Position numbers and translations under genes: made by a program | IMG/VR virus record: IMGVR_UViG_3300044825_001895 | Span: 1-64,000 of that record | DNA: 64,000 nt | From: a virus | Direction: 5' to 3' (one strand) | Shown here: positions 1 through 64,000 of the stretch, in pieces | Position numbering within the stretch: position 1 is the first letter of the stretch | How the letters are laid out: every line of letters begins with the position of its first letter | Notes under the pieces: generated by a model | Databases searched by the model: none | Told to the model about the DNA's origin: nothing | The model's input: the letters and a program-made list of their open reading frames with translations, nothing else

Positions 1-115
1 AAACACTTATGATATTAAGACTGATGAGGTAGTAGAAGAGAAACCCAATCTTCAAGATTTGCTAAGTGAGTTAAGTTCAGTAGAGGAGGGAGAGTGTGAA
101 TCCTGTGCAGTTTAA
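1..115 (+). CDS. nrdA: ribonucleotide reductase alpha subunit, C-terminal end (partial)
   Basis: The last 37 codons of an open frame enter from the left edge and stop at a TAA. The tail is acidic and ends CESCAV; a terminal pair of cysteines is the redox relay by which class I NrdA is re-reduced by thioredoxin or glutaredoxin. The start of nrdB lies inside this tail (20-base overlap), the usual nrdA-nrdB coupling in T4-like phages. Only the tail is visible, so the call rests on the cysteine motif and on the neighbour. Confidence 0.85.
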   Translation, partial: NTYDIKTDEVVEEKPNLQDLLSELSSVEEGECESCAV

Positions 116-1286
116 AATTTCTTCAACAGAAGAACCTCAAACAAACATCAAAGGAATGACCGTTTTTAACACTGAAAAAGTAGATACCAAAAAGCAACCA
201 ATGTTTTTTGGCAAACCTCTTGGAGTTCAAAGATACGATTCATACAAATATCCAATCTTCGACAAACTGACTACCCAACAACTTGGATACTTCTGGAGAC
301 CCGAAGAGGTGTCTCTCCAGAAGGATCGTGGAGATTATCAAACACTTCGTCCAGAACAAAAACACATCTATACTTCAAATCTGAAGTATCAGATTATGCT
401 TGATTCTGTTCAGGGTCGTGGTCCTGGTATGGCATTCATTCCTTATTGTTCTTTGCCTGAACTTGAGGCATGTATGGAAGTGTGGGGATTTATGGAAATG
501 ATCCACAGTCGCTCATACACATATATCATCAAAAACATTTATTCTGATCCTTCTGAGGTATTTGATACCATCATTGGCGATGAGCGTATTCTAGAACGTG
601 CTAAGAGCGTTACAGAGTCATATGATGACTTTATTCAATCAGCACAGCAATATGGTGTGTCTGATACCTGGATGCATAATCTTGAAGGAGTATCATACGC
701 AAAGGAAACAATCAATGACGTTAAACGAAAACTCTATAGAGCAGTCGCAAACGTTAATATTCTTGAAGGTATTCGCTTCTACGTTAGTTTTGCTTGTAGT
801 TTCGCCTTTGGTGAACTTAAGCTTATGGAAGGATCCGCTAAAATCATCTCTCTTATCGCAAGAGACGAAAATCAACACCTAGCACTTACTCAGAACATTC
901 TGAATAAGTGGAGAGAAGGTGATGATCCCGAAATGCAAAAGATTATGAAAGAAGAGGAAGAATGGACCTATAAGATGTTTGATCGTGCTGTAAATGAAGA
1001 AAAGAAATGGGCGGATTATCTGTTCAAAGATGGCAGTATGATCGGACTGAACGATAAACTTCTTCAACAATACGTAGAGTGGATCGCAAATAGAAGACTT
1101 AAAGCAATTGGACTAAAACCCCAATATGATATTTCAGCAAACAACAATCCACTTCCTTGGACTCAGCACTGGATTTCTTCTAAAGGTCTCCAGGTAGCAC
1201 CCCAGGAAACGGAAGTAGAATCCTACGTTGTAGGAGGAATCAAACAAGATGTTACCAAAAATACTTTCTCAGGATTCAAATTATGA
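96..1286 (+). CDS. nrdB: ribonucleotide reductase class I beta subunit
   Basis: This 396-residue protein has the length and metal-site motifs of the R2 subunit, which holds the di-iron/tyrosyl-radical cofactor and works with NrdA to make dNTPs. Visible ligands include the E-x-x-H of EMIHSRSY (about residue 134) and the second E-x-x-H of RDENQHLALT (about residue 257). The start is a GTG preceded by GAGGAGGGAGA, a strong ribosome site lying inside nrdA. The enzyme turns degraded host nucleotides into phage DNA precursors. Confidence 0.95.
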   Translation: MNPVQFKISSTEEPQTNIKGMTVFNTEKVDTKKQPMFFGKPLGVQRYDSYKYPIFDKLTTQQLGYFWRPEEVSLQKDRGDYQTLRPEQKHIYTSNLKYQIMLDSVQGRGPGMAFIPYCSLPELEACMEVWGFMEMIHSRSYTYIIKNIYSDPSEVFDTIIGDERILERAKSVTESYDDFIQSAQQYGVSDTWMHNLEGVSYAKETINDVKRKLYRAVANVNILEGIRFYVSFACSFAFGELKLMEGSAKIISLIARDENQHLALTQNILNKWREGDDPEMQKIMKEEEEWTYKMFDRAVNEEKKWADYLFKDGSMIGLNDKLLQQYVEWIANRRLKAIGLKPQYDISANNNPLPWTQHWISSKGLQVAPQETEVESYVVGGIKQDVTKNTFSGFKL

Positions 1287-1398
1287 TGAATGGTGCGAAC
1301 AGGAAATCCTGAACGCATACAGAGAGGCAGCAGAGTGTGATGAGTTTATGTTTGGAGATTATGATTATTGTAAAGAATGGTTAGGTACAAATAACTAA
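1249..1398 (+). CDS. small acidic protein, unknown function
   Basis: A 49-residue ORF overlapping the 3' end of nrdB by 38 bases. The ATG follows TAGGAGGAAT, a near-perfect ribosome site inside nrdB, which is the main reason to believe it. The product is acidic and aromatic with three cysteines (WCEQE, AAECDEF, YDYCKEW). It probably extends the nrdAB transcript and is followed at once by a terminator. I do not recognise the family. Confidence 0.65.
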   Translation: MLPKILSQDSNYDEWCEQEILNAYREAAECDEFMFGDYDYCKEWLGTNN

Positions 1399-1411
1399 TC
1401 GCACATAGATA

Positions 1412-1435
1412 GAGGAGGTTACGCCTCCTTTTTTT
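1412..1435 (+). terminator. rho-independent terminator after nrdB operon
   Basis: GAGGAGG and GCCTCC arms with a 4-base loop, followed by seven T. The start codon of the next ORF directly abuts the T run. Confidence 0.9.
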
Positions 1436-1597
1436 ATGTCTAAAAATCAACTGACTAAAGATGAAATTAAAGTTCGTGTCTTAAAGTTAAAAGATAATCT
1501 TCATAAGGATCATATTAGACCCGAAATGGATATGAAAGGACTCGCTCATAAATATCTGAACGAAGTTCTTGATATTATTGATGAGTACAGATATTAG
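1436..1597 (+). CDS. small conserved-type cyanophage protein
   Basis: A 53-residue ORF (MSKNQLTKDEIKVRVLKLKD...). It is charged, looks helical and has no membrane segment. The ATG directly follows the U-tract of the preceding terminator, and the only GGAGG upstream is in the hairpin arm 17 bases away, so translation probably depends on readthrough. It converges with the endonuclease on the other strand, their stop codons overlapping. Function unknown. Confidence 0.6.
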   Translation: MSKNQLTKDEIKVRVLKLKDNLHKDHIRPEMDMKGLAHKYLNEVLDIIDEYRY

Positions 1598-2319
1598 TCT
1601 TTTACGAAAAATATAATTCCTTCTTCTAATTGCTTTTTATATTTTTGATGTCCTATTTTATTTTCTTTTAGATAAGATACAACACTTTCCCAAGTTTTAG
1701 TTCCATCACTTACTTTTTTATTTCTTGATGTTGTAAGTGTTTTTTTATGTTCATCTGTAAGTTTTTTTCCATACATAGGATTTCCTTCTCCTTTGTACAT
1801 ATCACTTAATTTTTGTCTTACCTCTGGTCTATAAACTGGATTGTATGATTTATCTTTCATCTTTTCACTTCTCATATCACAAAATTTATCATTCTTCATA
1901 ACAACCTCATAAATTCCTGCTCGTTCGCTTACAAAAAATCTTCCCTCAATATTTGTGTTATAATAATCATCAGTCATTAGAACATCTCTTTTGAATTGCT
2001 CCATAGTTTCGTAGTAGGACATAGATTTTTTATGAGGACATAGGTAAAGTATTTCTCTTTCAAATTTATCTTTACCTATAAGTTTTACATCTTCATTCAA
2101 TTCATCACAAGAACCAAAGTAATTTTTCCAATCACTTTCTTTTGTTTTTCTCCTACCAGTTTTTTTATCTTTTCTTCTTGTCCAAAAAGATTTTTTGCCA
2201 ATATATTTTCTATTGTTTGTTAAATTTGTTATTAGATACACAAATCCCTCTATGCCTTTCGGAGCATCTACAAAATCTTCGTCATTATATTTCCAAGTCA
2301 TAGAAATACTTTCTTCCAT
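1594..2319 (-). CDS. GIY-YIG homing endonuclease
   Basis: A 241-residue protein. Residues about 25-45 (GFVYLITN...KYIGKKSF) carry the paired GIY-YIG elements of the catalytic domain. Residues about 175-195 (GEGNPMYGKKLTDEHKKTL) are a NUMOD3 DNA-binding repeat, and the C-terminus resembles an IENR/NUMOD1 helix-turn-helix. It is a free-standing mobile gene on the strand opposite its neighbours. A second Met at residue 7 is an alternative start. A minus-strand late promoter lies just upstream. Family call is firm; the target site is unknown. Confidence 0.88.
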   Translation of the reverse strand: MEESISMTWKYNDEDFVDAPKGIEGFVYLITNLTNNRKYIGKKSFWTRRKDKKTGRRKTKESDWKNYFGSCDELNEDVKLIGKDKFEREILYLCPHKKSMSYYETMEQFKRDVLMTDDYYNTNIEGRFFVSERAGIYEVVMKNDKFCDMRSEKMKDKSYNPVYRPEVRQKLSDMYKGEGNPMYGKKLTDEHKKTLTTSRNKKVSDGTKTWESVVSYLKENKIGHQKYKKQLEEGIIFFVKD

Positions 2320-2324
2320 TAAAA

Positions 2325-2334
2325 CTATTTATAC
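2325..2334 (-). promoter_or_regulatory. T4-type late promoter for the GIY-YIG gene
   Basis: On the minus strand the sequence is GTATAAATAG, 5 bases from the start codon. It matches the TATAAATA core recognised by the T4-like late sigma factor (gp55) with gp33. Confidence 0.6.
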
Positions 2335-2375
2335 TGAAAATGTTTTTAAAATTACTAAAAATTATCAATTGGTTC

Positions 2376-2404
2376 TTGACAAGACAGAAGAGTGCTCCTA
2401 TAGT
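2376..2404 (+). promoter_or_regulatory. early promoter, TTGACA-N17-TATAGT
   Basis: Perfect -35, exact 17-base spacer and a 5/6 -10 box. Predicted start near 2411, some 20 bases before the ATG at 2433. It lies inside the longer possible reading frame from 2340, which argues that the longer frame is not the gene. Confidence 0.75.
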
Positions 2405-2432
2405 GGAGGAACCTGCTTCCGAAAAGACTATT

Positions 2433-2606
2433 ATGAACGCAACGACTGAAGATATTGTTGCTCACGTTAGGTCGTGGTCTCTTGACCGTGCTGCTGATAT
2501 GAGTGTAGATAAGGAAGATGCTCGCGCCATTCTTGCTGAATTTTATGAATGGATTGAACCAGAAAGTGATGAACTTGAAATTGTTTCTCTAGAACCAGAA
2601 AGTTGA
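2433..2606 (+). CDS. small acidic protein, unknown function
   Basis: A 57-residue acidic protein (MNATTEDIVAHVRSWSLDRA...) ending in EPESDELEIVSLEPES. The frame stays open back to an ATG at 2340, but the segment between is hydrophobic and contains a strong early promoter, so I prefer the internal ATG. It is expressed from the promoter at 2376. Its stop codon overlaps the -35 box of the next promoter. No family recognised. Confidence 0.6.
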   Translation: MNATTEDIVAHVRSWSLDRAADMSVDKEDARAILAEFYEWIEPESDELEIVSLEPES

Positions 2607-2631
2607 CAGATTCTAAATAAAAACTTATAAT
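2603..2631 (+). promoter_or_regulatory. perfect consensus early promoter, TTGACA-N17-TATAAT
   Basis: Both hexamers match the sigma70 consensus at the ideal 17-base spacing. The -35 overlaps the stop codon of the preceding ORF. The predicted start (near 2638) falls within a hairpin followed by T's, so the RNA would begin inside that structure. It drives the RlpA-like gene at 2761. Confidence 0.85.
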
Positions 2632-2634
2632 GTT

Positions 2635-2662
2635 AAGATTCACAACTATGTGGATCTTTTTT
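2635..2662 (+). terminator. terminator-like hairpin at the transcription start
   Basis: AAGATTCACA and TGTGGATCTT form a 10-pair stem (one G-T) with a 4-base loop and six T's. It can end transcripts from upstream, but RNAs started at the 2603 promoter would lack most of the 5' arm and escape it. Confidence 0.65.
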
Positions 2663-2760
2663 ATTATGAGATTTTGATTGAAATTTAGAGCCGTGGAAAG
2701 TGCCCTTTGAGAAAAGGGTGTACCCCCTTTCTATACGGATGTAGAGTTCTGTAAAATTTA

Positions 2761-3123
2761 ATGCTTTTAAAAACACTTTCAATTCTTGCCATTGCCGCTG
2801 CAGGATTAGCACCCCTACAAGCAAAGGCAGCGAGCGGATGTTCCCTCGCATCACATTATGGTATTGGTGACGGATATCACGGGCAGACAACTGCCAATGG
2901 CGAAAGATACAATGCATATGGCAATTCAGTAGCACATAAATGGCTTCCTTTTGGAACTAGATTGCGGGTAACTAATCAATCTAATGGAAGAACAGTAATT
3001 GTGCGTGTTAATGATCGCGGTCCTTATGTCGCGGGTAGAGACCTTGACTTGTCTTACGGTGCATTCTCTACTATTGCTTCACCCAGTCAAGGTGTTGCTA
3101 GGATTTGCTACTCGCGGGTATGA
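2761..3123 (+). CDS. RlpA-like double-psi beta-barrel secreted protein
   Basis: A 120-residue protein. Residues 1-23 are a signal peptide (MLLKTLSILAIAAAGLAP, cleavage near AKA-AS). The rest is an RlpA-type barrel, seen in ASHYG...HGQTTANGERYN and VRVNDRGPYVAGRDLDLSYGA. RlpA proteins are septal lytic transglycosylases acting on denuded glycan strands; the conserved His and Asp are present. Here it may modify the host wall, aid lysis or be part of the virion. It has a strong early promoter and a long structured leader, and a terminator follows. Confidence 0.85.
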   Translation: MLLKTLSILAIAAAGLAPLQAKAASGCSLASHYGIGDGYHGQTTANGERYNAYGNSVAHKWLPFGTRLRVTNQSNGRTVIVRVNDRGPYVAGRDLDLSYGAFSTIASPSQGVARICYSRV

Positions 3124-3148
3124 TGACCTAAAAGTTTAATAATAAATA

Positions 3149-3178
3149 GAGGAGAGCGGTTGCTACTCCTCTTTTTTT
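3149..3178 (+). terminator. rho-independent terminator after RlpA-like gene
   Basis: GAGGAGAGC-GGTT-GCTaCTCCTC with seven T's. The next ATG begins on the base after the T run. Confidence 0.9.
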
Positions 3179-3589
3179 ATGTTTAATTTTAACTTCGGGA
3201 AGAAGAGACCAGATAAGAAGCAGATAATCCTTATAAGCGCCATACTCAGCGGTATCGTAGCGACCCTCTCCCAATGCACTGGAGCGCCCCAGGAGCGCCT
3301 CTGGGACCTCTTAGACGAGGTTCAGAGGGTTCTGTTCCCAGGCACCATAATCAATGAGGTTCTGCTTCAAGATCCTGGTGTGGTGGATAGGAGAGTTGAG
3401 CGTGATGTTGATAAAGCTATTCGTGAATATGAAAGCTTGACAAGAGACTCTGATCCACCTAGAGTACCTTTGTCGAGGTTGATAGAGAGGCCTTTAGATA
3501 CTTCTAAGTGTTATACTGAAGAGTGTAAGAAACTTGGAGGAGAAATGAGGTTATGTGCTCCATGGCTTGACACCTGTAAGAAGGAGTAG
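3179..3589 (+). CDS. small membrane-anchored protein, unknown function
   Basis: A 136-residue protein. Residues 14-32 form one hydrophobic segment (KQIILISAILSGIVATLSQC) that could be a signal anchor or lipoprotein-like segment ending at a cysteine. The rest is charged, with a cysteine-rich end (CYTEECKKLGG..CAPWLDTCKKE). The start codon abuts a terminator T run, as for the ORF at 1436. The 3' end contains the promoter of the tRNA island. No family recognised. Confidence 0.65.
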   Translation: MFNFNFGKKRPDKKQIILISAILSGIVATLSQCTGAPQERLWDLLDEVQRVLFPGTIINEVLLQDPGVVDRRVERDVDKAIREYESLTRDSDPPRVPLSRLIERPLDTSKCYTEECKKLGGEMRLCAPWLDTCKKE

Positions 3590-3595
3590 TACAAT
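3567..3595 (+). promoter_or_regulatory. early promoter entering the tRNA island, TTGACA-N17-TACAAT
   Basis: Perfect -35, 17-base spacer and 5/6 -10, embedded in the last codons of the preceding gene. It would transcribe the tRNA-Arg at 3682. The 86 bases before that tRNA hold no ORF I can support. Confidence 0.75.
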
Positions 3596-3681
3596 AATCA
3601 TATGAGCAGTGAGGGTCCAAACCTCATATAAGTCTCACCCCTCCTATGCCTCTCATAGAAGCACAAACCAGGAGGTCTCTT

Positions 3682-3755
3682 GTCTCAGTAGCTCAGTTGG
3701 ATAGAGCATCTGCCTTCTAAGCAGTTGGTCGGGGGTTCGAGTCCCTCCTGAGACG
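3682..3755 (+). tRNA. tRNA-Arg(TCT)
   Basis: GTCTCAG/CTGAGAC acceptor, GCTC/GAGC D stem, loop CTTCTAA (anticodon TCT, codon AGA), intact T arm, no encoded CCA. The outermost anticodon pair is a T-T mismatch. Confidence 0.92.
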
Positions 3756-3784
3756 TTGACTTTTTTCTTAAAAAGTTTTATAAA
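3756..3784 (+). promoter_or_regulatory. promoter TTGACT-N17-TATAAA
   Basis: 5/6 match in both hexamers with a 17-base spacer, right after the tRNA-Arg. The -10 also reads TATAAATA, the late core, so it may serve early and late. It precedes a 33-codon ORF. Confidence 0.6.
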
Positions 3785-3806
3785 TAAAACACTTAGGTCG
3801 AAAACA

Positions 3807-3908
3807 ATGTCTTACCAAATGCCCACCAAACAGATTAGTAACCTTGATTGCCGTGATTGGCATATTGAGGGTACTCCCCTGTTTGCGGATATGGAAAGAC
3901 ATATGTAA
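3807..3908 (+). CDS. possible 33-residue peptide
   Basis: A short ORF (MSYQMPTKQISNLDC...) between a promoter and a strong terminator, making a complete small transcription unit. It has no clear ribosome site. It could encode a peptide or be a small non-coding transcript. I do not recognise it. Confidence 0.4.
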   Translation: MSYQMPTKQISNLDCRDWHIEGTPLFADMERHM

Positions 3909-3932
3909 GATGTAATCCATAAAAGCAAATAG

Positions 3933-3967
3933 AGGGGAGAGAAACCAAAAGTTTCCTCCCCTTTTTT
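3933..3967 (+). terminator. rho-independent terminator
   Basis: AGGGGAG...AAAC stem closed by GTTTCCTCCCCT and followed by T's. From here to 4184 I see only a weak 30-codon ORF (4020-4112, after AGAGGAC) and no confident gene. Confidence 0.8.
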
Positions 3968-4184
3968 GTTGCTTGGACCACTTTCCTAAGTGTCCACCAA
4001 TCTCCCCACAGAGGACAAAATGGTAGTATATTACATGAGTCGGTGGGGGAACGAGACCCCAAACTGCCAAGTCCACTTTCGGAACTGGCACAAACCACTT
4101 TCCCCTCACTAGGTTCTGTGGTATTCTTAAAGGGTGGTTGAGAGACCACCAGCACCTTGACAACTCAATATTTACCACATTATT

Positions 4185-4256
4185 GGGACATTAACTCAGC
4201 GGTAGAGTATTCGGCTTTTAACCGATTAGTCCTCGGTTCGAATCCGAGATGTCCCA
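4185..4256 (+). tRNA. tRNA-Lys(TTT)
   Basis: GGGACAT/ATGTCCC acceptor, ACTC/GAGT D stem, loop CTTTTAA, T arm CTCGG/CCGAG, discriminator A. Confidence 0.95.
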
Positions 4257-4260
4257 CCTT

Positions 4261-4332
4261 GACTCTATAGTGAAGTGGTTATCACGCTACCCTGTCACGG
4301 TAGTATCACGGGTTCAAATCCCGTTAGAGTCG
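4261..4332 (+). tRNA. tRNA-Asp(GTC)
   Basis: GACTCTA/TAGAGTC acceptor, D stem GTGA/TCAC, loop CTGTCAC, discriminator G as expected for Asp. Confidence 0.95.
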
Positions 4333-4333
4333 T

Positions 4334-4376
4334 TGCTGATTTGCGCTGGATCTGATAATCCAGAATGCCGTCAGCA
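4334..4376 (+). other. nested inverted repeats between tRNA genes
   Basis: Outer TGCTGA/TCAGCA encloses inner CTGGAT/ATCCAG around a 6-base loop. It sits exactly between tRNA-Asp and tRNA-Glu. It may be a processing signal or a decayed tRNA; there is no T arm. Confidence 0.5.
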
Positions 4377-4380
4377 TTAA

Positions 4381-4452
4381 GGTCCTATCGACTAGCGGTT
4401 AGGTCATCACCCTTTCAAGGTGACGGCACGGGTTCGAATCCCGTTAGGACTA
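4381..4452 (+). tRNA. tRNA-Glu(TTC)
   Basis: GGTCCTA/TAGGACT acceptor (first pair G-T), D stem GACT/GGTC, loop CTTTCAA with stem TCACC/GGTGA, T arm CGGG TTCGAAT CCCG. Confidence 0.93.
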
Positions 4453-4455
4453 CCA

Positions 4456-4529
4456 CGGAATGTAGCTCAGTTTGGTAGAGCACTCGCTTTGGGAGCGAGA
4501 TGTCGCAGGTTCGAATCCTGTCATTCCGA
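4456..4529 (+). tRNA. tRNA-Pro(TGG), copy 1
   Basis: CGGAATG/CATTCCG acceptor, GCTC/GAGC D stem, stem CTCGC/GCGAG with loop TTTGGGA. A second Pro(TGG) gene lies at 9340. Confidence 0.95.
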
Positions 4530-4531
4530 CT

Positions 4532-4608
4532 TGGAAATGTGTGGAGCACAGGGGAGTGGAGAGTTGATCGACTCTACTGCCTGACAGGTTCGATTCCTGA
4601 ATTTCCAA
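4532..4608 (+). tRNA. tRNA-like element, anticodon arm unclear
   Basis: TGGAAAT/ATTTCCA acceptor (7 pairs) and a CAGG-TTCGATT-CCTG T arm are plain. The region between (45 bases) lacks a normal D stem and folds as AGAGT-TGATCG-ACTCT, giving a 6-base loop. A forced reading gives CGA or GAT as anticodon. It is either a degenerate tRNA or a tRNA-like RNA. Confidence 0.55.
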
Positions 4609-4614
4609 ACCAAA

Positions 4615-4687
4615 CGGGGAGTAGCTCAGTTGGTAGAGCACATGCCTGAAGAGCATGGTGTCGGTGGTTCAATTCCACCCTCTTCGA
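4615..4687 (+). tRNA. tRNA-Phe(GAA)
   Basis: CGGGGAG/CTCTTCG acceptor with two G-T pairs, GCTC/GAGC, stem CATGC/GCATG with loop CTGAAGA. Confidence 0.94.
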
Positions 4688-4690
4688 CTT

Positions 4691-4780
4691 GGGAAAGCAC
4701 CTTGGTTGGTGAGCACGACGGTGTTAGAGACGGTTCGATTCCGTCCTTTGGCAATGGTGGTTCAAATCCACCTTTTCCCA
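4691..4780 (+). tRNA. tRNA-like element with two T-arm-like hairpins
   Basis: GGGAAAG pairs with TTTTCCC and the last arm GGTGG-TTCAAAT-CCACC is a normal T arm. A second arm, GACGG-TTCGATT-CCGTC followed by CTTTGGCA, sits 25 bases upstream and looks like the 3' end of another tRNA. At 90 bases it has class II length, but no proper D and anticodon arms fit. Read as an anticodon loop, TTCGATT would give CGA (Ser). Confidence 0.5.
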
Positions 4781-4784
4781 CAAC

Positions 4785-4856
4785 GGAACCGTAGCTCAGT
4801 GGTAGAGCACTCGGCTGATAACCGAGCGGTCACAAGTTCAAATCTTGTCGGTTCCA
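4785..4856 (+). tRNA. tRNA-Ile(GAT)
   Basis: GGAACCG/CGGTTCC acceptor, GCTC/GAGC, CTCGG/CCGAG with loop CTGATAA. Confidence 0.96.
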
Positions 4857-4860
4857 CCTT

Positions 4861-4949
4861 GGAAGTGTGGCAGAGAGGTCTAATGCAGTGGATTGCTAAT
4901 CCGCCGATGTCTTTATAGGCATCCGTTGGTTCGAATCCAACCACTTCCG
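4861..4949 (+). tRNA. tRNA-Ser(GCT)
   Basis: GGAAGTG/CACTTCC acceptor, loop TTGCTAA, and a class II variable arm pairing GATG(T) with (G)CATC. Discriminator G. Confidence 0.95.
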
Positions 4950-4952
4950 TTT

Positions 4953-5026
4953 GGCAGTATAGCTCAGTCTGGCAGAGCACGGGTCTCATATGCCTATGGT
5001 CGATAGTTCAAATCTATCTACTGCCT
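4953..5026 (+). tRNA. tRNA-Met(CAT), copy 1
   Basis: GGCAGTA/TACTGCC acceptor, GCTC/GAGC, loop CTCATAT. The anticodon stem is weak (two G-T pairs and one mismatch). Ile(CAT, lysidine-modified) cannot be excluded. Confidence 0.82.
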
Positions 5027-5027
5027 T

Positions 5028-5098
5028 GTGTCGTTAGCCTAGTGGTAAGGCATCGGTTTGTGGAACCGACTAGATGGGTTCAATTCCCATACGGCACC
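5028..5098 (+). tRNA. tRNA-His(GTG)
   Basis: GTGTCGT/ACGGCAC acceptor, GCCT/AGGC, TCGGT/ACCGA with loop TTGTGGA, discriminator C. The base before the gene is T, so the His-specific G-1 is not encoded there. Confidence 0.93.
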
Positions 5099-5100
5099 CC

Positions 5101-5172
5101 GCCCTTATAGTTCAGTGATAGAACGCATTCTTGGTAAGAATGAGGCCGTGAGTTTGATTCTCACTAAGGGCT
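5101..5172 (+). tRNA. tRNA-Thr(GGT)
   Basis: GCCCTTA/TAAGGGC acceptor, GTTC/GAAC, CATTC/GAATG with loop TTGGTAA. It abuts the next tRNA with no spacer. Confidence 0.95.
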
Positions 5173-5243
5173 TGAGAAATCGTCTAATGGTAGGACACCT
5201 CCCTTTGAAGGAGTTTATCTAGGTTCGAGTCCTAGTTTCTCAG
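5173..5243 (+). tRNA. tRNA-Gln(TTG)
   Basis: TGAGAAA/TTTCTCA acceptor, D stem GTCT/GGAC, loop CTTTGAA, T arm CTAGG/CCTAG. Confidence 0.92.
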
Positions 5244-5246
5244 CCA

Positions 5247-5318
5247 GTTGGGTTAGTCTAATGGTAAGATGCAGGTCTCCAAAACCTTGCGATGGGGGTT
5301 CAAATCCCTCACCCTTCG
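5247..5318 (+). tRNA. tRNA-Trp(CCA)
   Basis: Loop CTCCAAA, D stem GTCT/AGAT and T arm GGGGG/CCCTC are in place. The acceptor GTTGGGT/ACCCTTC has two adjacent T-T mismatches near the end, unusual for a working tRNA. Confidence 0.75.
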
Positions 5319-5324
5319 CCAAAT

Positions 5325-5396
5325 ACCCTGGTAACTCAGTGGAAGAGTGCTTCGCTACGAACGAAGAAGACGGTGGTTCAAATCCCCCTCAGGGTG
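5325..5396 (+). tRNA. tRNA-Arg(ACG)
   Basis: ACCCTGG/TCAGGGT acceptor, ACTC/GAGT, CTTCG/CGAAG with loop CTACGAA. The T stem has one mismatch. Confidence 0.9.
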
Positions 5397-5397
5397 C

Positions 5398-5426
5398 TTG
5401 ACAAATCTAAAAGGATTTGCTACTAT
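5398..5426 (+). promoter_or_regulatory. promoter of the tmRNA gene, TTGACA-N17-TACTAT
   Basis: Perfect -35 with a 17-base spacer; the alternative -10 TATATA is 3 bases further on. It lies between tRNA-Arg and the tmRNA acceptor piece, giving the tmRNA its own start near 5433. Confidence 0.7.
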
Positions 5427-5432
5427 ATACAA

Positions 5433-5491
5433 TGTTCAAGAGGATGCAAAGTCTGTTGCTTCGGACTGGGGTTCGATTCCCCACACTTCCA
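5433..5491 (+). ncRNA. ssrA: permuted two-piece tmRNA, acceptor piece
   Basis: The piece ends in a T arm (TGGGG-TTCGATT-CCCCA), then CACTTCC and discriminator A. CACTTCC pairs over all seven positions (two G-U) with GGGGGTG at the start of the coding piece downstream, so the gene is circularly permuted: the 3' part precedes the 5' part, separated by a 6-base intervening segment (5492-5497). Alpha-cyanobacteria have this arrangement. The 5' end is set by the promoter only. GAGGATGCAA (5440s-5450s) can also pair with the coding piece. Confidence 0.85.
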
Positions 5492-5497
5492 TTTCGA

Positions 5498-5671
5498 GGG
5501 GGTGCATTGGTTTCGACGGGGTGGTAAGGTTGTATCTGTTGACGGAACAAACAAACAAACGCAAACAACATTGTTGCATTCTCTCGCAGTAATACTACTG
5601 CCCTTGTTTAGAGGGACGGGGTGATAACGGCCCTGTAAAGAAAGCGTTACGGGCAGTGAAATGCTGCCTTT
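5498..5671 (+). ncRNA. ssrA: permuted two-piece tmRNA, coding piece with tag ORF
   Basis: It opens with GGGGGTGCATTGGTTTCGAC, the tmRNA acceptor/D-loop signature. tmRNA rescues ribosomes stalled on broken mRNA and tags the nascent peptide. The tag frame (5561-5611) encodes ANNIVAFSRSNTTALV then TAG. The first nine residues resemble picocyanobacterial tags (ANxIVSFSR...), but the end is ALV, not the usual AA seen by ClpXP. Downstream, GCCCTGTAA/TTACGGGC and GGCAG/CTGCC give pseudoknot-like helices. The 3' end is taken as the base before tRNA-Leu. Confidence 0.88.
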
Positions 5672-5745
5672 GTCTGGTTGATGGAACTGGTATACATACT
5701 TGCCTTAGAAGCAAGGTTTTGCAGGTTCGAATCCTGTACCGGACA
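5672..5745 (+). tRNA. tRNA-Leu(TAG) with short variable loop
   Basis: GTCTGGT/ACCGGAC acceptor, Leu-like D arm (GGAACTGGTATAC), CTTGC/GCAAG with loop CTTAGAA. The variable region is only GTTTT, whereas bacterial tRNA-Leu normally has a long class II arm. Confidence 0.85.
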
Positions 5746-5746
5746 C

Positions 5747-5775
5747 TTGACAATCAAACTTAAATAGTTTATGAT
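5747..5775 (+). promoter_or_regulatory. promoter TTGACA-N17-TATGAT
   Basis: Perfect -35, 17-base spacer, 5/6 -10. It re-initiates transcription for the second half of the tRNA island beginning with tRNA-Gly. Confidence 0.78.
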
Positions 5776-5785
5776 TGTCTTATAA

Positions 5786-5856
5786 GCGGGTATGGTGTAG
5801 CGGTAACACGCCATCCTTCCAAGTTGGAATCACCGGTTCGAACCCGGTTACCCGCT
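5786..5856 (+). tRNA. tRNA-Gly(TCC)
   Basis: GCGGGTA/TACCCGC acceptor, GTGT/ACAC D stem, loop CTTCCAA, T arm CCGG/CCGG core. One T-T mismatch in the anticodon stem. Confidence 0.92.
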
Positions 5857-5858
5857 TT

Positions 5859-5930
5859 CCTCTGGTAGTCTATTGGTAAGGACAGGCAGACAATGCACTT
5901 GGAAACTGGGTTCGATTCCCAGACAGAGGT
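5859..5930 (+). tRNA. tRNA-like gene, anticodon stem broken
   Basis: It has normal tRNA length (72), D arm (GTCT/GGAC) and T arm (CTGGG/CCCAG), with acceptor CCTCTGG/ACAGAGG (last pair mismatched). The five bases on each side of the positional anticodon loop (GGCAG and ACTTG) do not pair and position 33 is not T. Probably a decayed tRNA or a tRNA-like RNA. Confidence 0.5.
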
Positions 5931-5937
5931 AACTTTA

Positions 5938-6057
5938 TCCCAGTGACGCCGTTGGTAACGGTCATGTGGTCGGGTGGTGCCCCCGCATTCCAGAAGGGAG
6001 TTAATCTCCTGAGGTAGGTGACTAAAAAACTTAAGGTTCGAATCCTTATACTGGGAC
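5938..6057 (+). tRNA. 120-base tRNA-like element with internal hairpins
   Basis: Acceptor TCCCAGT/ACTGGGA, a D-like arm (GCCG-TTGGTAA-CGGT) and T arm TAAGG-TTCGAAT-CCTTA frame an enlarged middle. The middle folds as TGTGG...CCGCA (with inner GGG/CCC) and GGGAG-TTAAT-CTCCT. No anticodon can be assigned with confidence; TAA in the second hairpin is one option. It could be an interrupted tRNA or a distinct tRNA-like RNA. Confidence 0.5.
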
Positions 6058-6063
6058 AAACAT

Positions 6064-6135
6064 TCCACAATAGCTCAGCGGTAGAGTCGGTGACTGTTAA
6101 TCACTTGGTCCCTGGTTCGAATCCAGGTTGTGGAG
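6064..6135 (+). tRNA. tRNA-Asn(GTT)
   Basis: TCCACAA/TTGTGGA acceptor, GCTC/GAGT, loop CTGTTAA, T arm CCTGG/CCAGG. Confidence 0.95.
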
Positions 6136-6333
6136 TTGAAAGGGCACAAGTTCTTTCAAATTGAGAATGCTAAACAAACTTCGGAGGTAAAATCTCTAGA
6201 GTCTCCCAACCCATTTGGTGTGTTCCTGAGAACAGGAAGAATAAGGTTCGGTGTTTTCTCTTATTCACTGCCCTCTAATGCAGTGAAAATTGCGTCAAGT
6301 GTCTGGCGCTGGTGATGGACATTCATCACCTTT
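6136..6333 (+). ncRNA. candidate structured RNA, five consecutive hairpins
   Basis: Five stem-loops follow one another with little unpaired space: TTGAAAG/CTTTCAA (6136-6159), TTCCTG-AGAA-CAGGAA (6223-6238), GAATAAG/CTTATTC (6239-6266), CACTGC/GCAGTG (6266-6285) and GGTGATG/CATCACC (6311-6330) followed by TTT. No convincing ORF is present; the only open frame would start inside the tRNA-Asn. It lies between tRNA-Asn and tRNA-Val. No known RNA class recognised. Confidence 0.45.
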
Positions 6334-6334
6334 C

Positions 6335-6406
6335 GGGCGATTAACTCAGCGGTAGAGTGCCTCCTTTACACGGAGTAGGTCGGCGGTTCGAATCCGTCAT
6401 CGCCCA
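6335..6406 (+). tRNA. tRNA-Val(TAC)
   Basis: GGGCGAT/ATCGCCC acceptor, ACTC/GAGT, loop TTTACAC, T arm GGCGG/CCGTC. Confidence 0.95.
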
Positions 6407-6434
6407 CTTGATAAATAAAAGTAAAAAGAGTATA

Positions 6435-6869
6435 ATGGAAAAACTTTATAAACTATTGAGTGATGCTCAGTCATCGCTTTTTGTTTTATTCCATAAAACT
6501 TGGGCATTTCATTGGAATGTCGTAGGTGAAGACTTTACTCAACTCCACCAACTCTTTGGTGGTCAGTATGAGACTATGTTTGAAGAGATTGATCGTCTCT
6601 CAGAACATATGCGTTATCTGAATGTAAAACCTCTCAGTTCTCTCTCTAGAATGCTTGAGGTAACTCAGATTAAAGAAGCAGCAAGTTCAACTGGGGCAAA
6701 AGAAATGCTTCAAGAACTTCTTGATAATAACACCAAGTTTTGTGAGTTAATGGCAGAGATTTCAGAAGAATCTGAAAATCAAAAGTCATATGCTACGGCA
6801 AATTTAGTTCAAGATTTAATGGAATCTCATGGTAAATTTGTTTGGCAGTTAAGAGCACATTTACAATGA
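6435..6869 (+). CDS. Dps-like ferritin / DNA-protection protein
   Basis: A 144-residue four-helix protein of Dps size. The ferroxidase-type signature is visible: FHKTWAFHWNVVGEDFTQLH, then EEIDRLSEHMRYL, the paired motifs that bind iron at the dimer interface. Dps dodecamers sequester iron, remove peroxide and coat DNA. The start at 6435 is chosen because upstream codons lie in tRNA-Val. A late core (GATAAATAA) sits 20 bases before the ATG. A TTGATA-N17-TATAAT also matches, but its -10 overlaps the ATG. It may protect replicating phage DNA in illuminated cells. Confidence 0.82.
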   Translation: MEKLYKLLSDAQSSLFVLFHKTWAFHWNVVGEDFTQLHQLFGGQYETMFEEIDRLSEHMRYLNVKPLSSLSRMLEVTQIKEAASSTGAKEMLQELLDNNTKFCELMAEISEESENQKSYATANLVQDLMESHGKFVWQLRAHLQ

Positions 6870-6884
6870 ATAGGATGAAAAATA

Positions 6885-7136
6885 ATGATTTCAATAAGAT
6901 GCAAAGATTGCAATAGAGAATTATCAGGTCATTTATCAAAAACAGTGACTTGTGGTTGCCCTAATATGGCAACGATTCGTGGAGATAAGATTTCAGCACT
7001 TGACTTATCTCGTATTATTATGCTAAACTCTTTAAAAGAAAATTCAAAAACAAACGTTTTAACCTCCCAAGATATTGCTTGGCAGGAAGCACGTAGACAA
7101 CGTAAAGTTCGTCGTTTGGATTTTGAGGTTCGCTGA
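6885..7136 (+). CDS. small zinc-ribbon-like protein, unknown function
   Basis: An 83-residue protein. Four cysteines near the N-terminus (CKDC at 6-9 and TCGC at 22-25) suggest a small zinc knuckle. The C-terminus is basic (EARRQRKVRRLDF). It follows the Dps gene by 15 bases with AGGATG before the start. Nucleic-acid binding is plausible, but no family is recognised. Confidence 0.72.
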   Translation: MISIRCKDCNRELSGHLSKTVTCGCPNMATIRGDKISALDLSRIIMLNSLKENSKTNVLTSQDIAWQEARRQRKVRRLDFEVR

Positions 7137-7146
7137 ACCTCCTATT

Positions 7147-7232
7147 GGAAGCGTGGCCGAGTGGTTTATGGCAGTTGTCTTGAAAACAACCAACGTTAAT
7201 AGCGTTCGTGGGTTCAAATCCTACCGCTTCCG
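7147..7232 (+). tRNA. tRNA-Ser(TGA)
   Basis: GGAAGCG/CGCTTCC acceptor, GTTGT/ACAAC with loop CTTGAAA, class II variable arm AACG/CGTT, discriminator G. The 113 bases after it hold no gene; a weak TTGACT/TAGTAT pair near 7290 may be a promoter. Confidence 0.95.
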
Positions 7233-7345
7233 TTAAGTTAAGTTACAAATTTAACAATTTCTTCAACAGTGTTAAGATATCAACACAAAAAGTTGACTGC
7301 GAAATACCTGTGATTAGTATATAGTAGTATCACGGGGACGAACCG

Positions 7346-7495
7346 ATGGATCAACACACCTACGATAATTGGGTGAAGATCAAAGCAACTTTTGAATCTT
7401 CTGGGAACACAGATAATATGTTCTACAAAAGAGCAGTTGAAATCGTAAAAACCCGAAGAGACCCTCTTGCAAAATTTCTTGGCGATGAAAAATGA
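7346..7495 (+). CDS. small protein, unknown function
   Basis: A 49-residue soluble basic ORF (MDQHTYDNWVKIKATFESSG...). It opens a run of very short, overlapping genes ending in gnd. ATGA overlap with the next gene supports translation. Not recognised. Confidence 0.6.
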   Translation: MDQHTYDNWVKIKATFESSGNTDNMFYKRAVEIVKTRRDPLAKFLGDEK

Positions 7496-7695
7496 TGCAC
7501 GAACAAGAAGAATTTATCACACGTTCTGAAGTTCAGGAGATGATTGATGCTGCTATCAGAAGACACAACCGTAATGCTTCTATCATTAGTATGTGCGTCG
7601 GTTGGGTGGTTCTTGCTTTATTTGCTGAGGGACTTTTAAGATTGGTTGGAGTTATTCCACCTTTACTTCCATTTCTTAAAATTACTTTAAACTAA
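7492..7695 (+). CDS. small membrane protein
   Basis: A 67-residue protein: charged helix (EEFITRSEVQEMIDAAIRRH) followed by one membrane segment (ISMCVGWVVLALFAEGLL) and a hydrophobic tail. Start overlaps the previous stop. Unknown function; likely inner-membrane with a coiled N-terminus. Confidence 0.65.
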   Translation: MMHEQEEFITRSEVQEMIDAAIRRHNRNASIISMCVGWVVLALFAEGLLRLVGVIPPLLPFLKITLN

Positions 7696-7811
7696 TGGTA
7701 ACAATCACAGAAGAAGATTTGCATAAATTAAACCAAAGAGTTCTCCAGCAGAAAATGGATGAACTCTTTGAAGAACCATCTACTTACGAGGATGAAGAAG
7801 ATGATGATTAG
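7695..7811 (+). CDS. small acidic protein
   Basis: A 38-residue acidic ORF ending TYEDEEDDD. Its ATG overlaps the stop of the membrane protein (TAATG). Coupled arrangement supports it; function unknown. Confidence 0.5.
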   Translation: MVTITEEDLHKLNQRVLQQKMDELFEEPSTYEDEEDDD

Positions 7812-7899
7812 AACAATAATATCAGCAGTTCTTCTTTTTTCCTCCATTGGTCTTTTTATACATTGGGGACTTACACACGCATATCCAGAGGTTTTATGA
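7801..7899 (+). CDS. single-span membrane peptide
   Basis: A 32-residue hydrophobic peptide (MMIRTIISAVLLFSSIGLFI...). It overlaps both the acidic ORF and the start of gnd (ATGA). Too short for a family call. Confidence 0.45.
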   Translation: MMIRTIISAVLLFSSIGLFIHWGLTHAYPEVL

Positions 7900-8930
7900 A
7901 GGTAGGATTAATTGGTCTTGGTAGAATGGGCGAAGGAATGTCTCGCCGTATGATGAAAGCAGGTATTGAAGTATGGGGTTATCGAAGAAATTATGAAAAG
8001 GCACAGGAGGCATTTGAAAAGGGATTTGTTAATGGAATTACAACAGATATCGAAAACCTTGTTAAAGTAGTTAAACAAAATAATAAAGGTAGAACACAAC
8101 CAGGCATCTTTCAAATGGTTGTTCCTGCCGAAACAGTAGAGGAAACAATCAATGAGTTACTACGATATTGTAGTGAAGGAGATATTATTATTGATCATGG
8201 CAATAGCAATTTTAAAGACAGTCGGAAAAGAGCAGAACGCTTGGCAAAATTTGGTATCCAATATATTGATTGTGGCACTAGCGGCGGTGTTTATGGTTTG
8301 GATCGTGGATACTGTCTTATGGTTGGTGGCGGAAATACTGCGGTCGCCACTTGTTCGCGCATTTTTGATGCCCTTGCCCCAGGAATCATCGCTGCCCCAA
8401 GGACTCAATTTGACTCGGATGTAACTTCTGCTGAGTTTGGATGGTTGCATTGTGGTGGTCCTGGTGCAGGGCACTTTGTGAAGATGGTGCATAATGGTAT
8501 TGAGTATGGAATAATGCAGGCATATGCAGAAGGATTCAATATCCTAAAGAACGCTAATAATGGAGCACAGTATGTCAAAGAAGGTGATGCTGAGGTCGCT
8601 CCAATGGCAGATCCAGAATCCTATTGTTATGATATTGATGTTGCTGAGGTTGCTGAGTTATGGCGTCGTGGTAGCGTGGTTGGTAGTTGGTTACTCGATC
8701 TTACTGCTGATGTGCTACGCAGGGATGGTAGCCTTAAACAATTCTCTGGGGGAGTATCCGATAGCGGTGAGGGTCGTTGGACTGTTTCTGCCGCTGTGGA
8801 CCTGGGGGTTCCCGCTCCTGTTATTACTACGGCACTATTTGAAAGATTTAACTCACGCAATCTCGGATCATTCGGAGCAAAAATCTTGAATGGTATGCGT
8901 TATATGTTTGGGGGACATCATGTTAGGTAA
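7896..8930 (+). CDS. gnd: 6-phosphogluconate dehydrogenase (short form)
   Basis: A 344-residue enzyme of the oxidative pentose phosphate pathway: 6-phosphogluconate to ribulose-5-phosphate, CO2 and reduced pyridine nucleotide. Residues 1-15 show the Rossmann motif (VGLIGLGRMGEGM); the substrate signature IIDHGNSNFKDS and the GAGHFVKMVHNGIEYG catalytic helix follow. It is shorter than the 470-residue housekeeping enzyme, matching the compact family carried by cyanophages. The start at 7896 is coupled to the preceding peptide. It supplies reducing power and pentose for nucleotide synthesis. Confidence 0.95.
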   Translation: MKVGLIGLGRMGEGMSRRMMKAGIEVWGYRRNYEKAQEAFEKGFVNGITTDIENLVKVVKQNNKGRTQPGIFQMVVPAETVEETINELLRYCSEGDIIIDHGNSNFKDSRKRAERLAKFGIQYIDCGTSGGVYGLDRGYCLMVGGGNTAVATCSRIFDALAPGIIAAPRTQFDSDVTSAEFGWLHCGGPGAGHFVKMVHNGIEYGIMQAYAEGFNILKNANNGAQYVKEGDAEVAPMADPESYCYDIDVAEVAELWRRGSVVGSWLLDLTADVLRRDGSLKQFSGGVSDSGEGRWTVSAAVDLGVPAPVITTALFERFNSRNLGSFGAKILNGMRYMFGGHHVR

Positions 8931-9039
8931 AGCACTTTTATTTGTTGCTATTCCTTTTGTACTGACTACACTGTATTTCGGAACACGAGGAGGGTACTAT
9001 GATTCCGAAGACTATAAGGGAAATGGAACCGCACATTAA
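8920..9039 (+). CDS. small membrane peptide
   Basis: A 39-residue ORF overlapping the end of gnd, with one hydrophobic segment (LLFVAIPFVLTTLYFG) and a polar tail. Unknown. Confidence 0.5.
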   Translation: MLGKALLFVAIPFVLTTLYFGTRGGYYDSEDYKGNGTAH

Positions 9040-9226
9040 GCAGAAATATTGGTTTGCAATGTCTGCTTTTTCAAGAATGTATGGAGTAAAGACTGCTGCT
9101 AATGATATACATATTAAACAGTTCTGTATTGAATGGTCGTATTGGGACATTCAATCCCCTTTACAGGGGCTTGACGAAGTGGACCAATACATGTATTATG
9201 AATACAAGAACTGGAGAGGAAGATGA
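8999..9226 (+). CDS. small protein, unknown function
   Basis: A 75-residue soluble protein rich in aromatic residues (KYWFAMSAFSRMYG, EWSYWDIQ, QYMYYEYKNW). The ATG follows GAGGAGGGTACT, a strong ribosome site. ATGA overlap with the next gene. No family recognised. Confidence 0.68.
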   Translation: MIPKTIREMEPHIKQKYWFAMSAFSRMYGVKTAANDIHIKQFCIEWSYWDIQSPLQGLDEVDQYMYYEYKNWRGR

Positions 9227-9339
9227 TTTTCCACTTAGTTGAAACACTAGCAGCAAGTCCTTTCTTTCTTTTTCTATGTGGATGTGGATTGACAATTGTA
9301 CCATTTGCTGGTATTATGTTTATACACAGAAACAAATAA
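9223..9339 (+). CDS. small membrane peptide
   Basis: A 38-residue peptide, mostly hydrophobic (SPFFLFLCGCGLTIVPFAG). Its stop codon directly abuts the tRNA-Pro gene, so mRNA and tRNA share a transcript that must be cut. Confidence 0.5.
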   Translation: MIFHLVETLAASPFFLFLCGCGLTIVPFAGIMFIHRNK

Positions 9340-9411
9340 CGGGGTGTAAGTCAGCGGTAGACGGCTTGCTTTGGGAGCAAGAAGACACTGGTTCGATCCC
9401 AGTCACCCCGA
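9340..9411 (+). tRNA. tRNA-Pro(TGG), copy 2
   Basis: CGGGGTG/CACCCCG acceptor, CTTGC/GCAAG with loop TTTGGGA, T arm ACTGG/CCAGT. It differs from copy 1 along most of its length, so it is not a recent duplicate. Confidence 0.92.
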
Positions 9412-9427
9412 TCATAAAACTCACTTT

Positions 9428-9658
9428 ATGAAAATGTATCCAGAACTTTCAGATCTCCAAAAATTTACAGTTCAAGAGTTTCAAGAAAATTTTGATAATC
9501 TAATACAAAGAGTAGAAAATGGTGAATCATTTATTATTACTGATGGGGAAAGAAACGCAGTGATAGTTCCATACAACGAAACTATAAAGTTTGCAGTAGA
9601 ATCTAATGTGGATGACGATGTGATACGAATACACACCGACCACGAAGAAGGTTCTTGA
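9428..9658 (+). CDS. orphan Phd/YefM-type antitoxin
   Basis: A 76-residue protein. KFTVQEFQENFDNLI... and NGESFIITDGERNAVIVPY reproduce the Phd/YefM fold: N-terminal strand-helix DNA-binding part and the NGExxxIT...VxVPY core. These proteins repress their own operon and neutralise partner toxins. No toxin gene adjoins it (a promoter and a tRNA follow), so it may block a host toxin during infection or act as a regulator. The frame is open into the tRNA, so the ATG at 9428 is chosen. Confidence 0.8.
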   Translation: MKMYPELSDLQKFTVQEFQENFDNLIQRVENGESFIITDGERNAVIVPYNETIKFAVESNVDDDVIRIHTDHEEGS

Positions 9659-9683
9659 CATAGAGTTCCAGGTCCTCTACAAT
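9655..9683 (+). promoter_or_regulatory. early promoter TTGACA-N17-TACAAT
   Basis: Perfect -35, exact spacing, 5/6 -10, overlapping the stop of the antitoxin gene. It drives the two tRNAs that follow. Confidence 0.8.
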
Positions 9684-9696
9684 AGATCTGGTTCAA

Positions 9697-9784
9697 GCGA
9701 GTGAGACTTGGTAGTCAGAGGAGTCTTATAAACTCTTTCCGCCAGATTAGCGGCTTTGAGGTGGTTCGAATCCACCCACTCGTA
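9697..9784 (+). tRNA. unusual tRNA, anticodon TAT (Ile, AUA)
   Basis: GCGAGTG/CACTCGT acceptor and GGTGG-TTCGAAT-CCACC T arm are normal, and GGAGT-CTTATAA-ACTCT gives anticodon TAT. The D loop is only four bases (GACT-TGGT-AGTC), and there is a class II variable arm (CCGC-CAGATTA-GCGG), unexpected for Ile. It has its own promoter. Confidence 0.65.
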
Positions 9785-9788
9785 CCTT

Positions 9789-9861
9789 GCTCCTTTAGCA
9801 ATCTGGTGAATGCAGCGAACTCATAATTCGCCTGAGGCGTGTTCGATCCACGCAAGGAGCA
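9789..9861 (+). tRNA. tRNA-Met(CAT) or Ile(CAT), copy 2
   Basis: GCTCCTT/AAGGAGC acceptor, GCGAA/TTCGC with loop CTCATAA, T arm GCGTG/CACGC. Initiator, elongator or lysidine-type Ile cannot be told apart here. Confidence 0.88.
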
Positions 9862-9862
9862 C

Positions 9863-9892
9863 TTGACAGAACCCCTGTCAAACCCTTATAAT
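9863..9892 (+). promoter_or_regulatory. consensus early promoter TTGACA-N18-TATAAT
   Basis: Both hexamers are perfect, spacer 18. Start near 9899, some 15 bases before the next ATG. Confidence 0.85.
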
Positions 9893-9914
9893 ACTAAGGT
9901 CAACATTCAAAACA

Positions 9915-10130
9915 ATGACTCTCACAGCAAAATTCAAGAAAGACGTTCAAACCCTCCGTGGTGCAGCAAACGGTGATTTTTACCTTGATGTAAAGAATCC
10001 GAAACTTTATAAAAAGGTTCGTCGTTTTTATGAGAATGAAGGTGTAGTATTCTCTGGTGATCCTTTGGATGATTATGAAATGCTTATGGAATATGTTCTT
10101 GCCGATCTTGAATCTGTTGAAGTTGCTTGA
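9915..10130 (+). CDS. small early protein, unknown function
   Basis: A 71-residue protein (MTLTAKFKKDVQTLRGAANG...) with a basic N-half and an acidic C-half. It has a perfect consensus promoter and a very short leader, so it is likely strongly expressed right after infection. No family recognised. Confidence 0.75.
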   Translation: MTLTAKFKKDVQTLRGAANGDFYLDVKNPKLYKKVRRFYENEGVVFSGDPLDDYEMLMEYVLADLESVEVA

Positions 10131-10183
10131 TTAAATAGTCTCGGGATGACTATAAAAGCGTACTGGTCGGGAGCAAACCCCTT

Positions 10184-10417
10184 ATGTCTAGATCTGATCT
10201 ACTTCGTTGGATTGGAAACATTCTCCTCATAATTGGTTATCAAACTATGCTATGGGGAGAATTTAAATATGGTTTAATGATAAAGGTTGTTGGGGGATTA
10301 CTCACAGTACCCTTTGCAATTAAACTTAAACTTTGGGATGTATTATTTTTATGTGCCTTCTTTGGTATTACCGAGATATCAAAGTTAACCCAACTTTTCT
10401 TAGTTTCTCAAAACTAA
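10184..10417 (+). CDS. multi-span membrane protein
   Basis: A 77-residue protein with about three hydrophobic segments (WIGNILLIIGYQTMLWG, GLMIKVVGGLLTVPFAI, VLFLCAFFGITEI). No signal peptide or motif. Function unknown; possibly a membrane-modifying early protein. Confidence 0.7.
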   Translation: MSRSDLLRWIGNILLIIGYQTMLWGEFKYGLMIKVVGGLLTVPFAIKLKLWDVLFLCAFFGITEISKLTQLFLVSQN

Positions 10418-10430
10418 GTGGTGGAGCCAT

Positions 10431-10469
10431 TCATATAAATAATATTATGTAATAGTAAAATTTATATGA
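10431..10469 (+). promoter_or_regulatory. late promoter within start-codon-sequestering hairpin
   Basis: TCATATAAAT (10431-10440) and ATTTATATGA (10460-10469) are perfect 10-base complements. The 5' arm holds the late core TATAAATAA (10434-10442) and the 3' arm holds the ATG of the next gene. Readthrough RNA would hide the start codon; RNA begun at the late promoter would lack the 5' arm. Confidence 0.7.
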
Positions 10470-11014
10470 AGACCTATTACACATATGCATACCTTCGTGA
10501 AAATGGAACACCATATTACATAGGAAAGGGAACTGGTCGTAGAGCATTTCATAAAAATCATAATGTTCCAAGACCCACTAAAGATAAAATATTATTTTTG
10601 AAGAAAAACCTTTCTGAAGAGGATGCATTAAAACACGAAAAATATCTAATATCAATATTAGATAATCTTTTAAACAGAAAAAGTGGTGGAAGTAAAGGAA
10701 GAACTCCATTAAGTGAAGAACATAAACTAAAAATTAGCAAAAAACTAAAAAAAGTTAGACCTTTACAAGTCATTACTGAAGAACATAAAGATAATATCAA
10801 ACACTCTGTAAAAAAGCATTGGGATTCTCTTTCTGAAGAAGAAAGAAATAAAAGAATTTCAAATTTTGTTAAACCTTCAAAAAAAATTTTTATAGTTGAT
10901 GGTAAAGAGTACATTGGTATTCAATCTATTATGGAACACTATAATATGACTAAAATGGAAGTTGCTAATAGAATTTATAGTAAATCTAAAAAATGGTCTT
11001 CTTGGTGCCCGTAA
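10466..11014 (+). CDS. GIY-YIG homing endonuclease with NUMOD3 repeats
   Basis: A 182-residue protein. YYTYAYLRENGTPYYIGKGTG (residues 3-23) is the GIY-YIG core; GRRAFHK.H adds the catalytic Arg region. Residues about 75-100 (GRTPLSEEHKLKISKKLKK) are a NUMOD3 repeat. The C-terminus (VDGKEYIGIQSIMEHYNMT...) is an IENR1-type DNA-binding end. It is AT-rich with long A runs, unlike the flanking genes. It probably hides its start codon until late infection. Confidence 0.85.
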   Translation: MKTYYTYAYLRENGTPYYIGKGTGRRAFHKNHNVPRPTKDKILFLKKNLSEEDALKHEKYLISILDNLLNRKSGGSKGRTPLSEEHKLKISKKLKKVRPLQVITEEHKDNIKHSVKKHWDSLSEEERNKRISNFVKPSKKIFIVDGKEYIGIQSIMEHYNMTKMEVANRIYSKSKKWSSWCP

Positions 11015-11114
11015 GATAAGGCACGTTAAATATTCTTGCTGGTGCGGATGGGACTCTCTCCCGCCTGGTTTCTTGCCTCCAGTCAAAGGGCAAGTGGCGA
11101 GCCTGAGTTACGTA

Positions 11115-11149
11115 GGTGGGTTGCATAAACCCACCTTTTTTTGTATAAT
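11115..11149 (+). promoter_or_regulatory. terminator-promoter composite: TTGCAT-N17-TATAAT
   Basis: Hairpin GGTGGG/CCCACC with seven T's ends upstream transcription. Its loop begins TTGCAT, which serves as -35 exactly 17 bases before a perfect TATAAT. The T run is the promoter spacer. It starts the sugar/glycan operon. Confidence 0.8.
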
Positions 11150-11175
11150 ATATACTAAGAGAAATTTATCAATCT

Positions 11176-12243
11176 ATGAGTGATTATAAAAAAACAGCAC
11201 TTGTTCTTGGTGCTGGTGGCTTTATTGGAAGTCATATGGTAAAACGACTACGTGCTGAAGGTTATTGGGTACGTGGTGTCGATCTTAAACTTCCAGAGTA
11301 TTCTGAGAGTGAAGCACACGAATTTGTTATTGGAGATCTTAGAGATCTTAATTTTGTAGAGAGAACTCTCCAATACAAAGGACCTTATCGCAATTTTTAT
11401 AACTTTGTTCCTAGTAGGTACATTGAAACCTTTGATGAGATTTATCAGTTTGCTGCTGATATGGGTGGTGCGGGATTCGTTTTCACTGGCGAGAACGATG
11501 CAGATATTATGCATAACTCCGCAACCATCAATCTCAATGTCCTTGAGGCACAACGCCAACTAAATGATTTTAAAGGCGTAAATAAAACCAAGATCTTCTA
11601 TTCTGGGTCTGCGTGCATGTATCCAGAACACAATCAGTTAGATCCTGACAATCCAGATTGTCGTGAAGAATCAGCATATCCTGCCAACCCAGACTCTGAG
11701 TATGGTTGGGAAAAACTTTTCTCTGAGCGACTATTTTTCGCTTATCATCGTAACTATGGGATCCCTGTTCGGGTTGCTAGGTATCATAATATCTTTGGAC
11801 CTGAAGGAACCTGGGAAGGTGGAAGAGAAAAAGCACCTGCAGCGATCTGTCGTAAAGTCGCATATCTTCCAGAGAAAGGTGGAACCATTGATGTGTGGGG
11901 AGATGGTTTACAGACTCGTTCCTTCTTGTATATTGATGAATGCATCGAAGCAACCCGCAGAATGATGGATAGTAATTTTATTGGACCCGTTAACATTGGT
12001 TCTGAAGAAATGGTTACTATCAATCAACTCGTAGACACTGCTGCTAAAGTTGCTAGTAAGGTTGTAGAGAAGAATCATATTGATGGACCTCTTGGAGTTC
12101 GTGGACGTAACTCAAATAATGATCTCATTCGCGAAAAACTTGGGTGGGACTATTCACAAAGTCTTGAAGAAGGTATTCGTAAGACTTATAATTGGATTAA
12201 AAAACAGATTGATAAAAAAACAGTAGCACATCACCCTGTATAG
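11176..12243 (+). CDS. GDP-mannose 3,5-epimerase-like SDR enzyme
   Basis: A 355-residue extended short-chain dehydrogenase. NAD motif LGAGGFIGSH at residues 11-20; YGWEK supplies the YxxxK catalytic pair near residue 177. QFAADMGGAGFVFTGENDAD and MHNSATINLNVL match the GDP-mannose 3,5-epimerase subfamily, which turns GDP-D-mannose into GDP-L-galactose. It is the first gene of an 11.5-kb operon of sugar genes, so it probably supplies an activated sugar for surface glycans. Confidence 0.85.
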   Translation: MSDYKKTALVLGAGGFIGSHMVKRLRAEGYWVRGVDLKLPEYSESEAHEFVIGDLRDLNFVERTLQYKGPYRNFYNFVPSRYIETFDEIYQFAADMGGAGFVFTGENDADIMHNSATINLNVLEAQRQLNDFKGVNKTKIFYSGSACMYPEHNQLDPDNPDCREESAYPANPDSEYGWEKLFSERLFFAYHRNYGIPVRVARYHNIFGPEGTWEGGREKAPAAICRKVAYLPEKGGTIDVWGDGLQTRSFLYIDECIEATRRMMDSNFIGPVNIGSEEMVTINQLVDTAAKVASKVVEKNHIDGPLGVRGRNSNNDLIREKLGWDYSQSLEEGIRKTYNWIKKQIDKKTVAHHPV

Positions 12244-12246
12244 AAA

Positions 12247-12906
12247 ATGGCAAAATTACAAAACGCAATTCATCTTCGTCCAACATTCGAAGATTTTAAT
12301 ATTCAGCATTATATTGAAACTGGAACTGGTGGAATCCTAGATTCATATGGTCAGAATTCATTACTGCAAGTATCCCAACTTCAAAAATCTGACCTGAAAA
12401 TGCATTCTATTGAAATTCTTGATAGAATTTATAATGAAGCAGTGGATTATTTTAAAGATAATTCTAATGTTTGTATGCATCTTGGAAATAGTCACGATGA
12501 ACTGCCAAAAGTTCTTGATGAATTGGATGAAAATCCCGCATTGTTTTTTCTAGATGCACATTTTCCCGATTCATATCGCGACGAGCATAATCGTGAAGTA
12601 ATTCGTGATGACCCAGATTATATTAAAATTCCTCTTGAAGGAGAACTACGTATTCTTTGTCAGAAGCGTGATGTGAGTAAGGATATTATTGTCATTGATG
12701 ATATTCGTATTTACAAAGAAGGTCCATATGAGAATGGAAACTTTGAAAACAAAGCACTGCACGGAGGGGAGAGTCTCGATTTTGTTTATGAACTTCTAGA
12801 TGAAACTCATATTGTTGTAGAGTCTTATCTTCAGGAAGGATATTTGATTTGCTTCCCTGTCAATACAGATGAGCAATCTCTTCGCAAATATGTTGTTGGT
12901 GCCTGA
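12247..12906 (+). CDS. class I SAM methyltransferase-like protein
   Basis: A 219-residue protein. YIETGTGGILDSYGQ resembles the glycine-rich SAM loop, SIEILDRIYNEAV the acidic strand-2 region, and ALFFLDAHFPDSY the motif IV strand. It may methylate a sugar or peptide of the glycan. It overlaps the next start by one base. The fold is inferred from motif order only. Confidence 0.55.
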   Translation: MAKLQNAIHLRPTFEDFNIQHYIETGTGGILDSYGQNSLLQVSQLQKSDLKMHSIEILDRIYNEAVDYFKDNSNVCMHLGNSHDELPKVLDELDENPALFFLDAHFPDSYRDEHNREVIRDDPDYIKIPLEGELRILCQKRDVSKDIIVIDDIRIYKEGPYENGNFENKALHGGESLDFVYELLDETHIVVESYLQEGYLICFPVNTDEQSLRKYVVGA

Positions 12907-13766
12907 TGAAACTTTACAACTGTAAATATGTTGTAGCAAAAGGAACAACCGGTAGATATGCCGGTTGTGATTTACTTGCTCATCCAGAGATTAATGAATT
13001 GTATTGTCTCTGGAATTGTGGTTTTTATTCAAATGAATTTCAAGTTTTTAATTCTCTTCTTGTCCTTTTGAAACATGGAATTATTCCAGAAAGAATAGAT
13101 TATTCCTTGGGATATCGTCATTTTAAGAAAGATCCAAATCAAGACATTTACTCTGATTTTCATAAAATTGATGATAAAATAGATCTAGATTTATTTGTCG
13201 ATATTCCCCTTCCTGATTCCAATAAATGTCAATTTGATCTTTATCGTTTTGATGTTTATAATAAAATTAAAGATAGATTTTTTGGACCAAGTGATCTTAT
13301 TTTAGAGAGAAAAAATATCTTGATTGATAAGTATAAATTTGATCCACAGAAAACTATTTCAGTTTTATACAGAGGAACTGATAAATCTACTGAGTTACAA
13401 TTAGGATCTCCAACAGAATATTTGAAAGTTGTAAAGAATATTTTAAAAGACAACCCAAATTTTAAAGTTCTTTTGCAAACAGATCAGACTCAAGTTATTC
13501 AATATTTTTATGATCAACTTGGTGATATACTAATTACCTTTGAAGAAACTCCATCAACAGCATCAAATAAAGTTATTTGGAGTTTGATGGAACAGTCAGG
13601 CAAAGATTCTATTGATTGGTCTCAGTGGTTTGATGCAGCATTAAGATGTGTATCTGAATGTAAATATCTTGTAAACCATACAGGTAATGTCGCATTTTTT
13701 GCTAATTTATATCGAGGAAATGTAGATAAAGTCTATCAATTTAATGAAAATGGAGTTCTAATATGA
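12906..13766 (+). CDS. fucosyltransferase-like glycosyltransferase (NodZ/GT23-type motif)
   Basis: A 286-residue protein. TISVLYRGTDKST (about residue 152) resembles the HxRRGTDK donor-binding motif of alpha-1,2/1,6-fucosyltransferases. VLLQTDQTQVIQYF and the conserved late segment VNHTGNVAFFANLYRG fit a GT-B fold. A GDP-linked donor would match the epimerase upstream. Coupled by ATGA to the next gene. Confidence 0.6.
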   Translation: MKLYNCKYVVAKGTTGRYAGCDLLAHPEINELYCLWNCGFYSNEFQVFNSLLVLLKHGIIPERIDYSLGYRHFKKDPNQDIYSDFHKIDDKIDLDLFVDIPLPDSNKCQFDLYRFDVYNKIKDRFFGPSDLILERKNILIDKYKFDPQKTISVLYRGTDKSTELQLGSPTEYLKVVKNILKDNPNFKVLLQTDQTQVIQYFYDQLGDILITFEETPSTASNKVIWSLMEQSGKDSIDWSQWFDAALRCVSECKYLVNHTGNVAFFANLYRGNVDKVYQFNENGVLI

Positions 13767-14341
13767 TTAGTATAAAAGGTGAATTGAAAAAAATCTTGTC
13801 TCTTGAAACTATATCTTGGGACAATACATACTTTAAAAACGTCACTTCTCATGTTCAAAATGAAGGACTCTGGTTGGAGTTTGGAGTTTGTTCTGGAAGA
13901 ACCATTAATTTAATATCAGAGTGTACTAATAATACGGTATATGGATTTGATAGTTTTTATGGTCTTCCAGAAGATTGGGGGAATCACCAAGAAAAAGGAA
14001 CTTATTCTAGAGAAGGAAATTTGCCTAGCGTGAATCATAATGTTGAGTTAGTTGTTGGGTTGTTTGAAGATACTTTGGATTCTTTCTTGGAAGAGCACAA
14101 AGGTCCAATTGCATATCTTCATTTGGATGCCGATTTATATTCTTCAACAAAATTTGTTTTGGATAAACTTTATGATAGAATAGTTGAAGGAACAGTCATA
14201 TCTTTTGACGAAATCTATAACTATCCGGAGTATATGGATCACGAAATCAAAGCCTGGGTAGAATTTTGCAATGAACACAAAATTTCTTCAAAATGGATTT
14301 TGAAAACTCCTCATGAACAAGCAACTTGCATAGTAAAATGA
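13763..14341 (+). CDS. TylF/macrocin-O-methyltransferase-like enzyme
   Basis: A 192-residue SAM methyltransferase. LWLEFGVCSGRTINLIS is motif I; VYGFDSFYGLPEDW and IAYLHLDADLYSSTKFVL match the TylF family, whose Asp residues bind the metal. Such enzymes O-methylate sugars. It overlaps both neighbours by start-stop fusion. Confidence 0.75.
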   Translation: MISIKGELKKILSLETISWDNTYFKNVTSHVQNEGLWLEFGVCSGRTINLISECTNNTVYGFDSFYGLPEDWGNHQEKGTYSREGNLPSVNHNVELVVGLFEDTLDSFLEEHKGPIAYLHLDADLYSSTKFVLDKLYDRIVEGTVISFDEIYNYPEYMDHEIKAWVEFCNEHKISSKWILKTPHEQATCIVK

Positions 14342-15132
14342 ATAAAATACCTGACCTAGTTTTTCATCACCATACTTCATTGGGTGATAATTTTATTTGC
14401 AATGGAATCGTACATACTTATGCTAAACAGTTATGTGAAAGACTTCACATTCCATGCCATCGTAGATACTATGAAACTGTAAATTGCTTGTATCAAGATT
14501 TTCAAAATATTATTGTTCATCCGTTTAATGATGATTGGGCAACTCTAGAGCAAGAAATGTTTCCTTGGGCACAAGAAAAAGGATGGCCAGTAACTAGAAT
14601 TGGATTTGAAAAAGTTTATTATCGTCGTCTTCAGAGACTAAATTCTCCTCCAGAATTCTTTGCGGTTAACTTTGATAGGCAGTTTTATGAGCAAGCAGGA
14701 ATACTGTTTAAAGAACGATATGATAAATTTACCTTGCCAAAGCAAATACCAGGAGTTGATGAAGTTTATAATAACTTAGTTGGAGAAGAAAAAGAATATA
14801 TTATAGTTCATAAGAACTCCAGCGCAGAAGGCGATTATCCAATTGACTTGTGGAATTGGAGAAGAAATCAAATCGGATCTGTTCCTGATACAAAGATTGT
14901 TGAGATACAAATTGGGCAGACAACAAATATGTTGTCTTATATGAAACTTATTGAAAATGCAAAAGAGATTCATTGTATTAATAGTAGTTTCTTTTGTTTA
15001 GTTGATAGTGTCGCTAAAAAAATTAAACCAAAACTTTTTTATCATGATATTCGCATGAACAATATAACTCAAACAAATTGTGATGCTAATGGTAACCGTT
15101 GGACTGTTGTTGACTATCCATTCAAAAAATGA
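14338..15132 (+). CDS. putative glycosyltransferase (GT9-like)
   Basis: A 264-residue protein. HHTSLGDNFICNGIVHTYA resembles the N-terminal LGD element of heptosyltransferase-type GT-B enzymes, and IENAKEIHCINSSFFCLVDSVA the C-terminal donor region. The ATG at 14338 gives an ATGA overlap and is preferred to 14326. The heptose genes in the same operon make a heptosyltransferase plausible, but this is inference. Confidence 0.5.
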   Translation: MNKIPDLVFHHHTSLGDNFICNGIVHTYAKQLCERLHIPCHRRYYETVNCLYQDFQNIIVHPFNDDWATLEQEMFPWAQEKGWPVTRIGFEKVYYRRLQRLNSPPEFFAVNFDRQFYEQAGILFKERYDKFTLPKQIPGVDEVYNNLVGEEKEYIIVHKNSSAEGDYPIDLWNWRRNQIGSVPDTKIVEIQIGQTTNMLSYMKLIENAKEIHCINSSFFCLVDSVAKKIKPKLFYHDIRMNNITQTNCDANGNRWTVVDYPFKK

Positions 15133-16007
15133 AAAAAATAGCAGTTTCTACTTGGTGTACTGATGATTATGCAGTCCATCTAAGACCAGATAGGTTGCAA
15201 AAACTAATTAATCACTTTCATCCAGAAATAGATTTTCATATTTTTGGAACAGAGGATACGAAAAATATAACAAAAGAATATTCTTGGCTTGGTGCCGAAA
15301 ATGTTAGATTTTCTGATTGGATGATGGTAGCGACTTGTCTTCCTCTTGTTGAAGACTATGATATGGTTATTCATATTGATGCGGACTCTTTTTGTATTGG
15401 CAGTCTTGATAAAGTTATTAATTCAAATGCAGAATTAATAGGAGTCAGAAACAATAACTTCTTTGGTAAAGCTGGGTCCGCACAACCATGTATAAGTCCT
15501 TTCTACGAACCCTATGGTGATGGTGGAATTATAGGAGTGAATGAATTTCTTAATGCGGGATTTATTGCTTCAAATGATAAGCAGTTTTGGTATGAGTGGA
15601 GAGACTTTAATAAGTTTGTTGCTGAACAAAGTGATGGTAGAACCTTTACATATAAACCATGGCCTTTGATTCGCAATGAACAAGATACTTGGAATCATAT
15701 ATTTCACGCAAAAGATAAGTATACAAGTGAGATAGTTGATAGAGAGGGGAGTGGTGTGACTTATGGTATAGTTAATCAGTGGGGAGAAAAAGAACATTGT
15801 GAGAGTTGGAAAAATCTTTATATAAAAGATAATTCAGTTTACATTGATCATCCAATTACTGGAGAACCACTTAGAACAAGTATACTTCATGCTGCTGGTG
15901 TTGGAACAATGGAAACCATTAAACAATATGGTGATCATTATAACTGGTTATATGGTATAATTAAACCAGAAGTACGCGACTACATTCAAACAATTTTAGG
16001 AGAATAA
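15129..16007 (+). CDS. GT-A glycosyltransferase with DxD motif
   Basis: A 292-residue protein. VIHIDADSFCIGSLD (about residue 82) carries the DAD metal/nucleotide site; FLNAGFIASN and ILHAAGVGT are the acceptor-side and metal-His elements of GT8-like enzymes. It probably adds one sugar to the phage-directed glycan. ATGA coupling upstream. Confidence 0.7.
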   Translation: MKKIAVSTWCTDDYAVHLRPDRLQKLINHFHPEIDFHIFGTEDTKNITKEYSWLGAENVRFSDWMMVATCLPLVEDYDMVIHIDADSFCIGSLDKVINSNAELIGVRNNNFFGKAGSAQPCISPFYEPYGDGGIIGVNEFLNAGFIASNDKQFWYEWRDFNKFVAEQSDGRTFTYKPWPLIRNEQDTWNHIFHAKDKYTSEIVDREGSGVTYGIVNQWGEKEHCESWKNLYIKDNSVYIDHPITGEPLRTSILHAAGVGTMETIKQYGDHYNWLYGIIKPEVRDYIQTILGE

Positions 16008-16008
16008 A

Positions 16009-16719
16009 ATGACAGTTATTTTAAAAACAATTAAAGATCTTGAGACATATGATCTTTCCAAATCTGAAAAGTTTTTGGAGCATCATAATACTCCTCATTC
16101 AAAAACAACTGCAATTCTTGAGCAGTTTCAAAACGGATTCTACTCATTTCTAGAGGATAACGAAGAGGTAGTCTTGGTAGACCTTGGGGCAAATATTGGA
16201 TTGTTTTCTCTTTATATGAGTTCTATCTGTAAAGAAGTGTATGCAGTAGAGCCAACTCCATCTCATATTGAGATTATGAAAGATCTTCTAAAAAAACTTA
16301 AAGTAAAAAATATCTTTCCACATCAAGTTGCGATTCATACGAAAAATGGCGAAGAACAATTTCAGTTGAACAGCAGCAATTCAACCATGAATTCTTTTCT
16401 TCGTCATGGTATTGATCCTGGTGGCACTGATAGTGTGATGGTTCCTACTACGACTCTTGCAGACTTCATTAAAAACACTGTGAAGAAGAGGGTCAATTTT
16501 GTTAAGATGGATATTGAAGGATTTGAGAATGTAGTAGTTCATGATCCATCATTTGAAGATGCTATCAAAGAAATCGATGCCATTTATGTTGAGGTTCATG
16601 ATTTTGAAGGTGTTGGTAAGATGGAAGAGAATGTGAATAAAGTTATTGAAAGACTTGAATCGCTTGGTAAAAAGACAATGAAACTCACTTATGATGGAGT
16701 TCTTGGTTATGATGGATGA
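16009..16719 (+). CDS. FkbM-family methyltransferase
   Basis: A 236-residue protein. VVLVDLGANIGLFSLYMSS and VYAVEPTPSHIEIM are SAM motifs I and II; VNFVKMDIEGFENVVV is the FkbM hallmark. The family O-methylates sugars and polyketides. Start preceded by GGAGAATAAA. Confidence 0.85.
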   Translation: MTVILKTIKDLETYDLSKSEKFLEHHNTPHSKTTAILEQFQNGFYSFLEDNEEVVLVDLGANIGLFSLYMSSICKEVYAVEPTPSHIEIMKDLLKKLKVKNIFPHQVAIHTKNGEEQFQLNSSNSTMNSFLRHGIDPGGTDSVMVPTTTLADFIKNTVKKRVNFVKMDIEGFENVVVHDPSFEDAIKEIDAIYVEVHDFEGVGKMEENVNKVIERLESLGKKTMKLTYDGVLGYDG

Positions 16720-17332
16720 AAAATTATCTCAAAGACTTCTTGATATTTGTTATCGCAAACAACTTCATCACTTAGGAAGTTACTTTTCTTGTCTTGATTT
16801 GATTGACAAAATTTATAGTGAGATGAGTGAAAATGATATTTTCATTCTTTCAAATGGACACGCAGTAGTTTCTCTGTATGTTGTTCTTGAAAAATACTTT
16901 GGATTTAATGCCGAAGAACTTTTAGAAAAATATGGAGAACATCCAAAAAGAGATGAAAGTGTAAAACTTCATTGCTCAACTGGAAGTCTTGGTATGGGTA
17001 TTACAGTTGCTGTAGGAAGAGCACTTGCAAATCCTAATCGTAATGTTTACTGTATGATTTCTGATGGTGAAGCAGCAGAAGGTTCTGTGTGGGAAGCATT
17101 GAGATTTGCTTATGAGAATAATCTGCACAATCTCAAAATCTATGTAAATGCAAATGGATGGGCTGCTTATGATGCCGTTGACTTAGACTATCTTGAAAAT
17201 AGGATTAAAGCATTCAATCCTCGGGTAAACTTTATCAGAACAACTGTAAATCATTATGGTCTAGAAGGTCTTCATGCACATTATACAAACTTCAGTGAAG
17301 AACAATATAAATCTGCTTTGGAGGTGTTATGA
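16709..17332 (+). CDS. transketolase, N-terminal (TPP) half
   Basis: About 207 residues. CSTGSLGMGITVAVGRALA, MISDGEAAEGSVWEALRFA and NANGWAAYD form the TPP-binding GDG...N signature of the transketolase N-terminal domain. Start is 16709 or 16712 (adjacent ATGs), overlapping the FkbM stop. With the next gene it makes a split transketolase, which could provide sedoheptulose-7-phosphate for heptose synthesis. Confidence 0.88.
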   Translation: MMDEKLSQRLLDICYRKQLHHLGSYFSCLDLIDKIYSEMSENDIFILSNGHAVVSLYVVLEKYFGFNAEELLEKYGEHPKRDESVKLHCSTGSLGMGITVAVGRALANPNRNVYCMISDGEAAEGSVWEALRFAYENNLHNLKIYVNANGWAAYDAVDLDYLENRIKAFNPRVNFIRTTVNHYGLEGLHAHYTNFSEEQYKSALEVL

Positions 17333-17799
17333 GAAGAACTTTTAGAGATTTATTGACTGCTGAAATGCGAGAGAATAATAATATTTCTCTCTTAGTTGGT
17401 GATGTGGGATATGGATTATTTGATGACTTAAGGAAAGAGTTTCCAAACAGAGTAATTAATCCAGGTGCTTCTGAACAACTTATGATTGGTATGGCAGTTG
17501 GTATGGCAATGGAAGGTATTATTCCTGTCGTATATTCTATTACTCCATTTGTTCTCTATCGTCCGTTTGAGTTTATCCGTAACTATGTAAATCACGAAAA
17601 CATCCCTGTTAAACTTGTGGGTAGTGGTAGAGATGATGATTATGGAGTTTGTGGATTTTCTCATTATGCATGTGAAGATCAGCAAGTTCTTTCTCTATTT
17701 CCAAATATAAAAACCTTTAGACCTGAAAATAAAGAGGATATTGATATTAAAGAGTTTTTGTATAATTATTTTCCTTCTTATATTAACTTAAGTAGATGA
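17329..17799 (+). CDS. transketolase, pyrimidine-binding half
   Basis: A 156-residue protein. NPGASEQLMIGMAVGMAMEG is the conserved E-containing motif activating TPP, and YSITPFVLYRPFEFIRN matches the transketolase PYR domain. The third (C-terminal) transketolase domain is absent; some split and archaeal forms vary here. ATGA overlaps on both sides imply paired synthesis with the TPP half. Confidence 0.85.
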   Translation: MRRTFRDLLTAEMRENNNISLLVGDVGYGLFDDLRKEFPNRVINPGASEQLMIGMAVGMAMEGIIPVVYSITPFVLYRPFEFIRNYVNHENIPVKLVGSGRDDDYGVCGFSHYACEDQQVLSLFPNIKTFRPENKEDIDIKEFLYNYFPSYINLSR

Positions 17800-18617
17800 A
17801 TATTCTTTTTACTGGACATCGTGGATTTTTGGGGAGAGAAGTTATACCACATCTCCTAAAAACTCACGATGTTTTTTATCCTGATATCGATTATACAAAT
17901 AAAGAATCTGTTCAAATTTTCGTAAAAAAGAATAATATAGATTTTATTCTTCATGCTGCAATCAAAGGTGGTCGCAGAGTTCGTCAGGACATTCCTGACG
18001 ATTTTTATGTAAATATGAAAATGTTTGAAAATCTTGCCGCACAAAAAGTTCCAATGATTAACTTTTGTAGTGGTGCTGCATTTGGCAGGCAAAAAGATAT
18101 TTACCTCGCAGAAGAAAATCAAGTTGGTGAAATAATCCCAGAAGATTACTATGGATTTGCAAAGTCTCTTATAACTCAGAGATGTCGTCAATTGGATAAT
18201 GTTTATAACCTAAGATTTTTTAATGTCTTTGGTCCAGAAACTCCAGACAACATGTTTACTTCTGTCAATATAAAAAATTATATTGCCAAAAAAGAGATTG
18301 TTATTTTTAAAGATAAGTTTATGGATTTTTTCGGCATAAAAGACACTAAAAAAGTTATTGACTTATATCTAGAATCAAAAGAAAATTTGCCAAAAGATGT
18401 TAACTTAGTTTATGAAACAAAAACAAAACTATCTGATGTTGCTAGGATCATAAACAATCTATCAGAATATGAAGTTCCTGTGAGTGTTCTAGAAGAAGGA
18501 ATGGATAGGTCTTATTGTGGATCAGGTGAATTGTTAAAAACTTTTGAGATAGAGTTTGCTGGATTAGAAAACGAAATTGAGAACTGTTATGAACATTTTT
18601 GTAAACGGAACTTTTGA
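17796..18617 (+). CDS. NAD-dependent sugar epimerase/reductase (SDR)
   Basis: A 273-residue extended SDR. ILFTGHRGFLGREV is the NAD motif; YYGFAKSLI provides the YxxxK pair. HAAIKGGRRVRQDIPDDFY and FFNVFGPE resemble GDP-fucose synthase-type reductases. It may finish a GDP- or ADP-linked heptose or 6-deoxy sugar. Coupled upstream by ATGA. Confidence 0.75.
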   Translation: MNILFTGHRGFLGREVIPHLLKTHDVFYPDIDYTNKESVQIFVKKNNIDFILHAAIKGGRRVRQDIPDDFYVNMKMFENLAAQKVPMINFCSGAAFGRQKDIYLAEENQVGEIIPEDYYGFAKSLITQRCRQLDNVYNLRFFNVFGPETPDNMFTSVNIKNYIAKKEIVIFKDKFMDFFGIKDTKKVIDLYLESKENLPKDVNLVYETKTKLSDVARIINNLSEYEVPVSVLEEGMDRSYCGSGELLKTFEIEFAGLENEIENCYEHFCKRNF

Positions 18618-18987
18618 TATTTTACATAGAGGTCACCTTGAACTTTTGAACTATGCAAAAAGTCTTGGTGACTATTTGTGTGTTGGTATTGATACTGATG
18701 AAAGAGTAAAAGAAAAGAAGGGTCCTACGAGACCTATACATAATCAAGATGAAAGAAAATTTTTCCTAGAAAATTTAAAGGCAGTAGATGAGGTAAGACT
18801 TTTTTCTAGTGATGAAGAACTTGAGGGTTTGGTAAAATCCTTTAAACCTGATATAATGGTTGTTGGTTCTGACTGGAAAGATAAGTCTGTAATAGGTTCT
18901 TATTATGCTGCTGAATTAATATTCTTTGATAGGATAGGAGATTATGCCACTACAAAAACCATACAAGATATTATTGATAGGCGATAG
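18589..18987 (+). CDS. heptose-1-phosphate nucleotidyltransferase (HldE C-domain type)
   Basis: A 132-residue protein. NGTFDILHRGHLELLNYAK holds the HxGH nucleotide-transfer motif; VGIDTDERVKEKKGPTRPI and DIMVVGSDWKDKSVIG fit the RfaE2/HldE cytidylyltransferase-like family that makes ADP-heptose. Start at 18589 chosen to begin MNIFVNGTFD; it overlaps the SDR gene. In most bacteria this domain is fused to the kinase that here follows as a separate gene. Confidence 0.85.
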   Translation: MNIFVNGTFDILHRGHLELLNYAKSLGDYLCVGIDTDERVKEKKGPTRPIHNQDERKFFLENLKAVDEVRLFSSDEELEGLVKSFKPDIMVVGSDWKDKSVIGSYYAAELIFFDRIGDYATTKTIQDIIDRR

Positions 18988-19693
18988 TTGTATTGATGAA
19001 TATGTTTATGGAACCTGCGAAAGATTAAATCCAGAAGCACCTGTTCCAATCCTTAAGTTTTATAGGAAGGAAAGTAAGAATGGAATGGCTTGGAATGTAA
19101 AAAATAATCTCCAAGCATTTGGTATAGAAGTCTATATGCTTACTAACAAGGAAAGAATAGTAAAAACCAGATACATTGATGAAAAATATAATCAACAGAT
19201 TTTACGAGTTGATGTAGAAAATATTCTTTCTCCTATGGAGTATGAAATACCGAATGAAACATATGATGCATTAGTTATTTCTGATTATGATAAGGGATTT
19301 ATCACTCAACAAAAGTTGTTTGAATTAGTTTCTAATTCTAAAATTCCCGTATTTGTTGATAGTAAAAAAACCATCCTTCCAGAGTCAAATTGTTTTATTA
19401 AAATTAACGATAATGAATCAAAACTATTAAAAAGTAAACATAATAATCTTATCGTTACTAGAGGTTCTAAAGGAGCGGAATATGATGGCGTAACTTATCC
19501 TGGAGAAAAAGTAAGTGTATTTGATGTTTGTGGAGCAGGTGATACATTTTTGTCTGCTTTAGTTTACTTTTATCTAGAATATGGTACAATAGAAAAAGCA
19601 ATACCTTATGCTAATAAAGCAGCTGCAATAGCAGTTCAAAACTTTGGAACTTATGTTTTAAGTGGAGATGACATTAATGAAATACGTCGTTGA
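18944..19693 (+). CDS. heptose-7-phosphate kinase (PfkB/HldE N-domain type)
   Basis: A 249-residue PfkB kinase. KILLIGDSCIDEYVYGTCER and NPEAPVPILKFYRKE match RfaE1/HldE kinase; DVCGAGDTFLSALVYFY carries the catalytic GAGD. The family phosphorylates D-glycero-manno-heptose-7-P at C1. It is shorter than usual (about 315). ATG follows GGAGATT within the previous gene (44-base overlap). Confidence 0.85.
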   Translation: MPLQKPYKILLIGDSCIDEYVYGTCERLNPEAPVPILKFYRKESKNGMAWNVKNNLQAFGIEVYMLTNKERIVKTRYIDEKYNQQILRVDVENILSPMEYEIPNETYDALVISDYDKGFITQQKLFELVSNSKIPVFVDSKKTILPESNCFIKINDNESKLLKSKHNNLIVTRGSKGAEYDGVTYPGEKVSVFDVCGAGDTFLSALVYFYLEYGTIEKAIPYANKAAAIAVQNFGTYVLSGDDINEIRR

Positions 19694-20000
19694 TATAGAT
19701 GGAACTATTTGTGATAAAGATGAAGGTAAAGATTATGCATCTTCTGTACCAAAAAGAGATAGAATAAAAGTAATTAATCAACTTTATGATGAAGGACATT
19801 ATATCGTTTATCTTACTGCAAGAGGTATGGGTAGGTATGATAATAATGCAAAACTTGCAGAAGCAGATTTGAGATATATAACAGAACTACAACTTAAAGA
19901 GTGGGGTTGTAAATATCATAAACTGTTTATGGGTAAACCTGCGGGTGATGTCTACATAGATGACAAAGGAATTAATGCAAATGACTTCTTCGGAAATTAA
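19677..20000 (+). CDS. HAD-family sugar phosphatase
   Basis: A 107-residue minimal HAD protein: VVDIDGTICDK (motif I), IVYLTARGMGR (motif II) and GKPAGDVYIDDKG (motifs III/IV). Small HAD proteins of this type occur in capsule loci. Next to the kinase and nucleotidyltransferase it could remove the C7 phosphate, as GmhB does. The ATG at 19677 overlaps the kinase stop. Confidence 0.78.
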   Translation: MKYVVDIDGTICDKDEGKDYASSVPKRDRIKVINQLYDEGHYIVYLTARGMGRYDNNAKLAEADLRYITELQLKEWGCKYHKLFMGKPAGDVYIDDKGINANDFFGN

Positions 20001-20337
20001 ATTTGTCCCTAAAGGATGGGGATTCGAAAAATGGATTGTTAATTGTGAAGAGTACTGTGGAAAACTTCTTTATTTTGTAAAGGGGAAAAGATGTTCTTGG
20101 CATTTTCATAAACTGAAAGATGAAGTTTTCTATTTACAATCTGGAAAAATTTTGTTAAAATATCATCATGAAGATGATATTGCTTTGGCGCATGAACTAA
20201 TCTTGGAAAAAGGTGATAGGTTTCATGTTTATCGTGGATTAAGACATCAAATGTTTGCTCTTGAGGATACTGAACTTTTCGAATTCTCAACACAGCATTT
20301 CGATGAAGATAGTTATCGTGTAATTAAAGGAGATTGA
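19981..20337 (+). CDS. cupin, mannose-6-phosphate isomerase-like
   Basis: A 118-residue cupin. CSWHFHKLKDEVFYLQSG is the metal-binding cupin motif 1 (HxH...E) and GDRFHVYRGLRHQMFA motif 2, as in the C-domain of type II phosphomannose isomerases. It could handle a sugar phosphate of the pathway. Start 19981 overlaps the HAD gene by 20 bases. Confidence 0.78.
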   Translation: MTSSEIKFVPKGWGFEKWIVNCEEYCGKLLYFVKGKRCSWHFHKLKDEVFYLQSGKILLKYHHEDDIALAHELILEKGDRFHVYRGLRHQMFALEDTELFEFSTQHFDEDSYRVIKGD

Positions 20338-20338
20338 A

Positions 20339-21886
20339 ATGAGTTTTGAGATTAAGCTAGTTGAGGGAATGCATCGTGGATTTCTCTCAAACTATCTTAC
20401 TATTTTGACAAGTTTTAGAACACTTGAAAATAAAGGAATTGATTTAAATCAAGTCTGTGTTTCTCCATCAATGTTCATGTTGTATGGAACTGCAGATCAT
20501 TGGTTTGATTCTTCTCGCGTATCTGATGATGCTAGTAAGGCATTTAATGCTCAAGATGGATGGGATTGTGATTATCCTTGGGCATCTTTTAGAGACTTTG
20601 ATTTGAATAAGTATCGTAAGTACTTACCTTATAATGAAAGAATGCAAACGAAGATTGATAGTATTCCTAAAGAAAAATATAAAAATGCTTTGGGTGTTCA
20701 CTATCGAGGAACTGATGGTGTAGGGCATACTGAATTTGTCGCTATTGAAAAATACTTAAAGGCGACAGAAGAAGAGTTTAATACTGGTGAATATGATTGT
20801 ATATTTCTTACAACAGACCAAAGTAATGTGATTGGTGAGTTTAAAAACTATTTTCCTGAGGTTACAATTCACTATCATGATCACCAACGTACCATGAGTA
20901 CTGCTGGTTTGCATTACTCTATTCAAGCAGAACCCAATAGTTCTGAAAGAATTCTTGCAGGTGATGAAGTTTTAATTGATGCAACTACGCTATCAATGTG
21001 TAAAACTATCATTGGTAAGTCTTCAAATATTACTAACTATGCACGTATTCTAAATCCTTATGTTGAAATTCTTTATCAAGATTTGAATACTAGTAATGAC
21101 CACGGAGACCACGCAGACCTTAATAGTAGAGGCTACCTAGAAAGGTTTCCTCAAATCAGAGTAAAAGATATTCAACCCTTTATTTTTAACTGGAATCGTC
21201 AGTTTGAAAAAACTTGTGCAATTGAAGACGCATTAAAAGAAGTATTTGGTGAGGTTACAGTCATCAATAGTGACGATAACAATACTAGAGAGGGGTGGAT
21301 TAACCTTGGAGATTCTGCTTACTTCACATCTCAATTTACTAAGGCACTAGAACTTTTTAAGGATGATAAGAAGGTTTTACTTCATATTCAGGGAGATACT
21401 GAATATAATGATTGGAAACAACTTGTTGAAGATGCAAGAAAGTATTACAATCTTTATGAGTGGGGAGTCTATGCTCCAGATGTGACTAACGTTTGGTATA
21501 CTCCAGATCAAACTGATATTGAAGGATTAGAATCTGAAGATCCTAATATTAAAATGGTTGCTTGTACTGATGAAACAGTATGGTTTATTCATAGAGATGT
21601 AATTGCTGATTTTCGTAAGAGAGATCTTTCGAAAATTATGACCCCAGAAACAATGAAAATGGGATGGGGATGGGATCTTGTAATGAATGCAATCTCTTTT
21701 ATTATGAAGAGACCTGTAATTAGAGATTATAATCATCAAATCCAACACGCACAGGGAACAAACTATAATAAAGAGACTGCAGGACAAGAAATGGCAAATC
21801 TATGGAATGGTCTCCCTAGTGATCTAAAAGAATGTATCGCCTATATCAAAGGTGACAGAGAAAAAATCGTTAAGTATTTTGAGTGA
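20339..21886 (+). CDS. two-domain glycosyltransferase
   Basis: A 515-residue protein. The N-half contains ALGVHYRGTDGVGH (about residue 118) and LTTDQSNVIGEF, like the fucosyltransferase at 12906. The C-half begins near residue 280 (QPFIFNWNRQFEKTCAIEDA) and looks like a GT-A domain (VLLHIQGDTEYNDW, WGVYAPDVTNVWYTP). A fusion could add two sugars in sequence. SD AAAGGAG precedes the ATG. Confidence 0.6.
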   Translation: MSFEIKLVEGMHRGFLSNYLTILTSFRTLENKGIDLNQVCVSPSMFMLYGTADHWFDSSRVSDDASKAFNAQDGWDCDYPWASFRDFDLNKYRKYLPYNERMQTKIDSIPKEKYKNALGVHYRGTDGVGHTEFVAIEKYLKATEEEFNTGEYDCIFLTTDQSNVIGEFKNYFPEVTIHYHDHQRTMSTAGLHYSIQAEPNSSERILAGDEVLIDATTLSMCKTIIGKSSNITNYARILNPYVEILYQDLNTSNDHGDHADLNSRGYLERFPQIRVKDIQPFIFNWNRQFEKTCAIEDALKEVFGEVTVINSDDNNTREGWINLGDSAYFTSQFTKALELFKDDKKVLLHIQGDTEYNDWKQLVEDARKYYNLYEWGVYAPDVTNVWYTPDQTDIEGLESEDPNIKMVACTDETVWFIHRDVIADFRKRDLSKIMTPETMKMGWGWDLVMNAISFIMKRPVIRDYNHQIQHAQGTNYNKETAGQEMANLWNGLPSDLKECIAYIKGDREKIVKYFE

Positions 21887-22686
21887 TGGATAAAAACAAA
21901 TCAGTATTTAAACTTAAAGGTCTTCCTCAGATCTATTGGTTAAATTTAGACGCAGATACTCATCGTCGTGAGTATATGGAATCTCAATTTAAATATTGGG
22001 AGATTGAAAATCATACACGTATTTCTGGTTATGACGGTAGAGTTGATGATGTATCCTCTCATTTGAAAGGGAGGATCCCTGATAATGTGTCGCAAAATGA
22101 GTTGGGATGTTGTATGTCTCACCTTAAAGCAATACGTCATTTTTATGAGAATACAAATGATGACTATTGTTTGATTTTGGAAGACGATGTAAACCTTGAC
22201 ATTGCCAAATACTGGAACTTTACCTGGTCGGAGTTTTTCTCACTTCTCCCATATGATTGGGATTGCGTACAACTCACCACTATTTGTACGGGAGATATTC
22301 ACGTAAAACTACACTTAAAGTTTATTAATGATTTTTCTGCAGCAATCTACTTGATCAGTAGACATCATGCTGCTAAACTTATGAAACACCATATTCGGGG
22401 TGAAAAATATAAACTTGACAATGGGGTAAAACCAAGAGCAGTTTCTGAAGACACTATTTTGGAAACGGGAAAAACGTATACGATTCCATTGTTCTTGTAT
22501 AACTTGGATATGGGATCTGCTATTCATACTGACCACCTTAATATTTTCCATAAAGGTCCTCATGATGCTTTATTAAACTGGTGGCAACAGTCTGGAGCAG
22601 ATGTTGATATTAGAGAATATATGAATTATGATCCATATCTGGGTAGGATAACTGAAAATTCTGCCGCCCAATCCCAAAATGCTTGA
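21883..22686 (+). CDS. GT25-family glycosyltransferase (LPS type)
   Basis: A 267-residue protein. IYWLNLDADTHRREYME at the N-terminus, GCCMSHLKAIRHFYEN and DYCLILEDDVNLDI are the three GT25 signatures; EDD is the metal site. The family adds galactose or similar sugars to lipooligosaccharide. Last gene of the operon; the next promoter overlaps its stop. Confidence 0.85.
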   Translation: MMDKNKSVFKLKGLPQIYWLNLDADTHRREYMESQFKYWEIENHTRISGYDGRVDDVSSHLKGRIPDNVSQNELGCCMSHLKAIRHFYENTNDDYCLILEDDVNLDIAKYWNFTWSEFFSLLPYDWDCVQLTTICTGDIHVKLHLKFINDFSAAIYLISRHHAAKLMKHHIRGEKYKLDNGVKPRAVSEDTILETGKTYTIPLFLYNLDMGSAIHTDHLNIFHKGPHDALLNWWQQSGADVDIREYMNYDPYLGRITENSAAQSQNA

Positions 22687-22711
22687 CACTCTTTTGGTTT
22701 CTCATTATACT
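22683..22711 (+). promoter_or_regulatory. early promoter TTGACA-N17-TATACT
   Basis: Perfect -35, 17-base spacer, 5/6 -10. The RNA would start near 22718, directly before a 9-pair hairpin. Confidence 0.8.
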
Positions 22712-22721
22712 AAATAAGTAC

Positions 22722-22746
22722 TTAAGAATTCTGTTGTAATTCTTAA
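22722..22746 (+). promoter_or_regulatory. 5' leader hairpin of porin mRNA
   Basis: TTAAGAATT-CTGTTGT-AATTCTTAA, a perfect 9-pair stem at the predicted 5' end. It could protect the mRNA. Its 3' arm overlaps CTTAACCT, a Pho-box half-site. Confidence 0.65.
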
Positions 22747-22761
22747 CCTTTGTCCTATAGT
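22734..22761 (+). promoter_or_regulatory. possible second porin promoter with Pho-box half-site
   Basis: TTGTAA-N16-TATAGT with CTTAACCT in the spacer. Cyanobacterial Pho boxes are 8-base repeats of this type spaced by three bases; only one good half is seen here. Confidence 0.35.
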
Positions 22762-22779
22762 ACAAACAAAAACAAATCT

Positions 22780-24246
22780 ATGAAATTCTTTCAACAACTG
22801 ATGCTTGCACCTGTTGCTCTGGGAATGGTTGCTCCTGCTGCGATGGCGGCAGATCTTAATATGAGTGGAGTTAACCAATATTCTTCAGATCAAGTTACAA
22901 GCGTCACTCAATTTTCTGATGTTCGTCCTACTGATTGGGCATATCAAGCACTCAGCAATCTTGTAGAGCGTTATGGTTGCGTTGCTGGTTATCCTAATGG
23001 CACCTTCCGTGGTGAGCGTGCAATGACTCGTTATGAGGCAGCAGCACTTCTTAATGCTTGCCTAGATCGTGTAACTGAAGTTACCGATGAACTTAAGCGT
23101 CTCCAAGCAGAGTTTGCACAAGAACTTGCTGTTCTTCGTGGTCGTGTAGACAAACTGGAAGCACAAGTTACAACTCTTGAGGCACAACAATTCTCCACCA
23201 CTACCAAACTTCGTGGTGAAGCAAACTTTGTTCTTGGTGGTGTTGATAACTACCAAACTAAAGGTGGTGATGTAACTCATACCGCATTCAACTATGATCT
23301 GCGTCTAAACCTGGATACTTCGTTCACTGGCGCTGATCTTCTCCGCACTCGTCTGCGTTCTTCTAACTTCAGCAGCAATCCTTTCGGTTCCAGTTCTTCA
23401 ATCTTTAAGCTGGATAAAGCAGACAACACTGTTAGTGAAGTTGGCAACAACGTAGTTATTGACCGTCTGTATTATCAGTTCCCTGTGTTCAACGGTAGCA
23501 CTACCTTGACTGCTGGTGCTCTGGTTCGTAACACTGAAATGTCCTGGATTCCTACTGCTTATAAGTCAAACATTCTTGACTTCTTTGCTGTTGCTGGTGC
23601 TCCTGGCGTTTATAACAAGGCAACTGGTTCTGGTTTCGGTATCCAGTATGGCAAGAAAGGTCTTGTTGCTGGTGTAAACTATGTGGCACAGAATGGTGCT
23701 GATAGTTCTACTGGTGAGTTTGACAAGTCTGGTGCTCTTAACACCTTGGCGCAGATTGGTTATCGTGGTACTAATTGGGGTGCTGCATTTGGTTATCGTT
23801 ATGGTACTGAAGGCACTCGTGTTCGCACCTACAATGGTCTGAATGGTGCATCTGGTGCCCTGGTTCCAGGACAAACCTCTAATGGTTATGCTATCAACGC
23901 ATACTGGCAACCTACTCAATCTGGTTGGGTTCCCTCTATCTCTGGCGGTTATGGCTGGAACACTGTAAGTGGTACTCAAAGTGCTGCTACCAACAGTCAG
24001 TCCTGGTTTGCTGGTCTGACTTGGGATGATGTGTTTGTTGATGGTAACTCTGCTGGCGTTGCTATCGGTCAGGCACCCACTGGTTCCGACCTAGAAAAGG
24101 CAACTATGCTTGAGATCTTCTACAAGTATCAAGTATCTGATAACATCAGCGTCACTCCTGCTATCATCTATGGTAGCGATAATCAACGTCTGGTTGGTAA
24201 CTCTTCCAATTGGGGAGGAGTTGTGCAAACAACCTTCAAGTTCTGA
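22780..24246 (+). CDS. cyanobacterial SLH-domain porin (iron/OprB type)
   Basis: A 488-residue outer-membrane protein. Signal peptide at residues 1-25 (ends AAMAAD); SLH domain at about 40-90 (FSDVRPTDWAYQALSNLVER, RYGCVAGYPNGTFRG); coiled coil at about 95-135 (VTDELKRLQAEFAQEL...); then a beta-barrel ending in Phe (TTFKF). Host porins of this family admit ions and small solutes. Start 22780 is preferred to a TTG at 22750. Richer in G and C than its neighbours, with host-like codons, as expected for a gene taken from the host. Confidence 0.9.
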   Translation: MKFFQQLMLAPVALGMVAPAAMAADLNMSGVNQYSSDQVTSVTQFSDVRPTDWAYQALSNLVERYGCVAGYPNGTFRGERAMTRYEAAALLNACLDRVTEVTDELKRLQAEFAQELAVLRGRVDKLEAQVTTLEAQQFSTTTKLRGEANFVLGGVDNYQTKGGDVTHTAFNYDLRLNLDTSFTGADLLRTRLRSSNFSSNPFGSSSSIFKLDKADNTVSEVGNNVVIDRLYYQFPVFNGSTTLTAGALVRNTEMSWIPTAYKSNILDFFAVAGAPGVYNKATGSGFGIQYGKKGLVAGVNYVAQNGADSSTGEFDKSGALNTLAQIGYRGTNWGAAFGYRYGTEGTRVRTYNGLNGASGALVPGQTSNGYAINAYWQPTQSGWVPSISGGYGWNTVSGTQSAATNSQSWFAGLTWDDVFVDGNSAGVAIGQAPTGSDLEKATMLEIFYKYQVSDNISVTPAIIYGSDNQRLVGNSSNWGGVVQTTFKF

Positions 24247-24268
24247 TAATCTACTTATAAGTGAATTG

Positions 24269-24297
24269 GACCACCTCAAAGGGGTGGTCTTTTTTTA
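24269..24297 (+). terminator. terminator after porin gene
   Basis: GACCACC/GGGTGGTC with eight T's, preceded by ACTTATAAGTGAATT, which recurs before the terminator at 25114. Confidence 0.92.
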
Positions 24298-24299
24298 TA

Positions 24300-24308
24300 T
24301 ATAAATAC
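24300..24308 (+). promoter_or_regulatory. late promoter TATAAATAC
   Basis: Consensus T4-type late core, 19 bases before the ATG at 24327. Confidence 0.75.
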
Positions 24309-24326
24309 CTAAAAAGTATTAGTAAG

Positions 24327-25094
24327 ATGGACGCACAAGATTTTCGTAGTCTTCAAGAAGCATACTTGGATGTTTATGAAAGTTCTATTGGGAATAGAGC
24401 AAGAAATGCTGTTGCTGATGATAGACTTTCTGCAGACCAACAAAGTACAGATGCTTCAATGAATAAACTTAGAGCACAAGACAGGAGACATAAAAAGAGC
24501 ACTGCTTTAGCAAGAGCACAAGCAACAATTGCTGCAGGGAAATCAGAAAATACGGCAAGAGCAATGCATCCAAACCCAGGAGTTGGTGGTTATCGCATGG
24601 AACAAGCAGACTCCTACGACATCATCCTTTCACATTTACTTGATGAAAGATATGCAGAAACTATTGAAAGTGCAGAAGCAATTATGGTAAATATGAGTGA
24701 AGAGTGGAGACAAGATATTATGGAAAAAGAAAATAGTGAATATGAAAGAGCATCTGATGCAGCATTAGATTCAAGATATGGATATGGTAGAGCATCTGGT
24801 GATAAGCGTTCTTTCGGTAGAGCAGCAAATCGTTCGTCTGCTGCCGCAGCTCTTCGTGCTTTAAGAAGAGGTAAAAGAAGTGGTAGTGGAACTTCTACAG
24901 AAGCAGGCGCTGATGCAGTTCATCAAGGTTGGGCAAGAACTGCTAAAACAAGCACAGACCAAACACCAGAAAAGAAAGAAAGAAGAGCAAAACTTGCAAA
25001 TACTCCATATTCACAACTTCCAGACGATGAAAAAGAAAAAGACAGAGTTTCTTTTAATGCTGTGAAGGCAGTTTATAAGAATAGAAATAGATAA
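24327..25094 (+). CDS. probable virion-associated protein with DFRSLQEAY N-terminus
   Basis: A 255-residue hydrophilic protein. It opens MDAQDFRSLQEAYLDVYES, a helix I associate with several cyanophage structural proteins. Residues about 95-135 (YDIILSHLLDERYAETIE...) form a second helical unit including AEAIMVNMSEEWRQDIM. The middle is basic and low complexity (RALRRGKRSGSG). It has its own late promoter and terminator. A conserved N-terminal helix shared by several virion proteins could be a capsid-targeting signal; this is inference. Confidence 0.65.
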   Translation: MDAQDFRSLQEAYLDVYESSIGNRARNAVADDRLSADQQSTDASMNKLRAQDRRHKKSTALARAQATIAAGKSENTARAMHPNPGVGGYRMEQADSYDIILSHLLDERYAETIESAEAIMVNMSEEWRQDIMEKENSEYERASDAALDSRYGYGRASGDKRSFGRAANRSSAAAALRALRRGKRSGSGTSTEAGADAVHQGWARTAKTSTDQTPEKKERRAKLANTPYSQLPDDEKEKDRVSFNAVKAVYKNRNR

Positions 25095-25113
25095 TCCACT
25101 TATAAGTGAATTA

Positions 25114-25143
25114 GATCACTTCTTTTTTGAAGTGATCTTTTTT
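25114..25143 (+). terminator. terminator before pstS
   Basis: GATCACTTC/GAAGTGATC, 9 pairs, six-T loop and T tail. Preceded by the palindrome CACTTATAAGTG shared with the porin terminator. Confidence 0.92.
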
Positions 25144-25159
25144 ATTGTTTAATGAAAAC

Positions 25160-25204
25160 CTTAACCAAATCTTAGTTGACCTTAAGATTGTCTTCTAGTA
25201 TTAT
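25160..25204 (+). promoter_or_regulatory. pstS promoter with Pho-box-like repeats
   Basis: CTTAACCA (25160) and CTTAGTTG (25171) are 8-base repeats 11 bases apart, followed in register by TTAAGATT (25182), the form of a cyanobacterial Pho box. TTGACC (25176) with N17 and TATTAT (25199) gives a sigma70 promoter whose -35 lies in the repeats. Host PhoB could activate pstS under phosphate stress. Confidence 0.72.
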
Positions 25205-25228
25205 TACTTACGAAGTTATTCACTTTTT

Positions 25229-26191
25229 ATGAAACTCAAAAACTTTATTGCTGTTGGTCTGATTGCTGCTCCTGTTGCTGCAGTTGCTGGACCTGCTCTG
25301 AATGGTGCAGGTGCCACCTTCCCAGCACCCATTTATCAACGATGGTTTCAAGACTATGCACGAACTACTGGGAATAGGGTTAATTATCAGTCCGTTGGTT
25401 CTGGTGCTGGTGTTCGTCAATTCCTTGCGGGAACGGTTGACTTCGGAGCAAGTGACGAATCAATCTCCGCAGCAGATGCCGCCAAAGTAAAGCGTGGTGT
25501 CGTTCAAATTCCTATGGTGGGTGGAACGATTGCTGTTGCTTATAACAAACCTGGATGTTCTCTGAAACTCACTCAGAAGCAAACTGTTGATATTTTTGCT
25601 GGTCGCATCAAGGATTGGAAAGCACTTGGATGTGCTGCTGGTCCTATCACCACTGTGTACCGCTCTGATGGTTCTGGAACCACCTATGCATTCACTAACT
25701 CTCTTGATGCTTTTGGTGGATGGGGTCCAGGTGTAGGTAAGGCAGTTAAATGGCCTACTGGTGTTGGTGCAAAAGGAAATGAAGGTGTTTCTGGTCGCAT
25801 CCGTCAAACCCCTGGTTCTATCGGTTATGTGAATACTGGATTTGTAAAAGCAAATCGTATTCAAGCAGCAGCAATTCAAAACAAGGCAGGTAAGTTTGTT
25901 CTTCCCACTGCCGCAACTGGTGCCGCTGCTCTGAATAACATCAAACTGGACGCAAACCTTGCTGGGGAAAATCCAAATCCTGCTGGTGCAAATGCATATC
26001 CTATTTCTACTCTGACTTGGGTTCTTGCATATCGCACTGGTAATGGTGCTAAGACTGCCGATATTCGCGCTGCATTGAACTATGCTCTGAGTTCTAAGGC
26101 ACAATCTATTGCTGATGACTTGGGTTACGTTCCTCTTAGTGGTTCTATTTTGAATCGTTCAAGGATTGCTGTTGGTCGTATTAGTCAGTAA
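25229..26191 (+). CDS. pstS: phosphate ABC-transporter substrate-binding protein
   Basis: A 320-residue periplasmic protein. Signal peptide 1-20 (ends AAVAG). GAGATFPAPIYQRWFQDYA, SVGSGAGVRQFLAGTVDFG and YRSDGSGTTYAFT are the phosphate-binding loops of PstS. It captures phosphate for the host Pst transporter and so supports phage DNA synthesis. Same transcription direction as the porin upstream; both are surface-uptake functions. Confidence 0.96.
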   Translation: MKLKNFIAVGLIAAPVAAVAGPALNGAGATFPAPIYQRWFQDYARTTGNRVNYQSVGSGAGVRQFLAGTVDFGASDESISAADAAKVKRGVVQIPMVGGTIAVAYNKPGCSLKLTQKQTVDIFAGRIKDWKALGCAAGPITTVYRSDGSGTTYAFTNSLDAFGGWGPGVGKAVKWPTGVGAKGNEGVSGRIRQTPGSIGYVNTGFVKANRIQAAAIQNKAGKFVLPTAATGAAALNNIKLDANLAGENPNPAGANAYPISTLTWVLAYRTGNGAKTADIRAALNYALSSKAQSIADDLGYVPLSGSILNRSRIAVGRISQ

Positions 26192-26222
26192 TTCCTAACA
26201 AAAATAAGTATAAATGACTACT

Positions 26223-26258
26223 GGGGTGCTTGACACCCCTTTCTTTTTCCTATATAAT
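26223..26258 (+). promoter_or_regulatory. terminator-promoter composite: TTGACA-N17-TATAAT
   Basis: Hairpin GGGGTG-CTTGA-CACCCC plus a T-rich run ends pstS. The loop and first stem bases are TTGACA, a perfect -35 exactly 17 bases from a perfect TATAAT. It starts the hli gene. Confidence 0.85.
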
Positions 26259-26285
26259 TGTGTAACAATTCGTAATAAAACGAAA

Positions 26286-26495
26286 ATGACTGTAACTAAA
26301 AATGAGTTCGGGCAAATGAATATGTTTGCCAAAGAACCCGCGATGTATATGACCAAGGAAGACCTTGAGCGTTATGGCATTGAACCCTATGCAGAAAAAG
26401 CGGAGAAAATGAATGGACGCACTGCCATGATTGGATTTGTGTGTGCTATTCTTTCTTATGCTCTTACTGGCAAATTGTTCTTTGGTATTGTCTGA
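26286..26495 (+). CDS. hli: high-light-inducible protein
   Basis: A 69-residue single-helix chlorophyll-binding protein. AEKMNGRTAMIGFVCAILSYALTG is the Hlip helix with the ExxNxR pigment ligands. Hlips protect photosystem II and its assembly intermediates under strong light. The start at 26286 follows the composite promoter; the frame upstream contains the promoter. Confidence 0.95.
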   Translation: MTVTKNEFGQMNMFAKEPAMYMTKEDLERYGIEPYAEKAEKMNGRTAMIGFVCAILSYALTGKLFFGIV

Positions 26496-26554
26496 TGGGA
26501 TATTTTGCTCTTTCTTCTATCGTATTGTTCATTATTATTTCAGTAATATATTAA
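26495..26554 (+). CDS. 19-residue membrane peptide
   Basis: MGYFALSSIVLFIIISVIY, one membrane span, its ATG overlapping the hli stop (TGATG). It resembles in size the smallest photosystem or cytochrome subunits, but no homology can be claimed. Confidence 0.35.
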   Translation: MGYFALSSIVLFIIISVIY

Positions 26555-26593
26555 TACCTATCATTATAAATACAAATAGAAAATGGTAGGTAT
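26554..26593 (+). promoter_or_regulatory. late promoter in loop of start-sequestering hairpin
   Basis: ATACCTATCATT (26554-26565) pairs with AATGGTAGGTAT (26582-26593) over 12 positions (one G-U). The late core TATAAATAC (26565-26573) is in the loop and the ATG (26583) in the 3' arm. Confidence 0.7.
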
Positions 26594-27107
26594 AAAAATG
26601 AGAAATAAAACTTTTAATATTGGCGATAAAGTATGGATGCTGACTATTGTTGGGCATTCTTTATTAGAACAAAATAATGGAAGAAAAAGAAATTACTATC
26701 AATGTAAATGTGATTGTGGAAGTGAAAAAATAGTTTACGTTGAATCTTACAAACTAAAAAGTGGGAGATTTAAATCTTGTGGATGTAAAAGAGCATCCAC
26801 TGGTGGCATATCTAACACTAAAAAGTATAGAATGTGGAAATCTGCACAAGAGCGTGCTATTAAAAAAGGATTAGAATTTTCTATACGAGTGGAAGATATT
26901 GAAATACCAAAAACTTGCCCTTTATTGAACATAACACTCATCGAAGGTGATAGAGAATGTACTCCTTCACTTGATAGAATTGATAGTAAAAAAGGATATA
27001 CTCCAGACAATGTGTGGGTTATATCTCATAGAGCAAATCAAATAAAAAATGATGCTACACTTGAAGAATTAAAACTCATAACAGAAAACCTATCAAAAAT
27101 AACTTGA
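26583..27107 (+). CDS. HNH-type homing endonuclease
   Basis: A 174-residue protein. A zinc ribbon at about 35-65 (YYQCKCDCGSE and SCGCKR), a basic helix (KYRMWKSAQERAIKKG), then CPLLNITLI and SLDRIDSKKGYTPDNVWVIS, the HNH-like catalytic end with conserved DRID and N. It is a paralogue of the protein at 34910. Inserted between hli and petF, with its own late promoter. Confidence 0.8.
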   Translation: MVGIKMRNKTFNIGDKVWMLTIVGHSLLEQNNGRKRNYYQCKCDCGSEKIVYVESYKLKSGRFKSCGCKRASTGGISNTKKYRMWKSAQERAIKKGLEFSIRVEDIEIPKTCPLLNITLIEGDRECTPSLDRIDSKKGYTPDNVWVISHRANQIKNDATLEELKLITENLSKIT

Positions 27108-27132
27108 CAATGACTTCACTCTTGTTTACAAT
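27104..27132 (+). promoter_or_regulatory. early promoter TTGACA-N17-TACAAT
   Basis: Perfect -35 overlapping the endonuclease stop, 17-base spacer, 5/6 -10. Start near 27139; drives petF and the genes after it. Confidence 0.8.
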
Positions 27133-27196
27133 GACATCCGTTGCCTTCTTCGTTCTGTTGGCAGCATCCGTTGAAAAACTTTGCGAGACTTACTAA
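27131..27196 (+). CDS. possible 21-residue membrane peptide upstream of petF
   Basis: [21 protein letters not shown], ending TAATG at the petF start. Its ATG overlaps the -10 box, so transcripts from that promoter would lack it; it may be translated only from readthrough RNA or be chance. Confidence 0.25.
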
Positions 27197-27489
27197 TGGC
27201 TACTTTTAACGTCACTCTCCAATCTCCCGATGGCACTGAAACCACTATCGAATGTGCTGATGACCAGTACATCCTTGAAGCAGCAGAAGAGGCAGGTGTT
27301 GACCTCCCTTCATCGTGTAAAGCAGGCGCTTGCTCCGCTTGTGCAGGAAAACTCATCTCTGGTACAGTTGACAATGAAGAACAGTCGTTCCTTGATGATG
27401 ACCAACAAGCAGAAGGTTGGGTTCTCACTTGCGTTGCTTATCCCACAAGTGATTGTGTAATTCTCACCGAACAGGAAGAGAATCTGTGA
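27196..27489 (+). CDS. petF: plant-type [2Fe-2S] ferredoxin
   Basis: A 97-residue protein. [12 protein letters not shown] (about residue 40) and a fourth cysteine in [11 protein letters not shown] give the four cluster ligands. It carries electrons from photosystem I to FNR, nitrogen and thioredoxin pathways; phage ferredoxin can also serve bilin reductases. The ATG at 27196 is chosen; the frame continues 5 codons upstream. Confidence 0.96.
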
Positions 27490-27797
27490 TTGGAAACCTT
27501 GAACCAGAAGAAACTGTTATGGGGACTGGTGGTATGTTAGGGCAGTTTGCAATTGCCCTTGAAAAACTTGGATGGGATGCTAATGATGAAATCTCTGTAG
27601 AAATTGGAGGAGTAGCAGTAACAGGAACTGCTACTAGTCCAAATGCAAATCCAAAATGGGCAAAACCTTTTGGAACTGTATCCTACCAAAACGATGCTTT
27701 CATCGTAATTAAAAACAAGTCAAGGAACCCAGTTGTTCCTTCACAACCAAATCCTGAACTTAAACAAAAACACCCTTATCAAGGAGAACAAAAATGA
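27486..27797 (+). CDS. small protein, unknown function
   Basis: A 103-residue protein starting at a GTG that overlaps the petF stop, with AGGAAGAG before it; ATG 27519 is an alternative. A central segment ([20 protein letters not shown]) looks like a small beta domain; the tail is rich in Pro, Lys and Gln. Unknown. Confidence 0.65.
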
Positions 27798-27901
27798 ACG
27801 AACGCGCAGAACGTATTAATGGTTGGTTTGCAATGATCGGTATTGTTGCGGCAATTGGGTCTTATGCCTTTACTGGGCAGATCATTCCCGGAATTTGGTG
27901 A
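27794..27901 (+). CDS. hli: high-light-inducible protein, minimal
   Basis: A 35-residue Hlip: ERINGWFAMIGIVAAIGSYAFTG is the pigment-binding helix with E..N..F. SD AAGGAGAACAAAA precedes the ATG, and it overlaps the previous stop. One of the smallest possible Hlips, with almost no N-terminal extension. Confidence 0.92.
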   Translation: MNERAERINGWFAMIGIVAAIGSYAFTGQIIPGIW

Positions 27902-27950
27902 ATTAATGTTTAATATTTTTAAAAAGAAAGAAAGTACTATGGAGGTTAAA

Positions 27951-28478
27951 ATGCGTAAAGAACAATATCAAGTTCCGCAAGTACAATTTGTATTTCGCGA
28001 GAATGGTGAATTTGTAACTCGTACTTCTTCAGAATTGTTTGATGAGAAGCGTGTGGTCCTGTTTAGTTTGCCTGGTGCTTTCACTCCTACTTGCAGTTCC
28101 TATCAGTTACCTGGATTCGAAGAGAAATATGACGACTTTCTTGGTCTCGGCATTGACGATATTTACTGCATCTCTGTTAATGATGGGTTTGTCATGAATG
28201 CCTGGGCTCAAGATCAGAACATCAAGAATGTAAAACTCATTCCAGACGGCAATGCATATTTTACACGTTCTATGGGTATGCTCGTCAATAAGTCTAACCT
28301 TGGTTTCGGTGATCGCTCTTGGCGTTATGCTATGGTCGTGGATAACGGAGTCATCGAAAAACTATTCGTTGAGGCAGGTCAGCGAGACAATGCAGACACC
28401 GACCCTTACGAGACGACTACTCCAGAAGTGGTTTTTGATTATGTGAAATCTACAGTTCGAGAAACTGCAACTGTTTGA
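27951..28478 (+). CDS. peroxiredoxin (Prx5-like)
   Basis: A 175-residue thioredoxin-fold enzyme. LPGAFTPTCSSYQLPGFEEKY carries the peroxidatic Cys in the PxxxTxxC motif. It reduces peroxides, useful in a photosynthetic cell. The ATG at 27951 has GGAGG five bases upstream; an in-frame ATG at 27906 would add 15 residues. Terminator follows. Confidence 0.9.
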   Translation: MRKEQYQVPQVQFVFRENGEFVTRTSSELFDEKRVVLFSLPGAFTPTCSSYQLPGFEEKYDDFLGLGIDDIYCISVNDGFVMNAWAQDQNIKNVKLIPDGNAYFTRSMGMLVNKSNLGFGDRSWRYAMVVDNGVIEKLFVEAGQRDNADTDPYETTTPEVVFDYVKSTVRETATV

Positions 28479-28488
28479 AGAATACTCA

Positions 28489-28512
28489 AAGCGTCCGAAA
28501 GGGCGCTTTTTT
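28489..28512 (+). terminator. terminator after peroxiredoxin
   Basis: AAGCGTCC-GAAA-GGGCGCTT with T's; followed by late-type TAATAAATA. Confidence 0.9.
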
Positions 28513-28542
28513 AATAAATAAAATATCGAATGAGTAGGAAAG

Positions 28543-29232
28543 ATGAGAGTAGATCTTCATAACTTTTTTCAATATTATGATCCAAAGAATCCTAAGCACG
28601 TTGCAGCAGTTGAGCAACTAGAAGTAGATCTTAAGGATTCTCCACTTCTTGACGATAGTTCTAATTGGGTCAAAATTTACAGGACAAAACCAACTGTTCC
28701 TGGTGTTCTATCTGTTCCTTTTTATCCACAGACAGATAATTACAGAGATGCGCAAAGAACTTGCAATTCATCTGCTTGTGCTATGTGCTTAGAGTATTTC
28801 AAACCAGGCACTCTCCAAGGAGCAAAGGGCGATGATGCCTACGTTCGAAAAGTTTTTGCGATTGGTGATTCAACTGATCACACCGTCCAGACAAAAGTTT
28901 TGGAAGGTTATGGAATTAAGTCACGCTTTAGTTACAATTTATCTTTTTCTGATCTTGATCGTGAGTTATCTGCTGGGAGACCTGTCGTTATTGGTATCTT
29001 GCACCGCGGCTCTTTATCTAATCCTACTGGTGGGCACATGGTTGTAGTGATTGGTAAGAGAGGTGAGGATTATGTTGTGAATGATCCCTATGGTTCTCTC
29101 AATGATGGTTACACTGGACCTGTAACAAATGGTAAGGGTGCAGTCTATAAGAAGTCTGATCTTACTTATCGTTGGTTAGAAAGAGGTAAAGATAAGACTG
29201 GTTGGGGTCGTATCTTTGACGCAAAAAAGTAG
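28543..29232 (+). CDS. C39-like papain-fold peptidase (endolysin domain)
   Basis: A 229-residue protein. After an 80-residue N-part, VPFYPQTDNYRDAQRTCNSSACAM presents the catalytic Cys region and GGHMVVVIGKRGEDYVVNDPYG the His and Asp/Asn of C39-like peptidases. Such domains cleave peptide bonds, here possibly in peptidoglycan. Its end (DAKK then TAG) lies on an A-AAA-AAG slippery heptamer, and the lysozyme frame is open in the -1 frame from that point. Confidence 0.82.
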   Translation: MRVDLHNFFQYYDPKNPKHVAAVEQLEVDLKDSPLLDDSSNWVKIYRTKPTVPGVLSVPFYPQTDNYRDAQRTCNSSACAMCLEYFKPGTLQGAKGDDAYVRKVFAIGDSTDHTVQTKVLEGYGIKSRFSYNLSFSDLDRELSAGRPVVIGILHRGSLSNPTGGHMVVVIGKRGEDYVVNDPYGSLNDGYTGPVTNGKGAVYKKSDLTYRWLERGKDKTGWGRIFDAKK

Positions 29233-29282
29233 AAACGCCAACTAACATTAATAATGCCAATGAAGTGCCGTTGGTTGGCATT
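29223..29282 (+). other. candidate -1 programmed frameshift site
   Basis: Slippery A-AAA-AAG (29223-29229) immediately before the TAG stop. AATGCCAA/TTGGCATT (29253-29260 with 29275-29282) can form an 8-pair hairpin downstream; GCCAAC (29237) can pair alternatively with GTTGGC. Shifting -1 gives the linker VETPTNINNANEVPLV, then lysozyme. Confidence 0.5.
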
Positions 29283-29723
29283 AATTTAATTAAAGAGTTT
29301 GAAGGATGTCATTTGAATGCTTATCCAGATCCTTTAACAAAAGGACCACCTATTACAATAGGTTGGGGAAGCACTAAAGACTTTGACGGAACACCATTTA
29401 AAATAGGTAGAGTGATTACTCAAAAGTATGCAGACACTCTACTTGAGTTTGATTTAAAGAATAGATTTTTACCAGCACTTCAAAGAATACCTTATTGGAG
29501 CGAAATGAATGAAAATCAACAAGGCACAATTCTTAGCTTTGCTTATAATCTTGGTGCTAATTTTTATGGAAGCTCTAATTTTAATACGATAACTAGAGTT
29601 CTTAAAAACAAAGAATGGACTAAAGTACCTGATGCCTTATATCTTTATCATAACCCAGGAACAAGTGTAGAAGCAGGATTGAAGAGGAGGAGAGTTGCAG
29701 AAGGTAAACTTTGGAGTTCTTAA
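29265..29723 (+). CDS. GH24 lysozyme (muramidase) domain
   Basis: About 152 residues. NLIKEFEGCHLNAYPDPLTK and ITIGWGST give the E...D...T catalytic triad of phage lysozymes, which cut the glycan between MurNAc and GlcNAc. The only in-frame start is a GTG at 29265 without a ribosome site, while the frame is open upstream to the slippery site. It is therefore likely made as a fusion with the C39-like protein by frameshift, or else by weak internal initiation. Convergent with small genes on the other strand. Confidence 0.85.
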   Translation: MPLVGINLIKEFEGCHLNAYPDPLTKGPPITIGWGSTKDFDGTPFKIGRVITQKYADTLLEFDLKNRFLPALQRIPYWSEMNENQQGTILSFAYNLGANFYGSSNFNTITRVLKNKEWTKVPDALYLYHNPGTSVEAGLKRRRVAEGKLWSS

Positions 29724-29965
29724 TCGTCCATCTTTGCTTTTAATCCAAGCAATGCCGTAAACAAAGTAAACAAAGCATCATATCCTCTTCTTTCAGATTC
29801 TTTGCAATCTAAGGGAGGGGAATTTTTTAATCCACCTAGTGCATCTGCTCTTTCCATAGAACCTGGAACCATAAAGTTACAGTTGGCAAAAGTAACACCA
29901 ACGTATCCAAGTGTTCCTACTACAATAACGACGATTAACTTATCAATTAGTTTTAAGTTTTTCAT
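29720..29965 (-). CDS. small two-span membrane protein near endolysin
   Basis: An 81-residue protein with a membrane segment at 9-28 (IDKLIVVIVVGTLGYVGVTF) and a second weaker one near the end (GYDALFTLFTALLGLKAK). The placement next to lysozyme and the size would fit a holin or spanin helper, but nothing in the sequence proves it. Overlaps the lysozyme stop by four bases. Confidence 0.65.
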   Translation of the reverse strand: MKNLKLIDKLIVVIVVGTLGYVGVTFANCNFMVPGSMERADALGGLKNSPPLDCKESERRGYDALFTLFTALLGLKAKMDD

Positions 29966-30153
29966 CTTCCTTCTTGTTTATGAATCCAAGTTTTCAATTC
30001 GTGCAAATATTGCCTAAGTTCATCTGCTTTACGAAGATGCCACGAATCACCACTCTTGAAATACTCTTGAGTGTGATTATCAATTGCTTTTAGAATATTA
30101 TGTATTGGTGCGTTCCATCGCTCACGCTTCGGAGTATTCCATTCGCGTGGCAT
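29962..30153 (-). CDS. small basic protein, unknown function
   Basis: A 63-residue helical, charged protein (MPREWNTPKRERWNAPIHN...; DSWHLRKADELRQYLHELK). ATGA overlap with the following membrane protein; GAGGAATT precedes the start. Middle gene of a three-gene minus-strand operon. Unknown. Confidence 0.68.
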   Translation of the reverse strand: MPREWNTPKRERWNAPIHNILKAIDNHTQEYFKSGDSWHLRKADELRQYLHELKTWIHKQEGR

Positions 30154-30159
30154 AATTCC

Positions 30160-30273
30160 TCACTTCTTCTTGCCACCATTCTTTGCTTTTTTCGCAGTCG
30201 CATTACCTTGATTTTGTTTGGATTGCTTGCCCCCAGCAGAACCCTTCTTACCTTTGTTTGCAGACTTTGACAC
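30160..30273 (-). CDS. 37-residue lysine-rich peptide
   Basis: A GTG-start ORF (VSKSANKGKKGSAGGKQSKQ...) ending NGGKKK, Lys/Gly/Ala/Gln only: disordered and strongly basic, suited to binding nucleic acid. A minus-strand late promoter lies 45 bases upstream, so it heads the minus operon. Confidence 0.5.
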   Translation of the reverse strand: MSKSANKGKKGSAGGKQSKQNQGNATAKKAKNGGKKK

Positions 30274-30317
30274 TGCACCGCCCCATATGATACAATGATA
30301 TTTAGGAAAAACTGTTC

Positions 30318-30327
30318 CTATTTATAC
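30318..30327 (-). promoter_or_regulatory. late promoter of minus-strand operon
   Basis: Minus strand reads GTATAAATAG. It points toward the lysine-rich peptide and away from psbA. Confidence 0.7.
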
Positions 30328-30352
30328 TGTGCCACCTAGGCAATTCGACCTA

Positions 30353-30381
30353 TTGACACCGCTTTCTGGTCGTGCTATCAT
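30353..30381 (+). promoter_or_regulatory. psbA early promoter TTGACA-N17-TATCAT
   Basis: Perfect -35 and spacing, 5/6 -10, overlapped by ATAAATAG, a late-type core, so psbA may be expressed throughout infection. The 170-base leader holds no other gene. Confidence 0.75.
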
Positions 30382-30477
30382 AAATAGGTAAACAAATGTT
30401 ACGAAACGCTAACGATTCTTAACATTGTTAAACACCCGCTAACCGAGACCTATGGGTGTATAAAAACGTCTCTCATA

Positions 30478-30500
30478 CCCACAGTGGAGGGTGCTGTGGG
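30478..30500 (+). promoter_or_regulatory. psbA leader hairpin
   Basis: CCCACAG-TGGAGGGTG-CTGTGGG, a GC-rich 7-pair stem-loop with GGAGGG in the loop, 54 bases before the psbA ATG. It may stabilise the mRNA or control translation. Confidence 0.55.
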
Positions 30501-30553
30501 GAATAATCGTATCAGTTCGTCCCCCCGAACTTTTAACTAACTCTCTTAAACAA

Positions 30554-31633
30554 ATGACTGCTACAATTTCACGTCAACAACAATCGAATACTTGGGAACA
30601 ATTCTGCAACTGGGTTACTAGCACTGATAACCGTCTCTATGTAGGTTGGTTCGGAGTCCTGATGATTCCAACATTGCTCGCCGCAACAATCTGCTTCATC
30701 ATCGCATTTGTCGGTGCTCCCCCTGTAGACATTGATGGAATCCGTGAACCAGTCGCTGGTTCTCTAATGTATGGAAACAACATCATCTCTGGTGCTGTTA
30801 TTCCTTCGTCCAACGCGATTGGACTGCACTTCTACCCCATCTGGGAAGCTGCTTCACTTGATGAGTGGCTTTACAACGGCGGACCTTTCCAACTGGTAGT
30901 GTTCCACTTCCTCATCGGCATCTATGCTTATATGGGTCGTGAATGGGAACTCTCATACCGCCTAGGTATGCGTCCTTGGATCTGTGTTGCTTACTCTGCA
31001 CCTGTTGCTGCTGCCAGCGCAGTGTTCCTAGTCTATCCTTTCGGTCAAGGTTCTTTCTCTGATGCAATGCCTCTGGGTATCTCTGGTACCTTCAACTACA
31101 TGCTTGTTTTCCAGGCAGAACATAACATCCTGATGCACCCCTTCCACATGCTTGGAGTTGCTGGTGTCTTCGGTGGTTCACTGTTCTCTGCAATGCACGG
31201 TTCTCTAGTTACTTCCTCACTGGTTCGTGAAACCACCGAGCAAGAGTCGCAGAACTATGGTTACAAGTTCGGTCAAGAAGAAGAGACTTATAACATCGTT
31301 GCAGCACACGGTTATTTCGGTCGCCTGATCTTCCAATATGCTTCCTTCAATAACTCTCGTTCGCTACACTTCTTCCTTGCTGCTTGGCCTGTTGTCGGTA
31401 TCTGGTTCACTGCTCTTGGTGTTAGCACCATGGCCTTTAACTTAAATGGCTTTAATTTCAACCAGTCTCTGCTTGATAGTCAGGGTCGTGTAGTTAACAC
31501 CTGGGCTGATGTTCTTAACCGTGCTGGACTGGGAATGGAAGTGATGCACGAGAGAAATGCACATAACTTTCCTTTGGACCTGGCTGCTGCCGAAGCAACT
31601 CCTGTTGCTCTAACTGCACCTTCTATCGGTTGA
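30554..31633 (+). CDS. psbA: photosystem II reaction-centre protein D1
   Basis: A 359-residue D1. Residue 130 is Glu (YMGREWELS), the form of the high-light D1 isoform. The manganese-cluster ligand region [13 protein letters not shown] and the processed C-terminal extension ([14 protein letters not shown]) are intact. No intron interrupts it. D1 turns over fast in light, so phage copies keep photosynthesis going after host expression stops. ATG 30554 preferred over the upstream 30491. Confidence 0.98.
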
Positions 31634-31663
31634 GTTTCGTAAAAACTGAATAATCTAAAAGGA

Positions 31664-31697
31664 GGGACTTGCAAAAGTCCCTTTTTTGCTATATAAT
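31664..31697 (+). promoter_or_regulatory. terminator-promoter composite: TTGCAA-N17-TATAAT
   Basis: GGGACTT-GCA-AAAGTCCC plus T's ends psbA. TTGCAA at the hairpin top lies 17 bases before a perfect TATAAT that serves the endonuclease gene. Confidence 0.8.
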
Positions 31698-31727
31698 AAT
31701 TGAAGTTAAGAAATCAAAGATTGAATT

Positions 31728-32156
31728 ATGAAAACTTGCAACATTTGTGGAGAAACGAAATCACTTGATGAGTATTATATCAATAATTTTGGATACCCTC
31801 ACGGTAAATGTAAAAAGTGCTATGTTAAAAAACAGCAAGAAAAATATGACCCAATGAAAAAAAGAAACGAAAACTTAAAAAGATGTTATGGAATAACACT
31901 CCAAGAATATAATGAAATGTTAGATAATCAAAATGGTAAATGTGCCACTTGTGGAACTACTGAACCAGGAGGTAGAAAATCTGGTAGGGGCGGTGGTGCT
32001 GATGTATTTGTAGTAGATCACTGCCACGATACTGGTAAAGTTAGAGGTCTTCTTTGTCATAGTTGTAATAGGGCTATGGGACTATTAGGAGATAATGTAA
32101 GCGTTATTGAAAGTATGATTAAATACCTTGAGCAGCACGAAATTAATGTCTCATAA
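31728..32156 (+). CDS. endonuclease VII-like homing endonuclease beside psbA
   Basis: A 142-residue protein. Two zinc pairs at the N-terminus (CNICGETK and CKKCYVKK), then YGITLQEYNEMLDNQNGKCATCG and VVDHCHDTGKVRGLLCHSCN, the endonuclease VII core with HxH and zinc cysteines. An EndoVII-type enzyme next to psbA in cyanophage S-PM2 (F-CphI) is known to promote psbA mobility; this gene has the same position and fold. Confidence 0.88.
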   Translation: MKTCNICGETKSLDEYYINNFGYPHGKCKKCYVKKQQEKYDPMKKRNENLKRCYGITLQEYNEMLDNQNGKCATCGTTEPGGRKSGRGGGADVFVVDHCHDTGKVRGLLCHSCNRAMGLLGDNVSVIESMIKYLEQHEINVS

Positions 32157-32268
32157 TACTCAACACGAACCTATGCCTAACTGGGTAATCTGGGTAGGCG
32201 TAGGTATGATGGTATTTACGGTTCTTGTTTTTGTCTTATTCACTCTTGGGCAAATTTACTGGGGATAA
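32146..32268 (+). CDS. small membrane protein
   Basis: A 40-residue protein (MSHNTQHEPMPNWVIWVGVG...) with one span (GVGMMVFTVLVFVLFTLG). It overlaps the endonuclease end. Between psbA and the psbD fragment, but no photosystem family recognised. Confidence 0.5.
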   Translation: MSHNTQHEPMPNWVIWVGVGMMVFTVLVFVLFTLGQIYWG

Positions 32269-32281
32269 GTGCTAATACTCA

Positions 32282-32310
32282 TTGACTCTTATTATGAAGT
32301 ATTGTAAACT
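32282..32310 (+). promoter_or_regulatory. promoter TTGACT-N17-TAAACT before psbD fragment
   Basis: 4-5/6 matches at 17-base spacing. It probably served the ancestral psbD copy. Confidence 0.45.
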
Positions 32311-32336
32311 AAATATGAGAAATCACATAGGAGGCT

Positions 32337-32483
32337 ATGACTTCTTCAACACTTTCACAACCAATTCAACAAAGGGGGTGGTTTGATGTCCTGGATGACT
32401 GGCTTAAACGAGATCGCTTTGTATTTGTGGGTTGGTCTGGACTATTACTTTTTCCCACTGCTTATTTGGCCCTTGACTGGTAG
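32337..32483 (+). pseudogene. psbD: psbD 5' fragment (truncated D2)
   Basis: The first 47 codons match D2 ([33 protein letters not shown]) and then stop at TGG-TAG where the intact gene reads GGWLTG. The ribosome site (TAGGAGGCT) is kept. Compared with the intact psbD at 33816, residues 3-13 differ and most third codon positions differ, so it derives from another psbD lineage. A stable D2 cannot be made from it. Confidence 0.9.
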
Positions 32484-32492
32484 GACTGCTGA

Positions 32493-32585
32493 ATGACTTT
32501 TCTGGGATTGTATCTAATCTTTATTGGTGTGAAGGGATTGTTTAGAGATTTACAGAGATACAGAGAACAAACTGATAATAGGTAA
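32493..32585 (+). CDS. possible 30-residue membrane peptide
   Basis: MTFLGLYLIFIGVKGLFRDL... one span plus a charged tail. Directly after the psbD fragment; may be a remnant or chance. Confidence 0.35.
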   Translation: MTFLGLYLIFIGVKGLFRDLQRYREQTDNR

Positions 32586-32617
32586 AAATATAAAAGACAC
32601 TTTCTAAACTGGAACAG

Positions 32618-32652
32618 GGGCACTTCGCAGGTGCCCTTTTTGATGGTATAAT
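32618..32652 (+). promoter_or_regulatory. terminator-promoter composite: TTCGCA-N17-TATAAT
   Basis: GGGCAC-ttcgcag-GTGCCC with five T's; TTCGCA in the loop (4/6 -35) is 17 bases from a perfect TATAAT. Confidence 0.65.
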
Positions 32653-32676
32653 ACTCTCATATACAAAGAGTTTCAA

Positions 32677-33072
32677 ATGCTAAAAACTAAAACTGTAAAG
32701 ATAGTAAGTGTGAGTGATTGGGATGACTTTGTAATCCTTATCTATGGAAAGCATTACAGTTTTCAACAACAAGATGGGTGTAAATCAAGAGGAACTGCTT
32801 ATTTTACTGTTCCAAATCAATATGATGCGGAAGAGTTTGATAGTGAGGCAACTACAATCCCATTTGAAGTTAATGGTGAAGAAATGGGTGTGAGTTTTGA
32901 AACTTGGTTGAATACAAATTTGGAGGATACTGCTTCACACTTTGAATCTGATTGGGAGAATAAGTTGTTCTGGGAAAGGAATTTTTATCCAGATGTAAAC
33001 ACAATTGTTTGGGACTTATACAAACGAGGATTGCTTGAAGAAGGTGAATATATGATTGATATTGATTGGTGA
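32677..33072 (+). CDS. protein of unknown function
   Basis: A 131-residue soluble acidic protein (MLKTKTVKIVSVSDWDDFVI...), rich in Trp, Phe and Glu (SHFESDWENKLFWERNF). Expressed from the composite promoter with a 20-base leader. No motif recognised. Confidence 0.7.
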   Translation: MLKTKTVKIVSVSDWDDFVILIYGKHYSFQQQDGCKSRGTAYFTVPNQYDAEEFDSEATTIPFEVNGEEMGVSFETWLNTNLEDTASHFESDWENKLFWERNFYPDVNTIVWDLYKRGLLEEGEYMIDIDW

Positions 33073-33088
33073 CTAAAAAGTAAAAATA

Positions 33089-33138
33089 TTCATTTGTATA
33101 AATAATAATGTAGTTAACACAGTAGTAGTAAGAATGAA
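33089..33138 (+). promoter_or_regulatory. late promoter and possible start-sequestering hairpin
   Basis: TATAAATAA (33097-33105) lies between TTCATTT (33089) and GAATGAA (33132-33138), which pair over 7 positions and cover the ATG at 33134. Weaker than the hairpins at 10431, 26554 and 34886. Confidence 0.45.
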
Positions 33139-33715
33139 ACATAAGCACCATATTATTCCAAGACATATGGGTGGTAGTGATGACCCATCAAATCTTATTG
33201 AACTGACTGTGGAAGAACACGCAGAGGCACACAGAAAGTTGTGGGAGCAATATGGTAATATCAAAGATTATTGTGCTTGGAAAGGTTTAGAAGGAACTAT
33301 TGGTAAAGAAGAGATTGTAAGGTTGCTGATGGACCCAACTGGAAGAGTTCATACAGAAGAAACCAAGAAGAAAATGAGTGAGGCACATAAAGGCAAACCA
33401 AAGCATACACCTGAAAGTAAAGAAAAAATAAGTGAAGCAAGAAAAGGAAAGCCTTTGAGTGAGGAGCATAAAAGAAAAATAGGTGAGGCAGGTTTAGGTA
33501 ATAAAAGATGTCTTGGAAATAAACTAACAGAAGAGCACAAAGAAAAACTTTCTAAAAGTATGAAAGGAAATAAAAATGCTTGTGGTCCTCAAAAAGTTAG
33601 TGAAGAAGCAAAGAAAAATAGAAGTGAAGCAACCAAAGAAAGATGGAGAAAATATAGAGAACAAAAAGGATTTGACCCTAACAAACCTATTGATGGTAGA
33701 TACTCTAAAATATAG
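33134..33715 (+). CDS. HNH homing endonuclease with tandem NUMOD3 repeats
   Basis: A 193-residue protein. [20 protein letters not shown] and [13 protein letters not shown] at residues 5-42 are the HNH nuclease; four NUMOD3-type repeats follow ([56 protein letters not shown]). It lies between the psbD fragment and the intact psbD and may be linked to their rearrangement. Confidence 0.87.
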
Positions 33716-33747
33716 TGCCCGCAAGGGCACCTGCCGAAGGCAGTAAG

Positions 33748-33756
33748 TATAAATAC
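33748..33756 (+). promoter_or_regulatory. late promoter TATAAATAC upstream of psbD
   Basis: Perfect late core 60 bases before the psbD ATG. Confidence 0.6.
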
Positions 33757-33815
33757 ACTTCCCTTTTTATCCAGTTTCCATTACAATAAATATGTAAAGT
33801 AATGTAAAGGAGGCT

Positions 33816-34880
33816 ATGACTTCTTCTGTTTTACAGACACCCTCCCAATCACAGCGTGGATGGTTTGATGTCCTTGATGATTGGTTGAAAAGGGACAGAT
33901 TTGTGTTCGTAGGTTGGTCTGGCCTACTTTTATTTCCAACAGCATACCTCGCACTTGGTGGGTGGCTTACTGGTATTACATTTATCACTAGTTGGTATAC
34001 ACACGGTATTGCTTCAAGTTTTTTAGAAGGTTGTAATTTCTTAACAGCTGCGTTGAGTACCCCAGCAGATGCTCTCGGACATTCCCTTCTACTTCTCTGG
34101 GGTCCTGAGTCTCAAGGGGATTTCATCAGGTGGTGCCAACTTGGGGGACTCTGGACTTTTGTGGCGCTCCACGGATCTTTCTCTCTGATTGGATTCATGC
34201 TTCGTCAGTTTGAGATTGCTCGTCTTGTAGGCATTCGTCCTTATAATGCTATTGCATTCTCTGGACCCATTGCGGTCTTTGTGAGTGTCTTCCTGATGTA
34301 TCCTCTGGGTCAATCCAGTTGGTTCTTTGCACCATCGTTTGGTGTTGCTGCTATCTTCAGGTTCCTTCTGTTCCTTCAGGGTTTCCACAACTGGACCCTC
34401 AACCCCTTCCATATGATGGGAGTTGCTGGTATACTGGGTGGAGCACTGCTCTGTGCTATTCACGGAGCAACCGTAGAAAACACACTATTTGAAGATGGTG
34501 ACCAAGCAAATACCTTCAAAGCATTTGAACCGACACAGGAAGAAGAGACCTACTCTATGGTTACTGCTAACAGATTCTGGTCTCAAATCTTCGGTATTGC
34601 GTTTAGTAATAAGCGTTGGCTTCACTTTTTTATGCTATTTGTTCCTGTTATGGGTTTGTGGACTTCCAGCATCGGTATCATTGGTCTTGCCCTTAATCTT
34701 CGTGCTTATGATTTTGTAAGTCAGGAGATTCGTGCTGCAGAAGATCCGGAATTTGAGACCTTCGTAACAAAGAACATATTATTGAATGAGGGAATTCGTG
34801 CTTGGATGGCACCTGTAGACCAACCTGGAGCAAACTTTGTATTTCCAGAGGAAGTTTTGCCTCGTGGAAATGCTTTATGA
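33816..34880 (+). CDS. psbD: photosystem II reaction-centre protein D2
   Basis: A 354-residue D2, full length and ending [12 protein letters not shown]. Conserved regions [35 protein letters not shown] and [18 protein letters not shown] are intact. It pairs with D1 in the reaction centre. AAAGGAGGCT precedes the ATG. Fragments of another psbD flank it at 32337 and 35470. Confidence 0.98.
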
Positions 34881-34911
34881 TATAAATAATTCTATCGTGC
34901 GGTAGAATTAT
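34881..34911 (+). promoter_or_regulatory. late promoter overlapping start-sequestering hairpin
   Basis: TATAAATAA (34881-34889). ATAATTCTA (34886-34894) pairs with TAGAATTAT (34903-34911), nine pairs reaching into the ATG at 34910. Confidence 0.65.
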
Positions 34912-35356
34912 GGAAAAGATGGGAATGCTTACCATTCTTGATGAATGGTCTGATAAGGTTCACAGATACTGTAAAGTTCAGTGTGAATGTGGAACTATAA
35001 AAACAGTTCGCAGATCATCTATGAAACCTGGACAAACAGTATCTTGTGGATGTTATAGACGAGAACTTGATAGAAAGAAGGGGAGAGATCTTCGTTCACC
35101 TATGTGGTCTCGGGCAAAATATAGAGCAAAACAAAAGGGTCTGGATTTTAATATCACAAAAGAAGATATTGTTATTCCAGACACCTGCCCTTTGTTAGGC
35201 ACTCCTATGGAATCGCCATCATTAGATCGTATTGATTCTTCCAAAGGATATATCAAAGGTAATGTGTGGGTCATCAGTAATAGAGCAAATACTTTAAAAA
35301 ATGATGCTACATTACAAGAACTCAAAACATTAGTTGAAAATCTGGAGAAACTATGA
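34910..35356 (+). CDS. HNH-type homing endonuclease beside psbD
   Basis: A 148-residue paralogue of the protein at 26583: VQCECGTIKTVRR and SCGCYRRE zinc ribbon, MWSRAKYRAKQKGLDFNI basic helix, TCPLLGTPM and SLDRIDSSKGYIKGNVWVIS catalytic end. No clear ribosome site. It sits between psbD and the remnant-bearing ORF; ATGA overlap downstream. Confidence 0.82.
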   Translation: MEKMGMLTILDEWSDKVHRYCKVQCECGTIKTVRRSSMKPGQTVSCGCYRRELDRKKGRDLRSPMWSRAKYRAKQKGLDFNITKEDIVIPDTCPLLGTPMESPSLDRIDSSKGYIKGNVWVISNRANTLKNDATLQELKTLVENLEKL

Positions 35357-35499
35357 AAGATACTTCTACAAATCAACTTCCACCAAATCAAAAATACATT
35401 GGGTGGAAAGAAGTAAATGAAAAAGAATTTGATGAGTTGTTTCCTCCCATCCAAAAGAAAAATCGTGAGGAAGTTCTACCGCGAGGTAATGCACTCTAA
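35353..35499 (+). CDS. small ORF ending in the D2 C-terminal decapeptide
   Basis: A 48-residue ORF. The last ten residues, [10 protein letters not shown], are identical to the end of D2, in frame, but at DNA level differ from psbD at most third positions. The first 38 residues (MKDTSTNQLPPNQKYIGWKE...) do not match D2. It looks like the 3' remnant of the psbD whose 5' end survives at 32337, now fused to new sequence. Confidence 0.7.
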   Translation: MKDTSTNQLPPNQKYIGWKEVNEKEFDELFPPIQKKNREEVLPRGNAL

Positions 35500-35510
35500 A
35501 AATAAATAAA

Positions 35511-35535
35511 AGGAGTTCTCTGAACTCCTTTTTTT
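35511..35535 (+). terminator. terminator after psbD region
   Basis: AGGAGTTC-TCT-GAACTCCT with seven T's; the next ATG starts on the following base. Confidence 0.92.
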
Positions 35536-35610
35536 ATGCTCCTTATTCTTATTCTTTTTCAACTCTTTGGAATCCTAATGTTTATATTATCTGTTATGCA
35601 AGACCTATGA
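35536..35610 (+). CDS. 24-residue membrane peptide
   Basis: MLLILILFQLFGILMFILSV... one span. ATG abuts the terminator T run; ATGA overlap with the next ORF supports it. Confidence 0.4.
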   Translation: MLLILILFQLFGILMFILSVMQDL

Positions 35611-35726
35611 TAACTTCTACAACACCATATAAATTGGCAGAGATCATTAGAGATACTTGGCCAAACCTTTACAGACCGCCAATAAAGACTTATAATCAAT
35701 CAAAAGCACAAGAAAAGAATGTATGA
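35607..35726 (+). CDS. 39-residue protein, unknown
   Basis: MITSTTPYKLAEIIRDTWPN... soluble, basic. Overlaps both neighbours. Unknown. Confidence 0.45.
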   Translation: MITSTTPYKLAEIIRDTWPNLYRPPIKTYNQSKAQEKNV

Positions 35727-36003
35727 CTATTGGGTGGTGACAGACAAAACCACAGGTAGAGTAATCGCTCATTGCGGGGAAGAGAATGATGCATTGATGT
35801 TAGTTGGATTTGATAAAGATAAAAGAAATTATCGTAAACAAAAGTTTATTCTGGATCAGGTCATTACAGTAACATCAACAACAGATAAACAACTTCCTGG
35901 TCAATTGGGTTTACCTGCAGCAAAAGAAGAACTTCCTCCTATGGATCTTCAACAACAAGTATGGTTGCCTGAGGGACAGGGAATTCCAGTTAACGCTAAA
36001 TAA
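35719..36003 (+). CDS. small protein, unknown function
   Basis: A 94-residue soluble protein (MYDYWVVTDKTTGRVIAHCG...) with a Pro/Gln-rich C-terminus. It has the look of a conserved cyanophage early gene. No motif. Followed by glutaredoxin 20 bases on. Confidence 0.72.
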   Translation: MYDYWVVTDKTTGRVIAHCGEENDALMLVGFDKDKRNYRKQKFILDQVITVTSTTDKQLPGQLGLPAAKEELPPMDLQQQVWLPEGQGIPVNAK

Positions 36004-36023
36004 CTTTCAGTTTTATAACAATT

Positions 36024-36260
36024 ATGAAATTTACAGTTTATTCAAAAGACGGTTGCCCATATTGCACAAAGGTTCAACAAGTGCTAGAGTTGGCACAACT
36101 ACAATACGTAGTCTACAAATTGAATACTGATTTTACTCGTGATGAGTTTTATGCTGAGTTTGGAGAAGGTTCTACCTTTCCTCAAGTAATTATTAATGAC
36201 AAACACATTGGTGGGTGTTCGGATACCGTTCAATATCTACAGGAGCAAAAATTAGTTTAA
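36024..36260 (+). CDS. glutaredoxin
   Basis: A 78-residue thioredoxin-fold protein: VYSKDGCPYCTKVQQVL has the CPYC active site; TFPQVIINDKHIGGCSD is the cis-Pro and GG glutathione-binding part. It can reduce phage ribonucleotide reductase, as NrdC does in T4. TAATG overlap downstream. Confidence 0.95.
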   Translation: MKFTVYSKDGCPYCTKVQQVLELAQLQYVVYKLNTDFTRDEFYAEFGEGSTFPQVIINDKHIGGCSDTVQYLQEQKLV

Positions 36261-36619
36261 TGAATACGAACATTCACGAAGTTTACAACGATGTAGAAAA
36301 AGCAATTGATTATGCATTCAATGGTCAGTTTGTTTTAAAATTTTATGACTATCTAAAAGTTCGTGGAACAAAAAAAGTAGAAGTCGAACAATTTATTGAA
36401 AGTTCTACTGCTACTGAAATTAGTAATCTTGTAATGGATTTGGATGATTATCTTGAAGGTGGATCAGATGAGATTCATAAACAACTTCGCGAAGGATACG
36501 GGCACATTCCAAAACCACAGGCAAGAAAAATAAGAAATTATCTATATGGTATTCTTGAAGATGCCTGGAGATATAATCATGATAAACGACCAGGAAGAAG
36601 AAAGAAGCAAACTAAATAA
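36260..36619 (+). CDS. protein of unknown function
   Basis: A 119-residue mostly helical protein (MNTNIHEVYNDVEKAIDYAF...; VMDLDDYLEGGSDEIHKQL) with a basic end (RPGRRKKQTK). Starts on the glutaredoxin stop. Unknown. Confidence 0.72.
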   Translation: MNTNIHEVYNDVEKAIDYAFNGQFVLKFYDYLKVRGTKKVEVEQFIESSTATEISNLVMDLDDYLEGGSDEIHKQLREGYGHIPKPQARKIRNYLYGILEDAWRYNHDKRPGRRKKQTK

Positions 36620-36782
36620 GTCAGAACCCCAAATCAATAGGGGCGTTGAATTATTACTACGCAATAGGAGGAGATCATCTGCACCAAAGACTTTTCAAGT
36701 GAAGTTTGGTAAAATGATCTCTCTTTTTCGTAGGGAGTTTCATTTCTTTATAGAATTTAACTTTGATGTAAGAAAAAAATAA
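36579..36782 (+). CDS. small basic protein, unknown function
   Basis: A 67-residue protein overlapping the previous gene by 41 bases. LLLRNRRRSSAPKTFQVKFG and REFHFFIEFNFDVRKK are basic/aromatic. Start 36579 preferred over 36546. Confidence 0.6.
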   Translation: MINDQEEERSKLNKSEPQINRGVELLLRNRRRSSAPKTFQVKFGKMISLFRREFHFFIEFNFDVRKK

Positions 36783-36800
36783 ACTCTCTGGAGAAAACAA

Positions 36801-37037
36801 ATGGAAACAGCATATGTAGTAACATTCATTACAATGTTTACCTTGCTCTTTTTTATGGTAGGAGGTATAATAGGCTGGTTAACTTACCGACATTTGCTGG
36901 AATCAAGACCTCCATATTTGCATCCAGAGTTCTTTGACGAAAATGGGCAGGTTATTCCTGACGAAATAGTATCTGTACGATTTGAAAACAATTACGACTA
37001 TGACTACGACGACGAAAACGAAGAGAGCGACGACTGA
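36801..37037 (+). CDS. single-span membrane protein with acidic tail
   Basis: A 78-residue protein: membrane segment at 5-28 (YVVTFITMFTLLFFMVGGII), then PPYLHPEFFDENG and a strongly acidic, Tyr-rich tail (NYDYDYDDENEESDD). CTGGAGAAAACA precedes the start. Unknown. Confidence 0.72.
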   Translation: METAYVVTFITMFTLLFFMVGGIIGWLTYRHLLESRPPYLHPEFFDENGQVIPDEIVSVRFENNYDYDYDDENEESDD

Positions 37038-37572
37038 AAAACCGATTGAAACTCTTCCGACAAACCCCTTTGTTTTTGAGATTCTAGAACTTGCATCAAA
37101 GCAAAGAAGCGATGCAAAGAAGGTTGAAGTTCTTAAAACTTATGAACATGATTCTCTAAAGACTATTTTTATTTGGAACTTTGACGAATCTGTTATTTCT
37201 CTTTTACCTGAAGGAGAAGTTCCCTATGGCGATGTGAAAGATCAAAATGTATATTCTGGATCACTTTCAACAAATCTCTCCATGGAAGCAAGGGGAGGAG
37301 AGTCTGCTACCGGTCAAGATCTAGATGGTAGAGGAAGAACTTCTTTGAGGAGAGAATATCAAAACCTATATCACTATGTAAAAGGTGGTAACAATACTCT
37401 ATCTACGATCCGTAGAGAGATGATGTTTATTAATCTTCTCCAGGGACTTCATCCTAGGGAAGCGGAAGTTTTGATTCTTACAAAAGATAAAAAACTCCAA
37501 ACTAAATACAAGATAACTCTTGAGAATGTAAAAGAAGCATACCCCGATGTTCAGTGGGGTGGTCGTTCATGA
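37000..37572 (+). CDS. protein of unknown function
   Basis: A 190-residue soluble protein. The N-terminus is Thr/Lys-rich and overlaps the acidic tail gene in another frame; the body (NPFVFEILELASKQRSDAKK, HPREAEVLILTKDKKLQTKY) is well ordered. I believe it is conserved in cyanophages but do not know its role. Confidence 0.75.
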   Translation: MTTTTKTKRATTEKPIETLPTNPFVFEILELASKQRSDAKKVEVLKTYEHDSLKTIFIWNFDESVISLLPEGEVPYGDVKDQNVYSGSLSTNLSMEARGGESATGQDLDGRGRTSLRREYQNLYHYVKGGNNTLSTIRREMMFINLLQGLHPREAEVLILTKDKKLQTKYKITLENVKEAYPDVQWGGRS

Positions 37573-37907
37573 GTGTAGCAGTAGGAGAAAAGAAAAAAAT
37601 GGCAGAAAATAAAACTAAGATTAATAAAGTTCTGCCTCATGAATATGGATGTGAAATTCTTTTAGAAAAAACTACTGTAGAAAAAGCAAAAGATTCTTCA
37701 CTTCCTAATGATGCATACTTGATTTGGTATGTTGTGGGGGGTGAAGAGCACATTGATCTAACTCGTTGCCCCAAGCGAGTGAATCTTTTTGATATGTATT
37801 ATGATAAGTATGGTCCAGGTGCAGTTAAAAAGATTGATTTTGGATATGGTAGAACTAATCCAAAACTTTGGGGATACAAACAACCAGAGAAGAAAAAAAG
37901 AAAATGA
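37569..37907 (+). CDS. protein of unknown function
   Basis: A 112-residue basic protein (VLPHEYGCEILLEKTTVEKA...; LTRCPKRVNLFDMYYDKYG). ATGA overlap on both sides places it in one operon with its neighbours and speD. Confidence 0.72.
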   Translation: MSVAVGEKKKMAENKTKINKVLPHEYGCEILLEKTTVEKAKDSSLPNDAYLIWYVVGGEEHIDLTRCPKRVNLFDMYYDKYGPGAVKKIDFGYGRTNPKLWGYKQPEKKKRK

Positions 37908-38083
37908 GTCAAGGATTTGATGTAGAAATTGAAATGCCGAAGTCTGACATTGACAGACTTCTTAAGCAATATAAAAAAGTAAAAAAATATCAAAAATCAT
38001 CTCTGTACGCTATCAAAACAATGGACGGAACAGAAGAGATTGTTAGTTCATTGGTGAAGGAAGCGGAGGAGAATCCACTGTAA
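37904..38083 (+). CDS. small protein, unknown function
   Basis: A 59-residue helical charged protein (PKSDIDRLLKQYKKVKKYQK). Starts on the previous stop; speD follows with no gap. Confidence 0.62.
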   Translation: MSQGFDVEIEMPKSDIDRLLKQYKKVKKYQKSSLYAIKTMDGTEEIVSSLVKEAEENPL

Positions 38084-38410
38084 ATGGGAAAGCATTATCT
38101 ACTTAACTTGTATGGATGCTCGTTTGTTCTTTTGGACGACGAGCGTTGTCTTATAGACTTATTGGAAAACGCAGCAGTTGCAAGCGGTGCTACTGTGGTT
38201 CAAACTATCTCAAAGAAGTTTGAACCACAGGGAGTCACTGTGATTTGCCTGTTATCTGAAAGTCATATTAGCATTCATACTTGGCCTGAGGAAGGTAAGG
38301 CAGCAGTGGACGTTTATACTTGTGGTGATTGTAATCCAAAGATTGGGTGTGATATTATCATTCAACAACTTTATGCAACTAATCACACGTTAAGTTACAT
38401 AGAACGGTAA
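38084..38410 (+). CDS. speD: S-adenosylmethionine decarboxylase proenzyme
   Basis: A 108-residue bacterial class 1 enzyme. LLSESHISIHTWPEEG holds the E-S self-cleavage site that creates the pyruvoyl cofactor, and the catalytic His and Cys (VYTCGDCNP) follow. It makes decarboxylated SAM for spermidine synthesis; polyamines neutralise packaged DNA and stabilise photosystem II. A known cyanophage metabolic gene. Confidence 0.95.
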   Translation: MGKHYLLNLYGCSFVLLDDERCLIDLLENAAVASGATVVQTISKKFEPQGVTVICLLSESHISIHTWPEEGKAAVDVYTCGDCNPKIGCDIIIQQLYATNHTLSYIER

Positions 38411-38463
38411 CAAAAGTTACAGAACTTTTTGCATAACTATACTAACAGGTCTATAATGACCTT

Positions 38464-38560
38464 ACGTTCATCCCTATGGGACGGAAGTAAGCCGACGCGG
38501 AACGGAACGTTCATTCGCTATTCGCAAATAGCGAACGCAAACGCCGACTGAAGGAACGCT
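38464..38560 (+). promoter_or_regulatory. glutamine-riboswitch-like RNA (glnA / downstream-peptide type)
   Basis: CGTTCATCC...GGGACGGAAGTA at the 5' side and GAAGGAACGC at the 3' side match the conserved strands of the cyanobacterial glutamine aptamer family; CGTTC (38465) pairs with GAACG (38554). A long hairpin TTCGCTATT-CGCA-AATAGCGAA fills the variable arm. A short peptide gene follows, as in the downstream-peptide class. Confidence 0.8.
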
Positions 38561-38590
38561 CTTTAACCTAAACCATTAAGGAGAGCCCTA

Positions 38591-38728
38591 ATGTCTAAAG
38601 TAGTATATCGCGGTGTTGAGTATGACACCCAAAAGCGTCTTGAGTATCAACAACAAATGATGCAGCAACCCCAACAATACAATGAAACCTATCGTGGTGT
38701 TAAGTTTGTAAAGGAGGGGCACAAATGA
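38591..38728 (+). CDS. short peptide with two YRGV motifs (DUF4278/PirA-like)
   Basis: A 45-residue peptide: VVYRGVEYDT at the N-terminus and TYRGVKFVK at the C-terminus, separated by a Gln-rich linker. The twin Y-R-G motif is that of cyanobacterial small proteins such as PirA, which binds PII and tunes nitrogen flow to arginine. Its position behind a glutamine-sensing RNA fits a nitrogen-related role. SD AAGGAG. Confidence 0.75.
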   Translation: MSKVVYRGVEYDTQKRLEYQQQMMQQPQQYNETYRGVKFVKEGHK

Positions 38729-38823
38729 AAAAACTCAATGTACTTCAACTCATTAAAGAGCAGAAGCAAAAAGAAGAGAGGCGTCGTAAGGCATCTCTTG
38801 CTATTCTGGTAGCAGCAAAATAA
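38725..38823 (+). CDS. 32-residue basic peptide
   Basis: MKKLNVLQLIKEQKQKEERR... a charged helix with a hydrophobic end (ASLAILVAA). AAGGAGGGG before the ATG, which overlaps the previous stop. Unknown. Confidence 0.55.
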   Translation: MKKLNVLQLIKEQKQKEERRRKASLAILVAAK

Positions 38824-38827
38824 TTTA

Positions 38828-38865
38828 GAGGAGTGCTTGACACTCCTCTTTTTTTTGTCTATAAT
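38828..38865 (+). promoter_or_regulatory. terminator-promoter composite: TTGACA-N17-TATAAT
   Basis: GAGGAGTG-CTTGA-CACTCCTC, eight perfect pairs, with eight T's. TTGACA spans loop and stem; 17 bases on is a perfect TATAAT. It shares the core GTGCTTGACAC with the module at 26223. Confidence 0.9.
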
Positions 38866-38887
38866 ACCTTTGTCGAGGTTGATAAAA

Positions 38888-39070
38888 ATGGATAGAGAAA
38901 AGATTAAGCTAATTGTCAGAAACCTTGAGTCTCTGGTAGAATGCTTGAAGGCAGAGATTGAACCTGAGATTGAAAATGAGGTAAAGGATCCTGTCTATGA
39001 TGAGATTAAAACTTTTTTAACTGACTACGACGAAGTATTTTATGACGAGGAAGATGAATACGATGTATGA
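38888..39070 (+). CDS. small acidic protein, unknown function
   Basis: A 60-residue protein (MDREKIKLIVRNLESLVECL...) with a very acidic end (YDEEDEYDV). First gene after the composite promoter; overlaps thyX by eight bases. Confidence 0.65.
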   Translation: MDREKIKLIVRNLESLVECLKAEIEPEIENEVKDPVYDEIKTFLTDYDEVFYDEEDEYDV

Positions 39071-39773
39071 TGACTTTGAGTTTATGAAACCAGAAGTAAA
39101 ACTCATTAGTGTTACTCCTGACGCAGAAAAGCACATGGCATATTGTGCTCGGGTAAGTAATCCTGCTAATCAGGATAATGAAAAGTTTTCTGGTCTACTT
39201 AAGTATTGTATTCAACATCAACACTGGAGTATCTTCGAACAAGCTTCAATGACTGTTGAGATCAATACTACTCGTGGACTGGCAGCTCAAATTCTTCGAC
39301 ATCGTTCATTTACATATCAAGAATTTTCACAACGTTATGCTGACACGAATCTTCTGAATAATATTATTCCTCTTCCTGAACTACGTCGTCAGGATACTAA
39401 GAATCGTCAGAACAGTATTGATGACATTCCTGACTATTTGAAACTGACTCTGACAGAAGACATTCGCGTTCATTTTGAGCAGGGTCTACGCCTCTACAAC
39501 CGCCTTCTAGAGAAGGGTGTAGCAAAGGAGTGCGCGAGGTTCGTATTGCCCCTAGCGACGCCCACAAGACTCTATATGACCGGTTCTGTAAGGTCGTGGA
39601 TACATTACATTGATCTTCGCTCTGCACATGGTACGCAGAAGGAACATATGGAGATTGCAGAACTTGTCCGCTGTATCTTTACTTGCCAGTTCCCTGCTGT
39701 ATCTGAAGCACTTGGTTGGACTCGTGATGGGTGTATTGAATGCAATGATGCACCTTCCATTACTATTGAATAA
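39063..39773 (+). CDS. thyX: FAD-dependent thymidylate synthase
   Basis: A 236-residue ThyX. RHRSFTYQEFSQRY is the signature RHRxxSxxExSxRY-type motif; FARFVLP-type segment CARFVLPLATPTRLYMTG and SAHGTQKEHMEIA follow. It methylates dUMP using methylene-tetrahydrofolate and FADH2. Works with nrdAB for dTTP. The ATG at 39063 is chosen. Confidence 0.96.
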   Translation: MYDDFEFMKPEVKLISVTPDAEKHMAYCARVSNPANQDNEKFSGLLKYCIQHQHWSIFEQASMTVEINTTRGLAAQILRHRSFTYQEFSQRYADTNLLNNIIPLPELRRQDTKNRQNSIDDIPDYLKLTLTEDIRVHFEQGLRLYNRLLEKGVAKECARFVLPLATPTRLYMTGSVRSWIHYIDLRSAHGTQKEHMEIAELVRCIFTCQFPAVSEALGWTRDGCIECNDAPSITIE

Positions 39774-39802
39774 ATATCCTTACATACGATGGAGGTGTAA
39801 CA

Positions 39803-40051
39803 TTGGCAACATATCCAGTTTATAATAAAGTTACTGGTGAACAAAAAGAAGTCTCTATGAGTGTTCACGATTGGGATCAGTGGAAACAAGATAATCCTGA
39901 TTGGGATAGAGATTGGTCTGACCCATCAACTTGCCCTAACTCTGGGGAAGTTGGTGAGGTTTATGATAGACTTAAGAAGTCTCACCCAGGATGGAATGAT
40001 GTTCTTAAGCGAGCATCACAAGCACCAGGTTCAAAAGTAAAACCAGTTTAA
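39803..40051 (+). CDS. small protein, unknown function
   Basis: An 82-residue protein from a TTG start with GGAGGTGTAACA before it. YPVYNKVTGEQKEVSMSVHD and NPDWDRDWSDPSTCP suggest a compact fold resembling small zinc-ribbon-type phage proteins but without enough cysteines. GAATAAATA upstream is a weak late core. Confidence 0.7.
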   Translation: MATYPVYNKVTGEQKEVSMSVHDWDQWKQDNPDWDRDWSDPSTCPNSGEVGEVYDRLKKSHPGWNDVLKRASQAPGSKVKPV

Positions 40052-40057
40052 TTCTAT

Positions 40058-40813
40058 ATGGCAAGAAAAAGAAGAGTAGAAGATCAACCAATTGGTGTTG
40101 GAATGACTGCCAAACAAATGAAACGCAAGAAACCAATTGGTCTTGACTTAATGAGAGATATTGAACCTCTCACAGATAATCAGAAACTTCTATATGAAGC
40201 ATATGAAAAGGGACAAAACCTTGTTGCTTATGGATGTGCGGGAACAGGTAAAACATTTATCACTTTATATAATGCCCTTCAAGATGTACTAGATGAAAGA
40301 AGTCCTTACGAAAAAATCTATATTGTAAGATCTCTTGTTGCTACTCGTGAGATTGGTTTCCTACCTGGAGACCATGAGGACAAGTCATCGCTTTATCAGA
40401 TTCCTTATAAGAATATGGTGAAGTATATGTTCCAAATGCCAGATGACGCATCGTTTGAAATGCTCTATGGAAACCTCAAAACTCAAGGTACGATTAGTTT
40501 TTGGAGCACTTCTTTTATTCGCGGAACTACTCTGGACAATGCAATCATTATCGTAGACGAGTTCCAAAACTTGAACTTTCATGAACTTGATAGTATCATT
40601 ACTCGTGTTGGTGAGAACTCAAGGATTATGTTCTGTGGTGATGCTACTCAATCTGATCTTATCAAAACAAATGAGAAGAATGGAATTGTTGATTTTATGA
40701 AAGTTCTTCGTATTATGCCCTCCATTGATACTATTGAATTTGGCGTAGATGACATTGTTCGTTCTGGTCTAGTTAAGGAATATATTCTCGCAAAAATGGA
40801 AGTTGGTGTATGA
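40058..40813 (+). CDS. phoH: PhoH-like ATPase
   Basis: A 251-residue P-loop protein: AYGCAGTGKTFITLYNAL is Walker A, AIIIVDEFQNLN Walker B, RIMFCGDATQSD the sensor-like motif of PhoH. The family is induced by phosphate stress in bacteria and is near universal in cyanophages; its precise role is unresolved (RNA helicase/ATPase activity proposed). ATGA overlap downstream. Confidence 0.95.
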   Translation: MARKRRVEDQPIGVGMTAKQMKRKKPIGLDLMRDIEPLTDNQKLLYEAYEKGQNLVAYGCAGTGKTFITLYNALQDVLDERSPYEKIYIVRSLVATREIGFLPGDHEDKSSLYQIPYKNMVKYMFQMPDDASFEMLYGNLKTQGTISFWSTSFIRGTTLDNAIIIVDEFQNLNFHELDSIITRVGENSRIMFCGDATQSDLIKTNEKNGIVDFMKVLRIMPSIDTIEFGVDDIVRSGLVKEYILAKMEVGV

Positions 40814-41490
40814 CCTTTAATCATTGTAATTTTTTGGGTGATCTTGAACTAGAAAAGAAAGAAACAAATGGCATCCGCTTGTATAATCTTCCCGATGGTC
40901 AGTGGGTGCCTTCTATCACATCTATAACCTCTTTCTACAATCGACAGATCTTTGTTGAATGGAGAAAGAGGATTGGTGAAGAAAAAGCAAATGCAATTAC
41001 AAGAAAAGCAACTGCAAGAGGAACTGACTTTCACCAAGTCTGTCAGGACTACTTGGAAAATAAAGAACTTGTTTGGGATGATTATCAACCCATGACAAAG
41101 TTCATGTATATTCATGCAAAGCCTTATCTGGATAAGATAAATAATATTCACGCCATTGAAAGGACTCTCTATTCTGAATACCTTGGACTTGCTGGACGAG
41201 TTGATTGTATCGCAGAATATGAAGGAGAATTGGCAGTTATTGACTTCAAAACTTCAGACAAGATCAAACCAGAAGAATGGATTGAAAATTACTTCGTTCA
41301 AGAGACATTCTACGCCGCTGCATATTACGAACTCACTGGTCAAGTTGTTAAAAAACTCATCACACTAATGGTAACTCCTGGCGGCGAAGTTAAAGTATTT
41401 GACAAAAGGAACAAGGGGGACTATATTAAACTATTAGTTCGTTATATCAAAGAATTTGTACATCACAATACTAGGTCAGATGGAGAATGA
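40810..41490 (+). CDS. PD-(D/E)XK exonuclease
   Basis: A 226-residue RecB-like nuclease. LAGRVDCIAEYEGELAVIDFKTS supplies the D...D-x-K catalytic core; QETFYAAAYYELTGQ the following helix. Related to the MGME1-like ssDNA exonucleases. It likely trims recombination or replication intermediates. Translationally coupled to phoH. Confidence 0.82.
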   Translation: MTFNHCNFLGDLELEKKETNGIRLYNLPDGQWVPSITSITSFYNRQIFVEWRKRIGEEKANAITRKATARGTDFHQVCQDYLENKELVWDDYQPMTKFMYIHAKPYLDKINNIHAIERTLYSEYLGLAGRVDCIAEYEGELAVIDFKTSDKIKPEEWIENYFVQETFYAAAYYELTGQVVKKLITLMVTPGGEVKVFDKRNKGDYIKLLVRYIKEFVHHNTRSDGE

Positions 41491-41737
41491 ATTAGAGAAA
41501 GCATTAGAGAGTAAGTTCTTTTGTCCATCACGTTTTGCTCAAGAGATTGAGAATCTCGTTCAAGTAAACGTTGAGATGAATTATATTGATGCGATTATCT
41601 ATTTCTGTGAACAAAACAACATTGATTTGGAATCAGTTCCAAAACTCATCTCAAAACCTTTGAAAGAAAAGATTAAGTATGAGGCGATGGAACTGAATTT
41701 TCTAAAGAAAACTTCCCGTGCTAAATTAATTTTTTAA
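41480..41737 (+). CDS. 33: late-transcription coactivator gp33-like
   Basis: An 85-residue protein matching the cyanophage gp33 pattern (AQEIENLVQVNVEMNYIDAI, NNIDLESVPKLISKPLKEKI, EAMELNFLKK). gp33 bridges the sliding clamp and RNA polymerase so that gp55 uses late promoters. Its place directly before gp59 and gp32 repeats the T4 order. Start 41480 overlaps the exonuclease gene. Confidence 0.78.
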   Translation: MENELEKALESKFFCPSRFAQEIENLVQVNVEMNYIDAIIYFCEQNNIDLESVPKLISKPLKEKIKYEAMELNFLKKTSRAKLIF

Positions 41738-42333
41738 TGATGCCATACGATGCGTACCGTGAATACCTTGCTCTAAAAAATCATTTTACAAAAGATAACT
41801 ACGATTATTTTAAGTATAATAAAAAAGTAAGAGCAACAGTTCAATCCTTCTATAAGAGGAAGGATAGAATGTGGTTTGAAAAGATTTCTAGGCAAAAATC
41901 AGATAAAGAAGTCGTTGATTTTTTTGTTGCTAACTTTGCATCTTGTCCTGACCCAGAAACACTTTGGATTGGTGAGATGATTAAAGAAGGTGAAGAAAGA
42001 TATCAGAACTGGCAAAAGAAAGTTCAATCTCTTTCTTATATCTTTAAAGAAGAAAGTCAATCTTTGTTTGGAGAAAATAAGTTTGAAGAGGTTTTTAAGT
42101 GTTCGAAGGGACATCCGCCTCTTCTAAAGAAGTTCCTGAGCGGGAATATTAGCCTAGAAACTATGGTGATATACGATAGAATATTCCTGTTCGGGAACAA
42201 GTTTGATAGTAAACTTCAAGACCCGGTGTGGCAAACCGTCAGTCGTCGGATTAAAAAATATAATCCATTTCTAAATATTGATGTATTTCGTTTTCGCAAA
42301 ATCTTGAAAGAAATTATTCTGGAGGGTCAATGA
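41737..42333 (+). CDS. 59: helicase loader gp59
   Basis: A 198-residue protein. YDAYREYLALKNHFTKDNYD and FYKRKDRMWFEKISR match the N-terminal HMG-like domain of T4 gp59, which loads gp41 helicase on gp32-coated DNA. Start-stop overlaps with both neighbours. Confidence 0.88.
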   Translation: MMPYDAYREYLALKNHFTKDNYDYFKYNKKVRATVQSFYKRKDRMWFEKISRQKSDKEVVDFFVANFASCPDPETLWIGEMIKEGEERYQNWQKKVQSLSYIFKEESQSLFGENKFEEVFKCSKGHPPLLKKFLSGNISLETMVIYDRIFLFGNKFDSKLQDPVWQTVSRRIKKYNPFLNIDVFRFRKILKEIILEGQ

Positions 42334-42674
42334 GTTTCTTTAACTCCGAAGTCGTTCGTGCAGAGATGACTGAAATTGCAGAACTTCAGGAACAAATCTA
42401 CGGAAACATTTTTAAGTTTCCTACAATGTCTAAAGAAGAAAAACTTGAGCATGTTGGATTTCTTGAAACTCTCTTAGATAAACAAAAAGTTCTTTACACA
42501 AGAATGAGTTTGTCTGATGATCCTGAAGCAAAAGAGATGAAGGAACGTGTTATCAATTCTGCTATTATGATGGGTATGCCTCCTGGCACTGATATGAACA
42601 TCATCCTTAATAATATGTCTCAGATGCTTGATGTCATGAGGAAACAGATTGACAAAACAGGTTCAGACCTGTAG
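42330..42674 (+). CDS. DUF1825-like protein
   Basis: A 114-residue helical protein: FFNSEVVRAEMTEIAELQEQ, HVGFLETLLDKQKVLYTRMS and MSQMLDVMRKQID. This resembles a short cyanobacterial family (DUF1825) of unknown role, inserted here between gp59 and gp32. Confidence 0.7.
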   Translation: MSFFNSEVVRAEMTEIAELQEQIYGNIFKFPTMSKEEKLEHVGFLETLLDKQKVLYTRMSLSDDPEAKEMKERVINSAIMMGMPPGTDMNIILNNMSQMLDVMRKQIDKTGSDL

Positions 42675-42722
42675 AATAACGAAGTACACAAAAGCCAAAT
42701 CCTACTAATACGGAGAAATCTA

Positions 42723-43667
42723 ATGTCATTCGAAAATCTCAAAAAACAATCCAAACTGGGTTCTCTCACTTCTAAACTGGTGAAGGAAGTTGAGAAGATG
42801 AGTACAACTTCTGGTGGTGCTGATGAGCGTCTCTGGAAACCTGAAATGGATAAAACTGGTAACGGTTTCGCAGTTATCCGTTTCCTCCCTGCCCCTGAAG
42901 GTGAAGAACTTCCTTGGGCAAAGATGTATTCCCACGCTTTCCAAGGTCCTGGTGGTTGGTACATTGAAAACTCTCTGACTACCATCGGACAAAAAGATCC
43001 TCTTGGTGAACATAACCGCGAACTGTGGAACAGTGGTATTGAATCTAACAAAGAAACTGTTCGTAAACAAAAGCGTAAACTGTCTTATTACAGCAACATC
43101 TACGTTGTAAAGGATCCCGTTAATCCTCAGAACGAAGGTAAGGTCTTCCTCTTTAAATATGGCAAGAAGATCTTTGATAAGATTATGGAAGCAATGCAAC
43201 CTGAGTTTGAGGATGAAACTCCTATCAATCCTTTTGACTTCTGGCAAGGTGCTAATTTCAAACTCAAAATCGTAAAGAAAGATGGGTATTGGAACTACGA
43301 CAAATCTGAATTTGGTTCTGTTGAACCACTACTGGATGATGACGATGCTCTGGAAGCCCTCTGGAAGAAAGAGTATTCTCTGACTGCAATCACTGCTCCA
43401 GATCAGTTCAAGTCCTATGAAGATCTTGAGCGTCGTATGAATATGGTTCTGGGTCTTAAGAACTCTTCTCCTGCTCGTTCCCGTGCAGTAGTCGAACAAG
43501 AAGATGATCTCGAAGAGTTTACACAAACTCCTACAGTCCAAGATCGTGTTGTGGAAGAACTGGAACAGTCTTATGCTCGTTCTAAGTCCCCTTCACTTCC
43601 CCAAATCTCTCAAGACGATGATGAGGATGATGCACTTTCTTACTTCCAGCGTCTTGCTGAAGATTGA
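42723..43667 (+). CDS. 32: single-stranded DNA-binding protein gp32
   Basis: A 314-residue protein. N-terminal basic segment (FENLKKQSKLGSLTSKL), core with FAVIRFLPAPEGEELPW, QKRKLSYYSNIYVVKDPVNP, GKVFLFKYGKKIFDKI, and an acidic C-terminus (DDDEDDALSYFQRLAED) that contacts partners. The zinc-binding cysteines of T4 gp32 are absent. GGAGAAATCTA precedes the ATG. Confidence 0.95.
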   Translation: MSFENLKKQSKLGSLTSKLVKEVEKMSTTSGGADERLWKPEMDKTGNGFAVIRFLPAPEGEELPWAKMYSHAFQGPGGWYIENSLTTIGQKDPLGEHNRELWNSGIESNKETVRKQKRKLSYYSNIYVVKDPVNPQNEGKVFLFKYGKKIFDKIMEAMQPEFEDETPINPFDFWQGANFKLKIVKKDGYWNYDKSEFGSVEPLLDDDDALEALWKKEYSLTAITAPDQFKSYEDLERRMNMVLGLKNSSPARSRAVVEQEDDLEEFTQTPTVQDRVVEELEQSYARSKSPSLPQISQDDDEDDALSYFQRLAED

Positions 43668-44336
43668 TTAAGAATAGAGTCTAATATTATCTCCTTTCTT
43701 TAAGGTGTCGCTTACATATTGAGCGGCACCTTTTTTATATGTCATCAATTCGTTCATATCATTAAAGATTAGATTTAAGTATCTTGCTTTAAGAATAAAG
43801 ATGTTTCTTTTATCATCTTCAATTTTTTGTTCGTATTGATAGTTTGTGATTGGTACTGTAAAGTTTCTTATTGTTACTTTTCTTCCTAAACCATCATCAT
43901 AGTAACTTGTTGAAAAGTTTGATGGAACTACTAACCCAGCAGGAATAATAGTAATGCCATTTGAGTTTACTACTTCTGTTGTTTCATAGTGACGAACTGC
44001 ATTCATATTTTGATATGATCCATACTTTTCTAATAAGAAATTATCAAAACCAGATTGGGGTAAGGGCCATTCTGTCTGAACGTTCAAAATATTATTAGCA
44101 AGTAAAACAACCCAGTCCAAGCTTTCATCTTCATACACATTATATGCAACATTATCTGGTCTTTCATCTCCAACGATCTTATACTTTGTGAAGAAATTTA
44201 AGTTGCCAAAAATGTCTTCTCTTAACTTCCCTCTCTTAAAAAGATTTTTGACAGTCTGATAGTCAGAGATACTTTGTGCATCTGGAGTTCTATTGACATA
44301 TTGGAAGTCTGGAACTTGTCGAAAATAGCTTGGCAT
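43668..44336 (-). CDS. 53: baseplate wedge protein gp53
   Basis: A 222-residue protein opening MPSYFRQVPDF; DERPDNVAYNVYEDESLDWV matches the conserved N-half of gp53 and the rest includes a LysM-like end (DTLKKGDNIRL). It joins wedges into the hexagonal baseplate. Its stop codon abuts the gp32 stop, and the gp32 terminator lies within its coding sequence. Confidence 0.88.
   Translation of the reverse strand: MPSYFRQVPDFQYVNRTPDAQSISDYQTVKNLFKRGKLREDIFGNLNFFTKYKIVGDERPDNVAYNVYEDESLDWVVLLANNILNVQTEWPLPQSGFDNFLLEKYGSYQNMNAVRHYETTEVVNSNGITIIPAGLVVPSNFSTSYYDDGLGRKVTIRNFTVPITNYQYEQKIEDDKRNIFILKARYLNLIFNDMNELMTYKKGAAQYVSDTLKKGDNIRLYS
43704..43736 (+). terminator. gp32 terminator inside the convergent gp53 gene
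   Basis: GGTGTCGCT/AGCGGCACC, nine pairs (one G-T), then six T's. It lies within the last codons of gp53 on the other strand. Confidence 0.85.
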
Positions 44337-44337
44337 A

Positions 44338-45726
44338 TTAGTAACCTATTGGATGACTATCAACGTAATCTGTATTATAAACAGGATCAAGTTCACTAAA
44401 TCTTAAGGTTAATTGATATGATGTTATAGTTTTTTCTTCATCATTAAAAGTCATATAAGTTCCATCTGGAGTGTAATCAACATCACAACTAAGAAGGGCA
44501 CACTCTTTTATTCTATTTAATGATTTGTGTGGTTCCAATCCTTTGTCTGAAGTTCCAGTTTGATATTGAATGGAAAATACATAAGGAGCTTTTAAGAATA
44601 CCGCAGTATTTGCTCTTCTTGTTGCCATCCCAGCTTTAAAAAAGTATATAATTTCTTTTACTTTTTTTGCTTCACTTTCACTTCTTGGAGATAATCTGAA
44701 TGTGAAGTTAAATGGTCTTAGTGATGGTCCAGTAAATAGTAGTTCTAAGTTTGGGTTTAAAACCGCTCCGGTTCCTCTTGAAAATAATCCTTGTGCTCCA
44801 ATTGCTTCTTGTGCCAAAAACAGATGTAATGCGCTGGCATATGCTCCATAATTGGTTTTAAATTCCTTAGCAGCAATTTTGGCTTGATTTCCAACTTCTT
44901 GTATAATCTGATCACTTGTTTGCATTGCTAGAGATGCTCTTCCCGCAAAAGCTGAAAGAGGATCTAAAGTAGGATTTCCCCAATCAACACTATTACTATC
45001 AGTTATTGAGGGTTGTATTGGTAATACCACTGATCCAAAAGGTTGTGAAAGAGATTTTGTTCCAAAAGTAAAATTTGCATCTTTTGGTTGAGTTCCTGTA
45101 AAATCTCTTCCAATTATTTCTTTTAATCTGAATAAAATAGTATCTTGTTTAGTGCTTATATCTTCTGGATATCTTGCATTTATCGCAGATAATCTCGCCT
45201 TTACTGTTGATTCTCTTGGATCGCTTATAATTTTATTTGTTAGTTTATTTATATCTTCATTGGTAGTTGTTAATGGTTCTGTTGCTGGTTGTTGATTTAG
45301 ATCTGGTTCATCTGGAGATGCTGTATTTCCGGCACCTGGAATTCCTAAAGTTTTTGCTTTTTGCGGAGCTCCATGATTATTAAACTGTCCCAATCTCCCA
45401 TCATTTAATTGTCCTGTTGGAGATCCAACTCCGGTTCCAGCACTATAAAATGCCGTTGCTAATGCTTCTTTTGTAGAATATGCGGCCGCTAACGAGGTGT
45501 TTCTATATCTTAATTCATTGAATACATTGCCAGAACCTATCCATCCGCTCCAGGTTCCGTCTGCATTTTGTTTTGATTCTAAGTAAATATTACTACTTAA
45601 ATCATAATTTGGACCATCATATGGATACCAGCGCGACTTTCCACTATCTAAGTCGGTCAATACTCTTCCCTTTACTTGAATTCCTTTTATTCTAATAGTT
45701 AAATCATCATCTCTATTATTTGCCAT
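44338..45726 (-). CDS. 48: baseplate tail-tube cap protein gp48
   Basis: A 462-residue protein. The C-half (NLELLFTGPSLRPFNFTFRL, EIIYFFKAGM, LKAPYVFSIQY, SCDVDYTPDGTYMTF) is the tail-tube-like fold used by gp48/gp54 to start the tube on the baseplate. The N-half is longer than in T4. Followed directly by gp53. Confidence 0.82.
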   Translation of the reverse strand: MANNRDDDLTIRIKGIQVKGRVLTDLDSGKSRWYPYDGPNYDLSSNIYLESKQNADGTWSGWIGSGNVFNELRYRNTSLAAAYSTKEALATAFYSAGTGVGSPTGQLNDGRLGQFNNHGAPQKAKTLGIPGAGNTASPDEPDLNQQPATEPLTTTNEDINKLTNKIISDPRESTVKARLSAINARYPEDISTKQDTILFRLKEIIGRDFTGTQPKDANFTFGTKSLSQPFGSVVLPIQPSITDSNSVDWGNPTLDPLSAFAGRASLAMQTSDQIIQEVGNQAKIAAKEFKTNYGAYASALHLFLAQEAIGAQGLFSRGTGAVLNPNLELLFTGPSLRPFNFTFRLSPRSESEAKKVKEIIYFFKAGMATRRANTAVFLKAPYVFSIQYQTGTSDKGLEPHKSLNRIKECALLSCDVDYTPDGTYMTFNDEEKTITSYQLTLRFSELDPVYNTDYVDSHPIGY

Positions 45727-45788
45727 CAGAAATCCTCCCCAACTACAAGAGGATTAGTCATCTCAATTTTTTGTAGAGTATGAGACAT
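45726..45788 (-). CDS. possible 20-residue leader peptide before gp48
   Basis: MSHTLQKIEMTNPLVVGEDF, its stop overlapping the gp48 ATG (TGATG). A minus-strand late-type core (TATAAATG) overlaps its own start. Could be a coupling peptide or chance. Confidence 0.3.
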   Translation of the reverse strand: MSHTLQKIEMTNPLVVGEDF

Positions 45789-45805
45789 TTATAGATGTTT
45801 TTTAT

Positions 45806-46192
45806 TTATTTAGTTCTAAATTTTCCATATCGAAGAGAACGAAGATAATCAATCTCATTCTTTTTAACTTCTAGTAGTAAACTATTAACTTCAAACCAGG
45901 TATAATTTCTCACTGTTCCCCAATGAAAATTAAGTCCAGTAAACCCCCATTTTTCTATTGAAAGTGCTGCGATTAAAGGGAACTCATCATATCTTAACCC
46001 TTTTGTTTTTGCTGAGTATATAAAAGTATAATATTTTCCAACATCAGGAACAAAATCTCCTTCACGGAAAACTTCCATAATAGTCATCATAATATCATCA
46101 GGTTTTGTATATTTGTATTTCTTTAGTTTCTCTTTTAGTTCATTAACTCTTTTAGAACCTGAACCGACATATTGACCGAATCCTTGTGCCAT
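45806..46192 (-). CDS. protein of unknown function in baseplate/head operon
   Basis: A 128-residue protein (MAQGFGQYVGSGSKRVNELK...; FEVNSLLLEVKKNEIDYL). It lies between gp4 and gp48 and overlaps gp4 by one base. Probably structural or assembly-related from context only. Confidence 0.65.
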   Translation of the reverse strand: MAQGFGQYVGSGSKRVNELKEKLKKYKYTKPDDIMMTIMEVFREGDFVPDVGKYYTFIYSAKTKGLRYDEFPLIAALSIEKWGFTGLNFHWGTVRNYTWFEVNSLLLEVKKNEIDYLRSLRYGKFRTK

Positions 46193-46644
46193 TATTTTAT
46201 GCCTAGGTTGTCTTCTGTTATAATCTTGAATTCAATCATACGATCATCACACCATTCTTTAATAGATCTCCATTTTGATTGATTAACTGCATAAGTATTT
46301 ACTTCATTAATATAGGTTTTATTTTTCTTTTTTCCTTGAACTGGAGGAACTGTTTGTTTTTTTGGTTTTATTTCTATCACATATTTTTGGGTTTTTCCAT
46401 TATTTTCAAGAACTTCAATAATAAAATCCGGAAAGTATCTACATACTTTTTGTTTTACTGGATTATAATATGGAATACAAAATTCTTCTGATCCATACTT
46501 TAACACATTAGGTGTGCGATCACACCACTGCATAAATTTTAGTTCCCAACTACTTCTATACACTATATTTTCGGAGTTTCCAATATATTTTTCTGGATTT
46601 TTTGGATGAAAATATCCCTGATGATACTTAGAGTCACGAGGCAT
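46192..46644 (-). CDS. 4: head completion protein gp4
   Basis: A 150-residue protein: YHQGYFHPKNPEKYIG, IVYRSSWELKFMQWCD and YFPDFIIEV...YVIEIKPKKQT match T4 gp4, a PD-(D/E)XK-fold head-completion nuclease (D and E-x-K visible). The gp4-gp53 pairing repeats the T4 order. Confidence 0.92.
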   Translation of the reverse strand: MPRDSKYHQGYFHPKNPEKYIGNSENIVYRSSWELKFMQWCDRTPNVLKYGSEEFCIPYYNPVKQKVCRYFPDFIIEVLENNGKTQKYVIEIKPKKQTVPPVQGKKKNKTYINEVNTYAVNQSKWRSIKEWCDDRMIEFKIITEDNLGIK

Positions 46645-47071
46645 TTTTCCAACCCCTGTGAAATTTTCTTTTTCCAGATAAGACCTGACCTAGATGTGTG
46701 GGATTTAAATTCAATTTTTTGCATATGTGGGATATACAATCAAATTCAATTATTTCACCTTCTTTTGAAATTATTTTTCCTCCCTTTTGGAATTGTGGAT
46801 ATTCGCATCCTTTATTAAGTGCTGGTTTTCCTTTTCTTTTTTTAGAAGATGTTTCTATTGCTTTACTCATATCCCTTCCCTTTGCAATTTCACTCATTTT
46901 CTTTTTTGTTTCTTCGGAGTGTTTTTGTCCTTTCATTCCTGGAAAATGAACTCCAGTTATTATACATTCATAAGTTTCTGATACAATCGTTGCTCCATCA
47001 ACATTGAATGTTTCGCACAATTTAGTTGTATCCCAAATATACGAATGTATTTTTATTTTTTTCATATACAT
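46634..47071 (-). CDS. degenerate homing endonuclease (DNA-binding part only)
   Basis: A 145-residue protein without a recognisable nuclease domain. [20 protein letters not shown] and KRKGKPALNKG are NUMOD3 repeats; EIIEFDCISHICKKLNLNPT with LGQVLSGKRKFHRGW is an IENR1-type helix-turn-helix. The N-terminal catalytic part seems lost. It overlaps the gp4 start and follows a minus late promoter. Confidence 0.72.
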   Translation of the reverse strand: MYMKKIKIHSYIWDTTKLCETFNVDGATIVSETYECIITGVHFPGMKGQKHSEETKKKMSEIAKGRDMSKAIETSSKKRKGKPALNKGCEYPQFQKGGKIISKEGEIIEFDCISHICKKLNLNPTHLGQVLSGKRKFHRGWKNAS

Positions 47072-47088
47072 AATATATCAATAAGAGT

Positions 47089-47097
47089 ATTTATAGA
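47089..47097 (-). promoter_or_regulatory. late promoter CTATAAATA of minus-strand structural operon
   Basis: Minus strand CTATAAATACTC, just before the degenerate endonuclease; drives gp4, gp48 and gp53. Confidence 0.75.
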
Positions 47098-47100
47098 TAG

Positions 47101-47943
47101 ATGGCATCTCCTAGTTCATCTAATAAGTCGCCTAGATTCAATCCAACTTCCGAACTTGTATCAAAGATAATGCGTCCAGCATTAACTTCTCATTATAATG
47201 TTTATTTAAATCCTGACCAACTTTTAAGTGAAAATGAAAAAAGTAAGGAAGGTATAAGAAACTTTTTTAACAATAGACAGGCAAATATTGAAGAAGAAAT
47301 TTTGGCTCTTTCTTGTTCTGAAGCATCTCTACCTGGATCTTCATTGGCTACACATGAAATCAATAATGACTTTACTGGCGTAACAGAAAGGCATGTATAT
47401 AGAAGACAATATGATGATAGAATAGATTTTACTTTTTATGTAGATCACGATCATAAAGTTATAAAGTTTTTTGAAACTTGGATGTCTTGGGCTGTTGGAG
47501 AAACCCAACTCACCGAGCAATCAAATTTAAATTATTCATATAGAGTTAGGTTTCCAAAAGGTTATAGATGCAATATTTTCGTTCAAAAGTTTGAAAAAGA
47601 TTATACTAACTATTCTGAATATACTTTTATAGGAGCATATCCAATATCAATTGCTTCAATGCCTATTTCATATGACTCTTCTCAACTTCTAAAGTGTACT
47701 GTATCTTTTAGTTACATTAGATATTTTATGAATAACTTAAAATCTAATGTTAATTCATTAGTCGATATTCAACTAAGATCAGAAGAAGAACTTCGCAATA
47801 ATTTACCTCAGGGAACAACTTTTCTTCAGGGTGGAGTTGATGATATTATAAATTCATTACCGCCCGCATTAAGAGCGTCCTCTGCAGTATTTACTCCGGA
47901 TCAATTGCAGCAAAGATTTCCTGGTCTTTTCTCACGTCAATAA
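47101..47943 (+). CDS. tail-tube-like baseplate protein (gp54-like)
   Basis: A 280-residue protein. SHYNVYLNPDQLL, LSCSEASLPGSSLATHEINN and RRQYDDRIDFTFYVDHDHKV with FFETWMSWAVGE resemble the tail-tube/baseplate-initiator fold of T4 gp54 and gp19. It stands divergent from the gp4 operon and before gp26. gp54 assignment is by fold and position. Confidence 0.6.
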   Translation: MASPSSSNKSPRFNPTSELVSKIMRPALTSHYNVYLNPDQLLSENEKSKEGIRNFFNNRQANIEEEILALSCSEASLPGSSLATHEINNDFTGVTERHVYRRQYDDRIDFTFYVDHDHKVIKFFETWMSWAVGETQLTEQSNLNYSYRVRFPKGYRCNIFVQKFEKDYTNYSEYTFIGAYPISIASMPISYDSSQLLKCTVSFSYIRYFMNNLKSNVNSLVDIQLRSEEELRNNLPQGTTFLQGGVDDIINSLPPALRASSAVFTPDQLQQRFPGLFSRQ

Positions 47944-47973
47944 ATAATTATACTGAAATTTCTATAGGTCATT

Positions 47974-48693
47974 ATGCCTTTACCAAAAATCTCTACGCCA
48001 ACATATGAGTTGGAACTTCCTTCTACAGGACAAGAAATTCAATATAGACCATTTCTTGTCAAAGAAGAAAAACTTCTTGTTCTTGCATTAGAAAGTGAGA
48101 ATATAAAAGAAATCACAACAGCAATTAAGAATGTAATCAAGAGTTGCATTCAGACAAAAAACATCAAAGTTGAATCTCTTCCTACTTTTGATATTGAATA
48201 TCTCTTTTTGAATATTCGCGGTAAGTCTGTTGGGGAAGAGATTGAAGTTAATGTCATCTGCCCTGATGATGGGGAGACTTATGTTCCCGTGAAAATTAAT
48301 ATTGACGAAATTCAAGTTCAAAAGAATGAAGAGCATACGAATAAAATTCAAGTAGATGATAATATCGTTATGCAAATGAAGTATCCTTCATTGGATCAAT
48401 TCATTAAAAACAACTTTGATTTTTCTGGTGATACAAATATGGACCAGTCCTTTGATCTGGTCGCTAGTTGTATTGATAAAATCTTTAATGAAGAAGAAGT
48501 TTGGACTTCAGGTGATGTAACTAAAAAGGAACTCATTGATTTCTTGGAGCAAATGAACTCTGCTCAATTCAAGCAAATTGAAAAGTTCTTTGAAACAATG
48601 CCTAAACTTTCTCATTCGGTAAAGGTTAAGAATCCAAAAACTGAAGTTGAAAGTGAAGTTGTATTGGAAGGGTTATCCAGTTTTTTCGCATAG
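47974..48693 (+). CDS. 26: baseplate hub assembly protein gp26
   Basis: A 239-residue protein. TYELELPSTGQEIQYRPFLV and KEEKLLVLALESENIKEITT match the gp26 N-terminus; an extended C-half (SLDQFIKNNFDFSGDTNMDQ) is as in cyanophages. TAAATAATTATAC upstream is a late-type core. Confidence 0.85.
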   Translation: MPLPKISTPTYELELPSTGQEIQYRPFLVKEEKLLVLALESENIKEITTAIKNVIKSCIQTKNIKVESLPTFDIEYLFLNIRGKSVGEEIEVNVICPDDGETYVPVKINIDEIQVQKNEEHTNKIQVDDNIVMQMKYPSLDQFIKNNFDFSGDTNMDQSFDLVASCIDKIFNEEEVWTSGDVTKKELIDFLEQMNSAQFKQIEKFFETMPKLSHSVKVKNPKTEVESEVVLEGLSSFFA

Positions 48694-48695
48694 GT

Positions 48696-48872
48696 ATGGT
48701 CCATATGGACCTAGAAAATTTCTATAAGTTGAACTTTGCTTTGATGCAGTACCATAAATATTCACTATGGGAGATTGAAAATATGATGCCCTGGGAAAGG
48801 GATGTGTATGTTGCAATGTTGAAGAATTATTTGGAAGAAGAAAAATCAAAGCAGCAACAAAATGGAAACTAA
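48696..48872 (+). CDS. 51: baseplate hub assembly protein gp51-like
   Basis: A 58-residue protein: LENFYKLNFALMQYHKYSLW and WERDVYVAMLKNYLEEEK. It follows gp26 directly, as the gp26/gp51 pair of tail-assembly factors does in myoviruses. An ATG at 48705 is an alternative start. Confidence 0.7.
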   Translation: MVHMDLENFYKLNFALMQYHKYSLWEIENMMPWERDVYVAMLKNYLEEEKSKQQQNGN

Positions 48873-51264
48873 TGCCCCATCTAAATTACCAATAACGTGG
48901 TTTACCGTAGACCAAATTGGTGTGTCAACATGGGGCAAATTAAAGGCGAAACTTACTGGGATAAAAAGTCAGTTTGGAAATTATTTTTCTCACGTAAACA
49001 TATCAGAAAGTGACGCTGATAAATTAATAGAAAATATTAAGAAGTCTGGTCGTTATCCTGTATTGACCGATGAATCTGGAGATAATTTAGAGACATATGA
49101 GAACTGGTTAGTCGATACTTATTTAAAATCTGCGTCAACAGAATACAAATCAAATGGTGATAGTGATAATGAAAAAAAGAACGAAATCGTAAAGGTAGAG
49201 TCTAAAAAAGAGTCTGCCCCTCCTTTGTATGAAGGTGTCAGAGAGACCGACTTAGTTGACGAAGAGATTGATGAGAGAATATTAGAAATACTTGGATTAG
49301 AAGAAGTTTATGACTTCACCTATGGTGAATATAAACAACTTCTTTTTACTGAACTTCAAAAAATAGATAGGGGAGAAGAAAAATCTACTGATAGAGCAAT
49401 GCTCCTTCAGGATGAATTTAAAAGAATAAAAGGTAAAGTAGGAAAATTTAAACTAAAGAAGAAAAAAATAACTGCAGAAAGTATTGGTACAACTGGTCCT
49501 ATACAGATTTCAAAAGATAAGTTTTTTGTCACAAGTAGAGCAATCGTTCCAACGACTCCTACTTCAATACAAGAGTCCTCTAAAGATATAACTGATATTG
49601 AAAAAGCACTTGATGATATTCTAAAAAGTTTAACATTACAAAATAAAGAAAAGAAAAAAAGAGCAGACGAAGAAAGAAAAAAATCAGAAGACCGTAAAAG
49701 AAGACAGAGAGAAGGTGATTTAGAAAAACCACTGTCGCAATTAAAAGCACTAGCAAAAAAAATCATTGCGCCCGCACAGGGAATACTTAATCGCATCTTT
49801 AGGTTTATCAAGTTTACTTTATTGGGATATGCGTTCAATCAACTTGTAAAATGGTTTAGTGATCCTAAGAATGCAGATAAGGTAAAGGTTCTTGGAAGAT
49901 TCTTGTCAGATTGGTGGCCTGCATTACTATCTGCATATGTTCTATTTGCTACTCCATTTGGTAAGTTTATTCGAGTTACTTTAAAACTGTTGAGGGGACT
50001 TATTCCCCAGATGGTTAAGTTTATTGCCAAACATCCATTTGCATTTGCTGGAGTTACTGCTGCTCTTGCTGTTGGTGGCGCTGAAATGTGGAGACAGCAA
50101 AAAGAAAAAGGACAAATAGAAAAGGAATCGCAAAAACGTAACGTAAAACCAGAAGTTGTTCAGAGAGAAGTTACTGAAGCAAAGAGTTCTCCCCTCGGAA
50201 TGATTGGGGAGACTTTTTCAAAGATTGGACCTTTAGGTATGTTTAATACCGGTGGTTTAGTCAGAAGAAAGTCATTCTTTGGTGGTGGAGAAATACAGAA
50301 AGAACTTGATATAAATCAAATCGCATTTGCTGAGGGCGGTGGTGTTGATGATAGTAGTGGAGTAAGAATTAAAGGTGCTGGACCTGATACTCAGTTGATT
50401 GCTGCCGCTCCTGGTGAAGTAGTAATGTCTAAGAAAGCAGTTGATAAGTATGGCGCAAACTTCTTTCTAGACTTAAACAAAAAAGCAGGTGGAACTAATA
50501 TTCCAAAGATAGCAAATAATATTCAACTCGCTGCTGGTGGTGGATTAATTAAGAGAACTATAAAGTCATTCCAAGGTGGTGGAATGGTTGGTGGCAATAG
50601 AAGTTCTATTCCATCTACATCGGGTGGTGGAAGTGGATTTAATCCTATGCGTGGGTTTATGAATTGGTGGAATCGCGGAAGAAATGTTAGAGTTCCAAAT
50701 GAAAATACTGCAAAGTTTGGTGGACTTAAACAATACATTAAGAAAAATCCAAATCCAAAAACTTTATTTGGAGATGATGCATTACAGATAACTAGAGGTA
50801 ATAAAGCATTTCAATCTGGTGCAACTGGATATAGTGGGTGGAATCCATTCAAAGCATTTACTCCCAATATGGTAAAGACGGGACCAACTCCAGCAATTCG
50901 CCAAGCAGTTGAAAGACCATTAAGATCTTTCTCTTCTGCTCCTAAAGTTTTAAAAGGTATTGGTGGTGGAGTTGGTAGTATTCTTATGGACATGGCTTTC
51001 CCAGAACCTGCATTTAATCCAACGTTAGATGATGCAAGAAGAATGGGATTCCCTATGGGACCACAATCCAAAGCAATGCCTCCAGGACCACCAACCATTA
51101 TATCAAAAACAACTTTTACTGTCCTTCCTCCAATTAAAGTGCCAAGTAAATCTCAATCTGTTCCTAAAACATCTGAACTTCCTTCTTTTAATATATCTGC
51201 TAATAGTGATTCTCGTTCTAATATTGCAATTAGCCTTGGTATTAGAGATTTAGTAGGAGTATAA
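48862..51264 (+). CDS. large tail protein, tape-measure-like (paralogue 1)
   Basis: An 800-residue protein overlapping gp51 by 11 bases. Residues about 100-290 are charged coiled coil (EKKKRADEERKKSEDRKRRQ). Residues about 305-400 hold hydrophobic segments (RIFRFIKFTLLGYAFNQLVK, LLSAYVLFATPFGKFIRV, HPFAFAGVTAALAVGGAEMW). The rest is Gly-rich (AEGGGVDDSSGV, AAPGEVVMSKKAVDKYG). It shares the RFI-FTLLGY-FNQ element with the next gene. Confidence 0.7.
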   Translation: METNAPSKLPITWFTVDQIGVSTWGKLKAKLTGIKSQFGNYFSHVNISESDADKLIENIKKSGRYPVLTDESGDNLETYENWLVDTYLKSASTEYKSNGDSDNEKKNEIVKVESKKESAPPLYEGVRETDLVDEEIDERILEILGLEEVYDFTYGEYKQLLFTELQKIDRGEEKSTDRAMLLQDEFKRIKGKVGKFKLKKKKITAESIGTTGPIQISKDKFFVTSRAIVPTTPTSIQESSKDITDIEKALDDILKSLTLQNKEKKKRADEERKKSEDRKRRQREGDLEKPLSQLKALAKKIIAPAQGILNRIFRFIKFTLLGYAFNQLVKWFSDPKNADKVKVLGRFLSDWWPALLSAYVLFATPFGKFIRVTLKLLRGLIPQMVKFIAKHPFAFAGVTAALAVGGAEMWRQQKEKGQIEKESQKRNVKPEVVQREVTEAKSSPLGMIGETFSKIGPLGMFNTGGLVRRKSFFGGGEIQKELDINQIAFAEGGGVDDSSGVRIKGAGPDTQLIAAAPGEVVMSKKAVDKYGANFFLDLNKKAGGTNIPKIANNIQLAAGGGLIKRTIKSFQGGGMVGGNRSSIPSTSGGGSGFNPMRGFMNWWNRGRNVRVPNENTAKFGGLKQYIKKNPNPKTLFGDDALQITRGNKAFQSGATGYSGWNPFKAFTPNMVKTGPTPAIRQAVERPLRSFSSAPKVLKGIGGGVGSILMDMAFPEPAFNPTLDDARRMGFPMGPQSKAMPPGPPTIISKTTFTVLPPIKVPSKSQSVPKTSELPSFNISANSDSRSNIAISLGIRDLVGV

Positions 51265-51265
51265 A

Positions 51266-54200
51266 ATGGCAACTATAGATTCCAGAAAACTTTTACCTCC
51301 AAGTAAAGAAAGCAGTGCAATAGAGAAACCAATGTTTCTTGTGCCTGCTAAAAGTATTTCCGCAAAAGAAATAACAGGTCCTGATCTAAAACCTGTAGAT
51401 AAAACAGGAACTGATGAACCCGGAAGTTTAGTTGTAGTTAAAAAGAAGGTTGTAAGTTTAAGTAAGATAATAAACAACAATCTTTTACTTGATCAAAGGG
51501 AAGCATCTACAAAAAGAAAAGAAGAAGAAAAATCTAAAAGAGAAAGGAAAGAAAAGGATTTAGAGAAAAAAGTTAAGAAAAATAATATTAAACCAGACCT
51601 GATAGGATCAATTCCAGGGCAGAGTATTTTAGATAAGATTAATCGTTTCATTGGATTTACTCTACTTGGTTATTTGTTTAATCAATATGGAGAACTACTT
51701 CCCAAACTTATGGAGTTTGGAAAAGTTCTCGAACCAGTTGGAAAATTTGTTGAAGGATTTGCTAAAAATATATTAAAAGGTGTAGTTGATTTTGTTGAGT
51801 TTGGTTATAAAGCATACGATCAAACAAGAGACTTTGTTAAACAGATTGGTGGAGAAGGCGCAGAAAAAACATTTGATGAGTTCTCAAAGAACTTAAACCT
51901 TTTATTGAATGGTGCTATTGGCGCCGCAATGTTGATTGCAAGTACTGAACCTAAAAAATCTAATAATCTTTCTGGTAAAGGTGGTGGATATGGTGTTGGG
52001 TATGCGGCTGGATATGCTGCAGGTCTTGCTTCAGGCAAAGGTATTAGACCTGGCGCTGGATTTAGAGACCCTGGTAGATATAGAGCACAAGGTCAAGCTA
52101 GAGCAGGTGGATTTGATCTAGAACAGTCAAGGAAAGCAAATACCAGACAAAATATGCTTTCCCCTACTGGACCAAGAGGACCCTTAGATGGAATTGGGAG
52201 AAGATTTAGGGGAGCATCAGCGCAACTTGAGACTGGAACTTTATTTAAAAGAGGTGCTGGAATTCAAAAAGCATTATATAATGCTCCAGGAAAAATAAAG
52301 GGCGTAATGCCAAAAGGTGTTGGAAAAGTATTTGGTAGAGTTCCTATTGTTGGTGGACTGATTGATTTTGCATTCTCTCTTGCTATGGGGGAAAATCCAG
52401 GTAGAGCAGCAGCAAAAGCAGTAGGTGCTACTGTTGGTTCTGCACTTGGAACTTTTATCCCAGTTCCATTTGCAGGTACTATTCTTGGTGGTATTCTTGG
52501 TGACATTGTTGGTGGGGCAATGTATGATACTTTGGTTGGAAGTAGACCAGAACCTGTTAAAGCAAAAGCAGGAGGGGGAACTGTTACTAGAGGTGGACAA
52601 TCTACTGCTGCGCCATCAAGAAAACTTAAAACTGGACCAAAGAAGACTGCGCCAAAGATTCAACTACAAAAAACGCAACCAGGAAAAGATGTTGGTGGTA
52701 AGTTAAAACTAGAGGAACTTTATGGCAAAGAAGAACCTGGAAAAAGAAGTGCATTAAGAGCACTAAGAAAAAGTGCCGAAGATGTTAAAAAAATGACATC
52801 TTTAAATGGTCTTGCCGGTTCAATGTTTGGGGCTGGTATTGATATGGCACTCGGACAAAAACCAGATAAGAAACTTGCAAAATCAATTGGCGATGTATTT
52901 GGTTCAGTCGTTCAGAATGCAGTAAACGCAGAACTTAGTAGTTCTTTTGGTGATATTTCTAAAACAATTGCGATGGCAAATGGTGGAGTAGTTCCTACAA
53001 GAGAGATTGGAAGCGGGCTGAGTATTGGTGAAAGAATAGGGAAGTTTATTTCCAATGCTCTTGCGATTTCTATTGAGAATTCTGCATCAAAGATACTTCA
53101 GAACTTGAATAGAGAGATGAATTTGGAAGGTGGTCCTCCTGGATCTATGCCAGATACTGGACCTGGTGGAGGACCTTTAACACAAAGTCAACAAGAAGCA
53201 TTTGAGAAAATTAGAAAGATTGCTGAAAAAGTTGGGTCTCCAAAACCAGAGGTTACTGCAGCAATTGCTATGATTGAGACTGGATGGTTATCAAATCCAA
53301 ATAGTGTTTATTTCGCAAGTGGAAAAACAAATCCATTTGGGCAAACTGGGAGGGGACCAAAGGGGTCTGTTATTGGTAAGGATGGTCAAGAACACGCTGT
53401 TTATAATAGTCTTGAAGAGGGAGTTAAATCTCATGTTGATAGGTGGAAGAGTTCTTATATTGGAAAAACTCCACAAGAAATTATAGAAAGTATTAGGACG
53501 GGTAGAGGTGCTGGTGCTCCTGGAATGTATAATACAAGTCCAAGTTGGACTTCTAAAGTTTTAAGTGCGCTTCAAAGTGGTACTCAACCACAACCAAGTG
53601 GAAAACCAACAAAAGGCGCATTTGCTTCTGTTCTTCCTAGAGGGAATCCTCAATTTGCAAGTGGATTTGGATCAAGATGGGGAAGACAACATAAGGGAAT
53701 TGATATTGGTGTAGATGCAAATTCTCCGGTTACTGCGTTACAAAATGGTGAAGTTACTGACATTTATAAAGATTTTGGTGGACATGGTGATGGAGTTGTT
53801 GTTACTCATTCTGATGGAACTAAAATTGTATATGGTCACGTAAACTCAAAAGTTAGAAAGGGCGAAAAAATTAAAAAGGGACAGATTGTTGCAACAGTAA
53901 AAGGTTGGTATAATGCATATGGTAACAAAGATAATACGCATTTACACTTGGAAAGATATGTTGGTGGAGCAGCTACAGACCCAACAGGATACTTAAATTC
54001 TTTAGTACCGCAATCACCACCACAACAACCTCCATCAAGGGTTTCGGCATCTCCAGGAACTACATTTTCATCTAATGGAGTTAATTTTTTTAAAGGAACT
54101 GATGGAAAATATTATAAAATGGGAAGAGGAAAACCTGTTGAAATTGATAAGTCCACATATGATTCAAATAAGCGAAGCACCCAAGTATCATTAGCACCAT

Positions 54201-54307
54201 CCCAATCCTCAACTGTTGCCACTTTAAATTCTGGTATTTTAAATGAAAATACGGGTATGGTTATTCTTGAAATCAAAGAAACTCAATATCAAGCAATCAT
54301 AGCTTAA
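51266..54307 (+). CDS. tape-measure-like protein with glucosaminidase and M23 peptidase
   Basis: A 1013-residue protein. Residues 1-160: charged region then KINRFIGFTLLGYLFNQYGE. Middle: Gly/Ala-rich with two-fold hydrophobic stretches. Residues about 635-770: FlgJ-like glucosaminidase (EVTAAIAMIETGWLSNP, NPFGQTG). Residues about 795-910: M23 metallopeptidase (GSRWGRQHKGIDIG, IVYGHVNS, THLHLERY) with the H...D and HxH zinc ligands. A tail protein carrying two wall-cutting domains would open the peptidoglycan during DNA injection. Confidence 0.85.
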   Translation: MATIDSRKLLPPSKESSAIEKPMFLVPAKSISAKEITGPDLKPVDKTGTDEPGSLVVVKKKVVSLSKIINNNLLLDQREASTKRKEEEKSKRERKEKDLEKKVKKNNIKPDLIGSIPGQSILDKINRFIGFTLLGYLFNQYGELLPKLMEFGKVLEPVGKFVEGFAKNILKGVVDFVEFGYKAYDQTRDFVKQIGGEGAEKTFDEFSKNLNLLLNGAIGAAMLIASTEPKKSNNLSGKGGGYGVGYAAGYAAGLASGKGIRPGAGFRDPGRYRAQGQARAGGFDLEQSRKANTRQNMLSPTGPRGPLDGIGRRFRGASAQLETGTLFKRGAGIQKALYNAPGKIKGVMPKGVGKVFGRVPIVGGLIDFAFSLAMGENPGRAAAKAVGATVGSALGTFIPVPFAGTILGGILGDIVGGAMYDTLVGSRPEPVKAKAGGGTVTRGGQSTAAPSRKLKTGPKKTAPKIQLQKTQPGKDVGGKLKLEELYGKEEPGKRSALRALRKSAEDVKKMTSLNGLAGSMFGAGIDMALGQKPDKKLAKSIGDVFGSVVQNAVNAELSSSFGDISKTIAMANGGVVPTREIGSGLSIGERIGKFISNALAISIENSASKILQNLNREMNLEGGPPGSMPDTGPGGGPLTQSQQEAFEKIRKIAEKVGSPKPEVTAAIAMIETGWLSNPNSVYFASGKTNPFGQTGRGPKGSVIGKDGQEHAVYNSLEEGVKSHVDRWKSSYIGKTPQEIIESIRTGRGAGAPGMYNTSPSWTSKVLSALQSGTQPQPSGKPTKGAFASVLPRGNPQFASGFGSRWGRQHKGIDIGVDANSPVTALQNGEVTDIYKDFGGHGDGVVVTHSDGTKIVYGHVNSKVRKGEKIKKGQIVATVKGWYNAYGNKDNTHLHLERYVGGAATDPTGYLNSLVPQSPPQQPPSRVSASPGTTFSSNGVNFFKGTDGKYYKMGRGKPVEIDKSTYDSNKRSTQVSLAPSQSSTVATLNSGILNENTGMVILEIKETQYQAIIA

Positions 54308-54331
54308 ATAGTATCATAGTAAGAAGTAAAA

Positions 54332-55645
54332 ATGTCAGTAAATACTCAAACATCAACAATACAAAAATTTGAAATTTATTCACACACTCCTGGAAAATCT
54401 GTTAGTGTAGATGCAGGTAGTCCAAGGATTGAATATCGTGAGAGTATGATAGATAATACTATTCGTTTGACTTCATATTTTATTGAAGGTGGAGATAGTG
54501 CTAATGATGGATCTAAAACAATCAGTGCGTTAGAATCACTTAACATACAAGGTGCAGAAAAAGTACTATTTAAATGCAGTGATAAAAGGGGAAATATTTT
54601 GGATCTTAGTAAGGATACTTCTTTAAGAGTATCAAACAGAGTTCATGAATATAAAACACTGAAGAGTACATCTTATATTCTACAGATGGTTTCAAAAGAA
54701 TTTTTTGATAATAAAGAACTAGAGAGAGCAGTTCTTAGAAAATATACTGGTAAAATATCTGACTCTGTGAATAAGATTTTAAAAGAAGATCTTAAAACCG
54801 ATAAGGATCTTTTTATTAGTCCAACATTAAAAGATTGTAATGATTTTGGATTAAGAAAACCACCATTTGAAGTCATTCTTGAGTTACAACAATTGGCAAT
54901 TCCTGCTTTTAAAAAATCTGAAAATAAAACTGCTGGATTTTTCTTTTGGCAAACTTCAAAGGGATTTTATTTTAAGTCTCCTGATGAGATTTTTAATTCA
55001 AAACCAATAAAGAAATACATTTATAATTTTGCTGTTGATAGAGAAGTGCCTGATGGATATACTGATAAAATTAAACAACTCTATGTGAATAGGAGCGTTG
55101 ATGTTGAAAGACAAATGGACCATGGTGCTTATGGTACAGTAACTGAAACATTTGATTTTTATTCTCTAGAGGTCAATAAAAACGCTCCATTATTAGCACA
55201 GGAGGCAGGAAAAGTTTTATCTGGAAAAGAACTTCCAAAATATGGTGATTATTTTAAAAAACCAACTAAGTATTTGGCAATACCTGAATCTATTGGTATG
55301 GCATATATGACTGGTGATTCTATTGATTTGCAACTTGATAAATCAAAAAAAGAAAACTTTAGTGTTGAGACAATCGCGCAAGCAGTCCAGAACTATCGTC
55401 AAAGGTTAAACTATATGATTGAGGTTGTAATAGATGCAGACTTTAGTTTACAGGCGGGTGATTTGATTCGTTGTGATTTACCACCTTTGTCTAGTGCAAA
55501 AACTCCGGAACCAAATGCTATTGATAGTGGTATATATATGATATTGGAGTTATGTCATTTCATTTCACCTAGGAGTGCCGGAACAGATTCCTCTTTTTAT
55601 ACTGGATTAGTTCTGGTTAGAGACTCTTACGGCATAAAAAATTAA
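54332..55645 (+). CDS. baseplate hub protein (gp27/gpD-like)
   Basis: A 437-residue protein. IYSHTPGKSVSVDAGSPRIE begins a domain like the hub proteins that bind the spike; FEVILELQQLAIPAF, GFFFWQTSKGFYFKSPDEIF and AGDLIRCDLPPLSS fit a gpD/gp27-like hub. Assignment rests on fold pattern and position after the tape-measure genes. Confidence 0.55.
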   Translation: MSVNTQTSTIQKFEIYSHTPGKSVSVDAGSPRIEYRESMIDNTIRLTSYFIEGGDSANDGSKTISALESLNIQGAEKVLFKCSDKRGNILDLSKDTSLRVSNRVHEYKTLKSTSYILQMVSKEFFDNKELERAVLRKYTGKISDSVNKILKEDLKTDKDLFISPTLKDCNDFGLRKPPFEVILELQQLAIPAFKKSENKTAGFFFWQTSKGFYFKSPDEIFNSKPIKKYIYNFAVDREVPDGYTDKIKQLYVNRSVDVERQMDHGAYGTVTETFDFYSLEVNKNAPLLAQEAGKVLSGKELPKYGDYFKKPTKYLAIPESIGMAYMTGDSIDLQLDKSKKENFSVETIAQAVQNYRQRLNYMIEVVIDADFSLQAGDLIRCDLPPLSSAKTPEPNAIDSGIYMILELCHFISPRSAGTDSSFYTGLVLVRDSYGIKN

Positions 55646-55657
55646 TTTAAGAAACTT

Positions 55658-55873
55658 ATGGAAAAGTCACTTCAGCAACACATTAACGATGATCGTGATG
55701 AGATAGATAATCCAAATACAAGCAGTCAACGCCGCCGTCATTTAGAAGATGAACTTGATTCTCTTGAAAAATATCAGGCAAATCATCCAGATGACGATCA
55801 CGATCCAACATCATTAGAACTTTACTGTGACGGACACCCAGATGCTCTTGAATGTAGAATTTACGAAGATTAA
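55658..55873 (+). CDS. cp12: CP12, Calvin-cycle inhibitor
   Basis: A 71-residue protein. The end, LELYCDGHPDALECRIYED, is the CP12 C-terminal loop whose cysteine pair switches binding to GAPDH, and the acidic middle matches the intrinsically disordered family. The N-terminal cysteine pair is missing. CP12 blocks phosphoribulokinase and GAPDH, turning carbon toward the pentose phosphate pathway, in line with gnd here. It lies within the tail operon. Confidence 0.88.
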   Translation: MEKSLQQHINDDRDEIDNPNTSSQRRRHLEDELDSLEKYQANHPDDDHDPTSLELYCDGHPDALECRIYED

Positions 55874-55875
55874 AA

Positions 55876-58185
55876 ATGACCTCAAACTTGTATCAACCCT
55901 ATGTTTATGATCCCGATAAAGAATATGAATTTATAGGTATAGGTCAAATTGTCGATCCAAAAACCTATAAACTTTTTTGTGTTCCTAATAAAGGAGACAC
56001 AAAAGGTGAAGATGCAAAAGGTTGGGGAGAAAGATATAAAGTAAGACTTTGTTTTAGGAATTCAAATGAAACAAAGGATGAAGATTTGATTGATGCAACT
56101 CGTCATATGTCCTTTCCATCAGGACATGCTGGATTGCAGATTTATGTTCCACTAGCACCAAATACTTTTGTTAATATTCATAAAAACAGACTGAATAGGC
56201 AATACGTTATATCAAGTGTAATTGGTAGTTCATTATGTTCTTTTAGTGATAACAAAGATCCGAAGCAAGGTTGTGCTCCAAGGTCTGGTTTTGGTGCAGG
56301 GATTGGTGGATTTACTGTACCAGATACAAATACTGACGGCGGAAAAGTAGTCAATGAAAATGGTGCTGGTGCCGATTGTACTATTTCCGCAGCAGATAAG
56401 CAACAGCAAGATTTAAACAAATATATTTTTGCACCATCTGCTTGTACTCCCGTAGATTCTAATGCGATTAATCGCGATTTAATCAATCTCAAAAAAGATA
56501 TTGAAGGTTTAAGAAATAAAATTAATGGTCCAAATAGTGCTCTCTCTAATGCAGAAAAGTTTTTAAGTGAGGCACAACAAAAAGTAAGTTCATATGCAGA
56601 TAAGATTACTGGTTGGATTAAATGGTTAATTGATGAAATAAAACTTAGAGTAGAAAGAGGTGTTAACTGGACTGTCAATAAAGCAAAGGCAGCATTATAT
56701 TTAAATCAAAGAGTTCCTTTGCAAGAAAAGAAAACAACCGCCTTGGACTTGATTGCTTGTTTATTCAATAAGATATTAGATAACTTGAGCTCTTTGATAG
56801 AGCAGTTTTTGAATCAAATTATTGGTCGTTATGTTAATATGGCAGTTTGTGCCATTGAAAAATTTTTAAATGAATTAGTAGGTCAAATTCTAGGGCAAAT
56901 TTTAGCAGCAGTTAATGGAATACTTGGCGCAGTACTGGGAACTATTGCTGGTATCAAAGGTCTTGTTGATTCTGTTTTAAACGCTATTGTTTCTTTACTG
57001 GACTTTTTATCTTGCGATGTAAAGGCACAGTGTCCGGATGTAAAGGAATGGAATTTCCTTGAAGGTGGTAAACCATCTAGCGTGGCTTTAGATGTAAATG
57101 CTATTTTTAATTCTGCCAAGTCAATTATATCTTCAGCAAAATCTATTGTTGATCCAAATAACTTTAAGTTTAATCTTGATATCAACTCAATGATTGTTGG
57201 TGTTGGTGATGCTTGTAATGTTGGACCTATTCTGTGTGGTCCTCCTAAAATTTCTTTCTGGGGTGGTGGCGGACAAGGCGCTACAGGCAATGCAATTGTT
57301 AGTGCTGCAGGTGACATTCTGGGTATTGATATTATTTCTCCTGGATTTGGTTACACCAAAGCACCATTTGTAAGCATTGAAGACTCTTGTGGAAGAGGAA
57401 AAGGTGCCACTGCTGTTGCTGTGATTGGTGACGTTCCGTATGTTCCACCTGTTACTGGAATTGGAAGCACAGTAACTGTCGGAACAACTGGAATAGGAAC
57501 AACAGGAACAACTGGAATAGGAACAACAGGAACCACACCAAACCTAGGAGACATTGTAAAGGGAATAACGAAAATTGTTATGATTGATAATGGAACCGAG
57601 TATCTACCAAGACCTGATGGCAGTAAAGGTGGTGATGAAAGAACGTGGGCTACAAGGTGCCAATCAACAATAAGAAGAGCAGATGGCAACTGGGAATATC
57701 CTTATAATCCTGGGGAGATTATGAATATTAAAGTTGGAGATTACGTTCAACTTGCAGGAGAATCTCCATTCGTTTCTATTAATGAGGAAAGTGTCACTGC
57801 TCCGCAGTGTCCGCCAGAAGACATTCCAATTACTGGACCAACAATTCCTAATGGATCTTATCCAGTAATCATTGAAATAGTTGATACCGAAATCACTAAT
57901 CCTGGATTTGGTTATACTTCTGGTGATACTATAGTGATTAATCCAAGTAATGGAACCCAGATGACCCCGCAGTTTGGATACAACGGACAACTCACTGGCA
58001 TTACTATGGTAAAAACTGGAATAGGATTTACTGAACTCCCTGAAATAGGTATAGATAGTAGTACAGGTCATAATGCGGTTATCAAACCAGTCTTTAAAGT
58101 TCTAAAGGGCGATGGATTGATTACAAGACTTGGTGCAGTAGATACAATTATAAACGTTGTAGATTGTGTAGGTAAACCTGGATGA
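55876..58185 (+). CDS. large virion structural protein
   Basis: A 769-residue protein. N-terminus (YEFIGIGQIVDPKTYKLFCV...) looks like an OB-type domain of baseplate-spike proteins. Residues about 190-400 are helical with hydrophobic stretches. The C-half is beta-rich with repeats of NPGFGYT / SPGFGYTKAP and tandem TGIGTTGTTGIGTTGTT near residue 545. Translationally coupled to the next gene. Function within the baseplate unknown. Confidence 0.65.
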   Translation: MTSNLYQPYVYDPDKEYEFIGIGQIVDPKTYKLFCVPNKGDTKGEDAKGWGERYKVRLCFRNSNETKDEDLIDATRHMSFPSGHAGLQIYVPLAPNTFVNIHKNRLNRQYVISSVIGSSLCSFSDNKDPKQGCAPRSGFGAGIGGFTVPDTNTDGGKVVNENGAGADCTISAADKQQQDLNKYIFAPSACTPVDSNAINRDLINLKKDIEGLRNKINGPNSALSNAEKFLSEAQQKVSSYADKITGWIKWLIDEIKLRVERGVNWTVNKAKAALYLNQRVPLQEKKTTALDLIACLFNKILDNLSSLIEQFLNQIIGRYVNMAVCAIEKFLNELVGQILGQILAAVNGILGAVLGTIAGIKGLVDSVLNAIVSLLDFLSCDVKAQCPDVKEWNFLEGGKPSSVALDVNAIFNSAKSIISSAKSIVDPNNFKFNLDINSMIVGVGDACNVGPILCGPPKISFWGGGGQGATGNAIVSAAGDILGIDIISPGFGYTKAPFVSIEDSCGRGKGATAVAVIGDVPYVPPVTGIGSTVTVGTTGIGTTGTTGIGTTGTTPNLGDIVKGITKIVMIDNGTEYLPRPDGSKGGDERTWATRCQSTIRRADGNWEYPYNPGEIMNIKVGDYVQLAGESPFVSINEESVTAPQCPPEDIPITGPTIPNGSYPVIIEIVDTEITNPGFGYTSGDTIVINPSNGTQMTPQFGYNGQLTGITMVKTGIGFTELPEIGIDSSTGHNAVIKPVFKVLKGDGLITRLGAVDTIINVVDCVGKPG

Positions 58186-58796
58186 GTAAAAGATTAGAAA
58201 CGAGTTGGGACTATTCCCGCATTGGTACAACTCAAGGTGAATTGAGATTTGGTGATGTAATGCTTAATGGCACTAAGCTTGCCGCATTAATTCGTAATTC
58301 AAATCCAGCAAAGCCATCAGACCATTTTATGGCATATGGTAGTTCTGGTAAATTTGCTGGTTCAACTTGGAATCAATGTCCTGGAGTTTATCAGATTATC
58401 TGTGGAACTACTCCCGTTGATGGTGTTGCTTTTGTTACTTATGCAGAGAACGGAGATGTAATCATCGGTGCTCCTGGGGGCAGATTGAGACTTTATGCTA
58501 AGGACATAGATCTTATTGCAACTGGAACTGATACTAAAACTGGGTATGTAAATATTATAACCAACCAAGGAATAGAACTTCAGGCTGGTTCGTCAATCAA
58601 TATACAATCAAAGACAAATCTTACTATTGCTGCAGAGAGACAAGTTCAAATTGCTTCTCCTGGGAATATTAAAATTACAGGTCCAGGTGAATGGTTTGAA
58701 GATTGTGACTTTACCTTTGGTCCTACAGTAGGAACAATTACGGCATTGAAATTTTTAGATGGTCTTAAAAAAATGATAGGTAGTATCGGAGGTTAA
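58182..58796 (+). CDS. spike-like structural protein with beta-repeat
   Basis: A 204-residue protein. ELQAGSSINIQSKTNLTIAA and QVQIASPGNIKITG are short hydrophobic/polar repeats like the triple-stranded beta-helix of gp5/VgrG spikes. ATGA overlap with the previous gene. It could form the puncturing needle. Confidence 0.62.
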   Translation: MSKRLETSWDYSRIGTTQGELRFGDVMLNGTKLAALIRNSNPAKPSDHFMAYGSSGKFAGSTWNQCPGVYQIICGTTPVDGVAFVTYAENGDVIIGAPGGRLRLYAKDIDLIATGTDTKTGYVNIITNQGIELQAGSSINIQSKTNLTIAAERQVQIASPGNIKITGPGEWFEDCDFTFGPTVGTITALKFLDGLKKMIGSIGG

Positions 58797-58797
58797 T

Positions 58798-59757
58798 ATG
58801 GCTGGTTTTGGAAATCTCTTAGTCGGAGGTCAGTTTCAAGTTACCGCAGGTCTTCCTAAAGGAGTTCCTGGACCACCTGCAACAGCACTTGGTGGTAGTG
58901 CTGCTGGTCCTCCAGTAAATGGTAGTGCTTGGATTGAAGGTCCTGCGTTAATTGGTTCACCTCTTACATATCCTTCTCCAAGACCTCTTGCTACTATGAT
59001 GTTAGGTAGAACTAAAAACTACCTGGCACCAGAGGCAAATGGATTGCCTATTTTGATGATAAGTAGTAGAGCATCTGCACCCACTCCAACAGATCTTTTG
59101 ATTGGAGATCCATCAGGACCAGTTGGACTTACTGCTACTCTTGCGCCAAAAGTTACTGTTACTGTTCTGGGGAAAACAACTTATACTTGCCCCAAAACAA
59201 CTGCGTTAGGTATACTAGAATGGTCTGGGAAAATAGATGTTAAAGGAAATACTATTTTTAAAGGTCGTAGTGTTACGACTGGCACGAAAGTTATTAATGG
59301 ACCAACAACAATTAATGGACCTTTGACAGTTAAAGGTTTATGCAATATTAAAGGTTTTCTTAAGTTTGAACGTTCAATCGTCGGTACTACCAAAAAGTTT
59401 GATATTCCACACCCAACCAAAGAAAATCATCGATTAGCGCATTCTTGTATTGAAGGTCCAGAGAATGGAGTTTACTACAGAGGAAGACTTACAAACTCAA
59501 ATGTAATCAATCTGCCTGATTATTGGAGAGGACTGGTAGATCCGGAAACAATCACAGTTACATTGACTCCACATAGTTCATATCAAGAGTTATATGTAAA
59601 AAATATTGAATGGGGCACTAAAATTAATGTGTTAAATAATTCTGGTGGACTTATTGACTGTAGTTATACAGTATTTGCAAAGAGAAAAGACGTTGCAGAT
59701 TTAGTTGTTGAATATGAAGGAAATGAATCAAAAGAATGGGGCACAGTAGGAAAGTAA
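58798..59757 (+). CDS. virion structural protein with duplicated C-terminal domain type
   Basis: A 319-residue protein. N-half is Gly/Pro-rich; a middle repeat region (KGNTIFKGRSVTTGTKVING, GPTTINGPLTVKGLCNIKG) looks like beta-helix. The C-domain from about 215 (HSCIEGPENGVYYRGRLTN, LPDYWRGLVDPETITVTLTP) recurs as the separate protein at 61116. Confidence 0.65.
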   Translation: MAGFGNLLVGGQFQVTAGLPKGVPGPPATALGGSAAGPPVNGSAWIEGPALIGSPLTYPSPRPLATMMLGRTKNYLAPEANGLPILMISSRASAPTPTDLLIGDPSGPVGLTATLAPKVTVTVLGKTTYTCPKTTALGILEWSGKIDVKGNTIFKGRSVTTGTKVINGPTTINGPLTVKGLCNIKGFLKFERSIVGTTKKFDIPHPTKENHRLAHSCIEGPENGVYYRGRLTNSNVINLPDYWRGLVDPETITVTLTPHSSYQELYVKNIEWGTKINVLNNSGGLIDCSYTVFAKRKDVADLVVEYEGNESKEWGTVGK

Positions 59758-59760
59758 ATT

Positions 59761-61119
59761 ATGGATCCTAGATATTATTCAGTTGTTAATGACGATTTAA
59801 AGGCAAAGTTAGATGGTTCTTATTCTGCTATTGAGGATTCTACAGAGGCAATCATTGAAACTGATGCAACAAAAGGTGCATATGACGATATTATAACTTC
59901 GTTGGACGTAGATATTTTTAATGAGATTCAAAGCGTAAACTCAAATATTGTTGATGTTGCTAGTGCATATCAAGATAGAATCAATGTTGGTTGTAGGACT
60001 GATGTATTTTGGAGACTGACTGGGACTGCAGGAACAACTTATACTTTAGTAGCAACTCAACTTTCTCTTGCTGGTTATGCAGGAACTCTTCCTAGTGTTG
60101 AATATTTTAATGGCGTTGGGTTTGTAACTTATGGCAACTACAGTACTTTTGGTTTTAGTACAGAAAGTGCATATGGAGTTAAGTATTATAATGAACCAGT
60201 AACAGAAGATTTTGAAGATACTTTTGTCACTAGTTTTATTGGAACAATTTCTACAGGTTCCAATAAACTCATTGCTTTATCTGTTGTAGGTTCTTCTTCA
60301 ACTCTTGGTATCACCACAGGACAGTTAGTTACCTCATCAAAATCTGGTGTTCTTCCCTCTTCAAGTAATATTGTGGGTATTGGGACAACTACATTGTCTC
60401 AATCTATTCTGGGAATATCTACAGAATCTCCAGTCACTATTTTGACATTAGATACTACAGCAACTGGAACTGCATCAGCACCAGAATCTGATGGATCTTA
60501 TGTGTCCTTTACTATTTCAAAATCAACAACACAATTTACGTATGATGATTATGAGATATTTGCAGAAAGTGATCCATTTATTCCACAAACCATTGGTATT
60601 ATGACGACTGGTGATATTGGTATTGGTGTATCAATCAAATATGATAACTCTGGATATCTTTCCAATCCAATTTCCTGGAATCCATACCTTGTTGATCCAG
60701 AAGATCCAAATACTTTTGAACCTAATGTTGGTGCAGGTACGTATTATCTAAAAGTTGGATTTTCTTCTTACCCAGTTACTTTAAGTGGACAAAGGGTTGC
60801 TGTTGGTTTTGTTACTACTGTTGATGCAACTCAATTTAGTGGTATTCTTTCAGCAACTTCTGCTTGTCCTACTCAAGAGACAAACTTGACTAATGCAATT
60901 AATGCCCTAAATACTGCGAAGTCTGATATAACCTCTGGTATTAGCACACTTAATTATAAAATAGACGTTGCAAATACCTTTAGAGAGCAAAGAAAAGAGT
61001 TCCAATCCGAAATTTGGGGATTGAGACAACAAATCGCATCATATCGCGCTGATATTATTAACTACGAAAAAGCACTCAACTATCTTGGTGTATCTACAGT
61101 AACAAATGTAATCTTATGA
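59761..61119 (+). CDS. virion structural protein with C-terminal coiled coil
   Basis: A 452-residue protein. The middle is Ser/Thr-rich beta (VVGSSSTLGITTGQLVTSSK, GIGTTTLSQSILGISTE); residues about 370-445 are coiled coil (NLTNAINALNTAKSDITSGI, LRQQIASYRADIINYEKAL). Coupled to the next gene by ATGA. Probably tail or fibre. Confidence 0.62.
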   Translation: MDPRYYSVVNDDLKAKLDGSYSAIEDSTEAIIETDATKGAYDDIITSLDVDIFNEIQSVNSNIVDVASAYQDRINVGCRTDVFWRLTGTAGTTYTLVATQLSLAGYAGTLPSVEYFNGVGFVTYGNYSTFGFSTESAYGVKYYNEPVTEDFEDTFVTSFIGTISTGSNKLIALSVVGSSSTLGITTGQLVTSSKSGVLPSSSNIVGIGTTTLSQSILGISTESPVTILTLDTTATGTASAPESDGSYVSFTISKSTTQFTYDDYEIFAESDPFIPQTIGIMTTGDIGIGVSIKYDNSGYLSNPISWNPYLVDPEDPNTFEPNVGAGTYYLKVGFSSYPVTLSGQRVAVGFVTTVDATQFSGILSATSACPTQETNLTNAINALNTAKSDITSGISTLNYKIDVANTFREQRKEFQSEIWGLRQQIASYRADIINYEKALNYLGVSTVTNVIL

Positions 61120-61439
61120 AATTTCAACATCCAATAGACAAGTCCAAAACTCTTCATTACGAACACCCATTAACTAATAAACACCTTGTATTCACTCAAG
61201 GTCGTATTTCTAGTGGAAAATATATTCAACTTCCCCCAGAATGGGAAGGTTTAATCAATCCATCAACGATTACCGTCCACCTAACGCAAGTTGGTGCAGA
61301 TCAAGCACTCGTTGTAAAGAGGATTGAAGACCTTAAGGTATATCTAAGCACTAATGGTATGCCAGCAAATTGTTACTATTTGGTGTTTGCCGAAAGACGT
61401 GACCTGCCTCGCCCTGAAACGCTTGACACTGACCTCTGA
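61116..61439 (+). CDS. small structural protein, paralogue of an upstream C-domain
   Basis: A 107-residue protein: GRISSGKYIQLPPEWEGLIN followed by PSTITVHLTQ and ANCYYLVFAERRDL parallels the C-domain of the protein at 58798. It ends at the next early promoter. Confidence 0.65.
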   Translation: MKFQHPIDKSKTLHYEHPLTNKHLVFTQGRISSGKYIQLPPEWEGLINPSTITVHLTQVGADQALVVKRIEDLKVYLSTNGMPANCYYLVFAERRDLPRPETLDTDL

Positions 61440-61451
61440 TCGTGTTATGAT
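61423..61451 (+). promoter_or_regulatory. early promoter TTGACA-N17-TATGAT
   Basis: Perfect -35 inside the end of the structural gene, 17-base spacer, 5/6 -10. It returns from late to early genes. Confidence 0.78.
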
Positions 61452-61476
61452 AATTGGGTAATCAAAGGACGACCGA

Positions 61477-61659
61477 ATGCAAGACGAGTACCTCTCACGC
61501 TGCGTTGTGGACCCCATCAAGCGTACAGTGTATCTGTATTCTAATGAAGGTTCAGAAAAGCAAGTGACCTGTGATACAGTAGATGAGTTTATGAATGTGC
61601 TAAAGTTCGTTCGTGCTACAGTGGATGAAGAGACACTTTCTTATGCAAGTCCTCTCTGA
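61477..61659 (+). CDS. small early protein, unknown function
   Basis: A 60-residue acidic protein (MQDEYLSRCVVDPIKRTVYL...; TCDTVDEFMNVLKFVRATVD). AAAGGACGACCGA precedes the ATG. No family recognised. Confidence 0.72.
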   Translation: MQDEYLSRCVVDPIKRTVYLYSNEGSEKQVTCDTVDEFMNVLKFVRATVDEETLSYASPL

Positions 61660-61739
61660 AACCAAAATGGACTTTTAATTCCATTTTAGGTCCAAAAAAA
61701 TTCCCGGTAAAAATTGCCTCTATTACTTTTTTGAAAACT

Positions 61740-61943
61740 ATGGTTTACAAAATCTCATACAAAGACCTTAAAGAAGAGACTGTTAAAACCACTCCTGAAA
61801 ATGTAAAAGAGGCAAATGAGGCACTCTTTTCTGCAAAGTGGAATCTTCCTAAAGCCGCAAAGCACTGTGGAATGAGTATTAAAGAGATGCGCTTGACATT
61901 CTTTGAGTATCTGAAGTATAATGATGTAACTTACAAAGCGTAA
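61740..61943 (+). CDS. small helix-turn-helix-like protein
   Basis: A 67-residue protein. NLPKAAKHCGMSIKEMRLTFF resembles a Fis-type recognition helix-turn-helix (AAKxxGMSxxxLR). It could be a transcription factor. A TTG at 61731 is an alternative start. The 80 bases before it hold AAAATGG/CCATTTT but no promoter. Confidence 0.65.
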   Translation: MVYKISYKDLKEETVKTTPENVKEANEALFSAKWNLPKAAKHCGMSIKEMRLTFFEYLKYNDVTYKA

Positions 61944-61950
61944 GTTTTTT
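61928..61950 (+). terminator. weak terminator abutting the HNH start codon
   Basis: AACTTAC-AAAGC-GTAAGTT and T's, immediately followed by ATG 61951. It overlaps the last codons of the preceding gene. Confidence 0.5.
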
Positions 61951-62388
61951 ATGAAAATATATGGTCCTTACACAGCAAAAGACGGAAGACAAAGAATTGT
62001 TCTCTATGAAAATGGTAAAAGAACAACAGTTTCTTATCCAAAATATCTTTTAGAACAAAAACTTGGTAGACCACTTTTACCTGATGAAACCTGCGACCAT
62101 ATAGATGGTGATTTTACCAACAACTCACTTGACAACTTACAAGTTTTGAGTAGAGTAGATAACATAAGGAAACACGCAGCAGTACATAACAGAGCAGAAA
62201 TGATTTGTTGTGTATGTCCTGAATGTGATAAATCTTTCTATAAACCAGCAAGAGACATTAGACATAACAATCTAAAACAACAAAAAGTTGGTCCATTTTG
62301 TTCTAAATCTTGTGCTGGAAAATATAGTCAAAGGTTAAATAAAACTTTTAGAGGAGGAAAACCAAATCTAAACTACAAGCCCGTGTGA
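61951..62388 (+). CDS. HNH homing endonuclease overlapping tRNA-Leu
   Basis: A 145-residue protein. CDHIDGDFTNNSLDNLQVLS is the HNH core (H...N), CVCPECDKSFYKPARDIRHN and FCSKSCAGKY zinc-ribbon pairs. Its last three codons and stop lie in the first ten bases of the tRNA-Leu gene, so both must share a transcript. Confidence 0.83.
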   Translation: MKIYGPYTAKDGRQRIVLYENGKRTTVSYPKYLLEQKLGRPLLPDETCDHIDGDFTNNSLDNLQVLSRVDNIRKHAAVHNRAEMICCVCPECDKSFYKPARDIRHNNLKQQKVGPFCSKSCAGKYSQRLNKTFRGGKPNLNYKPV

Positions 62389-62452
62389 CCCAGCGGAATG
62401 AGGTTCTCGACTTAAAATCGAGCAGTCGGCGGTTCGAATCCGCCCACGGGTA
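62379..62452 (+). tRNA. tRNA-Leu(TAA) with short variable loop
   Basis: GCCCGTG/CACGGGT acceptor, CTCGA/TCGAG with loop CTTAAAA, T arm GGCGG/CCGCC. The variable region is only CAGTC, as in the tRNA-Leu(TAG) at 5672. Confidence 0.87.
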
Positions 62453-62494
62453 TGAGGTTCTTCCTCTAAATAAACAAAAGTAAAGGACTATTCT

Positions 62495-62764
62495 ATGAAA
62501 TACAGAATAGATGCCAGATACGTTTGGTATAATCGCGGAACTCAAATAGTTCTATTGTACTTTATAAATCAGATTCCTTTTACTTTTGACGATCTTCCAA
62601 AAGACTCTTTGTTCGATTTGGAACTGATCAAATTGGCAGATAACGAAAGAAGGTTTGAACCAGAAGACCTTTATCAAGCATCATACTATTTGATGCTTGA
62701 AGAATGTCATCCACTCTTATATGAGTTGGAACTGGAAAATCCAGAAATGTTACCTGCTGATTAA
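62495..62764 (+). CDS. small acidic protein, unknown function
   Basis: An 89-residue protein (MKYRIDARYVWYNRGTQIVL...; LMLEECHPLLYELELENPEM). No motif. AGTAAAGGACTATTCT precedes the start; a tRNA follows two bases after the stop. Confidence 0.68.
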   Translation: MKYRIDARYVWYNRGTQIVLLYFINQIPFTFDDLPKDSLFDLELIKLADNERRFEPEDLYQASYYLMLEECHPLLYELELENPEMLPAD

Positions 62765-62765
62765 T

Positions 62766-62837
62766 GCCCTTGTAGCTCAGTGGTAGAGCAACGGTTTTGT
62801 AAACCGTTGGTCGCTGGTTCAAATCCAGTCGGGGGCT
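62766..62837 (+). tRNA. tRNA-Thr(TGT)
   Basis: GCCCTTG/CGGGGGC acceptor (two G-T), GCTC/GAGC, ACGGT/ACCGT with loop TTTGTAA. Confidence 0.93.
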
Positions 62838-62855
62838 CTGAGTTCTATAACTCCA

Positions 62856-63014
62856 ATGTCACTTATTTCACAAACCGACCGTCAAATGGTCATTGAAGCA
62901 CTTGAATATTATGTTCAAAAACTTAAGGAAGATAACTGCACTCCTGCCTCTATCGGTGCATTCCAAACCCTCCTTAACTGGATCGAACTTGAGCATTTCA
63001 AACATGCGGATTAA
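62856..63014 (+). CDS. small helical protein, unknown function
   Basis: A 52-residue protein (MSLISQTDRQMVIEALEYYV...; AFQTLLNWIELEHFKHAD). Soluble; overlaps the next gene by 11 bases. Confidence 0.62.
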   Translation: MSLISQTDRQMVIEALEYYVQKLKEDNCTPASIGAFQTLLNWIELEHFKHAD

Positions 63015-63183
63015 TTTATGGTTCTGTCCGGAAATGAAACAATGGCGCTGGACACTTATAAAGAATGATGTTCCCATTTGTAAACAAGAATCTGGACAAA
63101 GACCAGATTTACATACTGCTATGGAAGATATAGCAAACACTGTAAAATACTTAATGAGTCAAAATATAAATAATGATGCCTGA
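63004..63183 (+). CDS. small protein, unknown function
   Basis: A 59-residue protein (MRINLWFCPEMKQWRWTLIK...) whose N-part is Trp-rich. The ATG lies in the previous gene. Unknown. Confidence 0.6.
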   Translation: MRINLWFCPEMKQWRWTLIKNDVPICKQESGQRPDLHTAMEDIANTVKYLMSQNINNDA

Positions 63184-63257
63184 AGTTGACTGCAATCTCT
63201 ACAGGTTGGAGAGGAGAAATCCTCTCCTTTGTATTATAAATATTAATGCAGTCAACT
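63184..63257 (+). repeat. 11-base inverted repeat enclosing a terminator and a late promoter
   Basis: AGTTGACTGCA (63184-63194) and TGCAGTCAACT (63247-63257) are perfect complements. Between them are the terminator GGAGAGGA-GAAA-TCCTCTCC (63206-63225) and the late core TATAAATAT (63235-63243). Confidence 0.8.
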
Positions 63258-63270
63258 AAAGAGCAGAGTT

Positions 63271-64000
63271 ATGTATTCTCCAAGAATATACACATATAAG
63301 ATTACCTTTGAAGAAGTTCCTTATTACTATTATGGTAGTAAGAAAGAAAAGTATTTTGATGAAGAGTATTGGGGTTCTCCTATAACAAACAAATGGTGTT
63401 GGGAACTTTATACTCCAAAGAAGCAGATACTAGAAATATTTGATTATACTGATGAAGGATATATAAAAGCACAAGAAGTTGAAAAAAGATTAATTAGACC
63501 AGTTCTCAATGACTTTTGGTGTTTGAATGAAAATGTTGGTGGAATAATTTCAATAAGACTATGTAAGGAAGGTGGTAAAAAGGGTTATGAGCAAGGTATT
63601 TTAAAGTCAAAACATTTGTTAAGTGATTATGGGAAAAAAGGTGGAAAAATCGCAGGAGAAAAGAACAAACAAAATAAAATAGGAATATGTGGATTAAGTT
63701 ATGAGGAAAGGTCTTCTTACGGAAAAAAGTTAAAAGAAAATAAGATAGGAATTCATAATTTATCTTCAAAAGAATTATCAAGTGCAGGAAAAAAAGGATA
63801 TAAAAACGGTTTAAGTAAATTGAGTAAAGAAGAGAGAATAGAGAAAATAAAAAAAGCACATTTGAAAAATCATAAGTTTATATTTACTTTAATATCTCCT
63901 ACTAGTGAAGTCATTGAAACAATATATTTGTCGGATATTTGTAAAAAATTTAATTTAGACAGAGATTGTATGTGCAGAGTTTCTAGAGGAGAAAGACCTC
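63271..64000 (+). CDS. GIY-YIG-like homing endonuclease (partial)
   Basis: An open frame of 243 codons runs off the right edge. YTYKITFEEVPYYYYGSKKE at residues 7-26 and EEYWGSPITNKWCW recall the SegE-like GIY-YIG group. Repeats GKKGGKIAGEKN, GKKLKENKIG and GKKGYKNGLSKLS are tandem basic modules; the tail (SPTSEVIETIYLSDICKKFN) is an IENR1-type DNA-binding end. Very AT-rich with a late promoter upstream. Confidence 0.75.
   Translation, partial: MYSPRIYTYKITFEEVPYYYYGSKKEKYFDEEYWGSPITNKWCWELYTPKKQILEIFDYTDEGYIKAQEVEKRLIRPVLNDFWCLNENVGGIISIRLCKEGGKKGYEQGILKSKHLLSDYGKKGGKIAGEKNKQNKIGICGLSYEERSSYGKKLKENKIGIHNLSSKELSSAGKKGYKNGLSKLSKEERIEKIKKAHLKNHKFIFTLISPTSEVIETIYLSDICKKFNLDRDCMCRVSRGERP

Follow-up and report, generated by a model that had tools for sequence, protein, structure and literature searches.

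The 64,000-nucleotide stretch of viral DNA analysed here (the window, positions 1 to 64,000 of a virus record of 92,435 bp) carries at 5417-5668, as identified from its sequence, a permuted (two-piece) tmRNA of the cyanobacterial type. Its tag ends in -ALV and not in the -AA of the canonical ssrA degron. The valine end appears to be under selection and to have arisen in the course of recurrent Ala/Val switching among cyanophages. We consider it probable that the molecule is a functional phage two-piece tmRNA that uses the host SmpB and carries an altered, probably weaker or differently read, degron. More tentatively, we propose that selection may repeatedly have led cyanophages to switch the tag end encoded by their own tmRNA from the Ala of the host to Val, which would give stalled products a fate chosen by the phage, that is, slower degradation or a different protease.

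The cyanobacterial tmRNA model RF01851 was matched by cmscan to 5417-5668 (112 bits, gathering threshold 70, E = 1.7e-29) and the permuted tmRNA model RF04321 to 5442-5592 (85 bits, gathering threshold 47, E = 7.4e-15), while ARAGORN independently reported a permuted tmRNA (tmRNA*) at 5402-5702 with the tag ANNIVAFSRSNTTALV. The sequence features that define the class of cyanobacterial permuted tmRNAs are present, namely a covariance-model score over gathering, the permuted order, a 7-bp acceptor stem with G3-U70, and a tag frame with resume codon and stop (Table 1). All seven positions of the acceptor stem are paired; two of the pairs are G-U, and one of these is G3-U70, the identity pair for alanine. 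CCA is absent from the encoded sequence. The preliminary description of this DNA had proposed a permuted two-piece tmRNA of the alpha-cyanobacterial type from the seven pairing acceptor positions and the TTTCGAC motif, and had named a covariance-model search as one way to check it; the base-level anatomy agrees with that proposal and the search, once run, placed both models over gathering. It had likewise described the tag as keeping a picocyanobacterial N-terminal part without the -AA end, which is what the ARAGORN tag displays. A chance match or a pseudogene was ruled out by the covariance-model scores, the covarying stems and the synonymous-only change in the tag.

Table 1. Predicted features of the two-piece tmRNA and its promoter (window coordinates)
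Feature	Position	Strand	Details and basis
Sigma-70-like promoter	5398..5426	+	TTGACA 5398-5403, spacer 17 nt, TACTAT 5421-5426
Acceptor piece	5434..5491	+	predicted 5' end; comprises inter-piece helix 5' strand, T arm, acceptor 3' strand, discriminator A
T arm TGGGG-TTCGATT-CCCCA	5467..5483	+	read from sequence; pairing across relatives
Acceptor stem 3' strand CACTTCC	5484..5490	+	pairs with 5498-5504
Discriminator A	5491	+	read from sequence
Inter-piece spacer TTTCGA (6 nt, removal expected)	5492..5497	+	place in RF01851 alignment
Coding piece	5498..5668	+	RF01851 match; 3' end is the Rfam model boundary
Acceptor stem 5' strand GGGGGTG	5498..5504	+	read from sequence; pairing count
Conserved TTTCGAC, D-loop region	5511..5517	+	read from sequence
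Tag frame ANNIVAFSRSNTTALV	5561..5608, stop TAG 5609-5611	+	ARAGORN; Val codon GTT 5606-5608
Hairpin GCAGTA-ATAC-TACTGC	5586..5601	+	overlaps C-terminal tag codons

By its gene content the virus is a T4-like cyanomyovirus, because the window combines photosystem genes of the psbA and psbD type with phoH, gp32, gp59, gp53 and baseplate genes and because the nearest named records are T4-like cyanophages; the host would be a photosynthetic bacterium. The tmRNA lies inside a tRNA island extending from about 3.7 to 9.9 kb, which holds 23 of the 25 window tRNAs called by ARAGORN. The preliminary description had given the tmRNA a promoter of its own within the island, and this is borne out by the promoter elements at 5398-5426 and by a recurring arrangement, TTGAC..TACTATATA or TTGAC..(G)CTACTATATA, directly upstream of the tmRNAs of most phage relatives. 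We also noticed a tRNA-like sequence at 5938-6057, called by neither ARAGORN nor Rfam, whose acceptor stem has 7 bp (TCCCAGT/ACTGGGA) and which contains a long insert. Rfam also gave matches to abiF RNA (3640-3676), to wcaG RNA (11003-11108) and, upstream of psbA, to PhotoRC-II (30420-30514).

Related tmRNAs were gathered from IMG/VR by sequence patterns, from annotated phage records and from host genomes; those of S-CAM1, AG-345-P14 and S-CRM01 are homologous to the one in the window. Comparison of 33 diverse phage sequences shows pairing in 231 of 231 acceptor-stem cells (7 pairs in each sequence) and an unchanged G3-U70 in all 33. The T stem has double-sided changes at 5/5 pairs with every cell still paired, and pairing over the whole structure is far above that of shuffled and slid controls. 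The tRNA-like domain is thus, as far as pairing tells, intact. For Synechococcus phage B23, where a shared tRNA-Ala suggested a tmRNA, none was seen in the annotation of that region.

A close examination of the tag ends was made on 94 distinct cyanophage tmRNAs (viral contigs and phage records, identical sequences removed). Valine ends 51 of them, comprising 26 different tags (LV 33, AV 9, SV 5, TV 4), alanine ends 42 (AA 28, TA 13, CA 1) and leucine one; the terminal residue is never polar. The proportion 51/94 is not a population frequency, as three of the search patterns demand an AN[NK]IV tag part and the last of these also a phage-specific motif; the first pattern makes no use of the tag, and among the 42 cyano-type viral loci found with it alone, 13 are Val-ended. 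The annotated cyanophage records retrieved have tags ending in VAA, ATA, VTA, SCA or AAL, none in Val. A sequencing error or one-off event at the tag end was ruled out by the diversity of Val-ended tags and by two further loci with the tag of the window, the diverged relative L088 and L019, which is 97.7% identical to the window across 4.4 kb. The -ALV end had been called atypical in the preliminary description; it is present and does differ from the host -AA, but it is not peculiar to this phage.

Host tags end in -AA in 109 of 109 distinct tmRNAs (identical sequences removed). A second sampling covered 399 genomes from the host order, 356 of them with the canonical ..[VI]AA tag; the other 43 gave five tmRNA matches, of which four could be typed, two as -AA, one as ..APVLA and one as ..APVAV. 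The -AA end is accordingly found in 358 of 360 typed genomes, with exceptions in about 2 of 360 (L376, and L378 with the APVAV tag), and the valine end is not strictly a phage trait because one host genome, L378, has it. Nor is it a general trait of phage tmRNAs; this was ruled out by the 57 distinct non-cyanobacterial permuted tmRNAs in viral contigs, all 57 of which end in Ala. In one host tmRNA (L377), otherwise host-type, the DNA of the tag cassette almost matches that of the viral contig L023, a likeness suggesting that host and phage have exchanged the tag.

The changes accumulated in the tag point to selection on its peptide. In 92 phage tmRNAs the conserved N-terminal residues N, V, F and R show 9, 16, 6 and 11 codon changes, respectively, and no amino acid change, and every sequence compared (134/134 from phages, 112/112 from hosts) has an A at position -4 relative to the resume codon. 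Because of these two observations and the limitation of the last residue to V, A or one L, the tag is very probably translated, with its frame under purifying selection, and its end appears constrained to nonpolar residues. The 51 Val-ended tags use all four valine codons (GTT 38, GTA 10, GTC 2, GTG 1) and two stops, and their last codon has changed six times, always at the third base. The lack of amino acid changes in this last-codon test follows from choosing a Val-ended set, and the informative points are the synonymous change and the V/A/L restriction among the 94. When the tree is computed with the tag columns left out, Val and non-Val ends are separated by at least six changes, of which strongly supported branches force four; the count is approximate since the tree is that of a short recombining RNA. 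Valine is retained while the preceding residues change completely (e.g., NRNRQIFLV, TAQTV, APSLV). A constraint at the RNA level could contribute, because a hairpin covers codons close to the end of the tag; the Val and stop codons nevertheless vary.

Two-piece tmRNA has long been known in cyanobacteria, where the two pieces of the Prochlorococcus and Synechococcus ssrA were shown by Northern blot (PMC1242208), and in phages it has been published as well: 53 of 133 unique phage tmRNA structures from marine phages are predicted to be two-piece, including that of Prochlorococcus phage AG-345-P14 (PMC9004378), and the tmRNA database lists 79 phage tmRNAs (PMC11915505). The window's tmRNA shares with the alpha-cyanobacterial form (RF01851) the permuted order, T arm, G3-U70, TTTCGAC, the tag N-terminal part ANNIV.F.R and the resume-codon context. 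It differs in ending its tag with -LV where the host has -VAA, in a pre-tag segment TATCTGTTGACGGRACA where the host has CCTGCTCGGTTAGAGCA, and in lying, with a promoter of its own, in the tRNA island of a phage. With the marine-phage molecules (PMC9004378; Melnitz) it shares a phage-encoded permuted tmRNA. It departs from the annotated cyanophage records retrieved in its valine end, of which no description was found in the published tmRNA literature examined. Close parallels to that end are the engineered ssrA variants LVA, AAV and ASV (PMC9097571, PMC11003136), which also have altered last residues, AAV and ASV with Val in place of the C-terminal Ala; these are artificial, were made on the E. 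coli tag, and have A or S as the penultimate residue of the Val-ended forms where the window has L.

A search of 11 phage records, of which some are fragments, found neither SmpB nor ClpP; the RNA would therefore use the SmpB, alanyl-tRNA synthetase and proteases of the host. In the reading we favour, the transcript from the tmRNA's own promoter would be cut into the acceptor and coding pieces, which would pair to form the tRNA-like domain. A host enzyme would then charge this domain with alanine (of the determinants, G3-U70 was checked) and host SmpB would bind. Ribosomes stalled during infection would be freed with the addition of a tag ending in -Leu-Val, and the tagged chains would most likely still be degraded, but at a lower rate or by fewer kinds of protease than those carrying the host ...PVAA. 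The last three residues set the strength of the E. coli ssrA tag, GFP with LAA or LVA being more unstable than with AAV or ASV (PMC9097571), and in Salmonella the AAV and ASV tags give intermediate, fully ClpXP-dependent decay (PMC11003136). An altered, probably weaker degron is preferred over no degron because these enteric Val-ended variants still decay, at a slower rate, and because tmRNA tags are mostly hydrophobic at the last residue (PMC4131195). Degron recognition in cyanobacteria itself is poorly known (PMC7966870).

The preliminary description went further and suggested that tagged proteins could be left undegraded. In such a case ribosomes would be recycled, the tag would no longer be a degron, and phage proteins from broken messages would survive. 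The departure from an -AA end that is near-invariant in hosts is in keeping with this, as is the dependence of ClpX recognition of ssrA on the last residues (PMC9097571). Simple loss, however, predicts drift to any residue including polar ones, against the V, A or single L seen in 94/94; changes within Val are synonymous only; and ClpXP still takes tags ending in -AAV or -ASV, although more slowly (PMC9097571, PMC11003136). We therefore regard complete escape from degradation as unlikely. It is improbable as well that the chains are redirected, not slowed, with the -xV end read by another host protease (e.g., a PDZ-type tail-specific protease, FtsH or Lon). PDZ domains prefer a C-terminal Val, and a strict Val behind completely changed residues resembles a specific C-terminal signal. 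Against such re-routing stand the missing ClpP in the 11 phage records and the scanned window proteins, among which a C39-like peptidase is the sole dedicated protease.

A further alternative, close to the competition with the host tmRNA raised in the preliminary description, is a decoy whose main effect would be to titrate SmpB and thereby inhibit trans-translation in the host. The tmRNA of mycobacteriophage DS6A offers a parallel: it is a reported form consisting of the tRNA-like domain (TLD) only, and such a molecule does inhibit the host tmRNA (PMC11915505, PMC4131195). Both RNAs are phage-encoded and could act on host trans-translation, and the DS6A molecule lacks a tag frame, whereas in the window the frame is intact and selected. 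A decoy has no need of a tag frame, stop and A at -4 kept under purifying selection, which makes this explanation very unlikely. Least credible of all is a decaying, functionless copy of a host gene. Some relatives are indeed highly divergent, e.g., in having the T-loop GGCAGTA in place of TTCGATT, yet in many lineages the stems remain fully paired and covary, the promoter is conserved, and the codons of the conserved tag residues undergo only silent changes.

The recurrent, selected change of the tag end suggests that the tag itself matters in infection, because it is seen in cyanophages and almost never in hosts or in the other permuted tmRNAs of viral contigs. If this is true, a virus rewrites the degron of trans-translation, and the phage tags would provide a set of ssrA degron variants made by nature.

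Several observations concern the relatives themselves. The branch with the GGCAGTA T-loop (L325-L331, L334, L343, L346-L348, L350-L357, L359, L360, L362-L364, L369) mostly has the D-side motif GAATCGAC where others have GTTTCGAC, and retains the acceptor stem and G3-U70. Its cyanophage tmRNAs have Val-ended tags and were found by motif; ARAGORN misses them, and the Rfam scores of those tested are near threshold. In L333, L337, L339 and L341 a complete tRNA-Tyr gene sits between the acceptor and coding pieces; loss of the acceptor piece in these loci was ruled out, as the piece was found upstream of the inserted tRNA-Tyr. A tRNA-Trp occupies the corresponding place between the two pieces in L361. 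Two phage tRNA-like genes (L331:1678-1763 and L350:2280-2365) match the selenocysteine tRNA model barely over threshold (49.4 vs 47 bits).

Follow-up and report, generated by a model that had tools for sequence, protein, structure and literature searches.

The dnaX gene (tau/gamma) of Escherichia coli carries the heptamer A AAA AAG and a downstream stem-loop, and the heptamer is slippery in this bacterium because a sole lysine tRNA reads both AAA and AAG (PMC5009743, available in part). In a few bacteria, dnaX-type arrangements are reversed and the frameshift makes the long product (PMC5009743, same portion). The tail-assembly chaperone of phage lambda is likewise made in a short and a long form, gpG and gpGT, through a −1 frameshift near the gene end, according to the same partly available source (PMC5009743). 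With regard to lysis, known frameshifts in 'lysins' are cited in the accessible part of the PRFect paper (PMC10885494), a Lactococcus phage paper being among its references, and mycobacteriophage Ms6 lysA, with an embedded second endolysin, also gives two endolysin forms from one gene, as far as the limited text available on it goes. The locus studied here shares with E. coli dnaX the A AAA AAG heptamer, one lysine tRNA and the downstream stem-loop. Very likely, it constitutes a −1 programmed ribosomal frameshift cassette conserved in a lysis gene of T4-like cyanophages, its predicted products being a peptidase of 229 aa and a peptidase-lysozyme of 393 aa. The ribosomes would translate the peptidase to its end and reach A AAA AAG, where two lysyl-tRNAs would slip back by one base with the help of a hairpin located a few bases 3' of the heptamer; the slipped ribosomes would bypass the stop codon and enter the GH24 lysozyme frame, so that one mRNA would give both products. 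The comparative sequence data strongly support −1 programmed ribosomal frameshifting as by far the best reading, the slippage itself being inferred, without laboratory demonstration.

The window, i.e., the whole analysed stretch of 64,000 nucleotides, was taken from a viral record of 92,435 bases. It is a tRNA-rich T4-like cyanophage contig with a psbA-like ORF and T4-like tail genes; the virus is one of photosynthetic bacteria, and the locus is assigned to T4-like cyanophages (Kyanoviridae). The ORF at 30491-31633 is the one that we take to be psbA-like. The features relevant to the locus and its surroundings are collected in Table 1. Several further elements were recorded in the window as separate observations. 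A permuted tmRNA gene of the Cyanobacteria type (5402-5702, + strand; Rfam RF01851, 112 bits, and RF04321), with the tag ANNIVAFSRSNTTALV, sits within the phage tRNA cluster, and an abiF RNA match (3640-3676, + strand; 40.3 bits versus a gathering score of 37) adjoins a tRNA-Arg gene. A second −1 frameshift candidate (47974-48872, + strand) leads from gene 26 (baseplate hub, PHROG 150), which ends AGT TTT TTC GCA TAG, to a gp51-like ORF (PHROG 634); its −1 frame spans the gp51-like ORF and is followed by an 800-aa ORF. The T TTT TTC heptamer and the open −1 frame were present in all six phages compared (the window, S-SM2, S-RIM2, S-RSM4, ACG-2014f and S-CAM4), and gp51 is not annotated in S-CAM4.

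Table 1. Positions of the frameshift locus and of other features in the window.
Feature	Position	Strand	Basis or remark
C39-like (papain-fold) peptidase ORF, zero-frame product, 229 aa	28543..29232	+	ORF, Pfam profile and fold model
Slippery heptamer A AAA AAG	29223..29229	+	X XXY YYZ phase of the zero frame
Zero-frame TAG stop	29230..29232	+	Sequence; immediately 3' of the heptamer
−1 frame, linker and GH24 lysozyme (PF00959)	29220..29723	+	164 residues from GTA at 29229
Hairpin, conserved, 5' arm	29237..29246	+	GCCAACTAAC; 7 nt 3' of the heptamer
Hairpin, conserved, 3' arm	29270..29279	+	GTTGGTTGGC; pairs with 29237-29246
Hairpin of the first-pass annotation	29253-29260 / 29275-29282	+	AATGCCAA/TTGGCATT; competing fold
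GTG, only notable alternative lysozyme start	29265..29267	+	No ribosome site seen; not conserved
tRNA-Lys(UUU), phage-encoded	4185..4258	+	Sole lysine tRNA found in the window
wcaG RNA	11003-11108	+	RNA family match
PhotoRC-II RNA	30420-30514	+	RNA family match; overlaps the start of the psbA-like ORF

The peptidase ORF starts with ATG just 3' of an AGGA-type ribosome site (28536-28539), matches Peptidase_C39_2 (PF13529; 5.3e-12, 47 bits versus a cut-off of 24) and reads ...GAC GCA AAA AAG TAG at its 3' end. The first-pass annotation had placed the stop of this ORF right after A-AAA-AAG and had read the −1 codons as an open linker running into the lysozyme. Both points were borne out: the −1 frame begins V-ETPTNINNANEVPLV-GINLIKEFEG, stays open up to TAA at 29721-29723 and matches Phage_lysozyme (PF00959; 2.6e-20, 73.5 bits versus a cut-off of 22.3), and the predicted slip product comprises 229 + 164 = 393 aa. 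The heptamer lies in the phase and inside the frame overlap expected of an X XXY YYZ −1 frameshift. A G-rich stretch upstream of the slip site encodes GWGR and is explained by protein coding. The residues Q/C/H/D of the peptidase and E/D/T of the lysozyme are presumably catalytic. The C39 motif was intact in 129 of the 130 heptamer-bearing loci described below, the sole deviation being DPFG in place of DPYG, and the GH24 motif E-8-D-8-T was intact in the window and in all 130. A Foldseek search with the peptidase model (pLDDT 76.7) returned 3erv, PCAT1 and the pseudomurein endoisopeptidase PeiR at TMq values of about 0.44-0.50; the modelled fold resembles papain-like C39 domains, at moderate scores only, and a sequence-profile search of the PDB with the peptidase gave no match. 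The peptidase also matched the profile of PHROG 10051 (lysis). An activity on peptidoglycan peptides is inferred from this match and from the fusion to the lysozyme, which in turn is inferred to cut the peptidoglycan sugar chain. Among the 191 ORFs of the window (≥60 aa, both strands), A AAA AAG occurred in frame nine times, and only the peptidase heptamer had a −1 frame continuing for at least 50 codons beyond the stop. The arrangement is beyond chance because it is conserved in relatives.

The relatives were gathered from five scans of viral contigs (the best 80 of several hundred in each, a sampling that favours near kin), together with named loci and the window. Out of 358 collected sequences, 45 without one of the domains were dropped, and 123 of the remaining 313 were redundant across the compared region, leaving 190 unique loci. 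Among the matches listed, these comprised 151 −1 overlaps, 27 fused loci, 10 loci with separate genes and two with the lysozyme upstream or absent; no +1 overlap of the two frames was found, all 151 overlaps being −1. Since loci of the same contig recovered by several scans may persist as near-copies, clusters at 90% identity were used. The fold and arm-swap tests included all 111 cluster representatives (95 with and 16 without the heptamer); 17 clusters contained at least one row lacking the heptamer, one of them being mixed. A zero-frame slippery heptamer was present in 130 of the 151 unique −1 overlaps, corresponding to 95 clusters, and was A AAA AAG in 124 loci, T TTT TTT in four, and A AAA AAA and C CCA AAG in one each. 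It stood immediately 5' of the stop codon in 105 of the 130. The base preceding the two lysine codons was A in 125/125 A-type sites, against a background of 29% (1523/5188) for A as the third base of upstream Ala/Val/Thr/Ile codons; the upstream lysine codons were 939 AAA and 585 AAG. The linker was open in the −1 frame in 95/95 clusters, and a +1 stop was present in 81 of them. The signals, their phase and their conservation are thus direct observations, as are the covariation and the lack of other starts in many relatives considered below.

Alternatively, the lysozyme could have a translation start of its own, used through reinitiation or coupling where the peptidase ORF stops, and the heptamer would then be incidental. 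The earlier statement that the lysozyme has neither an ATG nor a ribosome site of its own was correct for the window, where no in-frame ATG was found, but it had overlooked the GTG at 29265 and a TTG at 29271 in the same frame. No Shine-Dalgarno-like sequence was seen before this GTG. GTG or TTG codons 3' of the slip were present in 34 clusters, the window included, and starts beside the heptamer were seen as ATGA in four clusters, as GTGA or TTGA in eight and as a downstream ATG in three; S-SRM01 (A AAA AAG CAA TGA) combines the heptamer with an ATGA start. An ATGA overlap start was likewise found in 19 of the 21 overlaps without the heptamer, which would suit a separate start. Against it, no ATG, GTG or TTG was found between the slip and the lysozyme in 66 of the 130 unique heptamer loci (48 of 95 clusters), including S-PM2 and S-CAM7, and a separate start gives no account of why A-AAA-AAG keeps a strict phase, why the linker stays open and why the hairpin covaries and is missing from the loci without the heptamer. 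We therefore regard it as very unlikely.

The relation between loci with and without the heptamer was followed on a peptidase tree, built with a quick method that left 58 of 142 inner branches open. Both kinds of rows were interleaved in the main clade, and the frameshift label required 18 changes, which counts against the frameshift reading. The mixing suggests, within the reach of the many weak branches of the tree, that lysozyme ends have often been exchanged or lost, with swapping in the main clade. Gain and loss of the states could not be distinguished on this tree.

A hairpin beginning 23 bases past the slip had been proposed in the first-pass annotation. This helix exists, but the functional one is most likely the helix starting 7 nt after the heptamer, with which it shares much of its 3' arm. 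The two are about equally stable in the window, at −13.7 kcal/mol for the conserved helix and −14.1 kcal/mol for the minimum-energy fold, which holds the first-pass helix, and they compete at pairing probabilities of about 51% versus 49%. In the arm-swap test, matched arms of the 95 heptamer representatives gave −15.74 kcal/mol versus −8.54 kcal/mol for swapped arms (0/5000 permutations), whereas the 16 representatives without the heptamer gave no signal (−4.86 versus −4.48 kcal/mol; 846/5000 permutations). The fold z was −2.37 for the former and −0.43 for the latter; it was below −2 in 58 of the 95 heptamer representatives and not in the other 37. Pairing of at least 8 bp between the 20 bases that follow the heptamer and the region before the I-K-x-F-E motif of the lysozyme was found in 85/95 representatives, 10 having fewer than eight base pairs in this duplex test. 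Because the arm-swap test placed the 3' arm directly ahead of the lysozyme motif, it overlooked the actual arm in S-CAM7 and in the C CCA AAG locus (L342), whose own hairpins lie at other positions; both loci were kept in the counts. The arms fall into varying classes with different registers, e.g., TCAACACCACA/TGTGGTGTTGA, AGTTCTACTCC/GGAGTAGAACT and GCCAACTAAT/GTTAGTTGGC. An alignment of 20 out of 22 sequences of the first of these classes (L165 and L258, with a hairpin of another class, were excluded) had 98.2% of cells paired and four pairs changed on both sides; the controls on the same 20 sequences gave 0/500 shuffles and 30-48% for slid versions. The predicted downstream RNA structure is thus conserved by covariation, the window itself having two competing folds. 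The spacer estimated from the duplexes was 0-7 nt (median 3), and many predicted stems enter the spacer or the stop codon; the lowest stem pairs would presumably be open on the ribosome. A rare ATT/ATA/ATC start was considered for the hairpin class with GGAG in its 3' arm and rejected: the codon varies, and other classes are without GGAG. The core of the first-pass proposal, a −1 frameshift joining the peptidase to the GH24 lysozyme, is supported by features conserved in the 95 clusters (phase, heptamer, open −1 frame and a hairpin that covaries), as well as by in-frame fusions in relatives and by the S-PM2 junction in two records.

The RNA polymerase might instead slip on the A run, so that some transcripts would contain one additional A and encode the fusion for standard translation; this reading ranks behind a separate start and is very improbable too. 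Six A residues could permit some such slippage, yet the run has exactly six A before a G in 124/130 loci, and the described bacterial case uses runs of nine (PMC5009743, accessible portion). The two loci with A7 at the slip position (L111, L115), fused in one frame, and the T8 run of S-CAM7 would fit an extra base in the transcript; the frame phase and the hairpin spacing, on the other hand, suit tRNA slippage. A sequencing error or a decayed pseudogene, i.e., a gene that is truly in one frame, as in the fused ACG-2014f relatives, or a dead lysozyme, can be practically ruled out, being already contradicted by the identical S-PM2 junction in two records and by an arrangement common to 130 unique loci with intact catalytic motifs.

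One-frame homologues, which the first-pass annotation had advised looking for, were found in 27 of the 190 unique loci among the matches listed; homologues that are always separate and have good lysozyme starts, which it had named as refuting the frameshift, were not the rule, although some relatives are separate or overlap by ATGA. In ACG-2014f, the peptidase-lysozyme (PHROG 3617) is encoded in a single frame of 405 aa, both halves of the window fusion match it over the family length, and the frame roles are swapped in comparison to the window. The A AAA AAG heptamer was kept in eight of the 27 fused loci (L004, L005, L093-L096, L116 and L339), and the −1 frame stopped one codon later in all eight (GTC TGA or GCC TGA). 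A hairpin followed the heptamer in 7/7 of those folded (L096 was not), and six further ACG-2014f records had the same junction of heptamer and −1 stop. A slip in these loci, of the ACG-2014f type and of one other lineage (L116/L339), would release the short peptidase. The heptamer was absent from 17 of the 27 fused loci, and the two with A7 (L111, L115) may be natural in-frame fusions or base-count errors. The role swap in ACG-2014f-type phages suggests, by analogy with dnaX, a high slip efficiency, perhaps tens of percent, which remains a guess. That slippage occurs and that both products are needed is inferred, and the set ratio of the two products put forward in the first-pass annotation is a prediction. 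We see an even chance that a single efficient slippery site keeps the peptidase and the peptidase-lysozyme near equal, that the zero-frame default can be swapped without losing either, and that slippery sites have two or more origins here (A AAA AAG and T TTT TTT). As part of this same evenly balanced claim, the fusion would be made by slip in most loci, and the peptidase by slip in the ACG-2014f types and the L116/L339 lineage.

Several named phages illustrate the range of arrangements. S-PM2 reads A AAA AAG TAA with an open −1 frame, its junction is identical in two records, and the predicted fusion junction includes ...FDAKKVTSSTSR.... S-CAM7 has T TTT TTT followed by CCA CAG TAG, within a T8 run, and an open −1 frame; no lysozyme start codon was found in the two records examined. 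Since S-CAM7 lies inside the fused clade of the peptidase tree, with its own heptamer and hairpin, a separate origin of its type of slippery site is suggested, with the reservation that many branches of this tree are weak. S-CREM1 has the fusion in reverse order, lysozyme first, and DSL-LC02 and DSL-LC03 have the peptidase and lysozyme as separate genes. The N-terminal stretch of the DSL-LC03 lysozyme matches the same part of the PHROG 10051 profile as the peptidase start; we infer from this that there seems to be a use for the N-terminal module on the lysozyme as well. This natural series (frameshift, role-swapped, in-frame fusion, reversed order, coupled and separate) bears on why the phage wants both forms, and S-PM2 on Synechococcus WH7803 offers a directly testable system. 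The results also correct annotations, as the S-PM2 and S-CAM7 records carry only short lysin pieces and the S-SRM01 lysin is annotated from ATGA.

No paper on this locus was found by title or abstract in the literature on cyanophage and endolysin frameshifts (subscription papers were outside the scope). Neither 'cyano' nor 'lysozyme' turned up in the PRFect paper (PMC10885494), neither 'endolysin' nor 'cyanophage' in the opening 300,000 characters of the Atkins review, and neither 'frameshift' nor 'C39' in the available part of the S-CREM2 paper. The mechanism is known; no account of cyanophages using it to connect a peptidase with a lysozyme emerged from the literature searched. The locus would represent an apparently widespread, covariation-supported frameshift in phage lysis, a process for which that literature documents hardly any recoding. 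Judging by their titles, the Lactococcus phage lysin frameshift concerns another phage and host, and the second form of Ms6 lysA comes from an in-frame embedded gene, not from a frameshift. The lambda gpG/gpGT pair is a structural chaperone, whereas the cyanophage product is a lysis enzyme. In comparison to dnaX, the gene and purpose are different, and the stop follows the heptamer directly in most cyanophage loci. The window nevertheless resembles E. coli in that only tRNA-Lys(UUU) was found in it (host lysine tRNAs were not covered), and the role-swapped ACG-2014f gene is like E. coli dnaX itself, in that a slip would make the short form.
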